Both the position numbers and the translations under genes were made by a program. From Saccharofermentans sp. (GTDB lineage Bacteria > Bacillota > Clostridia > Saccharofermentanales > Saccharofermentanaceae), in NCBI GenBank assembly GCA_016292145.1, contig JAEFBA010000008.1, forward strand, positions 1 through 52,675: a stretch of 52,675 bases of DNA, given 5' to 3'. Positions within the stretch are counted from its first letter, which is position 1. Each line of letters opens with the position of its first letter. Below are positions 1 to 52,675 of this stretch, in pieces. The notes under the pieces were generated by a model. It was not told the origin of the DNA. It was given only the letters and a program-made list of their open reading frames with translations, and did not search any database.

Positions 1-135
1 CAGATCCCTGCTCATCTTAACGGACGTAACAGATGTCAGCAAAGGAACTCTGGGATCCTTTAACTTGGTTGAGATAATCGTGGAGACGATCTTCTGGATC
101 TCGTCCCCAACTATCTCAGGTCTTCTGTTTTTCAT
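1..135 (-). CDS. rbfA: Ribosome-binding factor A, N-terminal part (cut by window edge)
   Basis: RbfA binds the 30S subunit and helps 16S rRNA 5'-end maturation. Only the first 45 codons are present; the gene runs off the window start. The translation begins MKNRRPEIVGDEIQKI and continues with a KDPR motif and a V.TS-V.MSRDL pattern, which is the conserved start of the RbfA KH-like fold. The ATG lies one base after the infB stop codon (TGA at 137-139), so translation is probably coupled. The gene order infB-rbfA is the usual Firmicutes order and supports the call. Confidence 0.9.
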   Translation of the reverse strand, partial: MKNRRPEIVGDEIQKIVSTIISTKLKDPRVPLLTSVTSVKMSRDL

Positions 136-136
136 A

Positions 137-3004
137 TCAGTCCCTCTTAACTTCGACGTTGCCGAATGCTTCGATAACGTCGCCGATCTTAATGTCGTTG
201 TACTTCTCGACTGTAAGACCGCACTCATGTCCGGATACTACTTCCTTAACGGAATCCTTCTCGTGCTGCAGGGAACCGAGTACACCTGTGTAAACGACAA
301 CGTCGTCTCTGATGACTCTGACATTGGAAGATCTCTGGATCTTACCGTCTGTAACATAGCAGCCTCCGATAGTACCGATACCGCTGACCTTGAAGAGCTG
401 TCTGACTTCCGCATGACCCCAGACGACTTCCTCGATCTTGGGTGCGAGCATACCCTTCATAGCGTTCTCGACATCCTCGATAGCGTTATAGATGACGCTG
501 TAAAGTCTGATGTCTACGCCTGTCTCTTTTGCCTTGTCGATGATCATCTGTGAAGGTCTTACGTTGAAGCCGATGATGATAGCATTGGATACGTCAGCAA
601 GTACGATATCTGATTCGTTGATAGCACCGACTGCACCGTGGATAACGTTGATCTTGACCTCTTCATTTGTAAGCTTCTCCAAGGACTGCTGAACTGCTTC
701 GACAGAACCCTGAACGTCAGCCTTGATGATGATATTGAGATCCTTAACATCGCCTGCTGCCATCTGTGCTGCGAGCGTATCAAGGCTCATCTTGGATGAT
801 CTGTGGAGCTGCTCTTCTCTCTGCTTGATCTTACGCTTCTCAACGAGCTGTCTTGCTGTCTTATCGTCATCTACCGCAAAGAGGATCTCACCTGCCTGAG
901 GAACCTCAGGAAGACCTAAGATCTCTACAGGAATCGAAGGACCTGCCTTCTTGATAGGCATACCCTTATCGTCGTACATAGCTCTTACGTTACCTAAGAT
1001 AGGTCCGCATACAACTGTATCGCCCTGTCTTAATGTACCGCGCTGGATGAGAACGGATGCAACGGCACCTCTGTTCTTATCGAGCTTAGCTTCGATAACA
1101 GCACCCTTTGCCTGGCCCTTAGGATCGGCCTTGAGTTCCATGACGTCTGCCGTAAGCAATACGTTTTCGAGAAGGTCGTCAATACCTGTGCCCTGCTTTG
1201 CGGAGATAGGTACCATGATCGTCTGGCCGCCCCACTCTTCACATATGAGACCGTACTGTGTAAGTTCCTGCTTAACTCTGTCAGGATTTGCGCCGGGCTT
1301 ATCGATCTTGTTGATGGCAACGATGATCTCTGTGTTTGCAGCCTTTGCGTGGTTGATAGCTTCGATCGTCTGAGGCATTACACCGTCGTCTGCAGCTACA
1401 ACGAGAATAGCGATATCCGTGAACTGTGCACCTCTTGCTCTCATCGTTGTGAACGCTTCGTGACCGGGAGTATCAAGGAATGTGATCTGACGGCCCTTAA
1501 GTCTTACTGTGTAAGCACCGATCTTCTGTGTGATACCGCCGGCTTCGCCTTCAGTAACGTTGGAAGATCTGATCTTATCGAGGAGTGATGTCTTACCGTG
1601 GTCAACGTGACCCATGACAACGACTACCGGAGGTCTTGTCTCGAGGTTCTCCGGATTGTCCTCATCAACAAAGAGGATATCCTCTTCCGTCTTCTCCTCA
1701 AGGAGTTCAGCGTTAATGCCGAAGCTGTCTGCTACGAGGCATGCAGTATCGAAATCGAGTTCCTGGTTGATCGTTGCCATTACGCCGAGCTTCATCAAAG
1801 CCATGATGATGTCAGAGCTCTTCTTGCCGATACCTTCAGCGAACTCCTTGACGGTGATGAATGCAGGGATCTTGATCTCGGTGATTACCTGCTCAACAAC
1901 GTTCTGCTGTGACTCCTGCTTCTTTTTCTTCTTCTTGAATGAATAATCATCATAATCGCCGTCGCTGTTAACACGTCCCGTGAACTGTGATGAACGTGAC
2001 TGCTTTCTCTTATCGATGTTGGAGTTCTTCTCTCCGTCTCTTCTGTCGTTATTGTTATGCTTCTTGTCGAAAGCACTCTTCTCTGCATAGGAAGATCTGC
2101 TCTTCTTTGCATCTTCGATCGGAGCTTCCGCTCTCGGCTTGGGTGCTCTCTTGAACTGAGGACGCTGGTTGTCATCGTCCTTGTCCTTATCGAATCCGCC
2201 GCCTGCGGGTTTCTGGAAACCGCCGCCCTGCTTCTGGAAGCCGCCGCCTCTGTTGTTATTGTAGCCGCCCTGGCCGCCTGATCTCATCGGGCTCTTCTTG
2301 TCTCTGCCGGAATATGTAATTACCGTAGAGCTTCTTATAGTCTCGCCTCTGGCAGGTACGTCAGGAAGCGAAATAACTGCTGAAGAGAGCCTCGGCTTAG
2401 GAGGTACCGGTGCTGCTTCAGGTTTCTTCTCTTCCTTAACGGGCTCGGGCTTAACCTCAGGCTTAGCCTCAGGTTTTGCTTCCGGCTTAACTTCAGGCTT
2501 TTCTTCCTTAACTTCAGGTGCCTTGGGAGCAGGCTCTTCTGCCTTCTTCTCAGGCTTTGCCTCAGCCTTGGGAGCCTTTGGAGCTGCCTTCTTTACAGGC
2601 TTCTTCTCTTCTGCGGGAATTTCCTCAGCCTTAGCCTCGGACTCCTTCTTCTCAGTCTTCTTTGCGGAAGGCTTCTTTGCAGGAGCTTCTGCCTTTTCTG
2701 TCTTCTCTGTCTTTTCAGCCTTCTCGGTCTTTGCAGCAGTCTTCTTGGCAGGCTTCTTCTCTTCAGCCGGCTTCTCTTCTGCCTTCTCTTCGGCAGGCTT
2801 CTTTGCTGCAGGCTTCTTAGCAGGCTTTACCTCTTCTGCGGGAGCAGGTGCAGGTGTCTGGACCTTTACCTCAGCAACGGGTGCTGCCGCCTCAGGTGCG
2901 TCATCGGTCTTCTTCTTATGAACACGGCCGAGCCTCATCTTCTTGCTGCCGGATACGCCGCCGACTGTCAGGTCTTTCTTCTTAATATCGTTATCTTCAC
3001 TCAT
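137..3004 (-). CDS. infB: Translation initiation factor IF-2
   Basis: IF-2 is the GTPase that brings initiator tRNA to the 30S subunit and promotes 50S joining. About 955 residues. The first ~350 residues are a low-complexity Lys/Ala/Glu/Pro linker followed by a Gly/Arg/Asn-rich stretch. Then come the IF2 N-terminal domain and the GTPase domain with G1 [10 protein letters not shown]3 DTPGHEAF and G4 NKID, then domain II and the C-terminal fMet-tRNA binding domains. The start is chosen as the ATG whose A overlaps the ylxQ stop (TGATG at 3006-3002); a TTG one codon upstream is also possible. An AGGAGG lies about 10 bases upstream. The long Ala/Lys-rich N-terminus is common in clostridial IF-2 but variable in sequence. 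Confidence 0.97.
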
Positions 3005-3336
3005 CAATTATCGTCCTCCTCGCTAATCTTCTCGATTATGGCGGATATACCATCCGCAAAGCTTTTATCTGTAATAGCCGCAACTGCTCTGGCAGGTTTG
3101 CCCAAGGCATCTCCCAGTTCATCCGAACTTCCGAAACTGTAACAGGGGATCTCTTCCGTACCGGTTATGTTCCGCAAGATCTTGTCCAAAGAATTTCCCG
3201 AAATGTCTTTGGTGATTATCAGGAGTTTTACGTTGCCCGAACGGATCGCTCCGATCACTGAATCGCTTCCTGATACCGCCTTGCCTGCTCTTGCAGCAAG
3301 CCCGATCATTCCGTATGCTCTTTCCTTATCTGTCAT
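3004..3336 (-). CDS. ylxQ: L7Ae/L30e-family RNA-binding protein YlxQ
   Basis: A 110-residue protein of the L7Ae/L30e/S12e ribosomal-protein-like fold. It carries the family features [11 protein letters not shown] near residue 13-23, followed by a [10 protein letters not shown] strand-helix and the [12 protein letters not shown] segment near the C-terminus. Homologues sit between ylxR and infB in most Firmicutes and bind RNA; the cellular role is not settled. The ATG overlaps the ylxR stop by one base (TAATG), and the stop overlaps the infB start, so the three genes are translationally coupled. An AAAGGAG lies just upstream. Function beyond RNA binding is inference. Confidence 0.88.
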
Positions 3337-3611
3337 TACTCTCCTTTGATGCTCTCTAACAGGGATTTTGCTAGTGCCTTGATCTCATCTTCGGTCAAAG
3401 GCTTCTTAAGTCCCTTTGAAAGCTTTGCTGCCTTCTTTAATTCAGCAGTTATGCATGCCTCGTTGCGGCAGAGATATGCGCCTCTTCCGGCAAGCTTGCC
3501 GGTCGGGTCATATACGACGTCACCGTCAGGTGTTACCACAACACGCAAGAGCTCGTTCTTGTCTCTTACCGTTCTGCAGGATACACAACTTCTTTGCGGC
3601 TTTTTCTTCAT
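3336..3611 (-). CDS. rnpM: YlxR/RnpM family (DUF448) RNA-binding protein
   Basis: A 91-residue basic protein with the DUF448 hallmark: CVSCRT near residues 9-14, a basic strand (LLRVVVTPDG), then GRGAYLC followed by a Cys. Members of this family bind RNA, and the Bacillus subtilis protein has been reported to modulate RNase P, hence the name RnpM. The product here should be a small cytosolic RNA-binding protein. It lies 21 bases after nusA and overlaps ylxQ by one base. The start codon has only a weak Shine-Dalgarno sequence, which fits coupling to the preceding nusA. Confidence 0.88.
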   Translation of the reverse strand: MKKKPQRSCVSCRTVRDKNELLRVVVTPDGDVVYDPTGKLAGRGAYLCRNEACITAELKKAAKLSKGLKKPLTEDEIKALAKSLLESIKGE

Positions 3612-3632
3612 AACTTCAAATCGCTCTGCTTC

Positions 3633-4805
3633 TTATTCGTTCTTTCCTGCTTCATCATCAACAACCGTAAAGTCATCGATAAGTGCCTTTGATGCTTCAA
3701 CGCTCTCATCGGATTCCTTCTTGATGTCGATCTTAAAACCTGTAAGTCTTGCAGCAAGACGAACGTTCTGTCCGCTCTTACCGATAGCGAGTGAGAACTG
3801 CTGGTCAGGTACGATTACCTTTGCATATCTCTCAACTTCGCCGTTCTCGTTTGTTGTGATCTCAGTATCAACTCTGGAAACCTTTGCAGGCTGCAGAGCT
3901 TCACTGATGAAGAGAGCCGGATCTTCCTTCCAGTCAACGATGTCGATCTTCTCTTCAGCGAGCTCGTTCATGATCTGCTGGACTCTCTGGCCTCTCTGAC
4001 CTACGCATGAACCCTTTGCATCGATATCGGGATCTTTTGAGTAAACAGCAACCTTTGTTCTGGAACCGGCTTCTCTTGCAACGGATCTGATGATAACGTC
4101 GCCTGCCTTGATCTCAGGTACCTCAAGCTCGAAAAGCTTGGTTACGAGTCTTGCGTCTGTTCTTGAAAGAACAACGGAAGGTCTGCCGTTAGCTTCCTCA
4201 ACGCCCATTACGAGGAACTTCATGATCTTGTCCTGATCGTAATGCTCGTTTCTGTTATTTCTGATCTGTCCGTCGTGCTTAACGATAGCTTCAGCACGGC
4301 CGATATTTACGTATACGTTTCTTGCATCCTTACGAACGATGGTACCGGATGTGATCTCACCGATCTTGCCGGAGAACTCCTTCTCGATCTTTAAGGACTC
4401 AGCATCTCTGAGCTTCTGGTTGATAGCATTCTTTGCAGCGCTTGCAGCAAGGCGGCCCAAGTCTTCAACGTCGATACCGATCTCGATCTCGTCTCCGACT
4501 TCAACATCCTCATAGCCAAGCTCTTTTGCATCTTCAATGGAAATCTCGTTTGCCTCGTCAATTACATCATCAACGACTTCAGCGAGCTTATAAACATAGA
4601 TCTCGCCTGTCTCTCTGTCGATCTCAGCGCTTACGGACTTGATATCCTGCTTGTTGCCGCCGAACTCACGTCTGTACGCTGCAACGAGACCGCTCTCGAT
4701 CGCCTGGAAAACTTCCTCTTCGTCGATGTCTCTTTCTTCAGCGAGGAGCTTAACAAGACTTACTATTGTATCCTTGGGTTCCTCTTCATTCTTCTTTCTG
4801 GGCAT
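3633..4805 (-). CDS. nusA: Transcription termination/antitermination factor NusA
   Basis: NusA binds RNA polymerase and nascent RNA and influences pausing, intrinsic termination and antitermination. At 390 residues it has the short Gram-positive form: N-terminal RNAP-binding domain (about 1-130), S1 domain (about 135-205), then KH1 and KH2 (from about 210; RGQRVQQIMNEL and AIGKSGQNVRLAARL are the KH GXXG segments). The C-terminal acidic repeats of E. coli NusA are absent, as expected for Firmicutes. The start follows an AGGAGG with good spacing. Because the leader of this operon contains an intrinsic terminator (5321-5352), autoregulation by NusA is a reasonable inference. Confidence 0.97.
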   Translation of the reverse strand: MPRKKNEEEPKDTIVSLVKLLAEERDIDEEEVFQAIESGLVAAYRREFGGNKQDIKSVSAEIDRETGEIYVYKLAEVVDDVIDEANEISIEDAKELGYEDVEVGDEIEIGIDVEDLGRLAASAAKNAINQKLRDAESLKIEKEFSGKIGEITSGTIVRKDARNVYVNIGRAEAIVKHDGQIRNNRNEHYDQDKIMKFLVMGVEEANGRPSVVLSRTDARLVTKLFELEVPEIKAGDVIIRSVAREAGSRTKVAVYSKDPDIDAKGSCVGQRGQRVQQIMNELAEEKIDIVDWKEDPALFISEALQPAKVSRVDTEITTNENGEVERYAKVIVPDQQFSLAIGKSGQNVRLAARLTGFKIDIKKESDESVEASKALIDDFTVVDDEAGKNE

Positions 4806-4836
4806 TTTTATTTCCTCCTAACATTAATAATCTTGT

Positions 4837-5301
4837 TTAAAAATCTATATGACGAACGGCCTTCGCTATGTCCTCGAGTGCGAGTTCCAGCTCTTCGCCG
4901 TTATCAAATACGAATGTTGCCTTGCCTTCTTCTGCACCCTTTATTGCTGCAGTAAAGCTCTTCTTGCCGTCGCGGGGCTGATAAAGCGATACGTCAACCT
5001 TCTCGCCTGCATATCTTACGTAATCCTTCTCGGTCTCCAGAGGTCTTGTAAGACCAGGTGAAGAGACTTCGAAGAAATCGGGATCGATCGAAGATGATTC
5101 ATCTATGATCGGATCTACCGCACGGCTTACAGTCTCACAGTCATCGATGCCGATACCGCCACGCTTATCGATATAGAGCGTCAGCACCATGCCTCTGGCC
5201 TCTTTGACGTATGAGCAGTCGACCAGGTCAAATCCCAGTCCGGTTACGACAGGTTCAGCAATCTCAAATGCTTCCTGTGCGATTTTCGATCTCTTAGCCA
5301 A
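4837..5301 (-). CDS. rimP: Ribosome maturation factor RimP
   Basis: RimP assists 30S subunit assembly. From the chosen TTG start the protein is 154 residues, the usual length. Diagnostic segments are GLGFDLVDCSYVKE, the D-DC-TVSRAVDPIID segment and EVSSPGLTRPL. The reading frame stays open upstream to 5427, but a strong AGAAGGAG lies 7 bases before the TTG at 5301 and nothing comparable precedes the upstream ATG. The upstream part also covers the terminator and the promoter, so a longer protein is unlikely. First gene of the rimP-nusA-rnpM-ylxQ-infB-rbfA operon; nusA follows after 31 bases. Confidence 0.93.
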   Translation of the reverse strand: MAKRSKIAQEAFEIAEPVVTGLGFDLVDCSYVKEARGMVLTLYIDKRGGIGIDDCETVSRAVDPIIDESSSIDPDFFEVSSPGLTRPLETEKDYVRYAGEKVDVSLYQPRDGKKSFTAAIKGAEEGKATFVFDNGEELELALEDIAKAVRHIDF

Positions 5302-5320
5302 GTTTTTTCTCCTTCTACAA

Positions 5321-5352
5321 CAAAAAACGGACACGCCATCCGGCTGTCCGTT
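5321..5352 (-). terminator. Intrinsic terminator inside the rimP-nusA operon leader
   Basis: On the minus strand ACGGACA pairs with TGTCCGT (7 bp, extendable by AA/TT outside). The stem continues inward as GCC/GGC past a single bulged G, giving about 10-12 bp closed by a GGAT loop. It is followed directly by six T residues (5321-5327). The structure sits between the promoter at 5381-5409 and the rimP Shine-Dalgarno sequence, so it would stop transcription before the first gene. It is therefore an attenuator candidate rather than an end-of-operon terminator. Confidence 0.8.
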
Positions 5353-5380
5353 CGATAAAAACTCTTTTATGAACTGGGTT

Positions 5381-5409
5381 ATTCTATCATATTTAAAAGA
5401 ATAGTGCAA
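5381..5409 (-). promoter_or_regulatory. Sigma-A-type promoter of the rimP-nusA-infB operon
   Basis: Minus-strand -35 TTGCAC (5404-5409), 17-bp spacer, -10 TAGAAT (5381-5386). The predicted transcript starts near 5374, which leaves a leader of about 73 bases before the rimP TTG and places the terminator hairpin inside it. Confidence 0.75.
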
Positions 5410-5522
5410 ACCGAAAAATGTCCTCAATTTTTTACACTTTTATATTCATTTCACGCGCCAAATACAGTAAAATAAGTCTATCCAGATACACATGGAAATA
5501 TGATCCCCAAAGGAGACATTCT

Positions 5523-5930
5523 ATGATTAAACTTATTGCAGGACCTAAGGGCACGGGCAAGACAGCTAAGCTCGTCGATGACATTAACGCAGTTGCAGCT
5601 ACTGACAGCAACGTCGTATGCCTTGAGAGAGGAAACAGATTAGACCAGCTTCTTAAGCCCACTGTTCGTCTTGTAAATATGAAAGAATACCCCATCGAAG
5701 GTTTTGATCAGGTTCTCGCATTCATCTGCGGCATCTGCTCCAAAGATTACGATCTTACACATATCTATGTTGACGCAATCTGCAAAGTAGCTAATAACTA
5801 CGATCCCGAAGGCCTCGGTGCTTTCCTCTTGAAGCTTGATGCTTTCCTGAAGGACACACCCGTTGTTGCTACTATTCTTTACAGCGGTGATGTTGACAGC
5901 CTTCCCGAAGAAGCAAGAAAGTTCGCTTGA
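5523..5930 (+). CDS. Small P-loop NTPase-like protein of unknown function
   Basis: A 135-residue protein that begins with a textbook Walker A, GPKGTGKT (residues 7-14), and has a plausible Walker B (HIYVDAI near 85). Nothing else of a larger ATPase is present, so it is a minimal P-loop protein. Similar short proteins are common in Clostridia, often labelled ATP-binding or PilT-like without experimental support. The ATG is preceded by AAAGGAG at good spacing; the frame is open upstream but lacks a ribosome site. A weak promoter (TTCATT, 17 bp, TAAAAT) lies near 5445-5475. A terminator follows at 5955. Function unknown. Confidence 0.75.
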   Translation: MIKLIAGPKGTGKTAKLVDDINAVAATDSNVVCLERGNRLDQLLKPTVRLVNMKEYPIEGFDQVLAFICGICSKDYDLTHIYVDAICKVANNYDPEGLGAFLLKLDAFLKDTPVVATILYSGDVDSLPEEARKFA

Positions 5931-5954
5931 GACAATTTAATATCCGGTAAAATT

Positions 5955-5984
5955 CCCGGGCCTATATACAGGTCCGGGGTTTTT
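5955..5984 (+). terminator. Intrinsic terminator after the P-loop gene
   Basis: CCCGGGCC (5955-5962) pairs with GGTCCGGG (5971-5978) over 8 bp including one G-U, with an 8-base loop, followed by GTTTTT. It lies 25 bases after the stop codon of the P-loop gene and before the mscL ribosome site, so mscL probably has separate transcription. Confidence 0.8.
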
Positions 5985-6015
5985 AATAACAATCCACATC
6001 AGGAGGGAGAAACAT

Positions 6016-6471
6016 ATGGGTTTAATATCAGAATTCAAGGAATTCGCACTCAAGGGTAATGTAGTTGACATGGCAATCGGTGTCATCATCGGTGCTGCGT
6101 TCAAGGACATCGTTACGTCTTTCACAGACAGTTTCATCAATCCTTTGATCGCTTCTGTCGGCGGCGCTGAGATCGCAGGCGCGATCAGACTTCCGTGGGT
6201 AGACTATACAGGTCTCGACCCTGAGCAGATCGCAGCTCTTTCACTCAACTACGGTGCATTTATCACAGCTATCATCAACTTCCTTATCATGGCGTTGATC
6301 CTCTTCTTCATGCTCAAGGCCATCAACACACTTAAGGGTGGCATAGGCAAGCTCGCAAAGAAAAAGAAGGGCGCTAAGGAAGAAGAACCTGCACCTGCAC
6401 CCGAGCCTTCTGATGAAGTTAAGCTCCTCACAGAGATCAAGGATCTCCTCAAGGCACAGAACAGTAAATAA
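6016..6471 (+). CDS. mscL: Large-conductance mechanosensitive channel MscL
   Basis: MscL forms a homopentameric membrane pore that opens under high membrane tension and releases solutes on hypo-osmotic shock. The 151-residue protein starts with the conserved amphipathic helix (FKEFALKGNVVDMAIGVIIGAAF). TM1 is about residues 15-45 and TM2 about 78-103 (AFITAIINFLIMALILFFML). A Lys-rich linker and a Glu/Pro/Ala tail ending in a C-terminal helix (EVKLLTEIKDLLKAQ) complete the normal architecture. The ATG follows AGGAGGGAG. A strong terminator follows at 6498. Single-gene unit. Confidence 0.97.
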   Translation: MGLISEFKEFALKGNVVDMAIGVIIGAAFKDIVTSFTDSFINPLIASVGGAEIAGAIRLPWVDYTGLDPEQIAALSLNYGAFITAIINFLIMALILFFMLKAINTLKGGIGKLAKKKKGAKEEEPAPAPEPSDEVKLLTEIKDLLKAQNSK

Positions 6472-6497
6472 CCGGCTGTTAATGATCTGAAAAGCAA

Positions 6498-6528
6498 GAG
6501 GCTGTCTTAAATGACAGCCTCTTTTTTT
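6498..6528 (+). terminator. Intrinsic terminator after mscL
   Basis: GAGGCTGTC (6498-6506), 6-base loop, GACAGCCTC (6513-6521), then seven T. The 9-bp stem is perfect. It overlaps the stop codon region of the convergent MutS-like gene and may also slow transcription arriving from that side, although the minus-strand U-tract is poor. Confidence 0.9.
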
Positions 6529-8104
6529 ACATTCCTTTCATCTGGTCATAAGTTATGCCGTATTTCTCAGCTATGTTTCTCGCATATGAACTCGTATCAG
6601 GTTCACTCCGCTTGATCTTGAAAGTGTTCTGATTATTCTTTATCTCCATTACGATGCTTACGATCCTGCTCTTGCCTTCCCAGCCGTTCATCTCAGGAAT
6701 GCATGAAGCCAGCTCGTGAATGTGGGTGTTAAAGATAACACACGAGCCTTTGTCCTTGAGGATATGCAGAAGGTCCTTGCTAAGATAGAGTGCATCAGCA
6801 GCAGATGTCGTGGAGAATGTCTCATTAAAGAGCAGGAGCGAATCAGAATCAGCGATCTTTACTATCTCCTTGATCCTCACTGCTTCTTCTCCCAAACGAC
6901 CGTAATTGATGGTAAGGTTCTCATCGATTGGGAAATGGGTAAGGATATTCTTGAACGGAATTCCCTTGAAAGAATCTGCAGTTACAAACATTCCCAATGA
7001 AGCCATTAAGGATATCATTCCCAACGCCTGTTCCAATATCGTTTTGCCGCCTCTGTTCGGACCGGTAAGAATAAATAACTTCTCATCATCCGTGAACGTG
7101 AAATCGTTCTTTACGATATTCTCCTGCCCCTTTATGGCAAGACGGATGTTATAAAGGCCTTGGATCTCCGGTTCCTTACCGGGTATTATCTCCGGAAAGA
7201 CTACAGAATAATTTTTCTCTTTGAGTTTTCTTCCCAACTTCGCGGCATTTACATAGAATACAAGTCCGCTGTAGAGATTGGTAAGCAGTCTTGAATCGTA
7301 TTTTGCGTGCTTCTTGATAAGGTGCTTTACCTCTCCGAAATGCTTCCACAAATGCTTTTTGAGATGAGGCGTCATTGCCGTCAGGAGCGGATCCTGATAT
7401 TTATACTGCTTGAAAGGATTGCTTACAATGGCAGTAACGTTGTAGTCCATTATGGTATAGGTTGACCTGGGCTTATAATCGACGAACTCTATCGCAGTTA
7501 CATTCTCGATATCCATTTCCGCAGTCAGGGTAACACCTACTATTGCGCCTCTTACGCCCTGAAGGTCCTCATGTATCTTCTCAATATCCGGCTTTACTGC
7601 TTTGAACTTCTCGTCTTCGGCTATCTCCTTTAAAGCAGCTCTTAAAGCTATAAGGCCTTCAGCCTTGATATCGCTCTCTGAAAGCGCGCGGCTAAGGGAT
7701 TCGATAACTTCAACATATACTTTTAATTCTCTTAATTCTTCGAGAAGTCCCGACAGGGAATTGTCCCTGTCGCGCATACGCTTTGCGCCGGTGTTATAGA
7801 ACTGCAGGATCTTTATCGCATCTAATGAATCCTTGATGGAATCATAGAGTGCCTCGTTATCCATAAGGTCTTTTAAGATCTCCTGTCTGTAGTTCATGTC
7901 GTAAGGATCAGTAGGGATCTTAGTCATGATGTCTTTAAGGACTTTCTGTTCCTCTTCGACACCTGTCATAAACTCTATTACTTCATAAAGCGCGATATCC
8001 TTTGCACTCTCAGAAGGCAGTTCACGGTAACTGCCGTTCCCGCCTGTTTTATAAAGTATGTCTAATATCTTATTGGGAGTATCTTTGCCCTGCGTATTTT
8101 CCAT
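6527..8104 (-). CDS. MutS-family ATPase-domain protein (not MutS1/MutS2)
   Basis: About 525 residues. The C-terminal part is the MutS domain V ABC-type ATPase: Walker A GPNRGGKT (about residues 348-355), a Walker B region LLLFNETFSTTS in which the usual Asp-Glu is Asn-Glu, and a downstream TH.HELA switch. The N-terminal half is helical (lever/clamp-like) with no mismatch-recognition domain, and there is no C-terminal Smr nuclease, so it is neither MutS nor MutS2. Related stand-alone proteins of this type are common in Clostridia; their substrate is unknown. The ATG at 8104 is preferred because AGGATAG precedes it; an in-frame ATG at 8116 lacks a ribosome site. Convergent with mscL. Confidence 0.82.
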   Translation of the reverse strand: MENTQGKDTPNKILDILYKTGGNGSYRELPSESAKDIALYEVIEFMTGVEEEQKVLKDIMTKIPTDPYDMNYRQEILKDLMDNEALYDSIKDSLDAIKILQFYNTGAKRMRDRDNSLSGLLEELRELKVYVEVIESLSRALSESDIKAEGLIALRAALKEIAEDEKFKAVKPDIEKIHEDLQGVRGAIVGVTLTAEMDIENVTAIEFVDYKPRSTYTIMDYNVTAIVSNPFKQYKYQDPLLTAMTPHLKKHLWKHFGEVKHLIKKHAKYDSRLLTNLYSGLVFYVNAAKLGRKLKEKNYSVVFPEIIPGKEPEIQGLYNIRLAIKGQENIVKNDFTFTDDEKLFILTGPNRGGKTILEQALGMISLMASLGMFVTADSFKGIPFKNILTHFPIDENLTINYGRLGEEAVRIKEIVKIADSDSLLLFNETFSTTSAADALYLSKDLLHILKDKGSCVIFNTHIHELASCIPEMNGWEGKSRIVSIVMEIKNNQNTFKIKRSEPDTSSYARNIAEKYGITYDQMKGM

Positions 8105-8188
8105 ATCTATCCTCATTCTGCTTTTTTATTCACAGTATAAGGAACGGATGTGCGAAAAACAACCTGCCGGAATTATAGTTATCCTGCA

Positions 8189-8578
8189 TCATGCGAACGA
8201 AATAAAGTAATTATATTCAGGCATGTCGTTTCCGTACCATAATGAACTGATATGATGTTCTATGCCGTATGACATGGTAAAAGATCTTTCTCTGGTAGTA
8301 ACCTCAACACCGTCATCGCTGATCCTATCGATCTTCATTACCCAGCTGTCTTTGGCATATTCGGATCTTATCTCGTTTGAGATCTCGCCAAAGTATTCAA
8401 TTATAATATCGCCTTCTTTTATGTTCTTGAGATCATACTCTTCTCTGCCGGCAAAACTCTGTCCCGCTATTCCGTAACCGCTGCTTATAACTACGACCTT
8501 TGCAGTAATGCCGCGTTTACAGCTGCACATGGAAATAAGCATAACTAAAGAGAGAATTAAAGATAAGATCTTTCTCAT
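8189..8578 (-). CDS. Small secreted or lipoprotein-like protein, unknown
   Basis: A 129-residue protein with an N-terminal signal: MRKILSLILSLVMLISMCSC, a basic start, a hydrophobic core and Cys residues at 18 and 20. The lipobox is imperfect (Met or Ser before Cys), so lipidation is uncertain; export is likely. The rest is a small beta-rich domain (AKVVVISSGYG, GDIIIEYFGEIS, SWVMKIDRISDDGVEVTTRE) that I do not recognise. The start is chosen at 8578 because GGAGG precedes it; the longer frame to 8599 has no ribosome site. Stands alone between the MutS-like gene and the regulator operon. Confidence 0.6.
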   Translation of the reverse strand: MRKILSLILSLVMLISMCSCKRGITAKVVVISSGYGIAGQSFAGREEYDLKNIKEGDIIIEYFGEISNEIRSEYAKDSWVMKIDRISDDGVEVTTRERSFTMSYGIEHHISSLWYGNDMPEYNYFISFA

Positions 8579-8651
8579 ATAAGCCTCCGTCCAAAACACG
8601 CTGCATCATTCTATATTATAGATACAGTTTATCTGTGTAAGAAGTTGCAAA

Positions 8652-8680
8652 GGAAAACGGTCCGGATATTTCCGGACCGT
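8652..8680 (-). terminator. Terminator after the ArsR-type regulator
   Basis: On the minus strand ACGGTCCGGA and TCCGGACCGT form a perfect 10-bp stem around an AATA loop (8657-8680), followed by TTTCC. The U-tract is short, but the hairpin is strong and lies just after the stop codon at 8688. Confidence 0.7.
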
Positions 8681-8687
8681 CTTCTGA

Positions 8688-9077
8688 TCAGTCTTTTTTC
8701 TTCTTTTTGTTCTTATCTTTTTTCTTCTTTTTCTTGCTCTTTTTGATCTTCTCGGAATCATCAGTTTCAGCGGCTTTATCCTTTGATGATCTTTTCGAGC
8801 CTGTCTTAAGAGCAGCTATTCCGGAAGAAACAAGATCTATTGTTTCCCTGTTGACCGAATAGTAAGCAAATCTTCCTTTCCGTTCAACATTCACAAGTCC
8901 GGCCTCAACAAGGCAGGCCATGTGGTGAGACAATGTCGGCTGCGTAAATTCAAATTCGGAGAGGATATCCTTTGCGGTCATCTCGCCTTTCGATGCGATA
9001 AGAGACAATATCTTATATCTGACGCCTTCAGAAAGAACGCCCAATACTTTGATGAATTGTTCTTCTTTTGCAGCCAT
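8688..9077 (-). CDS. ArsR-type winged-helix regulator with a polylysine tail
   Basis: Residues about 8-85 form an ArsR-family winged helix: LSEGVRYKILSLIASKGEMT, the recognition helix segment FTQPTLSHHMACLVEAGLV, and the wing VERKGRFAYYSV. No Cys-rich metal site (CxC) is seen in the recognition helix, so metal sensing is not supported. The last ~40 residues are extremely basic (KKSKKKKKKDKNKKKKKD), an unusual tail that could add nonspecific DNA or RNA contact. It follows the YhbD-like gene by 12 bases with a weak ribosome site, so the two regulators are probably co-transcribed. The target is unknown. Confidence 0.78.
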   Translation of the reverse strand: MAAKEEQFIKVLGVLSEGVRYKILSLIASKGEMTAKDILSEFEFTQPTLSHHMACLVEAGLVNVERKGRFAYYSVNRETIDLVSSGIAALKTGSKRSSKDKAAETDDSEKIKKSKKKKKKDKNKKKKKD

Positions 9078-9089
9078 GGTTATTTCTTA

Positions 9090-9716
9090 TCAGGCAATGA
9101 GCTGGTCCTTCAGCGCTTCCTCGAATTCGCCCAGGTTAGCGCATGCGATTACTTCAGCGTTGTCCTCAAGAAGGATCTCATCTTCGCCTCTTACGAGCAC
9201 TGTCATCGGAACTCCCATCTTGCGGAGGAGGATGAGCTGATACTCTTTGGAAGCTTCAGCGGAGAGATACTTGCAAAGAAGTCTTAATACCTGCTTTGCA
9301 TCCTCAAGATAGATTCCTGAGAGCTTCATTAAGTGGTCTACAACATACATTCCGAAGACATCATTGAAATCCAGAAGATCCTTCATCGGGAAGATCGATG
9401 TGAAAGCGGTAATGGACATTCTTCCGACGATCTCTAAGTCCTTGAAATCCTGCATGGGGATCTTGAAGCTCTCAACGTTAGCTGAGAAGAGCTCCTGCAT
9501 CTGTTCTACGGAAAGCTCGCTCTTAAGATCCTTGATGCGTGCGATCCTTGCCGTGATCTTCTCTTCAGGGAAGAAAGTAGCCTGGCCGATCTCCGTAGCT
9601 TTATGAATAAACCAGCTCTCGGGAATCAGGCCCTGACGCTTCCAGCGGTAGAGTGTGCCGTATGAGATTCCTTCCTTTGTGAGCAGGTCTTTTTTTGAGA
9701 TAAGTTTGTCGTCCAT
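9090..9716 (-). CDS. YhbD-family (DUF4004) MerR-like helix-turn-helix protein
   Basis: About 208 residues. The N-terminus (LISKKDLLTKEGISYGTLYRWKRQGLIPE) is a MerR-like DNA-binding helix-turn-helix, and the whole resembles the Bacillus YhbD/DUF4004 family, including the FFPEEKI segment after the HTH. The middle and C-terminus are alpha/beta with no recognisable ligand site. The ATG at 9716 fits the family start; a TTG at 9725 is closer to the GAGGG and cannot be excluded. The upstream region carries a 13-bp ATAAC-N3-GTTAT dyad (9738-9750) and the 23-bp element 9758-9780 that recurs before the deacetylase operon, so autoregulation is a fair inference. Confidence 0.75.
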   Translation of the reverse strand: MDDKLISKKDLLTKEGISYGTLYRWKRQGLIPESWFIHKATEIGQATFFPEEKITARIARIKDLKSELSVEQMQELFSANVESFKIPMQDFKDLEIVGRMSITAFTSIFPMKDLLDFNDVFGMYVVDHLMKLSGIYLEDAKQVLRLLCKYLSAEASKEYQLILLRKMGVPMTVLVRGEDEILLEDNAEVIACANLGEFEEALKDQLIA

Positions 9717-9757
9717 AATTGCCAATTACCCTCTTTCATAACTTAGTTATCTCGATT

Positions 9758-9780
9758 GTAAAATAACAATGTTACAGACA
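9758..9780. promoter_or_regulatory. Candidate operator, copy A (GTAA-N10-TTAC dyad)
   Basis: A 23-bp segment upstream of the YhbD-like gene that matches 13908-13930 at 19 of 23 positions. Both contain an 18-bp dyad GTAA-N10-TTAC. A second, related dyad (ATAACTTAGTTAT) lies at 9738-9750, 25 bp away centre to centre. Operator function is inference from symmetry and recurrence. Confidence 0.5.
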
Positions 9781-9808
9781 TAAGACATCAGGATAAAAAG
9801 AAGGCAAC

Positions 9809-9838
9809 AAAAAGCCCCCGCGCCAACCGCAGGGGCCT
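9809..9838 (-). terminator. Terminator after the Ala/Lys/Glu-rich membrane protein gene
   Basis: Minus strand: a GC-rich hairpin with GGCCCCTGCG against GCGCGGGGGC around a GTTG loop (9814-9838), followed by TTTTTG. It sits 20 bases after the stop codon. Confidence 0.75.
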
Positions 9839-9858
9839 TGATCTACGTTGTTTTATAC

Positions 9859-10542
9859 TCAGCTGAAGCTTACGGAACTCAGTATTGTCCTGAAAGCACT
9901 GATGGTATTCGGTATTGCTGCAGGGAAGGCGAGTCTGATCACGATCAGTGCGATAAGAATGACAATGATCGCAATGAGGTAATACGCGAGGATAGCTCTC
10001 TCGAAGTTCTTAACATTTCTGTTGCGTCCTGCAATGGAAAGGATCAATGTAGCGATAAACCCGATGACCGGAATACAGCTCAAAAATGCAAGCCAGAAAT
10101 ACTTGGATGTGGAAACAGGTCTGTACTGCGGAGGGCATGCATCGACCAGAGCCTGCTCAGCTTCCTTCTTCTGTCTCTTCTTCTCGATCTTGGCATCAGC
10201 CTTTTCCTTGGCGATCCTTGCCTTCTCGGCTTCCTTCTCAGCCTGAGCCTGCTTCTTGGCAGCTTCCTTAGCGGCCTGTTCTTCAGCCTTCTTAGCTTCC
10301 TTTGCTGCCTGCTCTTCTGCCTTCTTGGCTGCCTTGGCTGCTGCTTCGGCTTCCTTGGTTGCGGCGGCTGTCACTGCAGTTGCTGCAGCTGCAACAGTTT
10401 CTGCCGTTGCTTCTGCGGTTTCCTTCACTGCCTCGGCTGCCTTCTCTTCGACAGCGGAGACTTCTTCTTTAATTATCTCTTCTGCCTTGTCAGCTGCTTC
10501 GCTGATCTCAGGTTCCATCTTCTTCTCTAAATCATCTGCCAT
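9859..10542 (-). CDS. Ala/Glu/Lys-rich coiled-coil protein with C-terminal membrane hairpin
   Basis: A 227-residue protein. Residues about 1-130 are almost entirely Ala, Glu and Lys, with a repeated EEQAAKEAKKA pattern, predicting a long charged helix or coiled coil. The C-terminal part has two membrane segments: FWLAFLSCIPVIGFIATLILSIAG (about 150-173) and AILAYYLIAIIVILIALIVIRLAF (about 183-206). It is likely a membrane-anchored protein with a long cytosolic helix. I recognise no family. The ATG follows GGAGGGG. A minus-strand TG-T-TATAAT extended -10 (10575-10583) lies about 33 bases upstream, at the edge of the repeat region. Independently terminated. Confidence 0.7.
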   Translation of the reverse strand: MADDLEKKMEPEISEAADKAEEIIKEEVSAVEEKAAEAVKETAEATAETVAAAATAVTAAATKEAEAAAKAAKKAEEQAAKEAKKAEEQAAKEAAKKQAQAEKEAEKARIAKEKADAKIEKKRQKKEAEQALVDACPPQYRPVSTSKYFWLAFLSCIPVIGFIATLILSIAGRNRNVKNFERAILAYYLIAIIVILIALIVIRLAFPAAIPNTISAFRTILSSVSFS

Positions 10543-10576
10543 GTGAAAGTCCCCTCCTTGTTCATAATAAATTGAT

Positions 10577-10791
10577 TATAACACGCAATCGAGCAACTTG
10601 CTTGCGGAAGTGAGCAATGTCAGTCCGGAGCTTGCTTCAGGACTGAACAATTGCGAACTTACGCGAAGTAAGGGTTGCGAGATAAGTGTTTCACGGAGCG
10701 AAGCGGAGTATAACACGCAATCGAGCAACTTGCTTGTAAGGGTTGCGAGATAAGTGTTTCACGGAGCGAAGCGGAGTATAACACGCAATCG
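10577..10791. repeat. Tandem/dispersed 68-bp intergenic repeat
   Basis: A 56-base segment at 10668-10723 is repeated identically at 10736-10791 (period 68). A 28-base segment at 10577-10604 recurs at 10709-10736. The array fills the spacer between two minus-strand genes and is rich in short hairpins: CTTAC-GCGAA-GTAAG near 10658-10673, and CAGTCC against GGACTG at 10621-10645. Each junction contains, on the minus strand, TGTTATAAT or TGTTATACT, an extended -10-like motif. No reading frame of note. Confidence 0.85.
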
Positions 10792-10793
10792 TC

Positions 10794-12431
10794 TTACTTT
10801 ACGTACCAGCGGTGTCTTATCCTATATGCCTTTGCAACTCTGATAAGTCCGTCGACGATTGCAAGGATCCCGACGATTATCATGTATACGCTTAATGTGT
10901 TCTCGGGCGCGAAAAGAATGTAGATACCGCTCACCGCCCAGACTGCGCTCATGATGATGAGCGTCACCACAAACGGCCTGTTATGGGTCTTTTTCGCTCT
11001 TGCAAAACAGTTATATGCACAGGCGAAAAGGAGTGCTGCAAAAATACCGCTCGCCATGACAAAAAGCGCACCTTCTTTTACGAATGTGATTACGGTCGTC
11101 GCAAGGAGTGCGGATGCCACGGTCGCATCGACCAGATGCAGCTGGAAGTTCCAGTTGTCTTTCTTCATCTTATTTACGCAAAGCACAATGGATATTACCG
11201 TTGCGGCAAACAGAAGTATCGATACAAAAAGGAACAGGAAGGATTCCGGAATAAGAAAGATAACAAGTCCTCCGAGGATCATGGCAAGGCCTTTGGCGAG
11301 GTCAGATTTTCTGAACTGCCTTACTATGCCTGATTTTGCTACCTTCTTGCCCGCTCCATCCAGAAGGAGATTGTCAGGCAGTGATGCAGCGGCGATCCTG
11401 AAGCCTTCGTCATCGCCCAATACGACGCTCAAGACTCTCTCCCAGGCTTTTGTCCCTTGAGCGGAGAACTGCTCCACAGTAAGAGTTCCGTCAGCGCTCA
11501 TCGCATCGAATAAAGCATTGATGAACCGCTTTCTCTCATCGATATCAACGGAATATATCCACTTGTCAAATCCGCTGTTGATCTTAACAGCCAGAGGATC
11601 CATGCCTTCAGGTGCGAACATAAGGTCGCCGTGGTCAATTAGCCACGAACACAGCTCATGCTGGTCACCGCCCTGCTTATCGCTCTTGATGACATAGCTG
11701 TCATCTACCTTAGGAGCAAAGACATTGCCAACAACGGAAAACTGCGGAATGATCCTTGTCGTCTTGGAATTTGCTCTCTTTATGAGGTCTTCCTTCAATA
11801 CCTCAGGACAGAATCCCGGACCGTCATTTGTGTATATATGCTCTACTCTGTCGAAAAGCTCATCAGGAAGAACGGCAGCCGAATAAATAGCCAGATTTCC
11901 GCCCTTGGAATGGCCTCCGGTCATGATCTTATCGAATGTGTCAAGGCTCTTTCTCACATAGTCTGCAGCCATCTTCTGGGAGGACGTGAGCATGAAGCTC
12001 ATCATGAAGTCTTCCTTCCATCCGGCTATCGTGCTGTCGGTTCCGCGGAAGCCGATAAATGCCCATCCGCCATCAGGTTCAGGCGAGAATGTCATTGCCG
12101 CAAACTGAATGGAATCTTCCTCGTCGAATACATCCACAAATGAAGATATATAGAGATTACCGAATCTTTTTGAAACGGCTGCAGCCTTGACGAGGTTAGT
12201 AAACCTGATGCTGTCGTCAGGTGCCATTTTCCTTATCGAGATACCTTGTCCCGTAAGGAAATTCACGGTATCCTTCAGCGTCATGTGACCACCGCCGGTA
12301 TAAAGCTCCGGGATATCTTTCAGATCAAGATAGGATAACTGGCTGAGCACGATATTATCGACTCTCGTAAAGGGTCTGTCCTCAAAATCAAGCGAGCCGT
12401 ACCAGCGCACATAGTCAGTTATGTTATCCAT
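10794..12431 (-). CDS. DUF2974 (Mbeg1-like) alpha/beta-hydrolase-like protein with C-terminal membrane helices
   Basis: 545 residues. The N-terminal ~350 residues match the DUF2974 pattern: a start VDNIVLSQLSYLDL, a central AFIGFRGTDST strand, and the nucleophile elbow GGHSKGGNLAIYSA with the Ser in G-x-S-x-G, followed by TNDGPGF. This is a lipase-like fold. After about residue 385 come five to six hydrophobic segments (for example GLAMILGGLVIFLIPESFLFLF), so the catalytic part is probably cytosolic and membrane-tethered. Lipase or esterase activity is inferred from the fold only. It follows the deacetylase by 11 bases and is likely co-transcribed. Confidence 0.8.
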   Translation of the reverse strand: MDNITDYVRWYGSLDFEDRPFTRVDNIVLSQLSYLDLKDIPELYTGGGHMTLKDTVNFLTGQGISIRKMAPDDSIRFTNLVKAAAVSKRFGNLYISSFVDVFDEEDSIQFAAMTFSPEPDGGWAFIGFRGTDSTIAGWKEDFMMSFMLTSSQKMAADYVRKSLDTFDKIMTGGHSKGGNLAIYSAAVLPDELFDRVEHIYTNDGPGFCPEVLKEDLIKRANSKTTRIIPQFSVVGNVFAPKVDDSYVIKSDKQGGDQHELCSWLIDHGDLMFAPEGMDPLAVKINSGFDKWIYSVDIDERKRFINALFDAMSADGTLTVEQFSAQGTKAWERVLSVVLGDDEGFRIAAASLPDNLLLDGAGKKVAKSGIVRQFRKSDLAKGLAMILGGLVIFLIPESFLFLFVSILLFAATVISIVLCVNKMKKDNWNFQLHLVDATVASALLATTVITFVKEGALFVMASGIFAALLFACAYNCFARAKKTHNRPFVVTLIIMSAVWAVSGIYILFAPENTLSVYMIIVGILAIVDGLIRVAKAYRIRHRWYVK

Positions 12432-12442
12432 ATGCGAACCTG

Positions 12443-13846
12443 TTATTTCTTTTCGATGGAGTAGTAGACCACGCCGGGCTCAAGTCCGCCCCGCTTAAGG
12501 AGACCCATCTCCTCAACGGTTACGAGCTGGAATCCAGCCTTAACGAGCGCGGGAACGATCTTCTTCGTAGCTTCTGCCGTAGACTCATAGAGGTCATGCA
12601 TGAGCACGATATCACCGTCCTTTACCTTGCCGATAACGCGGTTGCATATCTTGTTGGCATTTCTGCTCTTCCAGTCTTCTGTATCGATACTCCAAATAAT
12701 GATCGGAAGTCCGGCTGCTTTCTTGACTGTATCATTAAAGCTTCCTCCCGGCGGTCTTAAACAGGTAGTCTTTCTTCCGGTCAACTTGAGAAGCTCGTTA
12801 TCTGTTTGCTGAAGCTTCTCTTTTATCTGCTCCTCATTAAGCTTTGTAAGCGTATTGTGTCCGTATGTATGGTTACCGAGTTCGTAATTGAGATCGCCTT
12901 CGCGCTTTGCCGGGTTCTCGTTCCATGAGACTCTGTCGCCGACGATAAAGAATGTTGCCTTGCCGCCGTACTGTTCGAATACGTCAATGATCGTATTGGT
13001 ATATTTCGACGGACCGTCATCGTATGTAAGGGCAACCATCGGTTTGCTTCCGTCAACGTCACGGATTACTTTGCCGTCTTCTCCGAAATAATAGAGATGG
13101 TTATTGGCCATGGCTCTCTTGTTCCTGATCATCATGCCGCCGATGAAGCCGTACTGGCTGCCATCCTGCTCGACGATCCCGTCAAGGCCTTCACCTGTAT
13201 CCTCATTGAAGAAATATCTCTCATCCTGATAGTCGATCCAGCCTGTCTTCATAAGGCCTGTTTCTTCATCGAAGAAATACTGCTTGCCTTCAATGACCTT
13301 AAGGCCTGATGCAATTACCGCAGTGTCGGGATCGGCATAATACGTGCCTTCTTCTAATTTGAGCAGGCCCTTTGCTGCTTTTCCTGTTTCAGGCTCGAAA
13401 TAGAACTTTTTGCCTTCGATCTCTTTCCAGCTTGTAGCCATCTCGCCTGTTGTCTCATCGAAATAGTAGAGGTCAGTCTTATCATTGAGCCAGCCAAGCT
13501 TCATGATACCCGTCTCAGGGCTGTAGTATCTTGTGACACCGCCTGTTTCCCTGAATCCGGTGAGCATTACGCCTTCACCGTCAAAAAGATACTTGTTGCC
13601 GGAGATCTCAGTCTCGCCCTTTGCCATTATGTGGGTCTCTTCGTCGAAATACCTTGTAGTCCCGTCTTCGGGCATTACCTTAAATCCGGAGTATTCCTCA
13701 CCGAAATCATCGTAGTAATATGCAGCGTCGCCGGAATAGACCCAACCCCTGTTAGCGCCTGACCTTACGTCACAAAAAGAAGCTGCAAAGCTTAAGGCAG
13801 CCGTAATGACCGCCATAACTAAAACAGACAGTAACTGTTTTCCCAT
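12443..13846 (-). CDS. Secreted polysaccharide deacetylase with cell-wall-binding repeats
   Basis: 467 residues from the ATG with AAAGGAG upstream; the frame to 13879 lacks a ribosome site. A signal peptide (GKQLLSVLVMAVITAALSFAA) is followed by about nine ~20-residue choline-binding-type repeats rich in Tyr, Phe and Gly (YYFDEETGEMATSWKEIEG and similar). The C-terminal NodB homology domain has all the expected motifs: TYDDGP (Asp-Asp), HTYGH metal site, RPPGGSFND, WSIDTEDW and LMHDLYEST. Carbohydrate esterase family 4 enzymes remove N-acetyl groups from peptidoglycan or chitin-like glycans. It likely modifies the cell's own wall. A dyad element shared with the YhbD-like promoter lies at 13908-13930. 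Confidence 0.9.
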   Translation of the reverse strand: MGKQLLSVLVMAVITAALSFAASFCDVRSGANRGWVYSGDAAYYYDDFGEEYSGFKVMPEDGTTRYFDEETHIMAKGETEISGNKYLFDGEGVMLTGFRETGGVTRYYSPETGIMKLGWLNDKTDLYYFDETTGEMATSWKEIEGKKFYFEPETGKAAKGLLKLEEGTYYADPDTAVIASGLKVIEGKQYFFDEETGLMKTGWIDYQDERYFFNEDTGEGLDGIVEQDGSQYGFIGGMMIRNKRAMANNHLYYFGEDGKVIRDVDGSKPMVALTYDDGPSKYTNTIIDVFEQYGGKATFFIVGDRVSWNENPAKREGDLNYELGNHTYGHNTLTKLNEEQIKEKLQQTDNELLKLTGRKTTCLRPPGGSFNDTVKKAAGLPIIIWSIDTEDWKSRNANKICNRVIGKVKDGDIVLMHDLYESTAEATKKIVPALVKAGFQLVTVEEMGLLKRGGLEPGVVYYSIEKK

Positions 13847-13907
13847 ACACTGCTCCTTTTCCGACCTGATATTCCTCAAATCAGTTTAACACGCCCGGAA
13901 AAACTTA

Positions 13908-13930
13908 GTAAAACAATTATGTTACAGATA
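13908..13930. promoter_or_regulatory. Candidate operator, copy B (GTAA-N10-TTAC dyad)
   Basis: 19 of 23 positions match 9758-9780, including the exact run GTTACAGA, and the same 18-bp GTAA-N10-TTAC dyad is kept. It lies about 60 bases upstream of the deacetylase start, next to a minus-strand extended -10-like TGTTAAACT near 13887-13895. Confidence 0.5.
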
Positions 13931-13937
13931 GAAAGAT

Positions 13938-14384
13938 TTAATCCCCGCGGACGCCCTTTAAAAGGCTCTTAAGAAGCAGGTATCTGTTATATTTCTCTTC
14001 CTTCTTGAAGTGGACAGCCCGAAGCTGCGGATACTTGTTGTCGTAAACGAGCTCATCCCTCTCATCACCGAACTGCTCGATCGTAAGGTCATACTGATTG
14101 CCTCCGATCACGTTATAGCAATGAAAGCTCCCGTCGGGTCTCTTTATTCCGTATACTTCACCGCCGAAGATGTCCTGTACCAGAAAAGCCGTTATGGAGC
14201 ACTGGCCCAAAGTCTTATTCTCTTCATTCCATTTGCTCTGCATTCTCGGAGCACATGTGGCCTCACGCCAGATTCCGTCAGATAAGACATTATAAAGGTC
14301 CAGGAGCGAATCAAGCTTATAACCGCATTTTGCCTGCGGCTTCACATCACCTGCTGTCTCATATCCCAAAAACTTGTATTCCAT
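13938..14384 (-). CDS. YunG-like protein of unknown function
   Basis: 148 residues. The central block resembles YunG-family proteins: a WREATCAPRMQSKWNEENKT region, GQCSITAFLVQDIFGGEVYGI, then FHCYNVIGGNQYDLTIEQF. The pattern Cys in GQC, followed by a His (GSFHCYN) and Asp (YDLT), is compatible with a Cys-His-Asp papain-like active site, but no activity is established. The start ATG has a weak AAGGGGAAA upstream. No signal peptide. Stands alone between the deacetylase promoter and the hpf terminator. The upstream gap (14385-14592) holds an 8-bp inverted repeat CCGTCAAA/TTTGACGG near 14454-14488 and no other gene. Confidence 0.6.
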   Translation of the reverse strand: MEYKFLGYETAGDVKPQAKCGYKLDSLLDLYNVLSDGIWREATCAPRMQSKWNEENKTLGQCSITAFLVQDIFGGEVYGIKRPDGSFHCYNVIGGNQYDLTIEQFGDERDELVYDNKYPQLRAVHFKKEEKYNRYLLLKSLLKGVRGD

Positions 14385-14592
14385 TTACTTTCCCCTTAAA
14401 TATAGTCGATCAATAATCGAACTTCAGTTCAATCCTTATAAGCATATCCGGTCCCGTCAAATGGTATATTTCTGGCCCTTTGACGGAATTAGTCTTGCTT
14501 AATTATCCCCATAACTCAAGAATGAACCGTCGAATATCCTATGAAAGCATTTTAGGCATAAAGATGTAAAAAATTCTCGTCAAATGATAGGC

Positions 14593-14617
14593 AAAAAAAG
14601 GCTGCCCGAAGGCAGCC
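14593..14617 (-). terminator. Intrinsic terminator after hpf
   Basis: Minus strand GGCTGCC-TTCG-GGCAGCC, a 7-bp stem with a stable UUCG tetraloop, followed by seven T (14593-14599). It ends the long minus-strand run that includes ilvB, ilvN and hpf. Confidence 0.92.
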
Positions 14618-14640
14618 CCCGTTATATCAGTTGTAACAGA

Positions 14641-15183
14641 TCAATATTCAGGTTCAAGGAGGCCATAGCCGCCGTCATATCTCTTATAAACAACGCAGAC
14701 AGAATTTGTGTCGCTGTCAAGGTATACGAAGAAGTCGTGTCCCAACATCTCAAGCTGGAGAATAGCATCCTCAGATGTCATGGGTCTTAAAGCAAACTGC
14801 TTACGCTTTGTGATCTTCTCGTCCTTCTCATCAACGAAGTCGAAATCAGCACCACCGTCATCCTCGAGATAATTAACGATTCCCGGGAAGTCCTTCTTTC
14901 TCTTAAGGAATTTGGTCTTTTGTCTTCTGATCTGAGATTCGAGCTTATCAACTGTTCTGTCAACTGCTGTCAGGATATCCTCATCAACTGCCTCAGCTCT
15001 TAAGATCCTGCCGTCGAACTTCATTGTAATCTCGACTACCATATCGGATCCTTCAGGTCTGATGCGGACATTGAGTGTTCCTTCATCACCGAAGTACTTG
15101 TCGAACTTCGACATCTTAGAAGCGATCTTTTCCTCAAGTCTCGTACCGATGCGAATTCCGTTACCCTGTGTAGTGATCTTCAT
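14641..15183 (-). CDS. hpf: Long-form ribosome hibernation promoting factor
   Basis: 180 residues from the ATG preceded by GGAAGGGAG. Residues 1-100 are the S30AE (YfiA/Hpf) domain that sits in the 30S decoding region: KITTQGNGIRIGTRLEEKI, then a strand VVEITMKFDG. The C-terminal ~55 residues (RPMTSEDAILQLEMLGHDFFVY through YGLLEPEY) are the dimerisation domain that makes 100S ribosome dimers in Gram-positive bacteria. The frame extends upstream into ilvN, but without a ribosome site. The 106-base gap before it contains a minus-strand TATAAT (near 15235-15241) with a poor -35, so it may have its own promoter. Confidence 0.95.
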   Translation of the reverse strand: MKITTQGNGIRIGTRLEEKIASKMSKFDKYFGDEGTLNVRIRPEGSDMVVEITMKFDGRILRAEAVDEDILTAVDRTVDKLESQIRRQKTKFLKRKKDFPGIVNYLEDDGGADFDFVDEKDEKITKRKQFALRPMTSEDAILQLEMLGHDFFVYLDSDTNSVCVVYKRYDGGYGLLEPEY

Positions 15184-15289
15184 AAAATCACTCCCTTCCG
15201 TTGAAAGTTTCAAAAGGCTTTGACCTTTGATTTTATTATAAACGAAGTAGGGAGTAATTTTGATTAAATTTGTATTAATTTGATGAATA

Positions 15290-15802
15290 TCAGTCTTCGT
15301 GCTCAGACCAGATATTCGTGCCGCCTCTGTCGAGCGCGACAAGACCGGTACGGCACATTTCGATGATCTCGAATTTCTTCATGTATTCGATAAAGGCATC
15401 GATCTTCTGGCTGTCGCCCGTAGCTTCGATACTGATGGCTTCGTCAGTAAAATCGATTATCTTCGTTCTGAAGATATTTGTAGCTTCAACGATATCGGCG
15501 TGCTGCTGTTCGGTATTCCTGACCTTGATAAGAAGGAGCTCACGCTTGATACACTCCTCCGTGGAGAGGACTATTACCTTCTTTACGTTATAGAGTTTAC
15601 GAAGCTGCGAGACCACCTGGTCCTTATCATTCTTCTCTGCTGTCAGCGTGATAGTGATACGTGAATACTCAGGTGATTCTGTCTCACCTACCGTAAGGGA
15701 ATCAATGTTGTAGCCTCTTCTCGTAAACATCGCGGCAACACGCGAGAGGACACCATACTGGTTATCAACGTAGATCGCAATGATTATCTTATTTCTCGGC
15801 AT
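15290..15802 (-). CDS. ilvN: Acetolactate synthase small (regulatory) subunit
   Basis: 170 residues. The N-terminal ACT domain is clear: IAIYVDNQYGVLSRVAAMFTRRGYNIDSLTVG, with the valine-binding-type NxGVLxR signature. The C-terminal domain follows (KIIDFTDEAISIEATG). It binds IlvB and confers activity and valine feedback inhibition in branched-chain amino acid synthesis. The start overlaps the ilvB coding end by 14 bases, indicating tight translational coupling. Confidence 0.95.
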   Translation of the reverse strand: MPRNKIIIAIYVDNQYGVLSRVAAMFTRRGYNIDSLTVGETESPEYSRITITLTAEKNDKDQVVSQLRKLYNVKKVIVLSTEECIKRELLLIKVRNTEQQHADIVEATNIFRTKIIDFTDEAISIEATGDSQKIDAFIEYMKKFEIIEMCRTGLVALDRGGTNIWSEHED

Positions 15803-17471
15803 CGCTGATATCCTCCCTTCTTAAGATGAGGTTATTGAACGTTCCGCCCGGTTTTAACATCGGAAGAACAAGGCTGTCTGTCTTTATCGTAAGATCTATG
15901 ATCGCAGGACCTTTTATCTTATATGCTTTCTTAAATACCTCTTCGAAAGATTTCTTGTCAGTGGCCTTAAAGCCCTTTGCGCCGAATGCCTGGGCGAGCT
16001 TTACGAAATCAGTCTTGCGGTCGAGCGTGGTGTTCGAGAATCTTCCGTCGAAGAAAATCTTCTGCCACTGTCTTACCATGCCGAGAGCATGGTTGTTGAA
16101 GATAACGACAGTAACCGGGACGTTGTATGTTACTGCCGTAGCAAGCTCGTTAAGGCACATGCCAAAGCTCCCGTCACCTGTAATAAGGACGCTTCTTGTG
16201 TCAGTAGCAATAGAGCTTCCGATAGCTGCGCCTAAGCCGAAGCCCATCGTTCCCAGGCCGCCTGATGTGATCCATGTGCGCTTGTTCTTGAACTTAAAGA
16301 ACTGTGCAGCCCAGCACTGGTGCTGGCCGACATCTGTTACAAGTCTTGTATCGGACTTGATGTTGTCCGAGATTATGTTAATCGCATCCCTGGGCAGGAA
16401 AGGAAGACCTTCGTAAGCGTCTGCCTCGCGCTGCTTGAGCTGCTCGACCTTCTTTATCCATTCGGTATTCTTACGCTGCGGCGCTGCCTTGATAAGGCGC
16501 TCGGTAAAGTCTTTGATATCACAGCAGATACCGAGATCGACAGGAACGTTCTTTCCTATCTCGGCGCGGTCACAATCAACGTGGATCTTCGTTGCCGAGA
16601 GCGAGAATTTCTCCGTCTTTCCGGTTGCCCTGTCAGAGAATCTGACGCCAAGCGCTATTATGAGATCTGCCTTTGCAAGAGCAACAGAAGAAGCATATCT
16701 TCCGTGCATTCCCTGCATGCCAAGAAATCTCGGTGAATCGGAAGGGATCTCGGAAAGACCCATCATGGAGCATCCGATAACCGCGTCGAGCTTATCTGCG
16801 AGCTTTACGATATCTTCGCCGATCGATGTCCTTACGGCACCGCCTCCGAAATAGATATAGGGTCTTTTAGATTCCTTTATAAGCTTTACAGCCCTTTCGA
16901 TGTCTGCATCAGAGCAGCATGAGATCGGCTCAGGCTTTTTGACGGGCTGTCTCTTGTACTCGAAAACAGCCTCCTGAACGTCCTTCGGAATATCGATGAG
17001 GACAGGGCCCGGTCTTCCCGACTGCGCAAGTTCGAATGCCGTCCTGACTACATCAGCAAGCTTGGATACCTTGTGTACGAAGAAATTGTGCTTCGTGATG
17101 GGAAGCGTGATGCCGGTGATATCGATCTCCTGGAATGAGTCTCTGCCGATCATGGAGTTTCTGACGTTTCCCGTGATCGCAACAAGCGGGATCGAATCGA
17201 GGTAAGCTGTGGCGATGCCGGTAACGAGATTTGTCGCGCCGGGGCCGGATGTCGCTATTACGACACCGGTCTTACCGGTAGCTCTCGCGTAGCCGTCAGC
17301 ACTGTGAACGGCACCTTCCTCGTGAGCGGTCAGGATGTGCTTTATCTTATCCTGCTTATCGTAGAGCTTGTCATAGATATCTACGACCATTCCGCCCGGA
17401 AAACCGAACACGGTATCAACACCTTGTTCTATCAAGGTCTCGACAAGTATCTGTGCTCCGGTCATCTTCAT
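15789..17471 (-). CDS. ilvB: Acetolactate synthase large (catalytic) subunit
   Basis: 560 residues, full length. This ThDP enzyme condenses two pyruvates, or pyruvate plus 2-oxobutyrate, as the first common step of valine/leucine/isoleucine synthesis. Seen motifs: FGFPGG near the start, the catalytic Glu in TAHEEGAVHSADGYAR, and the ThDP/Mg site GDGSFGMCLNELATA...NNHALGMVRQW. An AGGTG lies just before the ATG; a second Met two codons in is an alternative. It follows the C11 protease gene by 37 bases. I see no T-box or leader peptide upstream, so regulation differs from many clostridial ilv operons. Confidence 0.97.
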   Translation of the reverse strand: MKMTGAQILVETLIEQGVDTVFGFPGGMVVDIYDKLYDKQDKIKHILTAHEEGAVHSADGYARATGKTGVVIATSGPGATNLVTGIATAYLDSIPLVAITGNVRNSMIGRDSFQEIDITGITLPITKHNFFVHKVSKLADVVRTAFELAQSGRPGPVLIDIPKDVQEAVFEYKRQPVKKPEPISCCSDADIERAVKLIKESKRPYIYFGGGAVRTSIGEDIVKLADKLDAVIGCSMMGLSEIPSDSPRFLGMQGMHGRYASSVALAKADLIIALGVRFSDRATGKTEKFSLSATKIHVDCDRAEIGKNVPVDLGICCDIKDFTERLIKAAPQRKNTEWIKKVEQLKQREADAYEGLPFLPRDAINIISDNIKSDTRLVTDVGQHQCWAAQFFKFKNKRTWITSGGLGTMGFGLGAAIGSSIATDTRSVLITGDGSFGMCLNELATAVTYNVPVTVVIFNNHALGMVRQWQKIFFDGRFSNTTLDRKTDFVKLAQAFGAKGFKATDKKSFEEVFKKAYKIKGPAIIDLTIKTDSLVLPMLKPGGTFNNLILRREDISDAEK

Positions 17472-17508
17472 CTTGTTACACCTCGCTTACAGACTAATTC
17501 CAAGGCTC

Positions 17509-20307
17509 TCAGCTAACGACCTGACATGCGGTGATAGTCTGGGTCTTTCCGTCACTGTTAGTGATCTTAATGATGTAGTAACCCGGCTTGATCTCTCCGT
17601 CGTACTCGAAAGCGATAACGTATTTGTCGCCCACTTTCTTGACCTTTGCAGTGCCTGACTTTACGGCGCTGGAGAGCTCTTTCTGGGAGAACATATTATC
17701 ATCGCTGTAGTAATAAGCAAATGATAATTCCTGATCAGAGTCTGCCTGTAAAACGAATTCCAAAGAGATATTCTTTGTATCCTTGTAGTAAACGGAATCA
17801 GATTTGATCTTATTGTTGGAGGATACGAAATCGCATTCGGCACCCTTTAAGATCGAGTCGGAATCATAGAGAACGATCATACCGACCATCGTGGATGCAT
17901 CAGTTGTGCCCTTATCGTACTGGCTGTCCTTGCCTCTCTTTACATCGATCTCAGATGCGGGCTTACCCTCTCTTAACTGTACTCTGTAATTGTTGTTGTA
18001 AACGTCATAGATATCGAATCCGACATAGCCCTTTACGTCGCTGTAATCAACATTGGAATACTTGTAGAGGCTTACGGCTTCGGAATAAGTTACGGACTTG
18101 CCCTTTCCGAGTTCCTCGTAATTCATTGTCTTTGTTGCCACGTCATAGTATTCGCGGACAAAAACGATCTTGTCTGAATCAGTGAACTGATAGCCCTGAT
18201 TCTGATCGTACTTGTTTTCGAGAATGTCGGCAAAGTAATATCCGATGATCTCACCGTTCGGCTTTTCAGAGCTTGATGCAATGACAACATAAGCGGTCTT
18301 GCCATTGATCAGGGCTTCGGCACCGAGATATTTCTTCCATGAACCGTCATCTGCTTCCTCATACTTGAGGCACTCGCATGTGACGAATCCGAAATCAGTG
18401 AAATATACCCACTTCGTCGGGTTCTCGAGAATGATGTAATTGTTCTCGTCAACATCGTACTGGTAATCAGATCCGAGATAATAGATCTTGCTCTTATCGT
18501 CAGGGAAAATATACGCGAGCGTAACCTTTACTTCACGGATGATCTTCCAGTCGTCATCATTAAGCTGGATAGCCTCATATCCGCCCATGCTTACGACGTT
18601 GTTGGAAATATCATAGACATTGCCTGACTTGATGTTGCCTGCATCAGCCGGCTTGATATACCAGTCGCCTGCAGAGTCAGTCATGTTAAGGATATAGAGT
18701 TCCTTACTTACGAACTTGTCGTAGAAGATGATCGTCGAATCATGATAACCCAATGTCTTGAAAGTAATTCTTGCCTCATCGTAATACTGGGGATAGAGAT
18801 AAGGTGAATATGTAGTCATGCCGTGAGCATATGTATATGAGTTGTTGCTCTCGGTGAATACTGCGTTGCCGACTTCGTTGATGAGCTTGCTTGCTGCACC
18901 TTCGATATCCTTGTCGCCGCAGTTGATGTACTTGCTTGCAAGTGTCGTAAGGTCGACAGAGTCTGTGGATTCGAATGAACCGCACTGTTCTCTGAGCTGT
19001 ACATATTCAGCATAGCCGTTGCCTTCGGATACTCTCTTATCCAATGCGGCTATGAACTTCTCATAAGCCTCAAGTACTTCATTGATATTGTCCGTATCGA
19101 TAGCAGACATACATGTATCAATGCCGTAGTAACCTGTGGCATTCTGCGTTGTTTCGATATTCTTCATGTAATCTCTTACAATGAACTCGCTGTAGTCTTT
19201 AGCAGAACCTTTAAAATCCTCGCCGATGTAATTAAGGAAATTCGTGTAGTTGATGCCTACATCGTAATATGCGCTTCCCCATGTAGGGCTCTCTGCTGCA
19301 ACGATGTATTCTGTATAAGGATCGAGCGCTTTTGCAACTTCCAACGAACCCATAAGGCATGCGTTGAAGATGATCGACTCATACTGGATATCAGCATTTC
19401 TGATAGCTTCTGCGATCTCGATCTCAGTAAGCTTGCCGTCATGAAGCTCATCCTGGCCGAATCCCAAAGGAACTCCGCCGCCGTGGTCCCACATAACGAG
19501 GATGTAGTTCTCGGCAGGATAGTTCTCTTTCGCGAACTTGATGAAATCCTGCAGAGACTGCTGCTCTACCATGCTGACGTCACCTAAGTCGGCAAGTTTA
19601 TTGATATTGCCGTTCTTGATAACGAATCTCTGGCATGAACCGTCCTCCATATATGAATTCTGGAAGTCCTTGCAGCCGCCGGTCTGAAGAACGATATTAA
19701 TGTCCTTGCTGGGTGTGGCTGCGAGCATTTCCTTTACGTCTGCAGAAAGGTTTGCGCCCTTGGATTCAAGGTCTGTGCCGATCGCATATACCATGATCGT
19801 CCTCTTAGGCAGATCATTTACGACATCAGTAACTTCTGTCTCTGTTTCAGTAGGCTTCTTTGAACGGGTAGGTTCAGGTATCGCGCTTCTGACAGCGAAA
19901 ACAATACCTACGATGATTCCGACAAGAAGGACAACGCCTGCAGCTGAAAGACCGATGATAAGTCCGATCTTGCTCTTCTTTTTCTTCGGAGGCTCATTGC
20001 CGCCGGCACTCTGTACTGCGGGAGCAGGTGTCTCAGGCATGGGGGTTCCGATGGGGCCGAATGCAGACTCTGTCTGTACGGGAGCCGGAGCCGGAGCCGG
20101 TGCAGGTGCGGGCGCGGGAGCCGGTGCTGGTGCTGCAGATACAGGTGCGGGTGCAGGTGCCGGAGCAGGTGCTACAGGTGCAGGAGCTGCTTCAACGGGC
20201 GCTGCCGCTGCGGGAGCCTGCTGCCAGAGTGATGAGACGTCGCTTCCGCATCCGCCGCAAAATTTCTGAAGATCCTTAAGTTCTTTTCCACAATTCGGAC
20301 AATGCAT
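17509..20307 (-). CDS. Clostripain-family (C11) protease with zinc ribbon, Pro/Ala linker and membrane anchor
   Basis: 932 residues with unusual layering. Residues 2-20 are a zinc ribbon (CPNCG...CGGCG), followed by a Pro/Ala repeat (about 30-75), a basic stretch and a single membrane helix (about 115-139, IGLIIGLSAAGVVLLVGIIVGIVF). The protease domain then has the C11 catalytic pair: His275 in WDHGGG and Cys317 in NACLMGS. The C-terminal ~450 residues are beta-rich and unrecognised. Topology inferred: zinc ribbon inside, protease outside. C11 enzymes cleave after Arg or Lys and are typical of Clostridia and Bacteroidetes. The ATG follows GAGGTAGAAA. It lies 20 bases after fprA. A zinc-ribbon/Pro-Ala protein with a similar N-terminus is encoded at 49625-50833. 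Confidence 0.88.
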   Translation of the reverse strand: MHCPNCGKELKDLQKFCGGCGSDVSSLWQQAPAAAAPVEAAPAPVAPAPAPAPAPVSAAPAPAPAPAPAPAPAPAPVQTESAFGPIGTPMPETPAPAVQSAGGNEPPKKKKSKIGLIIGLSAAGVVLLVGIIVGIVFAVRSAIPEPTRSKKPTETETEVTDVVNDLPKRTIMVYAIGTDLESKGANLSADVKEMLAATPSKDINIVLQTGGCKDFQNSYMEDGSCQRFVIKNGNINKLADLGDVSMVEQQSLQDFIKFAKENYPAENYILVMWDHGGGVPLGFGQDELHDGKLTEIEIAEAIRNADIQYESIIFNACLMGSLEVAKALDPYTEYIVAAESPTWGSAYYDVGINYTNFLNYIGEDFKGSAKDYSEFIVRDYMKNIETTQNATGYYGIDTCMSAIDTDNINEVLEAYEKFIAALDKRVSEGNGYAEYVQLREQCGSFESTDSVDLTTLASKYINCGDKDIEGAASKLINEVGNAVFTESNNSYTYAHGMTTYSPYLYPQYYDEARITFKTLGYHDSTIIFYDKFVSKELYILNMTDSAGDWYIKPADAGNIKSGNVYDISNNVVSMGGYEAIQLNDDDWKIIREVKVTLAYIFPDDKSKIYYLGSDYQYDVDENNYIILENPTKWVYFTDFGFVTCECLKYEEADDGSWKKYLGAEALINGKTAYVVIASSSEKPNGEIIGYYFADILENKYDQNQGYQFTDSDKIVFVREYYDVATKTMNYEELGKGKSVTYSEAVSLYKYSNVDYSDVKGYVGFDIYDVYNNNYRVQLREGKPASEIDVKRGKDSQYDKGTTDASTMVGMIVLYDSDSILKGAECDFVSSNNKIKSDSVYYKDTKNISLEFVLQADSDQELSFAYYYSDDNMFSQKELSSAVKSGTAKVKKVGDKYVIAFEYDGEIKPGYYIIKITNSDGKTQTITACQVVS

Positions 20308-20327
20308 TTTCTACCTCACTTAATCCA

Positions 20328-21536
20328 TTAATTGTTATCCATATCTTCCCTGATGGCATCGGCAAGTTCTGAAAGAGCCTGTACCGAAGCATCGCTTCCT
20401 GACGACTTTATTGTTACCGTCTGACCTGTCACCCTGCAGTTCTTAAGGCCTTCGATGACAGCCGTTATTCCCTTGGCACTCGCAGGTGCCCATGTACCAT
20501 TTTCTATAACAGAGAAGCTTCTTCCAGTCAACCCGTGGGAGGCAAGTTCCCTGACCGCATGCTCTACCGGCGGATAGATACCATTATTATACGTCGGAGA
20601 TGCGATAACTATGTGGCTGTACTTAAATGCCATGGCGATGATGTCGGAAATATCTGCTGCAGAAGCATCGAGAATACAGGACTTAATGCCTCTGTTATCA
20701 AGCTCTGTCATTAAGACTTCGGCTGCATTTGCAGTATGTCCGTAGATAGAACCTGCAAGGATGAACACACCCTTTTCCTCCGGAGTGTAAGTGCCCCATG
20801 TCTTGTAGCAGAAAATTATCCTGTCAATATTTTCGCGCCATACATATGAATGCAGAGGGCAGATCATCTTTATATCAAGACCTGATACCTTGTTGATCGC
20901 TGCAACAGTCTGCATTCCGTATTTGCCTACGATGTTCGTGTAATAGCGGCGCGCCTCATCTTTAAGCTCGGAATCGAAATCCTTGTCATCAGCAAAGATA
21001 GAACCGTTGACAGCGCCGTAGCTTCCGAATGCATCGGCGGAGAAGAGGATTCCGTCTGTCTCATCGAAGCTCATCATTACCTCAGGCCAGTGAACCATGG
21101 GAGCAAAGACGAACTTGAACTTGTGCGTTCCGAGATCGATCTCATCACCGTCTTTTACGACTACCGCCCTTGCAGAATAATCCTTGCCGGGGAAGAACTG
21201 GGAGATGAACTGGAGAGTCTTTGCGTTAACGATGATCTTTGCTTCGGAATACTTATCCAGCACAATTGCAAGCGTTGCCGAATGGTCAGGCTCCATGTGA
21301 TGGATTATCACATAGTCGAGCGCGCGGCCTGAAAGGCAGTGATCGATATTCTCTATGAACAGATCGCCGAAATCCTTCTCGACCGTATCGATCAATACCG
21401 TTGCTCCGCAATCCAGGAAATACGAATTATAATTCATTCCCGAATTAAGCTTATAGATATTCTCGAACCTGGAGACCTTCCTGTCGATTGCACCGACCCA
21501 TGTCAGAGTGTCTGTTATCTTTCGTGTGTTATACAT
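20328..21536 (-). CDS. fprA: FprA-type flavodiiron protein
   Basis: 402 residues. The N-terminal metallo-beta-lactamase-like domain has the diiron signature H80-x-E82-x-D84-H85 (HMEPDH) and further ligands near 145-150 (VHWPE) and LHS near 225. The C-terminal flavodoxin domain begins near 255 (AGSIYGHTANAAEVL) and contains the FMN-binding loop SPTYNNGIYPP. Such proteins reduce O2 to water (or NO to N2O) and protect anaerobes from oxygen. There is no rubredoxin fusion. It follows the second permease gene by 8 bases with a good AAGGAG, so it sits in the same run as the nucleoside transporter. Confidence 0.95.
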   Translation of the reverse strand: MYNTRKITDTLTWVGAIDRKVSRFENIYKLNSGMNYNSYFLDCGATVLIDTVEKDFGDLFIENIDHCLSGRALDYVIIHHMEPDHSATLAIVLDKYSEAKIIVNAKTLQFISQFFPGKDYSARAVVVKDGDEIDLGTHKFKFVFAPMVHWPEVMMSFDETDGILFSADAFGSYGAVNGSIFADDKDFDSELKDEARRYYTNIVGKYGMQTVAAINKVSGLDIKMICPLHSYVWRENIDRIIFCYKTWGTYTPEEKGVFILAGSIYGHTANAAEVLMTELDNRGIKSCILDASAADISDIIAMAFKYSHIVIASPTYNNGIYPPVEHAVRELASHGLTGRSFSVIENGTWAPASAKGITAVIEGLKNCRVTGQTVTIKSSGSDASVQALSELADAIREDMDNN

Positions 21537-21544
21537 AATTCTCC

Positions 21545-22537
21545 TTATCTGTCTTCACGGTAGTAATTGCGTCCTATTGCCTGGGGCTCACCGCTCTTTT
21601 TCTTTGATGAGAGCGAGCTTGCGATAAGGACGATGAGCGTTATGATGAACGGCAGTGCCGAGAAGAAGTGTGACGGGATCTTGGTAAGCCACCCGAGTGC
21701 GTCCGGGAAGGCATAAGCAAGTGCGGCATTCTGTACTCGGAGCGTGTTGAAGAATCCGAATACGAGTGTTCCGAGTAATGCTTTTGCGGGGCTCCAGTTC
21801 GCGAAAATAACGAGCGCTATGGAGATCCATCCGTAACCGTTGATCCAGCAGTTGGATCCTTCGAATGTACCGCCCATGTTAAGTCCCATGTAAAGTCCGC
21901 CGATTCCCATGATGCCTGAACCTGCGATGATGTGCGCATATTTATAGAATGTGACGTTGACGCCAAGAGAGTCAGCTGCTGCAGGGTTCTCGCCGATTGC
22001 TCTGAGCTTTAAGCCCGGTACGGTCTTGTTGAAATAGAACCACATGAGCACCGCGATGATGACGCCGAGATAAACGAGAATGCCGTGTGAGAAGATTGCT
22101 TCACCAAAGAACGGGATCTTCGATAAGAGCGGGATTTTTAATGCCTGCGCCTGTTCTGCAAGCTTAGTGCCGTTCATTCTCGGCCAGCCGCCGTCACTGT
22201 TTGCAAGAGCGTTGCCGATGAAATAATAGAATGCAACACCGAAGGTAGTGATCGTAAGACCCGTTACATTCTGGTTAGCCTGCAAAGTAACCGTCAGGAA
22301 TGAGAACAGAAGTCCTACAAGACCTGATGCAATGAAGCTTACGAGAACAGCGACAAGAAGATTGTCGGCCTTGACGCCAGCCAGGTATCCTGCAACCGCG
22401 CCTATGGCCATCGTACCCTCTACACCTAAGTTGAGGGAGCCCGACTTCTCGATCATGATCTCACCGGTCGTGCCGTAAAGGAGCGGGATGTTGTAAACGA
22501 TTATGTTAAAGAGGAACAACGTGAGTACTTCAAGCAT
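21545..22537 (-). CDS. BMP/Nup-type nucleoside ABC transporter permease (second)
   Basis: 330 residues, a hydrophobic BPD-transport-2-type permease with about 8-10 membrane segments. Family features include GEIMIEKSGSLNLGVEGTMAIGAVAGYLAG near the N-terminus and the coupling-loop segment RAIGENPAAADSLGVNV. It corresponds to the NupQ-like partner in the NupNOPQ guanosine/nucleoside systems. The start overlaps the preceding permease by 8 bases. It functions with the permease at 22530, the ATPase at 23633 and the lipoprotein at 25240. Substrate is inferred as purine nucleosides from the neighbouring xpt. Confidence 0.92.
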   Translation of the reverse strand: MLEVLTLFLFNIIVYNIPLLYGTTGEIMIEKSGSLNLGVEGTMAIGAVAGYLAGVKADNLLVAVLVSFIASGLVGLLFSFLTVTLQANQNVTGLTITTFGVAFYYFIGNALANSDGGWPRMNGTKLAEQAQALKIPLLSKIPFFGEAIFSHGILVYLGVIIAVLMWFYFNKTVPGLKLRAIGENPAAADSLGVNVTFYKYAHIIAGSGIMGIGGLYMGLNMGGTFEGSNCWINGYGWISIALVIFANWSPAKALLGTLVFGFFNTLRVQNAALAYAFPDALGWLTKIPSHFFSALPFIITLIVLIASSLSSKKKSGEPQAIGRNYYREDR

Positions 22538-23633
22538 TCTTTGCTTCCTCCTTCTTTACGATCTTAAAGTTTGCGGCGAAGTCTGCGACAAGGACAGAGA
22601 AAAGGATCAGTCCCTGAAGAAGGTCAGCATAGTTGATGTCGATCGCAGGATACTGTGTTGCCGCTGCCTGACAGCCGTACTGCAGGACGGATATGAGGAT
22701 CGAAGTAACGAATACCGCAGGAACGCTGAGCTTGGAAAGCCACGCGACAATGATTCCCGTCCATCCTACATTATTTGTAACCGTATCGGATATCGTGCCT
22801 GAGGCAGATACCGTAAGCGCTGCCGCAAGACCGATCATTGCAGAGGATATGAACATCGTTCTTAATACGATCTTTCCGACGCTCATTCCGGCATATTTTG
22901 CCGTAGCGCTGCTGTCACCGACAACGGAGATCTCATAACCCTGCTTTGTGTATTTGAGATAGATATAAACGATTACGGTAAGAACGACTGCGATGATCAC
23001 GGACCAGAGGAGCTTGAACTGTCCGATCGGGATACCCGTCATGACCGCAGAGTCAGGGAACGTACCGAATTTAGGTCTCTCCGAATCCTCCCTCAAGAAG
23101 AAGTTCCAGTCAGCCTTCGTCTCACCGATATATCTTATGACGTAGAGCATGATGTAGTTGATCATGAGCGTCATGAGAGTCTCATTAGTATTGAACTTTA
23201 CCTTCAGTGCAGCAATGGCGATACCGATTATTCCGCTCGATATCATTGCCGCAAGGCACATGAGAAGCACCGTTACGAAATTAGGCATTCCCTCGCTGTT
23301 GAATGCGATGATGGATGCCGTGATCGCACCGATAAGGAATTCACCTTCACCTCCGATATTCCAGAAGCGCATCTTGAATGAGAGGCTCAGTGCGAGAGAT
23401 GTGATAAGGAGCGGAACAAAGATCTTAAGGAAGCCTTCGATGCTCTTATAGCCGTATCTGTTTCCGACAAGTCCTATCGTGAACATCTTTCCGTAGTAAT
23501 CCAAAGGCTTTATTCCGAGCGCGAAAAGGATCACCGCACCGATAAGGAGCGATACGAGAATTCCTACGGCATAAAAAGCAAGTGTTCTGCTGAACTTGGA
23601 ATCAGCTCTTCTGACCAGATGATATCTTCTCAT
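22530..23633 (-). CDS. BMP/Nup-type nucleoside ABC transporter permease (first)
   Basis: 367 residues, about ten membrane segments, of the NupP type. It carries the family pattern FKMRFWNIGGEGEFLIGAI and a coupling segment GYEISVVGDSSATAKYAGM. The start codon overlaps the last base of the ATPase gene and the end overlaps the next permease, so all three are coupled. Together they form the membrane part of an importer for nucleosides or related compounds. Confidence 0.92.
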   Translation of the reverse strand: MRRYHLVRRADSKFSRTLAFYAVGILVSLLIGAVILFALGIKPLDYYGKMFTIGLVGNRYGYKSIEGFLKIFVPLLITSLALSLSFKMRFWNIGGEGEFLIGAITASIIAFNSEGMPNFVTVLLMCLAAMISSGIIGIAIAALKVKFNTNETLMTLMINYIMLYVIRYIGETKADWNFFLREDSERPKFGTFPDSAVMTGIPIGQFKLLWSVIIAVVLTVIVYIYLKYTKQGYEISVVGDSSATAKYAGMSVGKIVLRTMFISSAMIGLAAALTVSASGTISDTVTNNVGWTGIIVAWLSKLSVPAVFVTSILISVLQYGCQAAATQYPAIDINYADLLQGLILFSVLVADFAANFKIVKKEEAKNA

Positions 23634-25207
23634 TAGGCTTTGCCCTCCTCATCTGTAAAAGCTGAATCCTTTGCAATACCGTCGGTCTTGCCGTCTTTGT
23701 TTACGATATTGATCGTACCTGTCATCATAAGACCTAACTCCTCTTTGGTCGTGTGGTTGCTGTTGACGACACCCTGAAGCCTGCCGTGGCAGATGACCAT
23801 GATCTTATCGCACAGAGCGAGCATGACATCCAGGTCCTCGCCGACGAAAAGAATACCAACGCCCTTTTTCTTCTGTTCGTTCAAGATGTTGTAGATAGTG
23901 TAAGAAGAATTGATATCAAGACCTCTTACGGGATATGCGGTAATAAGCACATTAGGGCCGGACTTGATCTCGCGTCCGAGCAGCACCTTCTGAACGTTGC
24001 CGCCTGAGAGCCTTCTGACCGGAGTCTCTGTGGAAGGAGTTACGACTTCAAGCCTGTCTATGACTTTCTGTGCCTCTTCCCTTGCCGTCTTGCGGTCAAC
24101 GAAGATGCCCTTCGATTCGTTATAGTTTTTGAGGATCATGTTATCCGTGATGGAGAGCGAAGGTGCAAGGCCCATGCCCAGACGGTCCTCAGGAATAAAG
24201 CTCATCGAGATTCCGTGCTCTAAGATCTTCTTAGGGGACATTCCGACGATACTCTCGCCTTCATGGATCATCTGTCCTTCTTCTATCTTTCGAAGTCCGG
24301 CGATCGCTTCGCAGAGCTCCTTCTGGCCCGATCCCGCGATACCTGCAACACCGAGCATCTCACCGCCTCTTATATAGAAATTGATGTGGTCTATTGCGAC
24401 TGCGCCCTCATCATTTTTAATCGTAAGATCTCTTATCTCAAGCAGAGGATGAGTCTTTTCCATAACAGGACAATCGATATTAAGCTCGATCTTACGTCCC
24501 ACCATGAGCTCTGTAAGTGCTTTCTCGTTAGTCTCCTTAGTAACGACAGTATCGATATATTCGCCGTGTCTTAACACTGCAACTCGGTCTGATATCTCCA
24601 TTACTTCGTTCAGTTTGTGAGTGATTATTATTATCGAATGTCCTTCTTCCCTCATCTTTCTGAGGACGTCGAAAAGACGGTCGATCTCCTGAACCGTAAG
24701 CACTGCAGTAGGTTCATCGAGAATGATTATCTTCGCGCCGTAGCAAAGGACCTTAAGTATCTCCAACGTCTGCTTTTCCGAGACAGCCATATTGGAGACA
24801 ACCTTATCCAGATCTATTTCAAAGCCGAACTTTGCGGCTGTATCTTCTATTTTTTTTCGGACGTCTGCGCCGTGCAGGAACCGTCCCGCATCCCTCATTC
24901 CGATACGGATATTCTCGAGCGCCGTAAAACGCTCGACCAGCTTGAAGTGCTGGTGTACCATTCCTATTCCCAGTTTGCCGGAATCTTCAGGTGAATTGAT
25001 GGACACCTTTTTTCCGTCGATAAAAATAGAACCGCTGTCGGGCATATAGATGCCCGACAGCATGTTCATAAGTGTTGTCTTTCCTGATCCGTTCTCGCCA
25101 AGCAAAGCAAGTATCTCGCCCTTGGCAAGAGACAGATTGATGTTTTTATTGGCCGCCACAGGGCCGAAGCTTTTAGTTATTCCCTTTAGCTCTATGGCAT
25201 ATTCCAT
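23633..25207 (-). CDS. Nucleoside ABC transporter ATPase (two ABC domains)
   Basis: 524 residues with two fused nucleotide-binding domains, the form used by simple-sugar/nucleoside importers. Domain 1 has Walker A GENGSGKTT, a divergent signature (MAVSEKQTLEILK) and Walker B IIILDEPTAVLT. Domain 2 has a degenerate Walker A (AGIAGSGQKE) and the signature LSGGNVQKVLLGRE. The pattern of one divergent signature and one divergent Walker A is normal for this family (NupO, RbsA-like). Located 32 bases after the lipoprotein gene. Confidence 0.94.
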   Translation of the reverse strand: MEYAIELKGITKSFGPVAANKNINLSLAKGEILALLGENGSGKTTLMNMLSGIYMPDSGSIFIDGKKVSINSPEDSGKLGIGMVHQHFKLVERFTALENIRIGMRDAGRFLHGADVRKKIEDTAAKFGFEIDLDKVVSNMAVSEKQTLEILKVLCYGAKIIILDEPTAVLTVQEIDRLFDVLRKMREEGHSIIIITHKLNEVMEISDRVAVLRHGEYIDTVVTKETNEKALTELMVGRKIELNIDCPVMEKTHPLLEIRDLTIKNDEGAVAIDHINFYIRGGEMLGVAGIAGSGQKELCEAIAGLRKIEEGQMIHEGESIVGMSPKKILEHGISMSFIPEDRLGMGLAPSLSITDNMILKNYNESKGIFVDRKTAREEAQKVIDRLEVVTPSTETPVRRLSGGNVQKVLLGREIKSGPNVLITAYPVRGLDINSSYTIYNILNEQKKKGVGILFVGEDLDVMLALCDKIMVICHGRLQGVVNSNHTTKEELGLMMTGTINIVNKDGKTDGIAKDSAFTDEEGKA

Positions 25208-25239
25208 AAAACACCTCGCCAGTTAAAAATTCTAAGTTA

Positions 25240-26460
25240 TCAGTTAACCTGAGTAACGCCTTCAACGTAGTAGTTCATTGAGCCCTGGATTACTCCGTCT
25301 TCAACAGACTTGCCGCCTGCAGCAACGATCTCTGTACCATCGTTTGTCTTAAGAGCTGCATCTGTCTTTGCAACGCCGACAGAACCTGCAGCGCCGGAGA
25401 ATGAGAGCTTAACGCCGGAGAATACATCCCACTCGCCGGAAGTCATGAGATCCTTAGCAAGATCGATAGCTTCCTTTGTCTCAGCTGTGCAGTTAGCTGT
25501 AAGAGGTGATACGTCAACGAAGCCTGCCTTAAGGCCTTCATAGTAGTTGCCGACCTTTGTCATGAAGTTTGCCGGATCTTCCATAGCAGCCTTCATAGCT
25601 GTTGCATAGTAAACATCCCAGTTCCATACAGGTGCTGTAAGGTGAGCCTTGGGAGCCTCAGCAGACATGTCTGAGTTGTAGCCGCATCCGAAAACACCCT
25701 TCTCGTTAGCAACGATCTGAGGCTGAGCGGAGTCGCAGTGCTGAGCGATAACGCAGCATCCGTATGTGTCTATCAATGTCTCAGCTGCCTGTCTCTCAAG
25801 CTGCTGGTCGCCCCATGTGGAGATCTCATAAACGCTTACCTTTGCATCAGGGTTAACTGCCATGCAGCCCATAGCGAATGCGTTGATACCGGAACATGTC
25901 TCAGCATATTCAGTACCCCATGCAGATACATAACCGATGTTGTTGTTCTTCAATTCGAGGGACTTGTATCCTGCAGCGATACCTGCAAGGTAACGTGCCT
26001 GATAGATCCTTCCGAAATAGTTGTTGAAGTTCTTATCGTTTGAGAGATAACCTGTTGCGTGAGAGAAGATGATATCCGGATATTCCTTGGCCTTTGCTTC
26101 GAAAGCATTGATGTAACCGAAAGAGATACCGAAGATGATGTTGCATCCGTTGCCGGCGAGCTGGTCGATTGCCTGCTTAACCTTCTCGTCATCCTCAGGT
26201 ACGTTGTCTACGATGTAAAGATCCTTAGCGGGATCCAGACCGATCTTCTTCATACCCTCGGTAATACCATGATGGTGCGCATAGGTATAACCTGATGTGT
26301 CATTCTGGCTGTTAATGTAGATAGCACCAACCTTGAAGTTTGATGCCTTGTCTCCGCCGTTTCCGCTGTTGCCGCCGTTAGCCGAATTACAGCCGGCAAG
26401 TGCGAAGACTGAAGTAACTGCAAGTGCAGCAGTTACTAACATCGAAATGAGTTTTTTCAT
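25240..26460 (-). CDS. BMP-family nucleoside-binding lipoprotein
   Basis: 406 residues. A clear lipoprotein signal with lipobox L-A-G-C24, then a Gly/Asn/Ser linker and the BMP/PnrA-type binding fold (VGAIYINSQNDTSGYTYAHHHGITEGMK; AQHCDSAQPQI; a GVFGCGYNSD segment). BMP proteins bind nucleosides such as guanosine, inosine or adenosine at the cell surface and deliver them to the cognate permease. AGGC-type ribosome site upstream. The 71-base gap to xpt contains no terminator, so xpt and the transporter are probably one transcript. Confidence 0.93.
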   Translation of the reverse strand: MKKLISMLVTAALAVTSVFALAGCNSANGGNSGNGGDKASNFKVGAIYINSQNDTSGYTYAHHHGITEGMKKIGLDPAKDLYIVDNVPEDDEKVKQAIDQLAGNGCNIIFGISFGYINAFEAKAKEYPDIIFSHATGYLSNDKNFNNYFGRIYQARYLAGIAAGYKSLELKNNNIGYVSAWGTEYAETCSGINAFAMGCMAVNPDAKVSVYEISTWGDQQLERQAAETLIDTYGCCVIAQHCDSAQPQIVANEKGVFGCGYNSDMSAEAPKAHLTAPVWNWDVYYATAMKAAMEDPANFMTKVGNYYEGLKAGFVDVSPLTANCTAETKEAIDLAKDLMTSGEWDVFSGVKLSFSGAAGSVGVAKTDAALKTNDGTEIVAAGGKSVEDGVIQGSMNYYVEGVTQVN

Positions 26461-26531
26461 AAACTGCCTCCAGTTTTTAAATGTTATATGCCAAACAATT
26501 GCATATCAAAATAATAGTGTCCGGGCTTTAT

Positions 26532-27113
26532 TTAAGGCCTGAACTCCAAGGAGTCATCGGTCATCCTGTCGACTATGGCCAGTGACTCGACCCTTATGCC
26601 CTTTGCCCTCAGAGCGTCACCACCGCCCTGGAAGCCCTTCTCGATCGCTATGGCGCAGCCTGCAAGAGAAGCGCCTGCCTGACCGACGATATCGATCAAA
26701 CCGTTAAGCGCATTGCCCATGGCAAGGAAGTCATCAACGATGAGGATATTGTCACCGGACGTGATGTAATCTGCCGATACCATGATGTCATATGTCTGCT
26801 GGTGGGTATAAGAGAAAACCTTGGATGTGAGGATATTGCCTGCCAGATTGCTGCTCTTATGCTTCTTGGCAAAGACCATTGGAACACCCAAAGAGACTGC
26901 AGCGGCATATGCGAGCGCAATGCCCGAAGACTCGATGGTAAGAACCTTTGTTACTTTACTCTGAGAAAAAAGTCTGGCGATCTCGTCACCCATTTCCTTA
27001 AGGAGCTTAGTGTCGATCTGCTGGTTCAGGAAACTGCCTACCTTTAGGACTTCCCCCGGAAGCACCCGGCCTTCGGTAAGGATCCTTTGTTCTAACGCGC
27101 GGATATGAACCAC
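26532..27113 (-). CDS. xpt: Xanthine phosphoribosyltransferase
   Basis: Converts xanthine plus PRPP to XMP in purine salvage. About 190 residues with LKVGSFLNQQID, TIESSGIALAYAAA and the PRPP loop ILIVDDFLAMGNA, a strong match to the Xpt family. The start is odd. The GTG at 27113 is inside the AGGAGGTGG ribosome site, which cannot serve it. The family start and an 8-base spacing both point to codon ATC at 27104-27102. I give the GTG boundary because it is the nearest ordinary start. The leader from the promoter at 27142-27170 is only about 30 bases, too short for a purine riboswitch. Confidence 0.93.
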   Translation of the reverse strand: MVHIRALEQRILTEGRVLPGEVLKVGSFLNQQIDTKLLKEMGDEIARLFSQSKVTKVLTIESSGIALAYAAAVSLGVPMVFAKKHKSSNLAGNILTSKVFSYTHQQTYDIMVSADYITSGDNILIVDDFLAMGNALNGLIDIVGQAGASLAGCAIAIEKGFQGGGDALRAKGIRVESLAIVDRMTDDSLEFRP

Positions 27114-27141
27114 CTCCTGAAAGGATTTAAAACACCCTCAT

Positions 27142-27170
27142 ATATTATAATTATTACAAAAAGGTGTCAA
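27142..27170 (-). promoter_or_regulatory. Promoter of xpt and the nucleoside transporter
   Basis: Minus-strand -35 TTGACA (27165-27170), then TAATAT at 17 bp (27142-27147) or an overlapping TATAAT at 15 bp (27144-27149). It lies in the 90-base gap between two co-directional genes and gives a leader of about 30 bases. Confidence 0.7.
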
Positions 27171-27195
27171 ACTCAAAAATGGTTCTGTTTGCACA

Positions 27196-27849
27196 TTATT
27201 GGGGTACGTAATCAGCGTTTCCCAAGTCTATTATGTCAGGCAAGGCCTCAGCAAGATCCATGCCTCCGGCAAGGACCTTTTCCTCCGGAATCGGATTTTC
27301 CTTATAACCTTTTCCAAGGCAGTAATACAAAGAGCTGCCCGGTCCCTCCTTATATCTTCTGTGCATGAGCAGTCCGTCCAGGAAGTCTGCCGCTTCACCG
27401 CCTATAGCGACCACAGGCACTCCGTTTTTGGTTATGGAATCACGGAGCGCTTCCTTGCCGGGATCTGAGATTACGGGATTTCCGGTAATAACGATCAGCA
27501 TATGCGCTGAATACTCCCTCGGATGCTCTTCACTCACGTAATTTCCGTAAGGATCGTACTCTGTCACATGGTACTGGAAGACCTTTATCGGGAGGGTCTC
27601 TTCAGAAGCCTGTTCGGGCGGGATAACGTTTATAACGGGCATCAGGTGTTCTAATTCCTGCGGCACCTCACCTATCCAATAGATCGTAAGGTCTGTCTGT
27701 GCAATGACATCAAACCTTGCATTGACAGCGTCTCTTCTGTTTATGCCTTCCTGCCTTTTTGTGCTGGACCCGAAAAGAATGGCGACAAACAGAAAGAACA
27801 TTGCCGCCAAGATCGTCAAAACAAAGATCCCTGTCTTGCCCTTATGCAT
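27196..27849 (-). CDS. Membrane-anchored protein of unknown function
   Basis: 217 residues. An N-terminal membrane helix (TGIFVLTILAAMFFLFVAILFG) is followed by an extracytoplasmic alpha/beta domain. That domain contains alternating strands such as TDLTIYWIGEVPQ, HMLIVITGNPVI and GVPVVAIGGEAADFL, resembling a Rossmann-like ligand or receiver fold. I do not recognise a family and see no catalytic motif. The gene starts 2 bases after the SseB-like gene, so the two are coupled and perhaps act together. No terminator is visible after it before the xpt promoter. Confidence 0.6.
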   Translation of the reverse strand: MHKGKTGIFVLTILAAMFFLFVAILFGSSTKRQEGINRRDAVNARFDVIAQTDLTIYWIGEVPQELEHLMPVINVIPPEQASEETLPIKVFQYHVTEYDPYGNYVSEEHPREYSAHMLIVITGNPVISDPGKEALRDSITKNGVPVVAIGGEAADFLDGLLMHRRYKEGPGSSLYYCLGKGYKENPIPEEKVLAGGMDLAEALPDIIDLGNADYVPQ

Positions 27850-27851
27850 CT

Positions 27852-28595
27852 TCAGCCGTCATTCCTTGCAGCGAAGGGCTTTACGCCTTCAATTACCTGC
27901 TTTGCGAAATCTTCATTGCTTGATACGACCATCGCATCCATATTGTCGAGATAAGGAAGACAATATTTTCTTAAGTTCTCGAGAGTATATTTCAGCGGTT
28001 CGCCCTCGCCTTCGGCATCACAGACGATAAGCCAGATAAGGCGGTCCGTGCCGTTCTCTTTCATGAGTCTTACCCATATACGGGATACAGTAGGCTCGAT
28101 CTGAAGATAGCCTGTAAGAGCTTTCTTAAGTTCCGGCGGATACTTGTCCGGCTCTCCGACCTTGGCGGTGCCGTCTCCTCCGATACCCATCTGGGCTGCG
28201 ATCATCTTGAGCATGTCCTTGCCGAAGAGGACTTCCTCAGAACCGGGATTTATTACAAAACCCGAAAGGCCCATTTTCGGGGCCATGACGACATCGATAA
28301 GATCCGCAAAGCCTGCGATAACGCCGTTCTGCGGCTCCTTCCTGTTTTCGAAAGCAACTTCAAAACTGTCTGAATCGCAATATACGACCATATACTTAAG
28401 GCCCTTGGAATCGCTTACCGCATGGAAGCTGTAGCTGCCTTCGGTGCCGTCAACGGGGACCAGGAATTTTGATACTGCTGCCTCTTTGAGCACGGCGATC
28501 ATGTTCTCTTCGGAACTGTCCTGTCTGATTGAGCCTAAGAGCTCCACTAATCTCTCGTTCTCGATCCTCTCGATCTTTCCTGAATTCTCACTCAT
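27852..28595 (-). CDS. SseB-domain protein
   Basis: 247 residues. The first ~140 match the SseB N-terminal-like domain: SKFLVPVDG near residue 43, a FHAVSDSKGLKYMVVYCDSDSF strand pair, and the GFVINPGSEEVLFGKDML segment typical of the family. The C-terminal half (GYLQIEPTVSRIWVRLMKE, LIWLIVCDAEGEGEPL) resembles the SseB C-terminal domain. The biochemical role of SseB proteins is not known; the original name refers to serine sensitivity in E. coli. It lies 17 bases after the AEC transporter and 2 bases before the membrane protein. Confidence 0.7.
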   Translation of the reverse strand: MSENSGKIERIENERLVELLGSIRQDSSEENMIAVLKEAAVSKFLVPVDGTEGSYSFHAVSDSKGLKYMVVYCDSDSFEVAFENRKEPQNGVIAGFADLIDVVMAPKMGLSGFVINPGSEEVLFGKDMLKMIAAQMGIGGDGTAKVGEPDKYPPELKKALTGYLQIEPTVSRIWVRLMKENGTDRLIWLIVCDAEGEGEPLKYTLENLRKYCLPYLDNMDAMVVSSNEDFAKQVIEGVKPFAARNDG

Positions 28596-28612
28596 TTCCC
28601 ATACCTCTTATA

Positions 28613-29542
28613 TCAGAATACTGCCTTAACTGCCCACGCCCAGAACATGAGCGTCACGAGCATGAATATCATCGACAGTGATACCGTGCGCGCGCAAAAA
28701 TGCGGGGCCACATCGTGATTCTCCGAATATATTACATTCATTGAGCCGCAGGGCAAAGCGCACATCAGAACTATAACGCTCTTCGTGTCCGGTTCCATCG
28801 GAACGAACAGCGAGACGGCAACTATCGCGCCCATTACAACTGCCGGAAGCACAACAAGCCTTAATGCCGATACGATATACGCCTTCTTATCCGTAACAAG
28901 CTTCTTAATCTTAACGCTTGCAAGCATTGATCCCATTACCATCATGGACATCGGCACGGTCATGTCGCCTATGAGCTTAAAAGTCTCACTTAAGAACGCC
29001 GGCATCCTCCACGGGATAACGAAGAGGACAATTGCAAGGATCGATGCGACCGACACGGGGTTCTTGAAGATCTCAAGGAGCCTGAACTTCGGCTTTCTCG
29101 AGAAGAGATAGACCGCGTAAGTATAGAAGAACAGGTTGTAGCAAAGGTTATATACTGCCGCCAGAAGGAGTCCGTAATTACCGAACAGAGCTTCCATCAG
29201 AGGGAAACCGACAAATCCAGTATTTGCGAAGGCCGTACAGGTAACCATTATCCTGCGTTCGTCCTCTGACATCTTCGCTTTCTTGAGCGAGAGCCTCATT
29301 ACAAGGAGCGTCAGAGCATAATAGCCGATGCCGAAAGCAGCGCATGTGACCATGCCGTTTACAGCATCAACAGAATAGGTGTGCTGGCTCGAATTAAAAA
29401 TCATGAACGGCAGGACTGCCGTAAGCAGGATCTTCGATAATGCCTTCTCTGCCTGGCCGTCAATGACCTTGGTCTTGTTTAAGATAAAGCCCAAAGCCAG
29501 GAATATGAATATCTTGAAGAAAACTATATAAACCTGAATCAT
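28613..29542 (-). CDS. AEC-family (auxin efflux carrier-like) transporter
   Basis: 309 residues, ten membrane segments, with the two-fold AEC pattern. The first half has FFKIFIFLALGFILNKTKVID and a CTAFANTGFVGFPLMEALFG segment. The second half has MTVPMSMMVMGSMLA and LMCALPCGSMNVIY. Members move organic acids such as malate or malonate, or amino-acid-like substrates; no specific substrate can be inferred here. The start lies 4 bases after the glpK stop with no clear ribosome site, implying translational coupling. Confidence 0.88.
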   Translation of the reverse strand: MIQVYIVFFKIFIFLALGFILNKTKVIDGQAEKALSKILLTAVLPFMIFNSSQHTYSVDAVNGMVTCAAFGIGYYALTLLVMRLSLKKAKMSEDERRIMVTCTAFANTGFVGFPLMEALFGNYGLLLAAVYNLCYNLFFYTYAVYLFSRKPKFRLLEIFKNPVSVASILAIVLFVIPWRMPAFLSETFKLIGDMTVPMSMMVMGSMLASVKIKKLVTDKKAYIVSALRLVVLPAVVMGAIVAVSLFVPMEPDTKSVIVLMCALPCGSMNVIYSENHDVAPHFCARTVSLSMIFMLVTLMFWAWAVKAVF

Positions 29543-29546
29543 TAGA

Positions 29547-31085
29547 TCAGTCGTTGCCGGAAAGAAGCGTTGCTCTTACGGCAGAACGGTAACCCTCCAT
29601 CTTCTCGGATACTTCAAAAGCAGACATCTTCGGATCATAAGATGCTCCTGCCTGATAGAACTTGCCCGTAGCTTCAATGGATTCAAAGATACCCTCTTCG
29701 ATACCTGCTGCAAGTCCCGCGCCCATCGCGGTCATCTCATCGCTTAAGGCTCTCGTGATCTTAACGCCTAAGAGGTCAGACTGGAGCTGCATCAGGAACG
29801 AGCTGGCACAGACACCGCCGTCGACCTTCATTGTACCGGCCTTTATGCCTGTATCGTCAGTCATGAGGTTAACGAGCTCCGTTACCTGATATGCGATGGA
29901 TTCAACGCCCGCCCTTACGATCTGCGGTCTTCCGGTGCCTCTTGTAAGACCGGTTAAGATACCTCTCGCATCAGGCTTCCAGTAAGGGGCCCCAAGTCCT
30001 GTGAATGCGGGAACGAGATAAACTCCGCCTGCATCTTCAATGGAATTGCAGATATCGTCGCACTCAGCCGGAGTGTTAATAAACTGAAGTTCGTCCTTAA
30101 GCCAGCTGATAACGGAACCTGCCTGGAAGATACTTCCTTCCAGAGCATAATTAGTAACGCCCTTGATAGACCAGGCGCAGGATGTCAGAAGTCCGTTCTT
30201 GGAGAAAACGGGCTCGGTGCCAAGGTTCATCAGAGTAAAGCTTCCCGTACCGTATGTTGTCTTGGAATCGCCTTTATTTATTGCGTTCTGGCCGAGAAGT
30301 GCCGCCGGCTGGTCGCCTAAGACGCCCGTGATATGAACGCCGTTTATCGAAAGGAGATCGTCGATCTCATCGCTGTCAAAACCATTGCTCTGAAGGTAGT
30401 CTGCCTTAAGATCCACCTCTCCGTAATCAGCGCAGGATTCAAGGGGTTTTGCAAGGGCTCTCCGAGGTATGCCGAAGAGCTCTAAGAGTTCCTGGTCATA
30501 GTCCTTTTTCGCGATATCGAAAAGCATGGTCCTCGAGCAGTTCGAATAATCCGATGCATAGGAAGCACCGTCAGTAAGCCTGTAAATAAGGAATCCGTCG
30601 ATAGTGGAAAGCTTTGCTTCACCTGTGGCGCAGCGTTCCCTTAAGCTCCTGATACTCTCCATGAACCAGAGCATCTTCGTAGCGGAGAAATAAGGGTCGA
30701 TCTTAAGGCCGGTGATCTCGGTGATCCTTCTGCCCTGATCCCTTATCACAGGGCGTCTGCAGATATCGGAAGTCCTTCTGCACTGCCATACGATGGCCTG
30801 ATCCAAAGGCTTTCCGGTATGTGAGAACGCAACTGTCGTCTCGCGCTGGTTGGTTATTCCCATGCAGGCGATATTACCCTTTGCCTCAGGGTGCTCTTTG
30901 AGGATCATGGCGATCGCTTTGAGGACTGAAACATATATCTCCTCAGCATCGTGGCTTACCCATCCGGGCTGCGGATAGTACTGCTTGAAGGGCACATGAG
31001 TACCCTGTGACAGATTACCCTCCTCATCAAGGAGGAATGCCTTTGTGGATGTGGTTCCCTGATCGATGCAAAGAATATACTTCAT
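29547..31085 (-). CDS. glpK: Glycerol kinase (FGGY family)
   Basis: 512 residues from the ATG preceded by AAGGAG. Motifs match GlpK closely: CIDQGTTSTKAF phosphate loop, QYYPQPGWVSHD, the glycerol-contact segment GITNQRETT, IVWQCRRT, GLKIDPYFSATK, and the DGGVCASSFLMQLQSDLLG signature. It phosphorylates glycerol to sn-glycerol-3-phosphate. No glpF or glpD is adjacent; it follows malQ by 10 bases. A misassigned FGGY sugar kinase is unlikely given the conserved glycerol-binding residues. Confidence 0.93.
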   Translation of the reverse strand: MKYILCIDQGTTSTKAFLLDEEGNLSQGTHVPFKQYYPQPGWVSHDAEEIYVSVLKAIAMILKEHPEAKGNIACMGITNQRETTVAFSHTGKPLDQAIVWQCRRTSDICRRPVIRDQGRRITEITGLKIDPYFSATKMLWFMESIRSLRERCATGEAKLSTIDGFLIYRLTDGASYASDYSNCSRTMLFDIAKKDYDQELLELFGIPRRALAKPLESCADYGEVDLKADYLQSNGFDSDEIDDLLSINGVHITGVLGDQPAALLGQNAINKGDSKTTYGTGSFTLMNLGTEPVFSKNGLLTSCAWSIKGVTNYALEGSIFQAGSVISWLKDELQFINTPAECDDICNSIEDAGGVYLVPAFTGLGAPYWKPDARGILTGLTRGTGRPQIVRAGVESIAYQVTELVNLMTDDTGIKAGTMKVDGGVCASSFLMQLQSDLLGVKITRALSDEMTAMGAGLAAGIEEGIFESIEATGKFYQAGASYDPKMSAFEVSEKMEGYRSAVRATLLSGND

Positions 31086-31095
31086 ACGAATCTCC

Positions 31096-32724
31096 TTATC
31101 TGAAATAGATCCTGTTAAGATTCCTGTACCACTCGTTATCAATGGAATCAAAGTCTTCCTTCGTAAACCTTACCATCCAGTTGCCCGTAGGCGTTCCGGG
31201 GACATTCATTCTCGTATCTCCGCCGTAGCCTAACATGTCCTGGACAGGGATTATCGTTACATCAGCATGGCTCATCCAGAGAGTCTTTATTATCGCTCTG
31301 CACGAAGCGCTGTGCGTACCGCCGTCGCCCCAGTTATCGCCCGTAAAGCCGCAGTACTCAAGGCAGCACTTGCGCACTTCCTCCGGGCTGTCCCAAAGCC
31401 AGCCCAAAAGCGTGTTATTGTCGTGCGTTCCGGTGTAAGCAACGCAGTTATTATCGAAGTTATGCGGCAGGAACGAGCTGTTGTCGCCCGGATAGAATGC
31501 GAATTCCATGACTCTCATTCCGGGGATACCTACCTTGCCCATGAACTCGGCAAGATCAGGCGTAACTTCGCCCAAGTCCTCAGCGATAAGTCTGGATCTG
31601 TCCTTGAACTTTTTGTCGTATTCTTCGAAGAAATCAAGGCCCGGACCGGGGATCCACTTACCGTCTCTTGCCGTCTCGGCATTTGCCTCGATCTCGCAGT
31701 AAGAAGAGAATGCGCGGAAATGATCGATCCTTAAGTAATCGAAGAGCTTGAAGTTATCCTCAAGTCTGCTCATCCACCATGCATAGTGGTCAGCTTTCAT
31801 CTTCTTCCAGTCGTAGATGGGGTTGCCCCAGAGCTGTCCGTCAGCACAGAAATAATCCGGCGGGACTCCTGCGACGCTCTCGAAAACAAGAGCTTCCGGC
31901 TTCGGCTTCCTGGGTTCCTTCAAAGGCTCGCCGTCCTTAGTCGTGGTCTCGCCTTTCTCGACAGCCTTCTTATACTTGTCCAGAGCCTTCTCGTAATCTT
32001 TTAAGACCTTGTTGACGCCTGATGCCGTTGCCATCTTAAAAAGATCCCTGCTCGCCCATACGTCAGCCGAATCTCCCGATACATAGAACGGGATATCGCC
32101 GATTATGGAGATGCCGAGATCGTTGATCTCCTTCTTGACCTGTGCCCATTCGTCGAAGAACAGGTACTGAACAAAGCCGTGATATCTGTAGTTGGGGTTA
32201 TTCTTAAGTCCTGCAACTGCGGACTTCTCGTAGTTCCTCAAGTTTACGTCAGACCACTCCCACCAGGGCTTGCCGAAGTCGGCATCCTTAACTGTCTGGT
32301 AAGCTGCTACGTCCTGGACCCATTTGTTGTCCTTGATGAACTTGTCAGCTTTGGCGAGAAGATCCTTGTCGGCGCGCTCGAAAGCCTTCCTTAAGAGTTC
32401 ATCCCTGTTGGTCCTTAAGAAATCGTAATCGATTCTCCACTTATTCTGGGTATATTCTGCCTGCTGAACTTCTGCAGGTGTCAGAAGGCCACGCTTCTCG
32501 AGCCTTCTGGGATCGATAAAGAGCCAGTTGCCGGCAAAAGCCGAGAAACTCTGATAAGGTGAATTGCCCATGCCGGGGTAGGAAAACGGCAGAACCTGCC
32601 AGTACTTCATGCCCTGGGAAGCCAGCTGCTTCGCGAAGTCTATTGCCTCCTGTCCGATCACGCCCGTGCCAAAAGGACCGGGAAGTGAGCTGATATGCAT
32701 TAGAACGCCACCGCCACGTCTCAT
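31096..32724 (-). CDS. malQ: 4-alpha-glucanotransferase (amylomaltase, GH77)
   Basis: 542 residues. GH77 disproportionating enzyme of maltodextrin/glycogen metabolism. Seen: HISSLPGPFGTGVIG at the N-terminus, the nucleophile Asp in FDYLRIDHFRAF, the acid/base Glu in LIAEDLGEVTPD and the third acid in YTGTHDNNTLLGW, plus GVPPDYFCADGQLWGNPIYDW. A Lys/Glu-rich insert near 240-275 makes it slightly longer than usual. A modest AAGGGAA ribosome site precedes the ATG. First gene of the minus-strand run malQ-glpK-AEC; divergent from prfC across a ~75-base shared promoter region. Confidence 0.95.
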   Translation of the reverse strand: MRRGGGVLMHISSLPGPFGTGVIGQEAIDFAKQLASQGMKYWQVLPFSYPGMGNSPYQSFSAFAGNWLFIDPRRLEKRGLLTPAEVQQAEYTQNKWRIDYDFLRTNRDELLRKAFERADKDLLAKADKFIKDNKWVQDVAAYQTVKDADFGKPWWEWSDVNLRNYEKSAVAGLKNNPNYRYHGFVQYLFFDEWAQVKKEINDLGISIIGDIPFYVSGDSADVWASRDLFKMATASGVNKVLKDYEKALDKYKKAVEKGETTTKDGEPLKEPRKPKPEALVFESVAGVPPDYFCADGQLWGNPIYDWKKMKADHYAWWMSRLEDNFKLFDYLRIDHFRAFSSYCEIEANAETARDGKWIPGPGLDFFEEYDKKFKDRSRLIAEDLGEVTPDLAEFMGKVGIPGMRVMEFAFYPGDNSSFLPHNFDNNCVAYTGTHDNNTLLGWLWDSPEEVRKCCLEYCGFTGDNWGDGGTHSASCRAIIKTLWMSHADVTIIPVQDMLGYGGDTRMNVPGTPTGNWMVRFTKEDFDSIDNEWYRNLNRIYFR

Positions 32725-32727
32725 TAT

Positions 32728-32756
32728 TTGTAATTCCCTTCTTTCTTATATATAAT
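32728..32756 (+). promoter_or_regulatory. Promoter of prfC
   Basis: TTGTAA (32728-32733), 17-bp spacer, TATAAT (32751-32756). The predicted start near 32763 leaves a short leader before the prfC ATG at 32799. The -35 lies immediately beyond the divergent malQ start codon. Confidence 0.7.
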
Positions 32757-32798
32757 TACTTGTCTCTATTAGGCTATTATACATTTCTTGAGGTCAAA

Positions 32799-34403
32799 AT
32801 GAATTCAGTTGACGAAATTAAAAGACGCCGGACCTTTGCGATCATCTCGCACCCGGACGCAGGTAAGACCACAATTACAGAGAAACTTCTCCTTTACGGA
32901 GGAGCCATCCATCAGGCAGGATCTGTCAAAGCGCGTAAGGCTGCACGCCACGCCACTTCAGACTGGATGGAGATCGAGAAGAAGCGTGGTATCTCAGTAA
33001 CCTCATCAGTAATGCAGTTCGAATACGACGGCTGCCACATCAATATCCTTGATACCCCCGGCCACCAGGACTTCTCAGAGGACACGTACAGAACGCTCTG
33101 TGCCGCTGACTCTGCGGTAATGGTCCTTGACGGTGCAAAGGGTGTCGAGACACAGACGATAAAGCTTTTCCAGGTTTGCCGCAGAAGAGGCATCCCGATC
33201 TTCACATTCATCAACAAGATGGACCGTGCTGCCAAGAATCCTTTCGACCTCATGGACGAGCTCGAAAAGGTATTGGGAATAAGATCCGTCCCCATCAACT
33301 GGCCTATCGGAACAGACGGTGACTTCGAAGGCGTTTACGAGAGATCTTCCCGCAATGTCCTTCTCTTCGACCGCGAGAACAACGACCACGGTGCATCCAT
33401 GGTTACACAGAGCGTATCAGGCATCGACGATCCGAAGCTTGATGAGATGCTCATGACAGGCCACCTCGAGACACTTCGAAATGACATTGAACTTTTGGAC
33501 ATGGCAGGCGACGAGCTCGACATGGACAAGGTCTTAAAGGGCGAGTTAACGCCCGTATTCTTCGGTTCGGCTATCACCAACTTCGGTGTAGAGCCCTTCC
33601 TGCAGCACTTCCTCAAGATGAGCCCGGGACCTGCTCCGCACAACACCACCGATGGCGTTGTCGAACCCGAAGATACGATGTTCTCAGGCTTCGTGTTCAA
33701 GATCCAGGCCAACATGGACCCTTCACACAGAGACCGTATGGCATTCATCCGTATCTGCTCCGGCCAGTATGAGAAGAACATGACAGTCAATCTCATGCGC
33801 ACAGGCAAGAAGATCACTCTTGCACAGCCCCAGCAGTTCATGGCTCAGGACAGAGCCATCACAGAAGAAGCTTATGCAGGAGACATCATCGGCATCTTCG
33901 ATCCCGGCAACTTCAGGATCGGCGATACTATCATCTCAACCAACAGAAAGTTTGAATTCGATCCTATCCCGGTATTCGCACCGGAGAACTTCGCGCGCGT
34001 TGAGCCTAAGGATTCAATGAAGCGCAAGCAGTTCTTAAAAGGTATCGAGCAGCTCTCACAGGAAGGCGCAGTCCAGCTCTACAAGCAGCCGAACATCGGT
34101 ACCGAGACATACGTCATGGGCGTTGTCGGTATCCTCCAGTTCGACGTTTTGGAGTACAGACTTAAGTCTGAATATAACGTTGATATCGTAAGAACACCCC
34201 TGCCCTACCGTCTCGCACGCTGGGCAAAATCAGATGTCGAAGGATTCGATCCCAAGGAGATGACTCTTACTTCAACTTCACTCCTCGTTCTGGACAGAGA
34301 CGACGAACCGGTAGTCCTTTTCGAATCCGAGTGGGCAGTCGACTGGGCGATCGATCACAACGAGAAGTTTAAGCTTACATTCGAGAACATCAATTCGAAG
34401 TAA
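32799..34403 (+). CDS. prfC: Peptide chain release factor 3
   Basis: 534 residues. RF3 is the GTPase that recycles RF1/RF2 from terminating ribosomes. G1 SHPDAGKT (17-24), a KRGISV switch, G3 DTPGHQDF and G4 NKMD are present, followed by the RF3-specific C-terminal region ending WAVDWAIDHNEKF. The start is chosen by the TTGAGG ribosome site and by the RF3 N-terminal motif EIKRRRTFAIISH; the frame extends 13 codons further upstream without support. The only long plus-strand gene in this part of the window; it ends in a terminator. Confidence 0.96.
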   Translation: MNSVDEIKRRRTFAIISHPDAGKTTITEKLLLYGGAIHQAGSVKARKAARHATSDWMEIEKKRGISVTSSVMQFEYDGCHINILDTPGHQDFSEDTYRTLCAADSAVMVLDGAKGVETQTIKLFQVCRRRGIPIFTFINKMDRAAKNPFDLMDELEKVLGIRSVPINWPIGTDGDFEGVYERSSRNVLLFDRENNDHGASMVTQSVSGIDDPKLDEMLMTGHLETLRNDIELLDMAGDELDMDKVLKGELTPVFFGSAITNFGVEPFLQHFLKMSPGPAPHNTTDGVVEPEDTMFSGFVFKIQANMDPSHRDRMAFIRICSGQYEKNMTVNLMRTGKKITLAQPQQFMAQDRAITEEAYAGDIIGIFDPGNFRIGDTIISTNRKFEFDPIPVFAPENFARVEPKDSMKRKQFLKGIEQLSQEGAVQLYKQPNIGTETYVMGVVGILQFDVLEYRLKSEYNVDIVRTPLPYRLARWAKSDVEGFDPKEMTLTSTSLLVLDRDDEPVVLFESEWAVDWAIDHNEKFKLTFENINSK

Positions 34404-34404
34404 G

Positions 34405-34476
34405 ATACCGGCACAACAAAGCACAACCAAAAGGGTTCACTTCAAGACGAAGCGGACCCTTTCATTTTGCCGGTAT
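34405..34476. terminator. Nested bidirectional terminator between prfC and the ABC genes
   Basis: Inner hairpin AAGGGTTC (34431-34438) against GGACCCTT (34454-34461), followed on plus by TCATTTT and on minus by TTGG. An outer pair ATACCGGCA (34405-34413) and TGCCGGTAT (34468-34476) adds 9 bp around it. It separates convergent genes. Confidence 0.65.
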
Positions 34477-34504
34477 AATGCAGCTGCAAAAAAAGCTGTT
34501 ATGT

Positions 34505-35140
34505 CTATAAACAAATATGTCTCTTTGCACATGAATCTACCTTTACATCATGCGTCACCATTATTATCGTCTTCCCGGCCTCATTGAATTCTTTAAGAAG
34601 CGATAAAACAAAGTCCCTGTTATCTGCGTCAAGACTGCCTGTCGGTTCATCGGCCAAGATCAATTCAGGAGACTTCAGCAGTATTTTAGCAAGTGCTACT
34701 CTCTGCTGCTCTCCGCCTGATAACGAATATACTTTTCTATTATCAAATCCCTCTAATCCAACCTTTGTAAGCGCATCTGATATCGCTTCTCTTTTCTGTT
34801 CCCTGTTATAGTCTGAAAACTCCAGTGCAAGATTAAGATTAAACTTACACGTTTCGTTATCTACAAGGCCAAAGTTCTGAAACAGATATGACAACTTGTG
34901 CCTTCGTATATCTCTTGCCTTCCTGCTTCCAAAACTCTCATTCTTTGTATCAAACAGAAGCACGTCACCCGAATCAGGCTTCTCAAGCAGACCAATGATA
35001 TTGAGCAGTGTCGTCTTACCCTTTCCGCTGGCACCTGTAATCGACAGGAATTCGCCTTCTTCCACATCAAGCGAAAAGTCCTTAAATATCACTTTATCCT
35101 TAAAACTCTTATTGATATTCTTTAGTGACACTATCGGCAT
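34505..35140 (-). CDS. Bacteriocin-type ABC transporter ATPase (lactococcin 972 group-like)
   Basis: 211 residues from the ATG with AAAGGAG upstream. A complete ABC ATPase: Walker A GASGKGKTT, Q-loop LFQNFGLVDN, signature YSLSGGEQQRVALAK, Walker B LILADEPTGSLD and a final THD. The KNINKSFKDKVIFKDFSLDV opening and LLNIIGLLEKPDSGDV stretch are typical of the ATPases paired with lactococcin 972-type exporters. The stop of the permease gene lies one base before its ATG, so the two are coupled. Codon use is AT-richer than the neighbours, suggesting acquisition. No bacteriocin precursor gene was found beside it, so the role (export, immunity or peptide resistance) is open. Confidence 0.88.
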   Translation of the reverse strand: MPIVSLKNINKSFKDKVIFKDFSLDVEEGEFLSITGASGKGKTTLLNIIGLLEKPDSGDVLLFDTKNESFGSRKARDIRRHKLSYLFQNFGLVDNETCKFNLNLALEFSDYNREQKREAISDALTKVGLEGFDNRKVYSLSGGEQQRVALAKILLKSPELILADEPTGSLDADNRDFVLSLLKEFNEAGKTIIMVTHDVKVDSCAKRHICL

Positions 35141-35141
35141 A

Positions 35142-37241
35142 TCACATTTCTCCTTTGGATATCTGATAAACATTTTTCTTAAGCTGCACCCGGCATCTCA
35201 AGATATTAGTTATAAGATCTGCGATAACAATTATCAGAGTGACTGTTAATGGCACCCACACCTTGCCGGTGTTAAATGCTGCTGCCACACCTGCAATAAA
35301 AACAGCTGTATATTCCAAACACAACACGAGAACATGGAATCTGAAAGTTCCGGTAAATGAATACCCGCTTAATGCCCTGGCAGCTATCAAATGCCTTTGG
35401 TTCCGGCAATAGAAATCTGCGGCAAAAGAAGTCGTAACGGCTGTTACAAAAATCAAGGATGAAAGAATCAGAAGTGACGACAGTACGCCTTTCCAGGAAT
35501 CCTCGATTCTTTTGTTAAGTTCTGTTTCAAGAGGAACTATGCCGTCTATGATGTCCTGGCAATCATACTTTTTTATAAGTGGTTCCAGTTCTGCGGAAGG
35601 GTTATCAGTATGAGTTCTGAACATGGTTCTTCCATATAAAATGTTCAGAAGCAAATGATATTTAAAATGCCAATCATTCTCCAGTGAATAATCATTAACA
35701 ACTTTTATTGCAGGAGCAGGTGATAATATTCCCTGATTGCTTCCCATGCCTCCGATTAAATAGACATACAATCGAGACCGTTGTGAATCATATTCTTTAA
35801 AAACAACTTTCAGGTCAGGATAGTAATCTATACCATCATACCTTACAAGCAACCGTTCATCCCACTGATAATCATCAGGAATCAGAATCGTCAGACAATC
35901 CGGATCAAGAGACTCTTCATAGATTCTGTTCCCTTCGAGATCGTAAACTTCATTCTCCTTAAGATAATTGTTATTCACTTCAATCGATGGCCCAAACCCG
36001 GCTTTAGCATTATATGTATAAAGGGGCATTCCATTATCATCAAGCCAATAATCATACGTATCACATACAATTGCATCATAATCGATTACGGCATCGTGAT
36101 AAAAATCCATCAGTTTCGGTGCAAATTGGATCTCGCTCAAATCGCTTTGCTCAACTCCGCCTTTAATTTGTGTAAAGAACACGAGTCCTTTTATCTTATC
36201 TGAGGTCTTATTTAAGGACATATACGCTACGACATCAGGGATGAAAACATTTAAAACAAAAAATGTAATGGTCAGTGTCAGTAATACAATTGCCAATGTT
36301 TTGACAGTTGATATCAGGAAATACATCATCTTTCCGGGGAAAGCACCTTTAATATACTTTTCTTTGCAAAACAGAAAAGTAAATACAATTCTTATAATGA
36401 CCGCTAATATCAATATACTTAAAGCATTCCTGTATGTTCCCAGACCGCTTACGAAATATTCAGTCACTGAAAGCCTGACGTTCAGTCCAATATATATAGC
36501 TGAAAATACAAAGCATATCAAAAAAGCAATAACGCCATATGGTAATACTTTTACACATTCTCTTGCCGTTATATCAGCTAAAGAAAAACCATCCATTCTC
36601 AACAGTGCACTTTTCTTCGCATTATGTACTGTATAAAGGAGAACAGCCAGCAAATAGATCAAGCCCGTTATAATCTGGATTAAAAAATCATTATGAGTGA
36701 CTCCGACAACATCTTTATACTCTGTTACTTCCAAACCGGCCTGCTCATAAGCAGCATATACTTTATCCTTGTCTGAAGTCTTACAGTATAAAGTAAAACA
36801 AGTAATGTTCTTCCCTCTCTCGCAGAATTCTTCAAAGGGAAGAAAAACTATCATGTTGTCTGATGTCGTTAGTAATTTATACTTAGCAGCACCAGAGTTA
36901 TAATCAACATTCGAGAAATACTCATTCTTATCTAATCTGATAGTTCCCTTTGAAGTTTTAATCGGGATGAAATCATCTGTGTTATTCGTCTTATAGTACA
37001 CAGAACAACCTTCGTTATTGATCATCTCATAATCTTCAACAAGGATATCAAAGCCTGCAGAATCAGCTTCAGACATGACTAGTCTGGAAGCTTCATCTGC
37101 CGGCATATCACTTTTTACAGAAAACAGGCTAAGCCCATCCGTCAGCTTTTCGGAATAGTTTTGAGAACTGTTCCTATAAACTGTCCAAAACGTAAAAATG
37201 ATAAATACAGAAAGAAGAACTCGTAATATATTTTCTTTCAT
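35142..37241 (-). CDS. Bacteriocin-associated ABC permease-like membrane protein (about 700 residues)
   Basis: 699 residues. One N-terminal membrane helix (ILRVLLSVFIIFTFWTVY), a ~160-residue external domain, then a cluster of helices (FLIQIITGLIYLLAVLLYTV, LPYGVIAFLICFVFSAIYIG, ALSILILAVIIRIVFTFLF, TLAIVLLTLTITFFVLNVFI). A second external domain (about 340-585) and a C-terminal set of three helices follow. This layout fits the seven-helix bacteriocin-associated integral membrane protein family that partners with the ATPase type encoded next to it. Base composition is visibly AT-rich. Product is likely a peptide exporter or immunity complex; substrate unknown. Confidence 0.78.
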   Translation of the reverse strand: MKENILRVLLSVFIIFTFWTVYRNSSQNYSEKLTDGLSLFSVKSDMPADEASRLVMSEADSAGFDILVEDYEMINNEGCSVYYKTNNTDDFIPIKTSKGTIRLDKNEYFSNVDYNSGAAKYKLLTTSDNMIVFLPFEEFCERGKNITCFTLYCKTSDKDKVYAAYEQAGLEVTEYKDVVGVTHNDFLIQIITGLIYLLAVLLYTVHNAKKSALLRMDGFSLADITARECVKVLPYGVIAFLICFVFSAIYIGLNVRLSVTEYFVSGLGTYRNALSILILAVIIRIVFTFLFCKEKYIKGAFPGKMMYFLISTVKTLAIVLLTLTITFFVLNVFIPDVVAYMSLNKTSDKIKGLVFFTQIKGGVEQSDLSEIQFAPKLMDFYHDAVIDYDAIVCDTYDYWLDDNGMPLYTYNAKAGFGPSIEVNNNYLKENEVYDLEGNRIYEESLDPDCLTILIPDDYQWDERLLVRYDGIDYYPDLKVVFKEYDSQRSRLYVYLIGGMGSNQGILSPAPAIKVVNDYSLENDWHFKYHLLLNILYGRTMFRTHTDNPSAELEPLIKKYDCQDIIDGIVPLETELNKRIEDSWKGVLSSLLILSSLIFVTAVTTSFAADFYCRNQRHLIAARALSGYSFTGTFRFHVLVLCLEYTAVFIAGVAAAFNTGKVWVPLTVTLIIVIADLITNILRCRVQLKKNVYQISKGEM

Positions 37242-37440
37242 AATTACTCTAAAGTTAATCGCTCCTATAAGAGCCCAAGTATTACCCCATGTCAGTAGTG
37301 TTGTTTTACCTAGCTTTACTTAACGCCTTTTTCGATTTAGTACGCCCATATTCAAATATCGAAAAAAATAAAACACCAACAATTCTATTATCTTCTGCAA
37401 AATACCACAGGGGCATTTGCATTTCAACACATTTTGATAA

Positions 37441-37479
37441 ATCCGGGGATAAAGTAAAAAATCCGGAGACAAAGTAAAA
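37441..37479. repeat. Pair of 19-bp imperfect direct repeats
   Basis: ATCCGGGGATAAAGTAAAA (37441-37459) and ATCCGGAGACAAAGTAAAA (37461-37479) match at 17 of 19 positions with one base between. They lie in the 275-base gap 37242-37516, which otherwise holds only a 38-codon frame without a ribosome site and no recognisable gene. Short direct repeats of this sort occur at IS21-family ends; that origin is only a suggestion. Confidence 0.6.
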
Positions 37480-37516
37480 TTCTAGGGGTTCATTTCTTGC
37501 TTAGAAACTTGGCTCT

Positions 37517-38455
37517 TTATATTTTTCTCAGCCCGTTAATACGTATATCATCAAGTTCTTCCGCATTCAGGCAGCCGCATTGATAAAGCCGCAGATATTC
37601 CTTGGAAACATCAGAATCAAAGATCAGCACATCATCAGAGCCGATAGTTACATCAACACCGTTCCTGTAAAGTTCTGCGATCGGATGAGTTCTCAGCTCC
37701 GCTACTCTTCCAAGAAGATAATTACTGGAAGGAGTAATGTTCAGCCTGATGTGATTATCCGCAAGGAATCTGATCACAGAAGGATCTTCTGCAGCTGCTA
37801 TGCCATGCTGAACCTCATCAAGCTCCAGGCATTCTACGGCAAAGCGTACATCCTCTGCAGTTCCCCACTCACCGACATGCGCCTTTAGCCTGAGCCCTTC
37901 TGCTTTTGCACGCCTGTAGATGGACTTGAAGTTTTCTATCGGCTGCGCAAGTTCATCTCCATACAGGTCAATTGAATAAAAAGCCTTGCATCCCCAGAAA
38001 TGGGACAGGCATTCTTCCAGATATGCAATGTCACAATGCCTGGACATTCCTATCTGCAGCCTCAGTTCTATTTCAGGTGCAATCTCACTGTGTGCCTTTT
38101 CGAAAGCACCCACAAGTTCTTCTATGTCGCCGCCATAAAATTCATTAAGTCCCCAGACATCCTCACCTATCTCCAGGATACTTACTCCGTCTTCCCTTGC
38201 CTGAGCAAAAGCCGCCTTAATAAGCATTCTGCGGCCTTCTGCCGAGTTAAAATAATCACCTATGTTCGCGGCATTCCATGCATGCATTTCATCCATAGAA
38301 TGAAGCGGCTTTATGATCGGCTGAATATCCCTTCCGGCATGCTCGTTCAAATAGCGTCTGCTCCCACCGAGCACAAAGTGATTATGCAGGTCGGCCTTTT
38401 TACATTTACGAATATCCGTAAGACTTCCTTGTTTAATTGCATCTATGAATTCCAT
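37517..38455 (-). CDS. Adenosine deaminase-family amidohydrolase
   Basis: 312 residues. All metal and catalytic elements of the adenosine/AMP deaminase fold are visible: HxH in KADLHNHFVLGG (about 22-24), the metal His and catalytic Glu in KAHVGEWG, the His in VQHGIAAAED, and the Asp pair in VTIGSDD. The NITPSSNYLLG segment is also typical. It would deaminate adenosine or a related purine or adenylyl compound; exact substrate is uncertain because the protein is somewhat shorter than classical adenosine deaminases (about 330-350). An AGGGATA ribosome site precedes the ATG. It fits the purine-salvage theme of the window (xpt, hpt, nucleoside importer). Confidence 0.85.
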   Translation of the reverse strand: MEFIDAIKQGSLTDIRKCKKADLHNHFVLGGSRRYLNEHAGRDIQPIIKPLHSMDEMHAWNAANIGDYFNSAEGRRMLIKAAFAQAREDGVSILEIGEDVWGLNEFYGGDIEELVGAFEKAHSEIAPEIELRLQIGMSRHCDIAYLEECLSHFWGCKAFYSIDLYGDELAQPIENFKSIYRRAKAEGLRLKAHVGEWGTAEDVRFAVECLELDEVQHGIAAAEDPSVIRFLADNHIRLNITPSSNYLLGRVAELRTHPIAELYRNGVDVTIGSDDVLIFDSDVSKEYLRLYQCGCLNAEELDDIRINGLRKI

Positions 38456-38543
38456 GTAATATCCCTATGCTTTTTGTAATTACTAAATCATTGTCTTGAC
38501 TAAAGAACATGTACTGCAATCCCTTTAATATGATAGCAGAAAT

Positions 38544-38574
38544 AAAAAAGGTATCCCGGAAAAATCTGAGATAC
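38544..38574 (-). terminator. Intrinsic terminator after ftsH
   Basis: Minus strand GGTATC and GATACC pair around a ~13-base loop (38550-38574), followed by TTTTTT (38544-38549). It lies 27 bases after the ftsH stop. Confidence 0.8.
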
Positions 38575-38600
38575 CCTGTTTTATTAGTTTGTTGAACAGA

Positions 38601-40661
38601 TTAGTCTGACGGACCGGGATCGTTGGAATCGTCAGGATCGATAGCCGTAGCATGAGGCTTCTCAACTGTGTGGTCCGGTTCAGAAGAAACAGGCTCAATT
38701 ACCGGTTCTTCAACAGGTGCTGCAACGGGAACTGCAGCAGGAACATCTGCTTCAATTGAAGAAGAAAGATCTATTCCTGAATAAGCCTGAGGATAGACAG
38801 CGCTCAAGTCACCGTTAGCCAGATAGATCTTCTCGAAATCGGGACCATCAACCGTAAGCTTATCGATAAGTCTTGTAGCAAGGCCTTCGACGACAGCCTT
38901 CTTCTCGATGAGGATCCTCTTTGTCTCCGCATAGCATGTATCGATGATGCTCTTGATCTCTTCATCGATCTCAGCAGCTGTCTGATCGGAATAGCTCTGT
39001 ACCTGACCCATCGAGTAGCCGAGGAATACTTCCTCATTCTCATCGCCGAATACCATGTTGCGGAACTTCTTGGAAAGCCCGTAACGCTTGATCATGTTCT
39101 TGGCGATGTTGTTGCACTGCTGAAGGTCAGATGAAGCGCCTGTGGATACTTCACCGAGGAATACCTCTTCTGCGGCACGTCCGCCCAAAGACATCTTGAT
39201 GGTATCAAGGAGCATCTTCTCTGTATAGAAATCCGTATCTTCGATCGGCTTATAAGCAGTAAAACCGCCTGCTCTTCCTGCAGGAATGATCGTAACACGG
39301 TCGACCTTCTCGAACTCTGATGTTGCACGGAGTACTACAGCGTGGCCTGCTTCGTGGTATGCGGTAAGGCGCTTAACCTTGTCGCTGAGCTTCTTGGAAT
39401 TCTTCTGGGGGCCCATCTGAACTCTGAATGTAGCATCAGTGATCTCCTGCATCGTAATCTCTTTTTTATTGTGACGTGCTGTCATGAGAGCTGCTTCGTT
39501 AAGAAGGTTCTCAAGATCGGCACCCGTAAAACCTACTGTTGAAAGAGCAACCTCGTGGAGATCGACGTCCTTTGCGAGGGGCTTCTTTCTTGCATGGATC
39601 TTAAGGATAGCTTCACGCTCATCAGCGTCAGGCATATTGACCATGATACGTCTGTCGAAACGGCCCGGACGGAGAAGTGCGGGGTCAAGAACGTCTACAC
39701 GGTTTGTAGCTGCCATGACGATTACGTTGGAGTTAACATCGAAGCCGTCCATCTCAACTAAGATCTGGTTCAATGTCTGCTCTCGCTCATCCTGTCCGCC
39801 TCCGAGGCCTGCGCCTCTCTTACGGCCGACAGCATCGATCTCGTCGATGAATACTACGGAAGGAGCTTCCTTCTTGGCATCGGCGAAGAGTGATCTTACA
39901 CGTGAAGCACCGACACCGACGAGCATTTCGACGAAGTCGGAACCTGAGATATAGAAGAACTTAACGCCTGCCTCACCGGCTACGGCTCTTGCAAGCAAAG
40001 TCTTACCTGTACCCGGTGCACCGTATAGGAGAACACCCTTAGGGATCTTGGCTCCGAGCTGCTGATACTTCTTAGGATTCTTCAGGAAATCAACGATCTC
40101 CTGGAGTTCTTCCTTCTCTTCTACAGAACCTGCAACGTCGGAGAACTTAACCTTATCCTTGTTGGGGTCGGATATTCTCGCGCGGTTGTTACCGAAGCTG
40201 AATACGCTGTTGCCGTCCCTGCTCTGTCTTGTGATGCTCATGAAGAGTACGACTACAACGATCAGGGATACCGCGAACAGGACCACATTGACGATCAGGG
40301 ACCAGTCAAACGGTTCTGTATAGTTGTAATTCTCTATCTTTCCCTGTGCCTTGGCTTTGTCGAGCTTTAAAACGAGATCGTCAACGAACTCATAAGGAAC
40401 GTCCTGTGTAACCTGCTGATTGATGTTCTGGGCATCTTTGTAGGTTACGACTACCGTTGTTCCCTTGATCTCGACTAAGCTTACATCGTTCTCTTTATCG
40501 TCGATGATAGCCATGACGTCTGACAGGGTCTTCTTTTCTTTCTGTCCGTAATTACCGCCGAATACGATAGTTGAGAATGCAATGAGCACAACTATCATAA
40601 TGACATAGAAGAATAATCCTCCGCCTATCGGCTTGCTATTCTTTTCGTTCTTATCTGACAC
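38601..40661 (-). CDS. ftsH: ATP-dependent zinc metalloprotease FtsH
   Basis: 686 residues. Two membrane helices (about 15-35 and 117-143) flank a small external domain. The AAA+ domain has Walker A GAPGTGKT, Walker B VFIDEIDA and the second region of homology ending [21 protein letters not shown]. The peptidase has HEAGH near 430-440 and a downstream LLGGRAAEE-like zinc Asp/Glu region. It degrades membrane and regulatory proteins. The tail beyond ~640 is an acidic Pro/Val/Glu-rich extension. Located 6 bases after hpt; the order tilS-hpt-ftsH is conserved in Firmicutes. Confidence 0.98.
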
Positions 40662-40666
40662 TTCTC

Positions 40667-41191
40667 TTATTCCTTTCTTACTATCCTGATGTCATCGAAA
40701 TCTCTATATCTGCCGTCAAGGTCAAGACCATATCCGACAATAAATTCATCCGGAACCGTGATTCCGTTATAATCCGGCACAAGGTCAATAACTCTTCTGC
40801 TCGGCTTATCAAAAGCCGTACAGATCTTAAGTGACTTGGGCTGTCTCTTAAGAAGCAGCTCTTTAAGGAGTGCAAGAGTTCTTCCCGTATCGACGATGTC
40901 TTCAACGATAAGGACATTCATGTCCTTGATGTCGTAAGACATGTCTTTCTTGATCTTGAGCTCTCCGGTGGAGAACTCTCCGACATAAGATGAGACCTGC
41001 ATAAAATCAACTATTACAGGCATCTCAAGTTTTCTTACAAGGTCTGCAGTAAAGATAAATGCTCCGGTAAGGATACCGACGACCACAAGGGGTTCATCAC
41101 CGTAGTCGCGGTTGATCTCGCTGCTCAAACGCTCAAGCATCTGCTCGATCTCACTATGAGAAACTAACACCTGATCAGTATTGATAGCCAT
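40667..41191 (-). CDS. hpt: Hypoxanthine phosphoribosyltransferase
   Basis: 174 residues. Converts hypoxanthine and guanine with PRPP to IMP and GMP. The PRPP-binding motif VLIVEDIVDTGRTL is near 94-107, with the flexible-loop segment SSYVGE and FIVGYGLDLDGRYRD at the C-terminus. It sits 6 bases after tilS and before ftsH, as in many Firmicutes. Confidence 0.97.
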   Translation of the reverse strand: MAINTDQVLVSHSEIEQMLERLSSEINRDYGDEPLVVVGILTGAFIFTADLVRKLEMPVIVDFMQVSSYVGEFSTGELKIKKDMSYDIKDMNVLIVEDIVDTGRTLALLKELLLKRQPKSLKICTAFDKPSRRVIDLVPDYNGITVPDEFIVGYGLDLDGRYRDFDDIRIVRKE

Positions 41192-41197
41192 AGTACT

Positions 41198-42724
41198 TTA
41201 CTGCCTTTCTACCGTTATCCTGACAAAGGCTCCGGAAGTTGCCCCGCCCTGCCCTGATGCGGTGTATCTTTCATAGCTCACGGCGTTCGTAAAACCTATG
41301 CCGTGTCCGAATCCCGGCAACCACAGGATATCGCCGTCCTTCTTCACGAAGAGGATCTGCGCTCTGGCAGACTCAGGGATCTTAAGGTCAGTCATCAGGC
41401 GGTTAAGCTCTTTGCTGCCTTTAGAACCTGCTTTCTTCATCCGAAGGGCACTGCCTGTCCCCCCGCAATTACCAAGCGTGATCTTCCCCCCGGCCAGCGC
41501 CTCAATAGGGCAAAACCACGAATGATTATTATACTCCACTTCACGCACGTTCTCAATTATTCTTGTTTTTAATATATAGGCAGAATTGGGGATTTTAGTC
41601 GCATTTCCGTCACAACTTTCAGCCTCGATCCCTATCTCGACAGGACCGGTTGCTGTCATAAAGCCCATATCTTCCGCTATTTTGCAGGCCAGATCCCTGA
41701 TCTTGTCTGATGTTCCGAACGCGAAAATGTCCCCGAATCTATATGCCTTGCGCCCGAAAGGCATATCCAGGAGCATCTCGCCTCCCATATTGCCTTCTAT
41801 GAGCCCGAAGCAGTCGTTAAGGTTGCTCTCTTCAAAATCCGTAAGGTTGCCGAATGTCTCGAGCCACAATGACCTTATGACTCTGGACCTTATTGCGGTA
41901 TGCATGTCCTTTAAGCCTGATACCGTAAGTACCGGATATCCTGAGATATTCCTGCAGCCGGCTTCATAAGCTTCCTTTGCCGAACTGCTGATAAAATCAA
42001 GGTCGCTCTCCAAAAGCTTATATGTCCTTGTAAGAGGAACGGACGGATCGCCGTAGGTCTCAGCGATCTTCGGAAAGATATCATTGCGCCAGGTATTGCG
42101 CGTGCCCTCTGTCGTAAGATTCGTCTGATCGACTGCGTATTCTACGCCCAGAGCGTCAAGATAACCGATAAGCTCATTCTTCTTAAGGCACAGGAGAGGT
42201 CTTATTATCCTGCCTGACAAAGGCTTGGGATTTACAAGGCCTTCAAGACCTGAACCTCTGAAGAGGTTCATCATCATGGTCTCGGAAATATCGTCCTTAT
42301 GGTGGGCAATGGCTATGCGGACTGTCTTGCCCGTGGCCTTTTCGAGAGCTTGGGCATACTGTTCAAAAGCCTCATATCTTAATACTCTGCCGGCTGTCTC
42401 TTCCGAAATGCGGTTCAGCTTGGCAAATTCCCTGCAGTCAAAATCCAGGACCTTGAGCTCAACATGATTCTCACAGCAAAGCTGTCTTACAAGCTCTGCT
42501 TCCTCGTCGCAGACGCCCGGTCTTAAATGGTGATTACAGTGGAGTGCGTAGATATCACAGCCGATATCAGAGCAGTTCCTAAGGCCTTTAAGAATATGGA
42601 GTAAAGCGACAGAATCGGGACCTCCGGACAGACCGACAACGATAATGCCACAGTCAAACAGTCCTTTACTTTGAGAAAATTCAAGGACCTTGTCTAAGAT
42701 CTCTACTGTCTCTTCCTTCTTCAA
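41198..42724 (-). CDS. tilS: tRNA(Ile)-lysidine synthase
   Basis: 508 residues. TilS converts the wobble C34 of the AUA-decoding tRNA-Ile to lysidine. The PP-loop SGGPDS is at residues 33-38; the N-terminal adenylation domain continues with HHLRPGVCDEEAELV, IAIAHHKDDISET and NLFRGSGLEGL. The C-terminal domains (about 380-508) contain the HGIG segment and are consistent with a full-length enzyme. The start codon appears to be TTG, with only a weak ribosome site, 3 bases after the dnaB stop, so translation is probably coupled. It is followed by hpt. Confidence 0.94.
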   Translation of the reverse strand: MKKEETVEILDKVLEFSQSKGLFDCGIIVVGLSGGPDSVALLHILKGLRNCSDIGCDIYALHCNHHLRPGVCDEEAELVRQLCCENHVELKVLDFDCREFAKLNRISEETAGRVLRYEAFEQYAQALEKATGKTVRIAIAHHKDDISETMMMNLFRGSGLEGLVNPKPLSGRIIRPLLCLKKNELIGYLDALGVEYAVDQTNLTTEGTRNTWRNDIFPKIAETYGDPSVPLTRTYKLLESDLDFISSSAKEAYEAGCRNISGYPVLTVSGLKDMHTAIRSRVIRSLWLETFGNLTDFEESNLNDCFGLIEGNMGGEMLLDMPFGRKAYRFGDIFAFGTSDKIRDLACKIAEDMGFMTATGPVEIGIEAESCDGNATKIPNSAYILKTRIIENVREVEYNNHSWFCPIEALAGGKITLGNCGGTGSALRMKKAGSKGSKELNRLMTDLKIPESARAQILFVKKDGDILWLPGFGHGIGFTNAVSYERYTASGQGGATSGAFVRITVERQ

Positions 42725-42727
42725 GCT

Positions 42728-44341
42728 TTAAAAACCGTCCGGGAAACTTTCATTTGCCTGTGCGAAGAAATCATCGTTCTCAGGCGGGATATCCTCATTA
42801 CCGGGCATAGGGGGTTCAGGGATAGGACCCTCGTCCTCTGTAACGCTCTCGAAATTATAGTTCTGGGAAGCGGCATCGCCGTCAACCGTTCTGGTATAGG
42901 GGCTGCCGGAATCTTCGTCAGGATCTTTCTCGTTATATTCCTTGAACATCGTCTTCTTGGGGATCCAGAACACAGAATCCCTGCCGGTCTTGCCGTGACG
43001 ATTCTTGGACAGATAGATAAAGGCAGGCTTTACTTCGGAATTGTCCTTGAAATCAACCTTCTCGGAACCGTCCTCGGGTACTCCGCCTTCCTCATCCTTC
43101 TTCTTGTAATAGTCAGGTCTGTCGATGAACATGACTGTATCGGCATCCTGCTCGATGGCACCTGAGTCTCTGAGGTCAGAGAGCTGCGGTGTGTGGTCAT
43201 CTCTCTGCGCAGCGCCTCTGGAGAGCTGTGAAAGAGCAATGATCGGTATATTGAAATCCTTTGCCAGAATCTTCAAAGATCTGGAAATGGCTGTAACTTC
43301 TTCATTACGTGATTTTCCGCCGCCGCCCGGCATCGTCATGAGCTGCAGATAGTCGATAACTACGAGCCTCGGAGCTTTCTTCGGGTCTGCGAAAAGCTGC
43401 GTGAGCTTTGACTTCATGGTGACGGGGTTAGTATCGGAATTGTCATCGATATAGATCGGATATTCAGTAAGATATCCCAGCGCTCTGTCGATCTGCTTGC
43501 GGTCACTGTCGCTCATCTTACGTGAATAGATGATCTCGCTTACAGGCTTGCTCATGAACGAAGACATAAGTCTCGTGGCGATCTCAGACTTACTCATCTC
43601 GAGTGAGAAGATCGCAACAGGCTTCTGGTTCGCAGCTACATTCTGGGCCATGTTGATCGCAAGAGCCGACTTACCCATACTGGGTCGTGCAGCAAGGATA
43701 TTAAGGGATCCCGGTCTTAAGCCTCCGAGCATGGAATCGAGCTTAGGGAAACCAAGCTTGATCTTACCCGAGTTGTCATCTCTTAATTCAGACGTGATCT
43801 CGCTCATCGTAAGCTTGAGGATATCAGCCATGCCTTCGAAGCCCTTGCTCTCTCCTGCGCCTCTTAATTCTGAGATCTTGCTGATGGCATAATCTGCGGT
43901 CTCTGATGCGCGCATGCTGCCGTCCAATGCCTTCTTCCTGACATCTTCGACGGTCTTGAGGAGCTTGGAGCGGTCGCTCCTCTCCCTGATCGCATCGATA
44001 TAGCTGAGAAGTGCGGACTGTACGGCGGTCGTATCACCTACGCGGTAAACATATCTCTGGCCGCCGGCCTTATCAGCCAGTCCCCTTCTCTCAAGTTCTG
44101 AAAAGACTGTAATACGGTCTATCTGGGCATTATCAAGGAACATATCGATGATGACTCCGTAGATCGTGCGGTTGCGCACATCGGTAAAGTCACTCTCATC
44201 GATCTTGTTCTCAACCGTCTTCAGGATAGCGGTGTCCTTGCGCATGCAGAGCGCCAAAAGACCCATCTCGACATCAACTTCAGTGTTGTTGTCGATTCCC
44301 TGATCGATCAGATTATTCAGATAGTCCATATTCTCAGACAT
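42728..44341 (-). CDS. dnaB: Replicative DNA helicase DnaB
   Basis: 537 residues. The N-terminal primase-interacting domain (about 15-120; EVDVEMGLLALCMRKDTAILKTV) is followed by the RecA-like helicase domain with Walker A ARPSMGKSA (about 214-222), the MSKSEIATRLMSS segment, Walker B LVVIDYLQLM and ALSQLSRG. The protein is longer than the usual ~450 because of an acidic insert near 430-445 and a ~65-residue Pro/Glu/Asp-rich tail. Acts at the replication fork with the rplI gene just upstream, a classic rplI-dnaB pairing. A second in-frame ATG lies four codons in. Confidence 0.97.
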   Translation of the reverse strand: MSENMDYLNNLIDQGIDNNTEVDVEMGLLALCMRKDTAILKTVENKIDESDFTDVRNRTIYGVIIDMFLDNAQIDRITVFSELERRGLADKAGGQRYVYRVGDTTAVQSALLSYIDAIRERSDRSKLLKTVEDVRKKALDGSMRASETADYAISKISELRGAGESKGFEGMADILKLTMSEITSELRDDNSGKIKLGFPKLDSMLGGLRPGSLNILAARPSMGKSALAINMAQNVAANQKPVAIFSLEMSKSEIATRLMSSFMSKPVSEIIYSRKMSDSDRKQIDRALGYLTEYPIYIDDNSDTNPVTMKSKLTQLFADPKKAPRLVVIDYLQLMTMPGGGGKSRNEEVTAISRSLKILAKDFNIPIIALSQLSRGAAQRDDHTPQLSDLRDSGAIEQDADTVMFIDRPDYYKKKDEEGGVPEDGSEKVDFKDNSEVKPAFIYLSKNRHGKTGRDSVFWIPKKTMFKEYNEKDPDEDSGSPYTRTVDGDAASQNYNFESVTEDEGPIPEPPMPGNEDIPPENDDFFAQANESFPDGF

Positions 44342-44359
44342 ATAAAGCTCTGATCCTCT

Positions 44360-44806
44360 TTAAGCACCTGTTACAACTTCAACGTTGATATCAGCAGATA
44401 CCTGGGGGTGAAGCTTAACTCTTGTCTTGAACATTCCGGTGTTCTTGATGGGATTGGAGATAACGACCTTCTTCTTGTCGATATCGAATCCTTCCTTCTT
44501 GAGGCTGTCGGAAATATCCTGTGCGGTAACGGCGCCGTAAAGCCTGCCGTCAGCTCCGCCTCTGGCAACTACCTTGAAGACCTTGCCGTCGAGGACCTTC
44601 TTGGCCTCCTGTGCTGCGATCAATGCCCTGCGCTCATGCTCGGCCTTGGCACCGGTCTGAAGCTTAACTTCATTAAGATTTGCTGAGTTAACTTCCTTGG
44701 CAAGTCCCTTCTTGAAGAGGAAATTCCTTGCATAACCGTCGCTTACATTAACAACCTCATTGGCTTTGCCGACATTCTTGACATCAGAAAGCAGTATTAC
44801 CTTCAT
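44360..44806 (-). CDS. rplI: 50S ribosomal protein L9
   Basis: 148 residues with the L9 N-terminal signature [29 protein letters not shown] (a slightly divergent GxxG..V.VKxGYARNxL), the long connecting helix and the C-terminal domain ([16 protein letters not shown]). Preceded by GGAGG. Precedes dnaB by 18 bases. It may have its own promoter because a TATAAT lies inside the long hairpin upstream (44848-44903). Confidence 0.97.
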
Positions 44807-44847
44807 AAAAACAACCTCCGCCGATAACCCGGATATTAGATTTACAA

Positions 44848-44903
44848 AACAATCGGGCTATCTCCTAAGAACATATTATATGCTCCGGGAGGGCCCGATT
44901 GTT
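44848..44903. repeat. Long inverted repeat between rpsR and rplI
   Basis: AACAATCGGGC (44848-44858) and GCCCGATTGTT (44893-44903) are perfect 11-bp arms with a 34-base loop that itself contains the near-palindrome CATATTATATG and a CTCC/GGAG pair. On the minus strand it is followed by TTTTGT, a weak U-tract; on the plus strand by ATACATTTTTT. It could be a partial terminator after rpsR. Confidence 0.65.
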
Positions 44904-44976
44904 ATACATTTTTTAAATTATAACTTAGCTAACCTGATTTGTGTTAACTAAGGACTGCTATTGTCCCAAAAACGGA

Positions 44977-45249
44977 TTACTGAACCGTGTAGGGCAAGAT
45001 AGCAACCTGACGTGCACGCTTGATAGCTGTTGTAAGCTCACGCTGATGGATTGCGCATGTGCCTGTCATTCTCTTGGGAAGGATCTTTCCGTTCTCGGAA
45101 ATGTACTTCTTGAGTGTGACATCATCCATAAAGTCGATTGATTCAACCTTATTAGCGCAGAAGTTGCAAACCTTCCTGCGTGTTCTTCTCTGCCTCATTC
45201 CGCCGGCAAAATCTCTACCACCGGCTCTGGGTGCTCTGTTCTCTGCCAT
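44977..45249 (-). CDS. rpsR: 30S ribosomal protein S18
   Basis: 90 residues. [38 protein letters not shown] and [14 protein letters not shown] are the S18 core. A CxxC plus a later C-x2-H (GTCAIHQ) gives a possible zinc site, the C+ form of the protein. Good AAAGGAG upstream. Third gene of rpsF-ssb-rpsR; 17 bases after ssb. Confidence 0.97.
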
Positions 45250-45266
45250 TTTGAGTTTCTCCTTTA

Positions 45267-45764
45267 TTAAATCTCAAATGGAAGCTCACCGGACTGACCT
45301 TCATCAAAACCGCCCATAGGTGCATCGATCTGCATGTTGGGTGCAGTAGGAGCACTTGCAGCAACTGAATCTGCCATAGGAGCAGGTGCGCTGAAGGACT
45401 GTGTAGGAGCTGCGGGCTCCTGACGGTATGCATCACCGGATGCAGCACCTGAAGATTCTACGAACTCTGCCTCGTCGACAACTACTTCAGTGATGAACTT
45501 CTTCTGTCCATTCTGATCGTCGTAGCTTCTGGTCTGAATGCTTCCTACCAAACCGATGCGGCTGCCTTTACGGAAATACTTCTGAATAAAGACTGCTGTC
45601 TGGCGCCATGCAACACAGTTGATGAAATCAGCCTGTCTCTGGCCGCTGGCATCCTTGAAACGTCTGTCAACAGCGATCGTGAAGTTGCAAAACTGGGTCT
45701 GGTTGGATGTAAGCTTTACTTCCGGGTCCTTGGTAAGTCTTCCGACTAATTCTACTTTGTTCAT
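45267..45764 (-). CDS. ssb: Single-stranded DNA-binding protein
   Basis: 165 residues. The N-terminal OB fold is clear ([66 protein letters not shown]). A low-complexity Gln/Ala/Pro linker follows, and the C-terminal tip is acidic with GELPFEI in place of the common DDDIPF, keeping the protein-docking Pro-Phe. Flanked by rpsF and rpsR, the standard arrangement. Confidence 0.97.
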
Positions 45765-45791
45765 TTACTGTTACCTTCCTGTCTGAAGTGA

Positions 45792-46079
45792 TTACTCACC
45801 GACACGAACAATGAGATAACGGATTACACCATCAGTGATCTTGAGAACACGCTCAATTTCCTTAGGGAAAACGCTATCGGCAGTAAATACTGTCTGAACA
45901 TAGTAGCCGTTCTTCTGACCGTCAATCTCGTAAGCGAGCTCACGTGTTCCGATTGCATCAAATGTGTCAATCGTAGCACCTGATTCGATCTTAGCCTTAA
46001 TTGTGTCAGTAAGAGAAGCAATACCCTCTTCACCCTTAGCAGTGGAAAGGATTGTGATCAAACGATATTGGTTTGCCAT
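45792..46079 (-). CDS. rpsF: 30S ribosomal protein S6
   Basis: 95 residues. Matches S6: YRLITILSTAKGEEGI, the DAIGTRELAYEIDGQKNGYYV centre and the DGVIRYLIVRV end. The ATG at 46079 is preferred because AAGGAGGTG lies 8 bases upstream; the frame also opens at a GTG inside that ribosome site. S6 pairs with S18, encoded two genes on. Promoter at 46160-46189. Confidence 0.97.
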   Translation of the reverse strand: MANQYRLITILSTAKGEEGIASLTDTIKAKIESGATIDTFDAIGTRELAYEIDGQKNGYYVQTVFTADSVFPKEIERVLKITDGVIRYLIVRVGE

Positions 46080-46106
46080 GTTATTCACCTCCTTCTGGAC
46101 TTTACG

Positions 46107-46151
46107 GTACGGCCCTCACGCCGTACAAGGATACCGCCCTTATATAAGCGG
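46107..46151 (-). ncRNA. Structured leader upstream of rpsF (possible S6:S18 regulatory RNA)
   Basis: The predicted leader (about 46153-46080) contains a perfect 7-bp hairpin GTACGGC/GCCGTAC with a 6-base loop (46107-46126) and a second CCGC/GCGG hairpin (46135-46151). Leaders of rpsF in many bacteria bind the S6:S18 complex for feedback; I could not confirm the exact conserved bases, so the assignment is by position and structure only. Confidence 0.4.
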
Positions 46152-46159
46152 CATCGAGA

Positions 46160-46189
46160 AGAATAACACAGCAATACAACCAAAGTCAA
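46160..46189 (-). promoter_or_regulatory. Promoter of rpsF-ssb-rpsR
   Basis: Minus-strand -35 TTGACT (46184-46189), 18-bp spacer ending TGT, -10 TATTCT (46160-46165) with an extended TG. Predicted leader about 74 bases. Confidence 0.7.
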
Positions 46190-46290
46190 GCATTTACTAA
46201 GCCAAAAGCTGTTCTCTTTGTTCGCATCCTGCCTAAAATTCTTACTGATGAAATCATAACAACCGGAAAATCAAAATTCCACCCTTTGGA

Positions 46291-46334
46291 AGCAGATTGA
46301 GACTGTTTCAGAGCAGATTGAGACCAGTCTCAAT
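46291..46334. repeat. Direct and inverted ATTGAGAC repeats upstream of rpsF and downstream of sua5
   Basis: AGCAGATTGAGAC occurs at 46291-46303 and 46312-46324 (period 21). The second copy runs into GTCTCAAT (46327-46334), making an 8-bp inverted repeat with a 2-base centre, followed on plus by five T. The rest of the 276-base gap holds the rpsF promoter and leader and no gene. Confidence 0.7.
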
Positions 46335-46355
46335 TTTTTCTGTCCCAAAAACCGG

Positions 46356-48164
46356 TCAGATCCTTGCTGCACCGAGCTCTTTTATGATGTACGGGAACAG
46401 TATCTCAAGCCAGGCGTTAAGGGCCTTTGCGGTATGAAGATATGTCTCAAAGTTCTCGCCCGTAGGGTCAGGAACGGAAATGGACATTACTTTTCCTGAA
46501 GAATCCTTCATGACAAGGCCGTTTGCCGCAGCAAAGGTCGACAATGAGAAAACCTTCTCCTTTATCTCGGGGAACGCCTTGATTATGGAGAACGCCTGTT
46601 CATCCCTCACGGTCAGGATAAGGTCATTGCAGTCGTAAATGGCGGGATTGGCCCTTCTGGATTCTATGGAATTGATGCCAATTCCCGATATCTCCTTAAC
46701 AGCCTTATCCATCTGACTGTCCGGATCCATGCCGTCCATGGCGGTAAGGCCAGCCGACTCGCAGTAGATCTCAACGCCTGTGTCGCTTTCCCTGTTGGAT
46801 GTGTAAGGCTCGTTCTTTTCGAGCATCCGTCTCATAAGAGATTCAAGACAGCAGGACAACGAAGTGTTGTTGTCATCGACAAAGAGCACCGACGCCGTAA
46901 AAGTATCCTTAAACGCATCGAGCGGCAGAGGTGTCCTCGAAGGTCTTGCGGGCTTGGGCATGCCGGGAGTAAGCTCCTCTTTCTTGCCTGATGCCTTGGA
47001 AAGCCTGTTCATATAAGCGACGGATAATCCTTCGCCGTCAAAGCCCTGCGCAAGGATAACGTCAACTTCCTGTACGTCCAGATATCTCAAGCCTTCGAAA
47101 AGCCCGTGGGATGCTGCTGAAACATCAACAGTCTTTCCATAAACGCAGAATTCCGTATGGGCAGACAAGATCTTGTCGTTCATCTTGTCATACATTGCCT
47201 TGATCTCGCTGCCGCAGTAAAGGCCGATCCTTGCAAAGGGATTGGAAGATAAGATCTCGCGGGATCTTAAGATAAACGGCGATACGATATTTACAAGTTC
47301 CTTTGCTTCATCGTCGGAAAGCTTCTTCAGGTCCTCTACGGTACACGTTGCCCCACTGATCTTGCCGTCAGAACCCATGGCATCGTCGCCTTCGATCTTC
47401 GTGCCTTCGGGCATCTTCATTATCTCGACCTGCGCATAAGGTGCATAGTGGCGGTACTTCATTCCGGGCGCCTTGGGCGTCTCCTTATCAGCTAATGAAC
47501 CTGACATAACTGCTTCTCCTCCTTTGAGGACCGAATCGATATCCGCTTTTGTAACGGCACCGGGTCTTAAGATGACAGGGGTCGTTCCCGTACAGTCGAC
47601 AACGGTCGATTCAAGACCGAATTCCGAATCTCCTCCGTCGATTACCGCGTAGATATACCCGTCCATATCTTCAAGAACAGATCTTGCTCCGGTAGGAGAA
47701 GGCCTGCCTGAAAGGTTTGCCGAAGGCGCTGCGACAGGAACTCCGCACGCCTTAAGGAACTTGTTTGCTACGGGATTGGAAGGCATTCTGACACCGACCG
47801 TATCAAGACCTGCAGTGGTCTCATCAGAGATGCATGCTGCCTTCTTCATTACAACAGTTATGGGACCCGGCATAAAAGCGTCAATGAGCCTTTGCGCAAG
47901 AGGCGTGATCTCGGACACGATATCCTTTATCTGATCCTTATCGCCTATATGACAGATCAGCGGGTTGTCAGCAGGACGTCCCTTGGCCTCGAAAACCTTC
48001 TTTACCGCTTCCCCGTTTCTCGCGTCACAGCCGAGCCCGTATACGGTCTCTGTGGGAAAGCCAATGACTTCACCGTTTACAAGATGCCGGGCACAGTCCT
48101 TTATGCCCTTGCTGTCAGATGAATCTATAAGTAATGTCTTATCGTATTTCTTTACGCGTTCCAT
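46356..48164 (-). CDS. Threonylcarbamoyl-AMP synthase (Sua5) fused to a degenerate LMW phosphatase domain
   Basis: 602 residues. Residues about 15-210 are the YrdC domain (GFPTETVYGLGCDARNGEAV, KGRPADNPL, APSANLSGRPSPT), which makes threonylcarbamoyl-AMP for the tRNA t6A modification. The Sua5-type C-terminal domain follows (APGMKYRHYAP; GEGLSVAYMNRLSKASGKK near 385-405). From 426 to 602 the fold matches low-molecular-weight tyrosine phosphatase/YwlE: VLFV at 426, ESAGL, DLILTVRDEQA and DPTGENFETY. The C-x5-R phosphate loop is VDDNNTSLSC, with Asp430 for the nucleophilic Cys and Leu436 for the Arg, while the general-acid Asp566 is kept. The phosphatase part is therefore expected to be inactive. 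It starts 12 bases after the prfA stop. Confidence 0.88.
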   Translation of the reverse strand: MERVKKYDKTLLIDSSDSKGIKDCARHLVNGEVIGFPTETVYGLGCDARNGEAVKKVFEAKGRPADNPLICHIGDKDQIKDIVSEITPLAQRLIDAFMPGPITVVMKKAACISDETTAGLDTVGVRMPSNPVANKFLKACGVPVAAPSANLSGRPSPTGARSVLEDMDGYIYAVIDGGDSEFGLESTVVDCTGTTPVILRPGAVTKADIDSVLKGGEAVMSGSLADKETPKAPGMKYRHYAPYAQVEIMKMPEGTKIEGDDAMGSDGKISGATCTVEDLKKLSDDEAKELVNIVSPFILRSREILSSNPFARIGLYCGSEIKAMYDKMNDKILSAHTEFCVYGKTVDVSAASHGLFEGLRYLDVQEVDVILAQGFDGEGLSVAYMNRLSKASGKKEELTPGMPKPARPSRTPLPLDAFKDTFTASVLFVDDNNTSLSCCLESLMRRMLEKNEPYTSNRESDTGVEIYCESAGLTAMDGMDPDSQMDKAVKEISGIGINSIESRRANPAIYDCNDLILTVRDEQAFSIIKAFPEIKEKVFSLSTFAAANGLVMKDSSGKVMSISVPDPTGENFETYLHTAKALNAWLEILFPYIIKELGAARI

Positions 48165-48176
48165 ATATGCCTCTGG

Positions 48177-49265
48177 TCACTCTTCACTTGAGCCTGCGTT
48201 CTCGGCTGCCTGAGCCAGCGTCAAAGCGTCAACTATCTCGTCAAGATCGCCGGCAAGTATCGCATCCAATTTATAAAGTGTCAATCCGATCCTGTGATCG
48301 GTAACCCTGCCCTGATGGTAATTATATGTGCGGATCCTCTCGGATCTGTCACCTGTTCCGACCTGTGATTTTCTCTCATCGTTATTCTTATCTACATCCG
48401 CCTGGCGGGCAATAGCCCACAAGCGCGACTGCAGGACTTCCATCGCCTTTTCCTTGTTCTGGATCTGGGATCTCTCGTCCTGGCATGTAACGACCATTCC
48501 GGTCGGAAGGTGCGTGATCCTTATCGCGGATGAAGTCTTGTTGATATGCTGTCCGCCTGCGCCTGAAGCTCTGAATCTGTCGATCTTTAAGTCATTCGGA
48601 TTGATCTCGACATCGGTAGGTTCAGCCTTAGGAAGAACTGCCACGGTCGCTGTCGAAGTATGTATCCTTCCGCCCGATTCCGTCACGGGAACTCTCTGCA
48701 CTCTGTGAACACCGCTCTCGAACTTCAGTCTGGAATATACTCTGGGACCGTCGATCTCGGCTACTATTTCCTTATACCCGCCAAGCTCAGTAGGACTCTC
48801 ATCAACGACACTGACATCAAAGCCTTTAAGCGCGGCATATCCTTTGTACATCTTGAAAAGGTCACCTGCAAAGAGCGCGGATTCCTCTCCGCCGGCTCCT
48901 GCTCTGATCTCTAAGATTACGGATCTGTTGTCTCTCGGGTCTCCCGGAGTTAAGTAGATCATGAGCTCTTTCTCGAGAACGGCGAGCCTGTCCTTGGCAT
49001 CTGCAAGCTCTGCATTGGCAAGGCTTCTCATCTCATCGTCGCCCGAGAGATCGCCGCTCTCAAGGAGCGCCAGGATCCCTTCTATCTCCTTCTCGCAGGC
49101 CTCATAGCTGCGTATGGCTTCGACCTGCGGATTAAGAGCCGCAAGCTCCTTAGAATACTTAGTATATTCTTCGGGACGCGAAGCAACGGCCGGATCACTC
49201 AATGTTCCGGTCAGCTCTTCATACTTCGCTTTTATGAGATCTGTCTTGCTCTTATCTATTGCCAT
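48177..49265 (-). CDS. prfA: Peptide chain release factor 1
   Basis: 362 residues. RF1 recognises UAA and UAG. The GGQ peptidyl-hydrolysis motif is in GAGGQHINKTSSAIRI, and the stop-codon tripeptide region reads VQRVPVTESGGRIHTS, the RF1-type P-x-T. No Shine-Dalgarno sequence precedes the ATG, and the best promoter ends only a few bases upstream, so the mRNA may be leaderless. Sua5 follows after 12 bases; prmC, usually between them or adjacent, is not seen. Confidence 0.97.
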   Translation of the reverse strand: MAIDKSKTDLIKAKYEELTGTLSDPAVASRPEEYTKYSKELAALNPQVEAIRSYEACEKEIEGILALLESGDLSGDDEMRSLANAELADAKDRLAVLEKELMIYLTPGDPRDNRSVILEIRAGAGGEESALFAGDLFKMYKGYAALKGFDVSVVDESPTELGGYKEIVAEIDGPRVYSRLKFESGVHRVQRVPVTESGGRIHTSTATVAVLPKAEPTDVEINPNDLKIDRFRASGAGGQHINKTSSAIRITHLPTGMVVTCQDERSQIQNKEKAMEVLQSRLWAIARQADVDKNNDERKSQVGTGDRSERIRTYNYHQGRVTDHRIGLTLYKLDAILAGDLDEIVDALTLAQAAENAGSSEE

Positions 49266-49276
49266 GGTTATACAAA

Positions 49277-49304
49277 ATTATCACATAAGTATAATTATTT
49301 CCAA
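49277..49304 (-). promoter_or_regulatory. Possible promoter of prfA giving a near-leaderless transcript
   Basis: Minus-strand -35 TTGGAA (49299-49304), 16-bp spacer, -10 GATAAT (49277-49282). The expected start near 49270 is about five bases from the prfA ATG. Confidence 0.5.
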
Positions 49305-49345
49305 TTTAAGCGCGTTTATAGTGTTTGCCTCGAATAATCCGGTCG

Positions 49346-49576
49346 AAAATCCAGGCGGCGCCCGGAGGTTTTGCCGGGAGTTTGAGCAGAACGGCGAAAT
49401 GAACGGCACTGCCGTTGGTTTTGCCGTTCGTTTGGACCTAAAGCAACTGTATAAACGGCAACACACTAATTACAGGCTAAAAATTCGGCTATTGCCGGAC
49501 AAACAGCATACTTTTCGAAGTTTGATAAAACATCAAGTGGAATGCCAGGCGGCGCCTGGAAAAACGCCTGGATTTT
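49346..49576. repeat. 231-bp non-coding element with 12-bp terminal inverted repeats
   Basis: AAAATCCAGGCG (49346-49357) and CGCCTGGATTTT (49565-49576) are perfect inverted ends. Just inside each end is a near-palindrome CCAGGCGGCGCC(C/T)GG (49351-49365 and 49545-49559). The interior has repeated AACGGC/GCCGTT and CCGG-TTTTGCCGG modules and no credible reading frame. It fills most of the 359-base gap 49266-49624. It resembles a miniature inverted-repeat element; no target duplication was identified with confidence. Confidence 0.55.
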
Positions 49577-49580
49577 AAGC

Positions 49581-49612
49581 AAAAAAGAACTGCCTTCAAC
49601 GTTGAAGGCAGT
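49581..49612 (-). terminator. Intrinsic terminator after the zinc-ribbon protein gene
   Basis: A 24-bp perfect palindrome (49589-49612, arms ACTGCCTTCAAC/GTTGAAGGCAGT), followed on the minus strand by TCTTTTTT. Strong hairpin, 12 bases after the stop codon. Confidence 0.9.
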
Positions 49613-49624
49613 CCTTGAGATTAT

Positions 49625-50833
49625 TTATGCTTGAGGTGAAGCCGGTATTTCAGTCTGTTGGGACATAGCCGGCTGGACATTAGTTAATATCTCATATTCG
49701 ATCTTGTGTCTTAACGGCTTCTGGCAGCGCGGACAATATACGAATCCGTGGGGATACCATGATCTGTGACCCAGGTCACTTGTGTGGTAATCAAATTCAT
49801 AACAGCAGTACTCGCATCTGCAGTGGAATGTCGGATTGACCTGATCATATTCCTCTGCGGAATTGGGATTGACCATACCGGAATTCGGTATCCAGCCGGT
49901 TGTCACTGCCGGCTGCTGTACTTCAACAGGAGCTACAACGACCGGAACTGCCGCAGGCGCAGGAGCGGGTGCAGGCGCAGCCACGGGTGCCGGTTTTGTT
50001 GCCGGTGCAGCTGACGGTGACGGAGTTGATGCAACCCTTGCGGGCGCAGTTGTCGGTGCGGCTGCAGTTACAGGTGCCGTAGCAGGCTTTGCCGCAGGTG
50101 CAGGCGTAGTTACAGGTGCCGGCTTAACTGCCGGTTTCACTGCAACAGGTGCAGGTGCAGGTTTAGCCGGTGCGGGAGCAGGATTTGCTGCTGCAGGCGA
50201 AGAAGCTGTCTGTGTTCTCGCAAAACCAGTCGGGAATCCGGAACTGACTCGTACTGGTCCGGGTGCAGGCGCAGGAGCAGGCTTAGCTGCAACAGGCGCA
50301 GACGCCGGTTTTGCCGGTGCGGGAGCAGGCTTTGTTGCTGCAGGCGAAGAAGCCGCCTGCGTTCTTGCAAAACCAGTCGGGAATCCGGAACTGACACGTG
50401 CCGGTCCGGGTGCGGGTGCAGGCGCCGGAGCAGGCTTAAAAGCAACAGGCACAGGAGCCGGTTTTGCCGGAGCAGGTGCGGGTTTTGTTGCCGCAGGCGC
50501 CGGAGCTGTCTGTGTTCTTGCAAAACCTGTCGGGAATCCGGAGCTGACGCGTGCTGGTCCGGGTGCAGGTGCAGGTGCAGGTCTTGATGCAGCAGGTCCC
50601 GGTGCCGGTGCAGGCGCAGGTCTGGCCGCAACAGGTGCGGGTGCAGGCGCCGGAGCAGGCGTAGGTCTGGTCGCAACAGGCGCGGGTGCAGGTGTCGTCG
50701 GATGAGTGACCATGGGTTTTTTCGCAGGTACAAATGCCTGCACACTTAAAGTGCGGAAATCCAGTCCGCATTTCTTGCAGAAATTCGCTGTATCTGCGCC
50801 CATCGTACCGCATTGAGGACAAAACTTACTCAT
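49625..50833 (-). CDS. Zinc-ribbon protein with long Pro/Ala repeats
   Basis: 402 residues. Residues 4-24 form a zinc ribbon (FCPQCG...FCKKCG). Residues about 40-310 are a Pro/Ala-rich tail built from three ~50-residue repeats, each containing the non-low-complexity core RVSSGFPTGFARTQ. A second Cys-rich module near 335-380 (CRCEYCCYEFDYH...YCPRCQKPL) looks like another zinc-binding domain. No signal peptide or membrane helix is visible. The function is unknown. It has its own promoter (50886-50915), a strong AGGGAGG ribosome site and a strong terminator, so it is a single-gene unit. The N-terminal zinc ribbon plus Pro/Ala design is shared with the C11 protease at 17509-20307. Confidence 0.72.
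   Translation of the reverse strand: MSKFCPQCGTMGADTANFCKKCGLDFRTLSVQAFVPAKKPMVTHPTTPAPAPVATRPTPAPAPAPAPVAARPAPAPAPGPAASRPAPAPAPGPARVSSGFPTGFARTQTAPAPAATKPAPAPAKPAPVPVAFKPAPAPAPAPGPARVSSGFPTGFARTQAASSPAATKPAPAPAKPASAPVAAKPAPAPAPGPVRVSSGFPTGFARTQTASSPAAANPAPAPAKPAPAPVAVKPAVKPAPVTTPAPAAKPATAPVTAAAPTTAPARVASTPSPSAAPATKPAPVAAPAPAPAPAAVPVVVAPVEVQQPAVTTGWIPNSGMVNPNSAEEYDQVNPTFHCRCEYCCYEFDYHTSDLGHRSWYPHGFVYCPRCQKPLRHKIEYEILTNVQPAMSQQTEIPASPQA
50216..50560. repeat. Intragenic tandem repeats (three copies, 147 and 153 bp apart)
   Basis: The string CGGGAATCCGGA (A or G following) occurs at 50231, 50378 and 50531, each within a longer conserved block of about 45 bases. Spacing is a multiple of three, so the repeats keep the reading frame and encode the RVSSGFPTGFARTQ cores. 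The number of copies may vary between strains. Confidence 0.85.
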
Positions 50834-50885
50834 TATATTTTCCTCCCTTATTCCTTATCCAGTCCCTTATTACAGAGACAGAATA

Positions 50886-50915
50886 ATTATAAGGCTTTAT
50901 TGATATTACGGTCAA
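50886..50915 (-). promoter_or_regulatory. Promoter of the zinc-ribbon protein gene
   Basis: Minus-strand -35 TTGACC (50910-50915), 18-bp spacer, -10 TATAAT (50886-50891). It starts 9 bases after the queF stop codon; no terminator is seen between. Confidence 0.75.
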
Positions 50916-50923
50916 TTAATGAG

Positions 50924-51406
50924 TTATCTGTTATCTACTTTCTCCGGATACATGTCGTGGTTGAAGAGCCTGTCCTCTGCCACCTTTTCCCACTTCGTTC
51001 CGGGCTTGCCGTAATTGCAGTACGGATCGATGGAGATGCCTCCGCGCGGAGTGAACTTGCCCCACACTTCGATATACTTGGGATCCATGAGCTTTATCAA
51101 GTCCTTCATGATTATGTTTACGCAGTCTTCATGGAAGTCGCCGTGATTGCGGAATGAGAACAGATAGAGCTTTAACGATTTGCTCTCGACCATACGGACC
51201 GAAGGAACGTAAGAGATCGTGATCGTGGCAAAATCAGGCTGTCCCGTGATAGGACAAAGGCTCGTGAATTCAGGACAATTGAACTTTACGAAATAGTCAT
51301 TGTCAGGGTGCTTGTTCTCGAACGTCTCAAGAACAGACGGATCGTAGTCCTGACTGTATTTAGTGCCTGCACTGCCGAGTTTTGTAAGGCCTTCTTTCTC
51401 GCGCAT
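50924..51406 (-). CDS. queF: NADPH-dependent 7-cyano-7-deazaguanine reductase (preQ0 reductase)
   Basis: 160 residues, the short (YkvM-type) form. It reduces preQ0 to preQ1 in queuosine synthesis. The catalytic Cys51 is in [12 protein letters not shown] with Asp58 following, and the diagnostic block [22 protein letters not shown] contains the NADPH/substrate Glu. It starts 4 bases after the transporter gene, and both are predicted to be under one riboswitch-like leader. Confidence 0.97.
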
Positions 51407-51410
51407 GTTA

Positions 51411-52091
51411 TCACCCCTTTACGATATTGTATTTGATGCCGTCGTCAAATACGTCGATTCCTTCCTTCTTCTTGATCCACCTTACAACAACATATGTTAC
51501 CGGTGTAAAGATAACCTCGTATGCGACCTTGAAAAGGTACTGGAAAAGGATCATCTTGAGGACGACTGAATTCTCCATCGTTCCCCAGAAAGAGATCGTG
51601 ATGAAGATGACGGAATCAAGGCCCTCTCCGACAACAGTCGAAAGGATAGTTCTAAGCCAGAGATTCTTGCCCTTTGTTGCGACCTTAAGTCTGGACAATA
51701 AGATGGAATTTGAGAACTCTCCGAAAAGATAACCTGCAAACGAAGCGACAGCCACTCTCGGAGTCGTTCCCATAACGATCTCATAAGCGCTCTGGTTCTC
51801 CCAGTAACCGGGATGAGGAAGAGCAATCGTGACAAGGTAGATGAGCACTGCAAAAAAGCTGCATCCGAATCCGAGCCAGATGATCGTTCTTGCCTTCTTA
51901 AATCCGTATACTTCCGTGAACACATCGCCGATGATGTATGTCAGCGGGAACAGGATAACAGCTGCCGGAAGAGTAATGTCTGATGTTACTGCCCACATCT
52001 TTCCTGCGATGAGGTTTGAGAGCAAAAGGCACGCAACAAATACGATGCCGATGCACATGAATAATTTCGATACTGTTTTAGATTCACTCAT
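51411..52091 (-). CDS. Queuosine precursor transporter (YhhQ/VUT family)
   Basis: 226 residues from the ATG with TTGGAGAAG upstream; the frame to 52139 would read through the terminator and lacks a ribosome site. Six hydrophobic segments (for example [60 protein letters not shown]). The conserved family signature [13 protein letters not shown] and [13 protein letters not shown] are clear. Members import preQ0 or preQ1. Being upstream of queF and behind a riboswitch-like leader supports queuosine salvage. Confidence 0.93.
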
Positions 52092-52106
52092 AATTCTTCT
52101 CCAAAT

Positions 52107-52132
52107 AAAAAATGACTCCAAAACAGGAGTCA
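52107..52132 (-). terminator. Leader terminator before the queuosine transporter gene
   Basis: Minus strand TGACTCC/GGAGTCA 7-bp stem with a TGTTTT loop (52113-52132), then TTTTTT (52107-52112). It lies 8 bases before the ribosome site of the first gene of the unit, so it is a leader terminator, the likely expression platform of the upstream RNA. Confidence 0.85.
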
Positions 52133-52194
52133 CATTCAATCAAACATGCATTTCGAGAACGCAATAAAATACTGATACAAATGATTGTCCTGGT

Positions 52195-52231
52195 TTTGTT
52201 TTCCGACAGGATGGCACAAACGAACTGTCGG
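52195..52231 (-). ncRNA. Putative queuosine-precursor (preQ1-type) riboswitch aptamer with H-type pseudoknot
   Basis: In the minus-strand leader, CCGACAG (52231-52225) pairs with CTGTCGG (52209-52203) to form a 7-bp stem. The loop segment TTTGT (52220-52216) can pair with ACAAA (52199-52195) just after the stem, a classic pseudoknot with loops of 4, 6 and 3 bases. Promoter upstream, terminator downstream, queuosine genes following. Class (I, II or III) cannot be assigned from memory of the consensus; clostridial origin makes class III worth testing first. Confidence 0.6.
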
Positions 52232-52254
52232 CGCATGTCTTTCGCGCGCTCAAT

Positions 52255-52283
52255 AAAATAACATCTTGTTAAGACAAGGTCAA
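52255..52283 (-). promoter_or_regulatory. Promoter of the queuosine transporter-queF unit
   Basis: Minus-strand -35 TTGACC (52278-52283), 17-bp spacer ending TGT, -10 TATTTT (52255-52260) with an extended TG. The leader would be about 155 bases, long enough for the aptamer and terminator. Confidence 0.72.
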
Positions 52284-52302
52284 GGAATCTTTTAAGAAAC
52301 AG

Positions 52303-52675
52303 TTATTTGATATTAATTCCGGTAAGGGCGATCTGGTCACCGGTAAGCGAGACATAGATGTCCTCATCGTCGGTCTTTATCTTTGTCGTGCACTTAAGGA
52401 AGATACCGCCGTTCTCCGTCACCGTCGTTACCGTCTTGCCGTCACGCTTTATCGAGATATGGCAGTCCATGCCCTGCTTGTTCTGCAGCTTCCACTTATC
52501 CCATCCGTCGAAGTCGGAATTCTTGCTGATAAGGATATCGTTCTCACCGTATGAAGCCGCATCCCAGACCTCACCGTCAAGCCTGATCAGAGCAAACTCA
52601 CGGTAATCTTCATCTGTTACCTTTCCATTCGAGGATGCGAAAAGACAGATAAACGGACAATGCCATATGAGTCTT
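52303..52675 (-). CDS. C-terminal end of an unidentified protein (cut by window edge)
   Basis: An open frame of 123 codons runs from the window edge to the TAA at 52303-52305. The translation is a Trp/Asp-rich beta domain (WHCPFICLFASSNG, FALIRLDGEVWD, DFDGWDKWKLQNKQGMDCH, KTVTTVTENGG, IYVSLTGDQIALTGINI), with composition typical of an exported or sensory beta-sandwich module. I do not recognise the family with confidence and the N-terminal domains are outside the window. The queuosine promoter begins about 20 bases after its stop, with no terminator between. Confidence 0.7.
   Translation of the reverse strand, partial: RLIWHCPFICLFASSNGKVTDEDYREFALIRLDGEVWDAASYGENDILISKNSDFDGWDKWKLQNKQGMDCHISIKRDGKTVTTVTENGGIFLKCTTKIKTDDEDIYVSLTGDQIALTGINIK

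Follow-up and report, generated by a model that had tools for sequence, protein, structure and literature searches.

A probable preQ1 riboswitch with an expanded loop, related to class I type I, upstream of yhhQ-queF in Saccharofermentans

The window (i.e., the whole 52,675-nt stretch of Saccharofermentans DNA analyzed here) carries on its minus strand a gene for the queuosine-precursor transporter YhhQ (COG1738; 51411..52091; Pfam Vut_1, E = 1.3e-51), followed by queF, encoding preQ0 reductase (50924..51406; Pfam QueF, E = 9.2e-34). The locus raises the question of whether the leader of this unit holds an RNA sensor of the queuosine pathway and, if so, of which kind. A sequence-only reading had proposed a preQ1 sensor that acts by termination, does not match the class-I core, and may belong to class III or be a variant. 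The source assembly comprises 2.7 Mb, and many genomes of its genus are available for comparison. Two other minus-strand ORFs of the window drew attention: one at 49625-50833 whose two ends resemble zinc ribbons and which has a long stretch of Pro/Ala-rich repeats, and one of 602 aa at 46356-48164 that by eye resembles a Sua5-type protein fused to further domains.

The yhhQ leader and its conserved core

The leader region (52283-52092; all coordinates in this section are on the minus strand) begins with a sigma-70 promoter (TTGACC, 17 nt, and TATTTT, with TG before the -10 hexamer; 52255..52283), from which transcription would start at about 52248; the leader itself is approximately 155 nt long. 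It ends with a terminator hairpin (8-bp stem and 6-nt loop, then T6; 52133-52112; -12.6 kcal/mol) and its U tract (52107..52112), downstream of which lie the ribosome site GGAG (52102-52099) and the ATG at 52091. The promoter, the leader of about 155 bases, and the terminator had all been read from the sequence beforehand, and all three are borne out. No other promoter or terminator of this kind occurs on the minus strand of the window (shuffled-sequence expectation, 0.7 promoters and 0.1 terminators), and relatives carry similar sequence at the promoter's place in same-genus yhhQ leaders.

The leader upstream of yhhQ-queF holds a real RNA element. A 46-nt aptamer core (52186..52231) is almost invariant in 34 same-genus yhhQ leaders, while the flanks diverge; the sequence CCGACAGUUCGUUUGUGCCAUCCUGUCGnnAAACAAAACCAGGAC is common to the leaders of yhhQ orthologues and nearly unchanged among them. 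Since the folding energy of the leader is not unusual (z = -0.84) and its minimum-energy fold is uninformative, the evidence for the element consists of conservation and covariation. The core is composed of the P1 5' strand CCGACAG (52225..52231), the loop L1 UUCGUUU (52218..52224), the P2 5' strand GU(G)CC with one unpaired purine (52213..52217), L2 AUC (52210..52212), the P1 3' strand CTGTCGG (52203..52209), the A-rich L3 (52191..52202), and the P2 3' strand GGAC (52187..52190). The UUC of L1, the UC of L2, and A36-A38 plus C39 of the core (in L3) are invariant in alignment A3. The search pattern used for the genome collection fixed several core positions, so invariance in that set is partly imposed, including that of L3; in the pattern-free genus set, A36-A38 and C39 are likewise constant except in one shifted tail.

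P1, i.e., the 7-bp stem already recognized in the sequence-only reading, is confirmed by covariation: it is 99.2% paired among 100 distinct cores, with compensatory changes, and its covarying pairs are 2-28 and 4-26 of the core. P2, formed by GU(R)CC with GGRC, is 100% paired in the same 100 cores, and P1 together with this canonical P2 makes an H-type pseudoknot. The variable pair 16-44 of P2, both columns of which were left unconstrained by the search pattern, is U-A in 60 cores, C-G in 33, U-G in 7, and broken in none. On the best QueD tree, both columns of this pair change at least 11 times with pairing always kept; the well-supported branches provide only 3 independent comparisons, none of them in the wrong direction. 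In slid controls, only 31 to 42% of the cells were paired, far below the values for P1 and P2.

The 5-bp pairing of the loop with the tail directly after the stem (UUUGU/ACAAA), which the earlier reading had also proposed, is present in this sequence but is not kept in relatives: four of its five pairs are broken in 33, 23, 7, and 7 of 100 sequences, and the helix, 86% paired overall with no double change, was rejected. The true pseudoknot tail lies further 3' (52190-52187), slightly past the span assigned earlier (52195-52231). Of the two pairings first envisaged, the stem is conserved and the second is not, a different pseudoknot being conserved instead; the core has no Rfam covariance hit. 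A hairpin directly 5' of P1 (52232-52247) is inconsistent in relatives and was rejected as well.

Two side observations concern the core sequence. Core columns 11, 20, and 41 (window positions 52221, 52212, and 52191) tend to change together, from one locus to another, from G11/A20/A41 to A11/U20/G41 and may form a tertiary contact stacking on P2. At one locus (L081; G165:C22:32116-32145), the core ends prematurely within its tail and is joined to a truncated yhhQ that has no N-terminal part; this junction is a deletion or an assembly fault.

Distribution and relation to preQ1-I

Within the genus, a covariance model of the core (R1) found a single strong copy in each of 49 of 85 genomes; a second genus of the family also has strong copies. 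The genome under study contains a single copy (R1, E = 1.8e-16; R2, a covariance model of the broad core set, E = 9.7e-17; both self-matches by construction). Some members of the same genus carry the core before a non-orthologous operon, queC-yhhQ'-queF, with a distant yhhQ. Weak R1 matches in one genome (G181; L082 and L089) were set aside, as the core is degraded there and no queuosine gene lies nearby. A scan of a genome collection with a degenerate pattern yielded at least 119 core stretches; among the matches listed, 113 of 119 belong to the NCBI class Clostridia, mainly Lachnospiraceae and Oscillospiraceae, and the few non-Clostridia include single metagenome-assembled records of Chloroflexota and Mycoplasmatota. 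A search of viral contigs found no copy of the core.

Queuosine genes were the first downstream ORFs in 110 of 114 cases among the matches listed (68 QueD, 33 YhhQ, 5 QueC, 2 QueT, 1 QueF, and 1 nucleoside hydrolase). The nucleoside hydrolase is of the family that includes QueK. QueK is a queuosine hydrolase (PMC11477304).

A scan of the whole window with Rfam 15 gave nothing over the cut-offs, and focused scans with E values up to 10 gave no match of the core to preQ1-I (RF00522), preQ1-II, or preQ1-III. No match to RF02680 was found in 188 genomes of the order, in a search that was run without a positive control. Weak RF00522 matches were found in the order; those inspected had no adjoining queuosine genes and were discarded. 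In samples of 391 genomes of the class and 299 of the phylum, R2 matched 111 and 31, respectively; its weaker matches were mostly 43- to 45-nt forms (e.g., AAGACAGUUCGUAACCAUCCUGUCUAUAAACAAAACUAGGACU). Among 63 R2 matches inspected, the loop measured 12 nt in 42, 13 nt in 7, 14 nt in 4, 15 nt in 8, and 11 nt in 2; the loops of 12, 13, 14, and 15 nt form a continuous series with shared P1, UUC, UC, and tail. Many of the short forms also align to RF00522, at matching positions (about 18 to 32 bits versus a cut-off of 39); no long-loop copy does.

The pocket of the type-I Can riboswitch consists of G5-C18, U6, U7, C8, U16, C17, A28-A30, and C31 (PMC8752633). Its counterparts in the core (i.e., G7-C23, U8, U9, C10, U21, C22, A36-A38, and C39) are all invariant in A3; they include the contact residues for the two preQ1 molecules that type I binds. 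The G-C pair atop P1, UU after the P1 5' strand, and UC before the P1 3' strand are features of type I, the UC being its specificity signature (PMC11625349). We interpret the core as a relative of preQ1-I type I that has a longer loop and a canonical P2; by these searches, this divergent form of a known switch is absent from Rfam 15. With respect to the class suggested at the outset, the mismatch to class I holds at the level of RF00522 hits, the absence of Rfam matches places the core outside classes II and III, and the relation is instead to class I type I.

Five genomes (G212, G363, G523, G556, and G328) each contain, besides a long-loop copy, a second one that is short and RF00522-like (L225, L226, L228, L229, and L233; L286 and L287). 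At five other loci (L240, L241, L243, L246, and L247), short preQ1-I-like copies precede genes starting MKKIG(L/I)TTTVPVEVL..., which may encode a queuosine-salvage function or a member of the regulon from outside the pathway.

The core is common in gut Clostridia. In the genomes tested, Rfam annotation does not detect the switch, so that queuosine regulation is left unannotated in many gut Clostridia. The loop-length series shows how a class-I pocket can retain the residues that bind ligand even as P2 is remodeled, and it raises the question of whether two ligands are bound with a canonical P2. Our literature search found no paper on the motif or on a fourth preQ1 class. Since many type-I switches have been reported from Clostridia (PMC10622847), the 2014 type-I alignment (McCown et al.) may contain some of these sequences. 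We suggest tentatively, with somewhat less than even confidence, that the long-loop core is a fourth, undescribed preQ1-I subtype in which a canonical helix stands in place of the non-canonical type-I P2 and which may have changed in ligand count or specificity; it would be a main queuosine regulator in many Lachnospiraceae and Oscillospiraceae.

Attenuation, ligand, and alternative readings

The tail of the aptamer can pair over 10 bp with the 5' arm and loop of the terminator. The upstream strand of this antiterminator, CAAAA(C)CAGGA (52188..52198, minus strand), would form a duplex of -10.8 kcal/mol, compared with -12.6 for the terminator, with the downstream strand UCCUGUUUUG (52119..52128, minus strand), which overlaps the terminator 5' arm and loop. 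The minimum-energy fold of the transcript up to, but excluding, the terminator 3' arm contains this pairing. As L3 and P2 need the same tail strand, the aptamer and the antiterminator are mutually exclusive. A terminator-like hairpin follows the core in 163 of 169 leaders, and UCCUGUUUU recurs in most terminators of the genus. Over all leaders, the tail pairs better with the terminator 5' arms than with the 3' arms (p = 5e-10) and differs from reversed arms (p = 0.007); its pairing energy is -6.9 kcal/mol versus -5.9 kcal/mol for dinucleotide shuffles (median, 36 of 100). Since the tail-terminator pairing is weak against composition controls, attenuation is best supported for this genus and less so generally.

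The core is best read as acting by transcription attenuation, according to these predicted pairings. When preQ1 is plentiful, it would bind between P1 and P2, holding the A-rich loop, which would lie against P1 in the pseudoknot, and GGAC; the terminator would then form, and transcription would stop before yhhQ-queF. With little preQ1 present, CAAAA(C)CAGGA would pair with UCCUGUUUUG of the nascent terminator, no terminator would form, and the genes would be read. That the ligand stops transcription is suggested by the function of the genes and by those class-I switches that regulate transcription (PMC11625349).

We consider it quite likely that the element, with its expanded loop and H-type pseudoknot, is a class-I type-I-related preQ1 riboswitch that terminates transcription before yhhQ-queF. 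The evidence on the core itself comprises structure (from covariation), gene association, homology to class-I type-I RNAs, and mutually exclusive pairings. We infer preQ1, from which a modified tRNA base is made, as the very probable ligand, it being the product shared by the genes of synthesis, reduction, and uptake; the switching direction and stoichiometry are likewise deduced. Two family searches in the genome under study (85% completeness) showed TGT and no detectable QueC, a combination that is consistent with salvage of preQ0 via QueF to preQ1. Of the sensor originally proposed, covariation, gene context, and the pairings uphold a cis-acting queuosine-pathway RNA sensor that acts by termination, with preQ1 as its most likely ligand.

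The same kind of riboswitch could instead recognize another queuosine-pathway ligand (preQ0, queuine, or a salvage intermediate) or have a changed stoichiometry via its different P2 ceiling. It is precisely in P2, where the ceiling lies, that the long-loop form departs from type I, and YhhQ transports preQ0 as well as preQ1 (PMC5372724 and PMC10622847). We regard this as unlikely, given that the pocket residues of both type-I sites are invariant, that the core precedes queF, which uses up preQ0 (L173), and that it also precedes de novo genes, which make no free queuine, so that preQ1 is the common product. Far less probable is an independent preQ1 class whose resemblance to class I arose by convergence: although the core has no Rfam match and its P2 pairing differs, the continuous loop-length series with shared P1, UUC, UC, and tail, to the short-loop end of which RF00522 aligns, argues against it. 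A DNA repressor site at the dyad CCGACAG-N15-CTGTCGG, a conserved inverted repeat directly after the promoter, is hardly credible, since the loop and tail outside the dyad are conserved, the loop/3'-tail covariation is sensible only in single-stranded RNA, and the core is homologous to preQ1-I.

Comparison with known preQ1 riboswitches

PreQ1-II (RF01054) resembles the core in lying upstream of a queuosine-precursor transporter gene but has four helices, acts on translation, and occurs in Streptococcaceae and relatives (PMC11625349). PreQ1-III (RF02680) also lies upstream of a queuosine transporter gene, in Oscillospiraceae; it differs in its length of about 100 nt, its five helices, and its HL-out pseudoknot (PMC11625349). 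Neither has a match in the window. PreQ1-I type III, found in the Escherichia coli yhhQ leader, shares with the core the control of yhhQ, the class-I pocket, and, in part, the canonical P2 pairs, whereas its short pyrimidine-rich loop, AC before P1', translational control, and occurrence in Proteobacteria set it apart (PMC10622847).

The closest likeness is to preQ1-I type I (RF00522; Can, PDB 8fb3). The core differs from it in its loop of 15 nt rather than 12 (i.e., three extra bases), in a canonical GU(R)CC/GGRC P2 in place of the largely non-canonical type-I P2, with a ceiling unlike that of Can, in a tail that reads CCA rather than CUA (C40 for U32), and in going unmatched by RF00522 even at an E value of 10. 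In common, they have the H-type pseudoknot with covariation in both core helices, the G-C pair topping P1, UUC after the P1 5' strand and UC before P1' (all invariant in A3), an A-rich L3 ending in AAAC (A36-A38 and C39 corresponding to Can A28-A30 and C31), and the association with queuosine genes. Intermediates link the core to type I: its linked relatives have the tail CUA and loops of mostly 12 to 15 nt.
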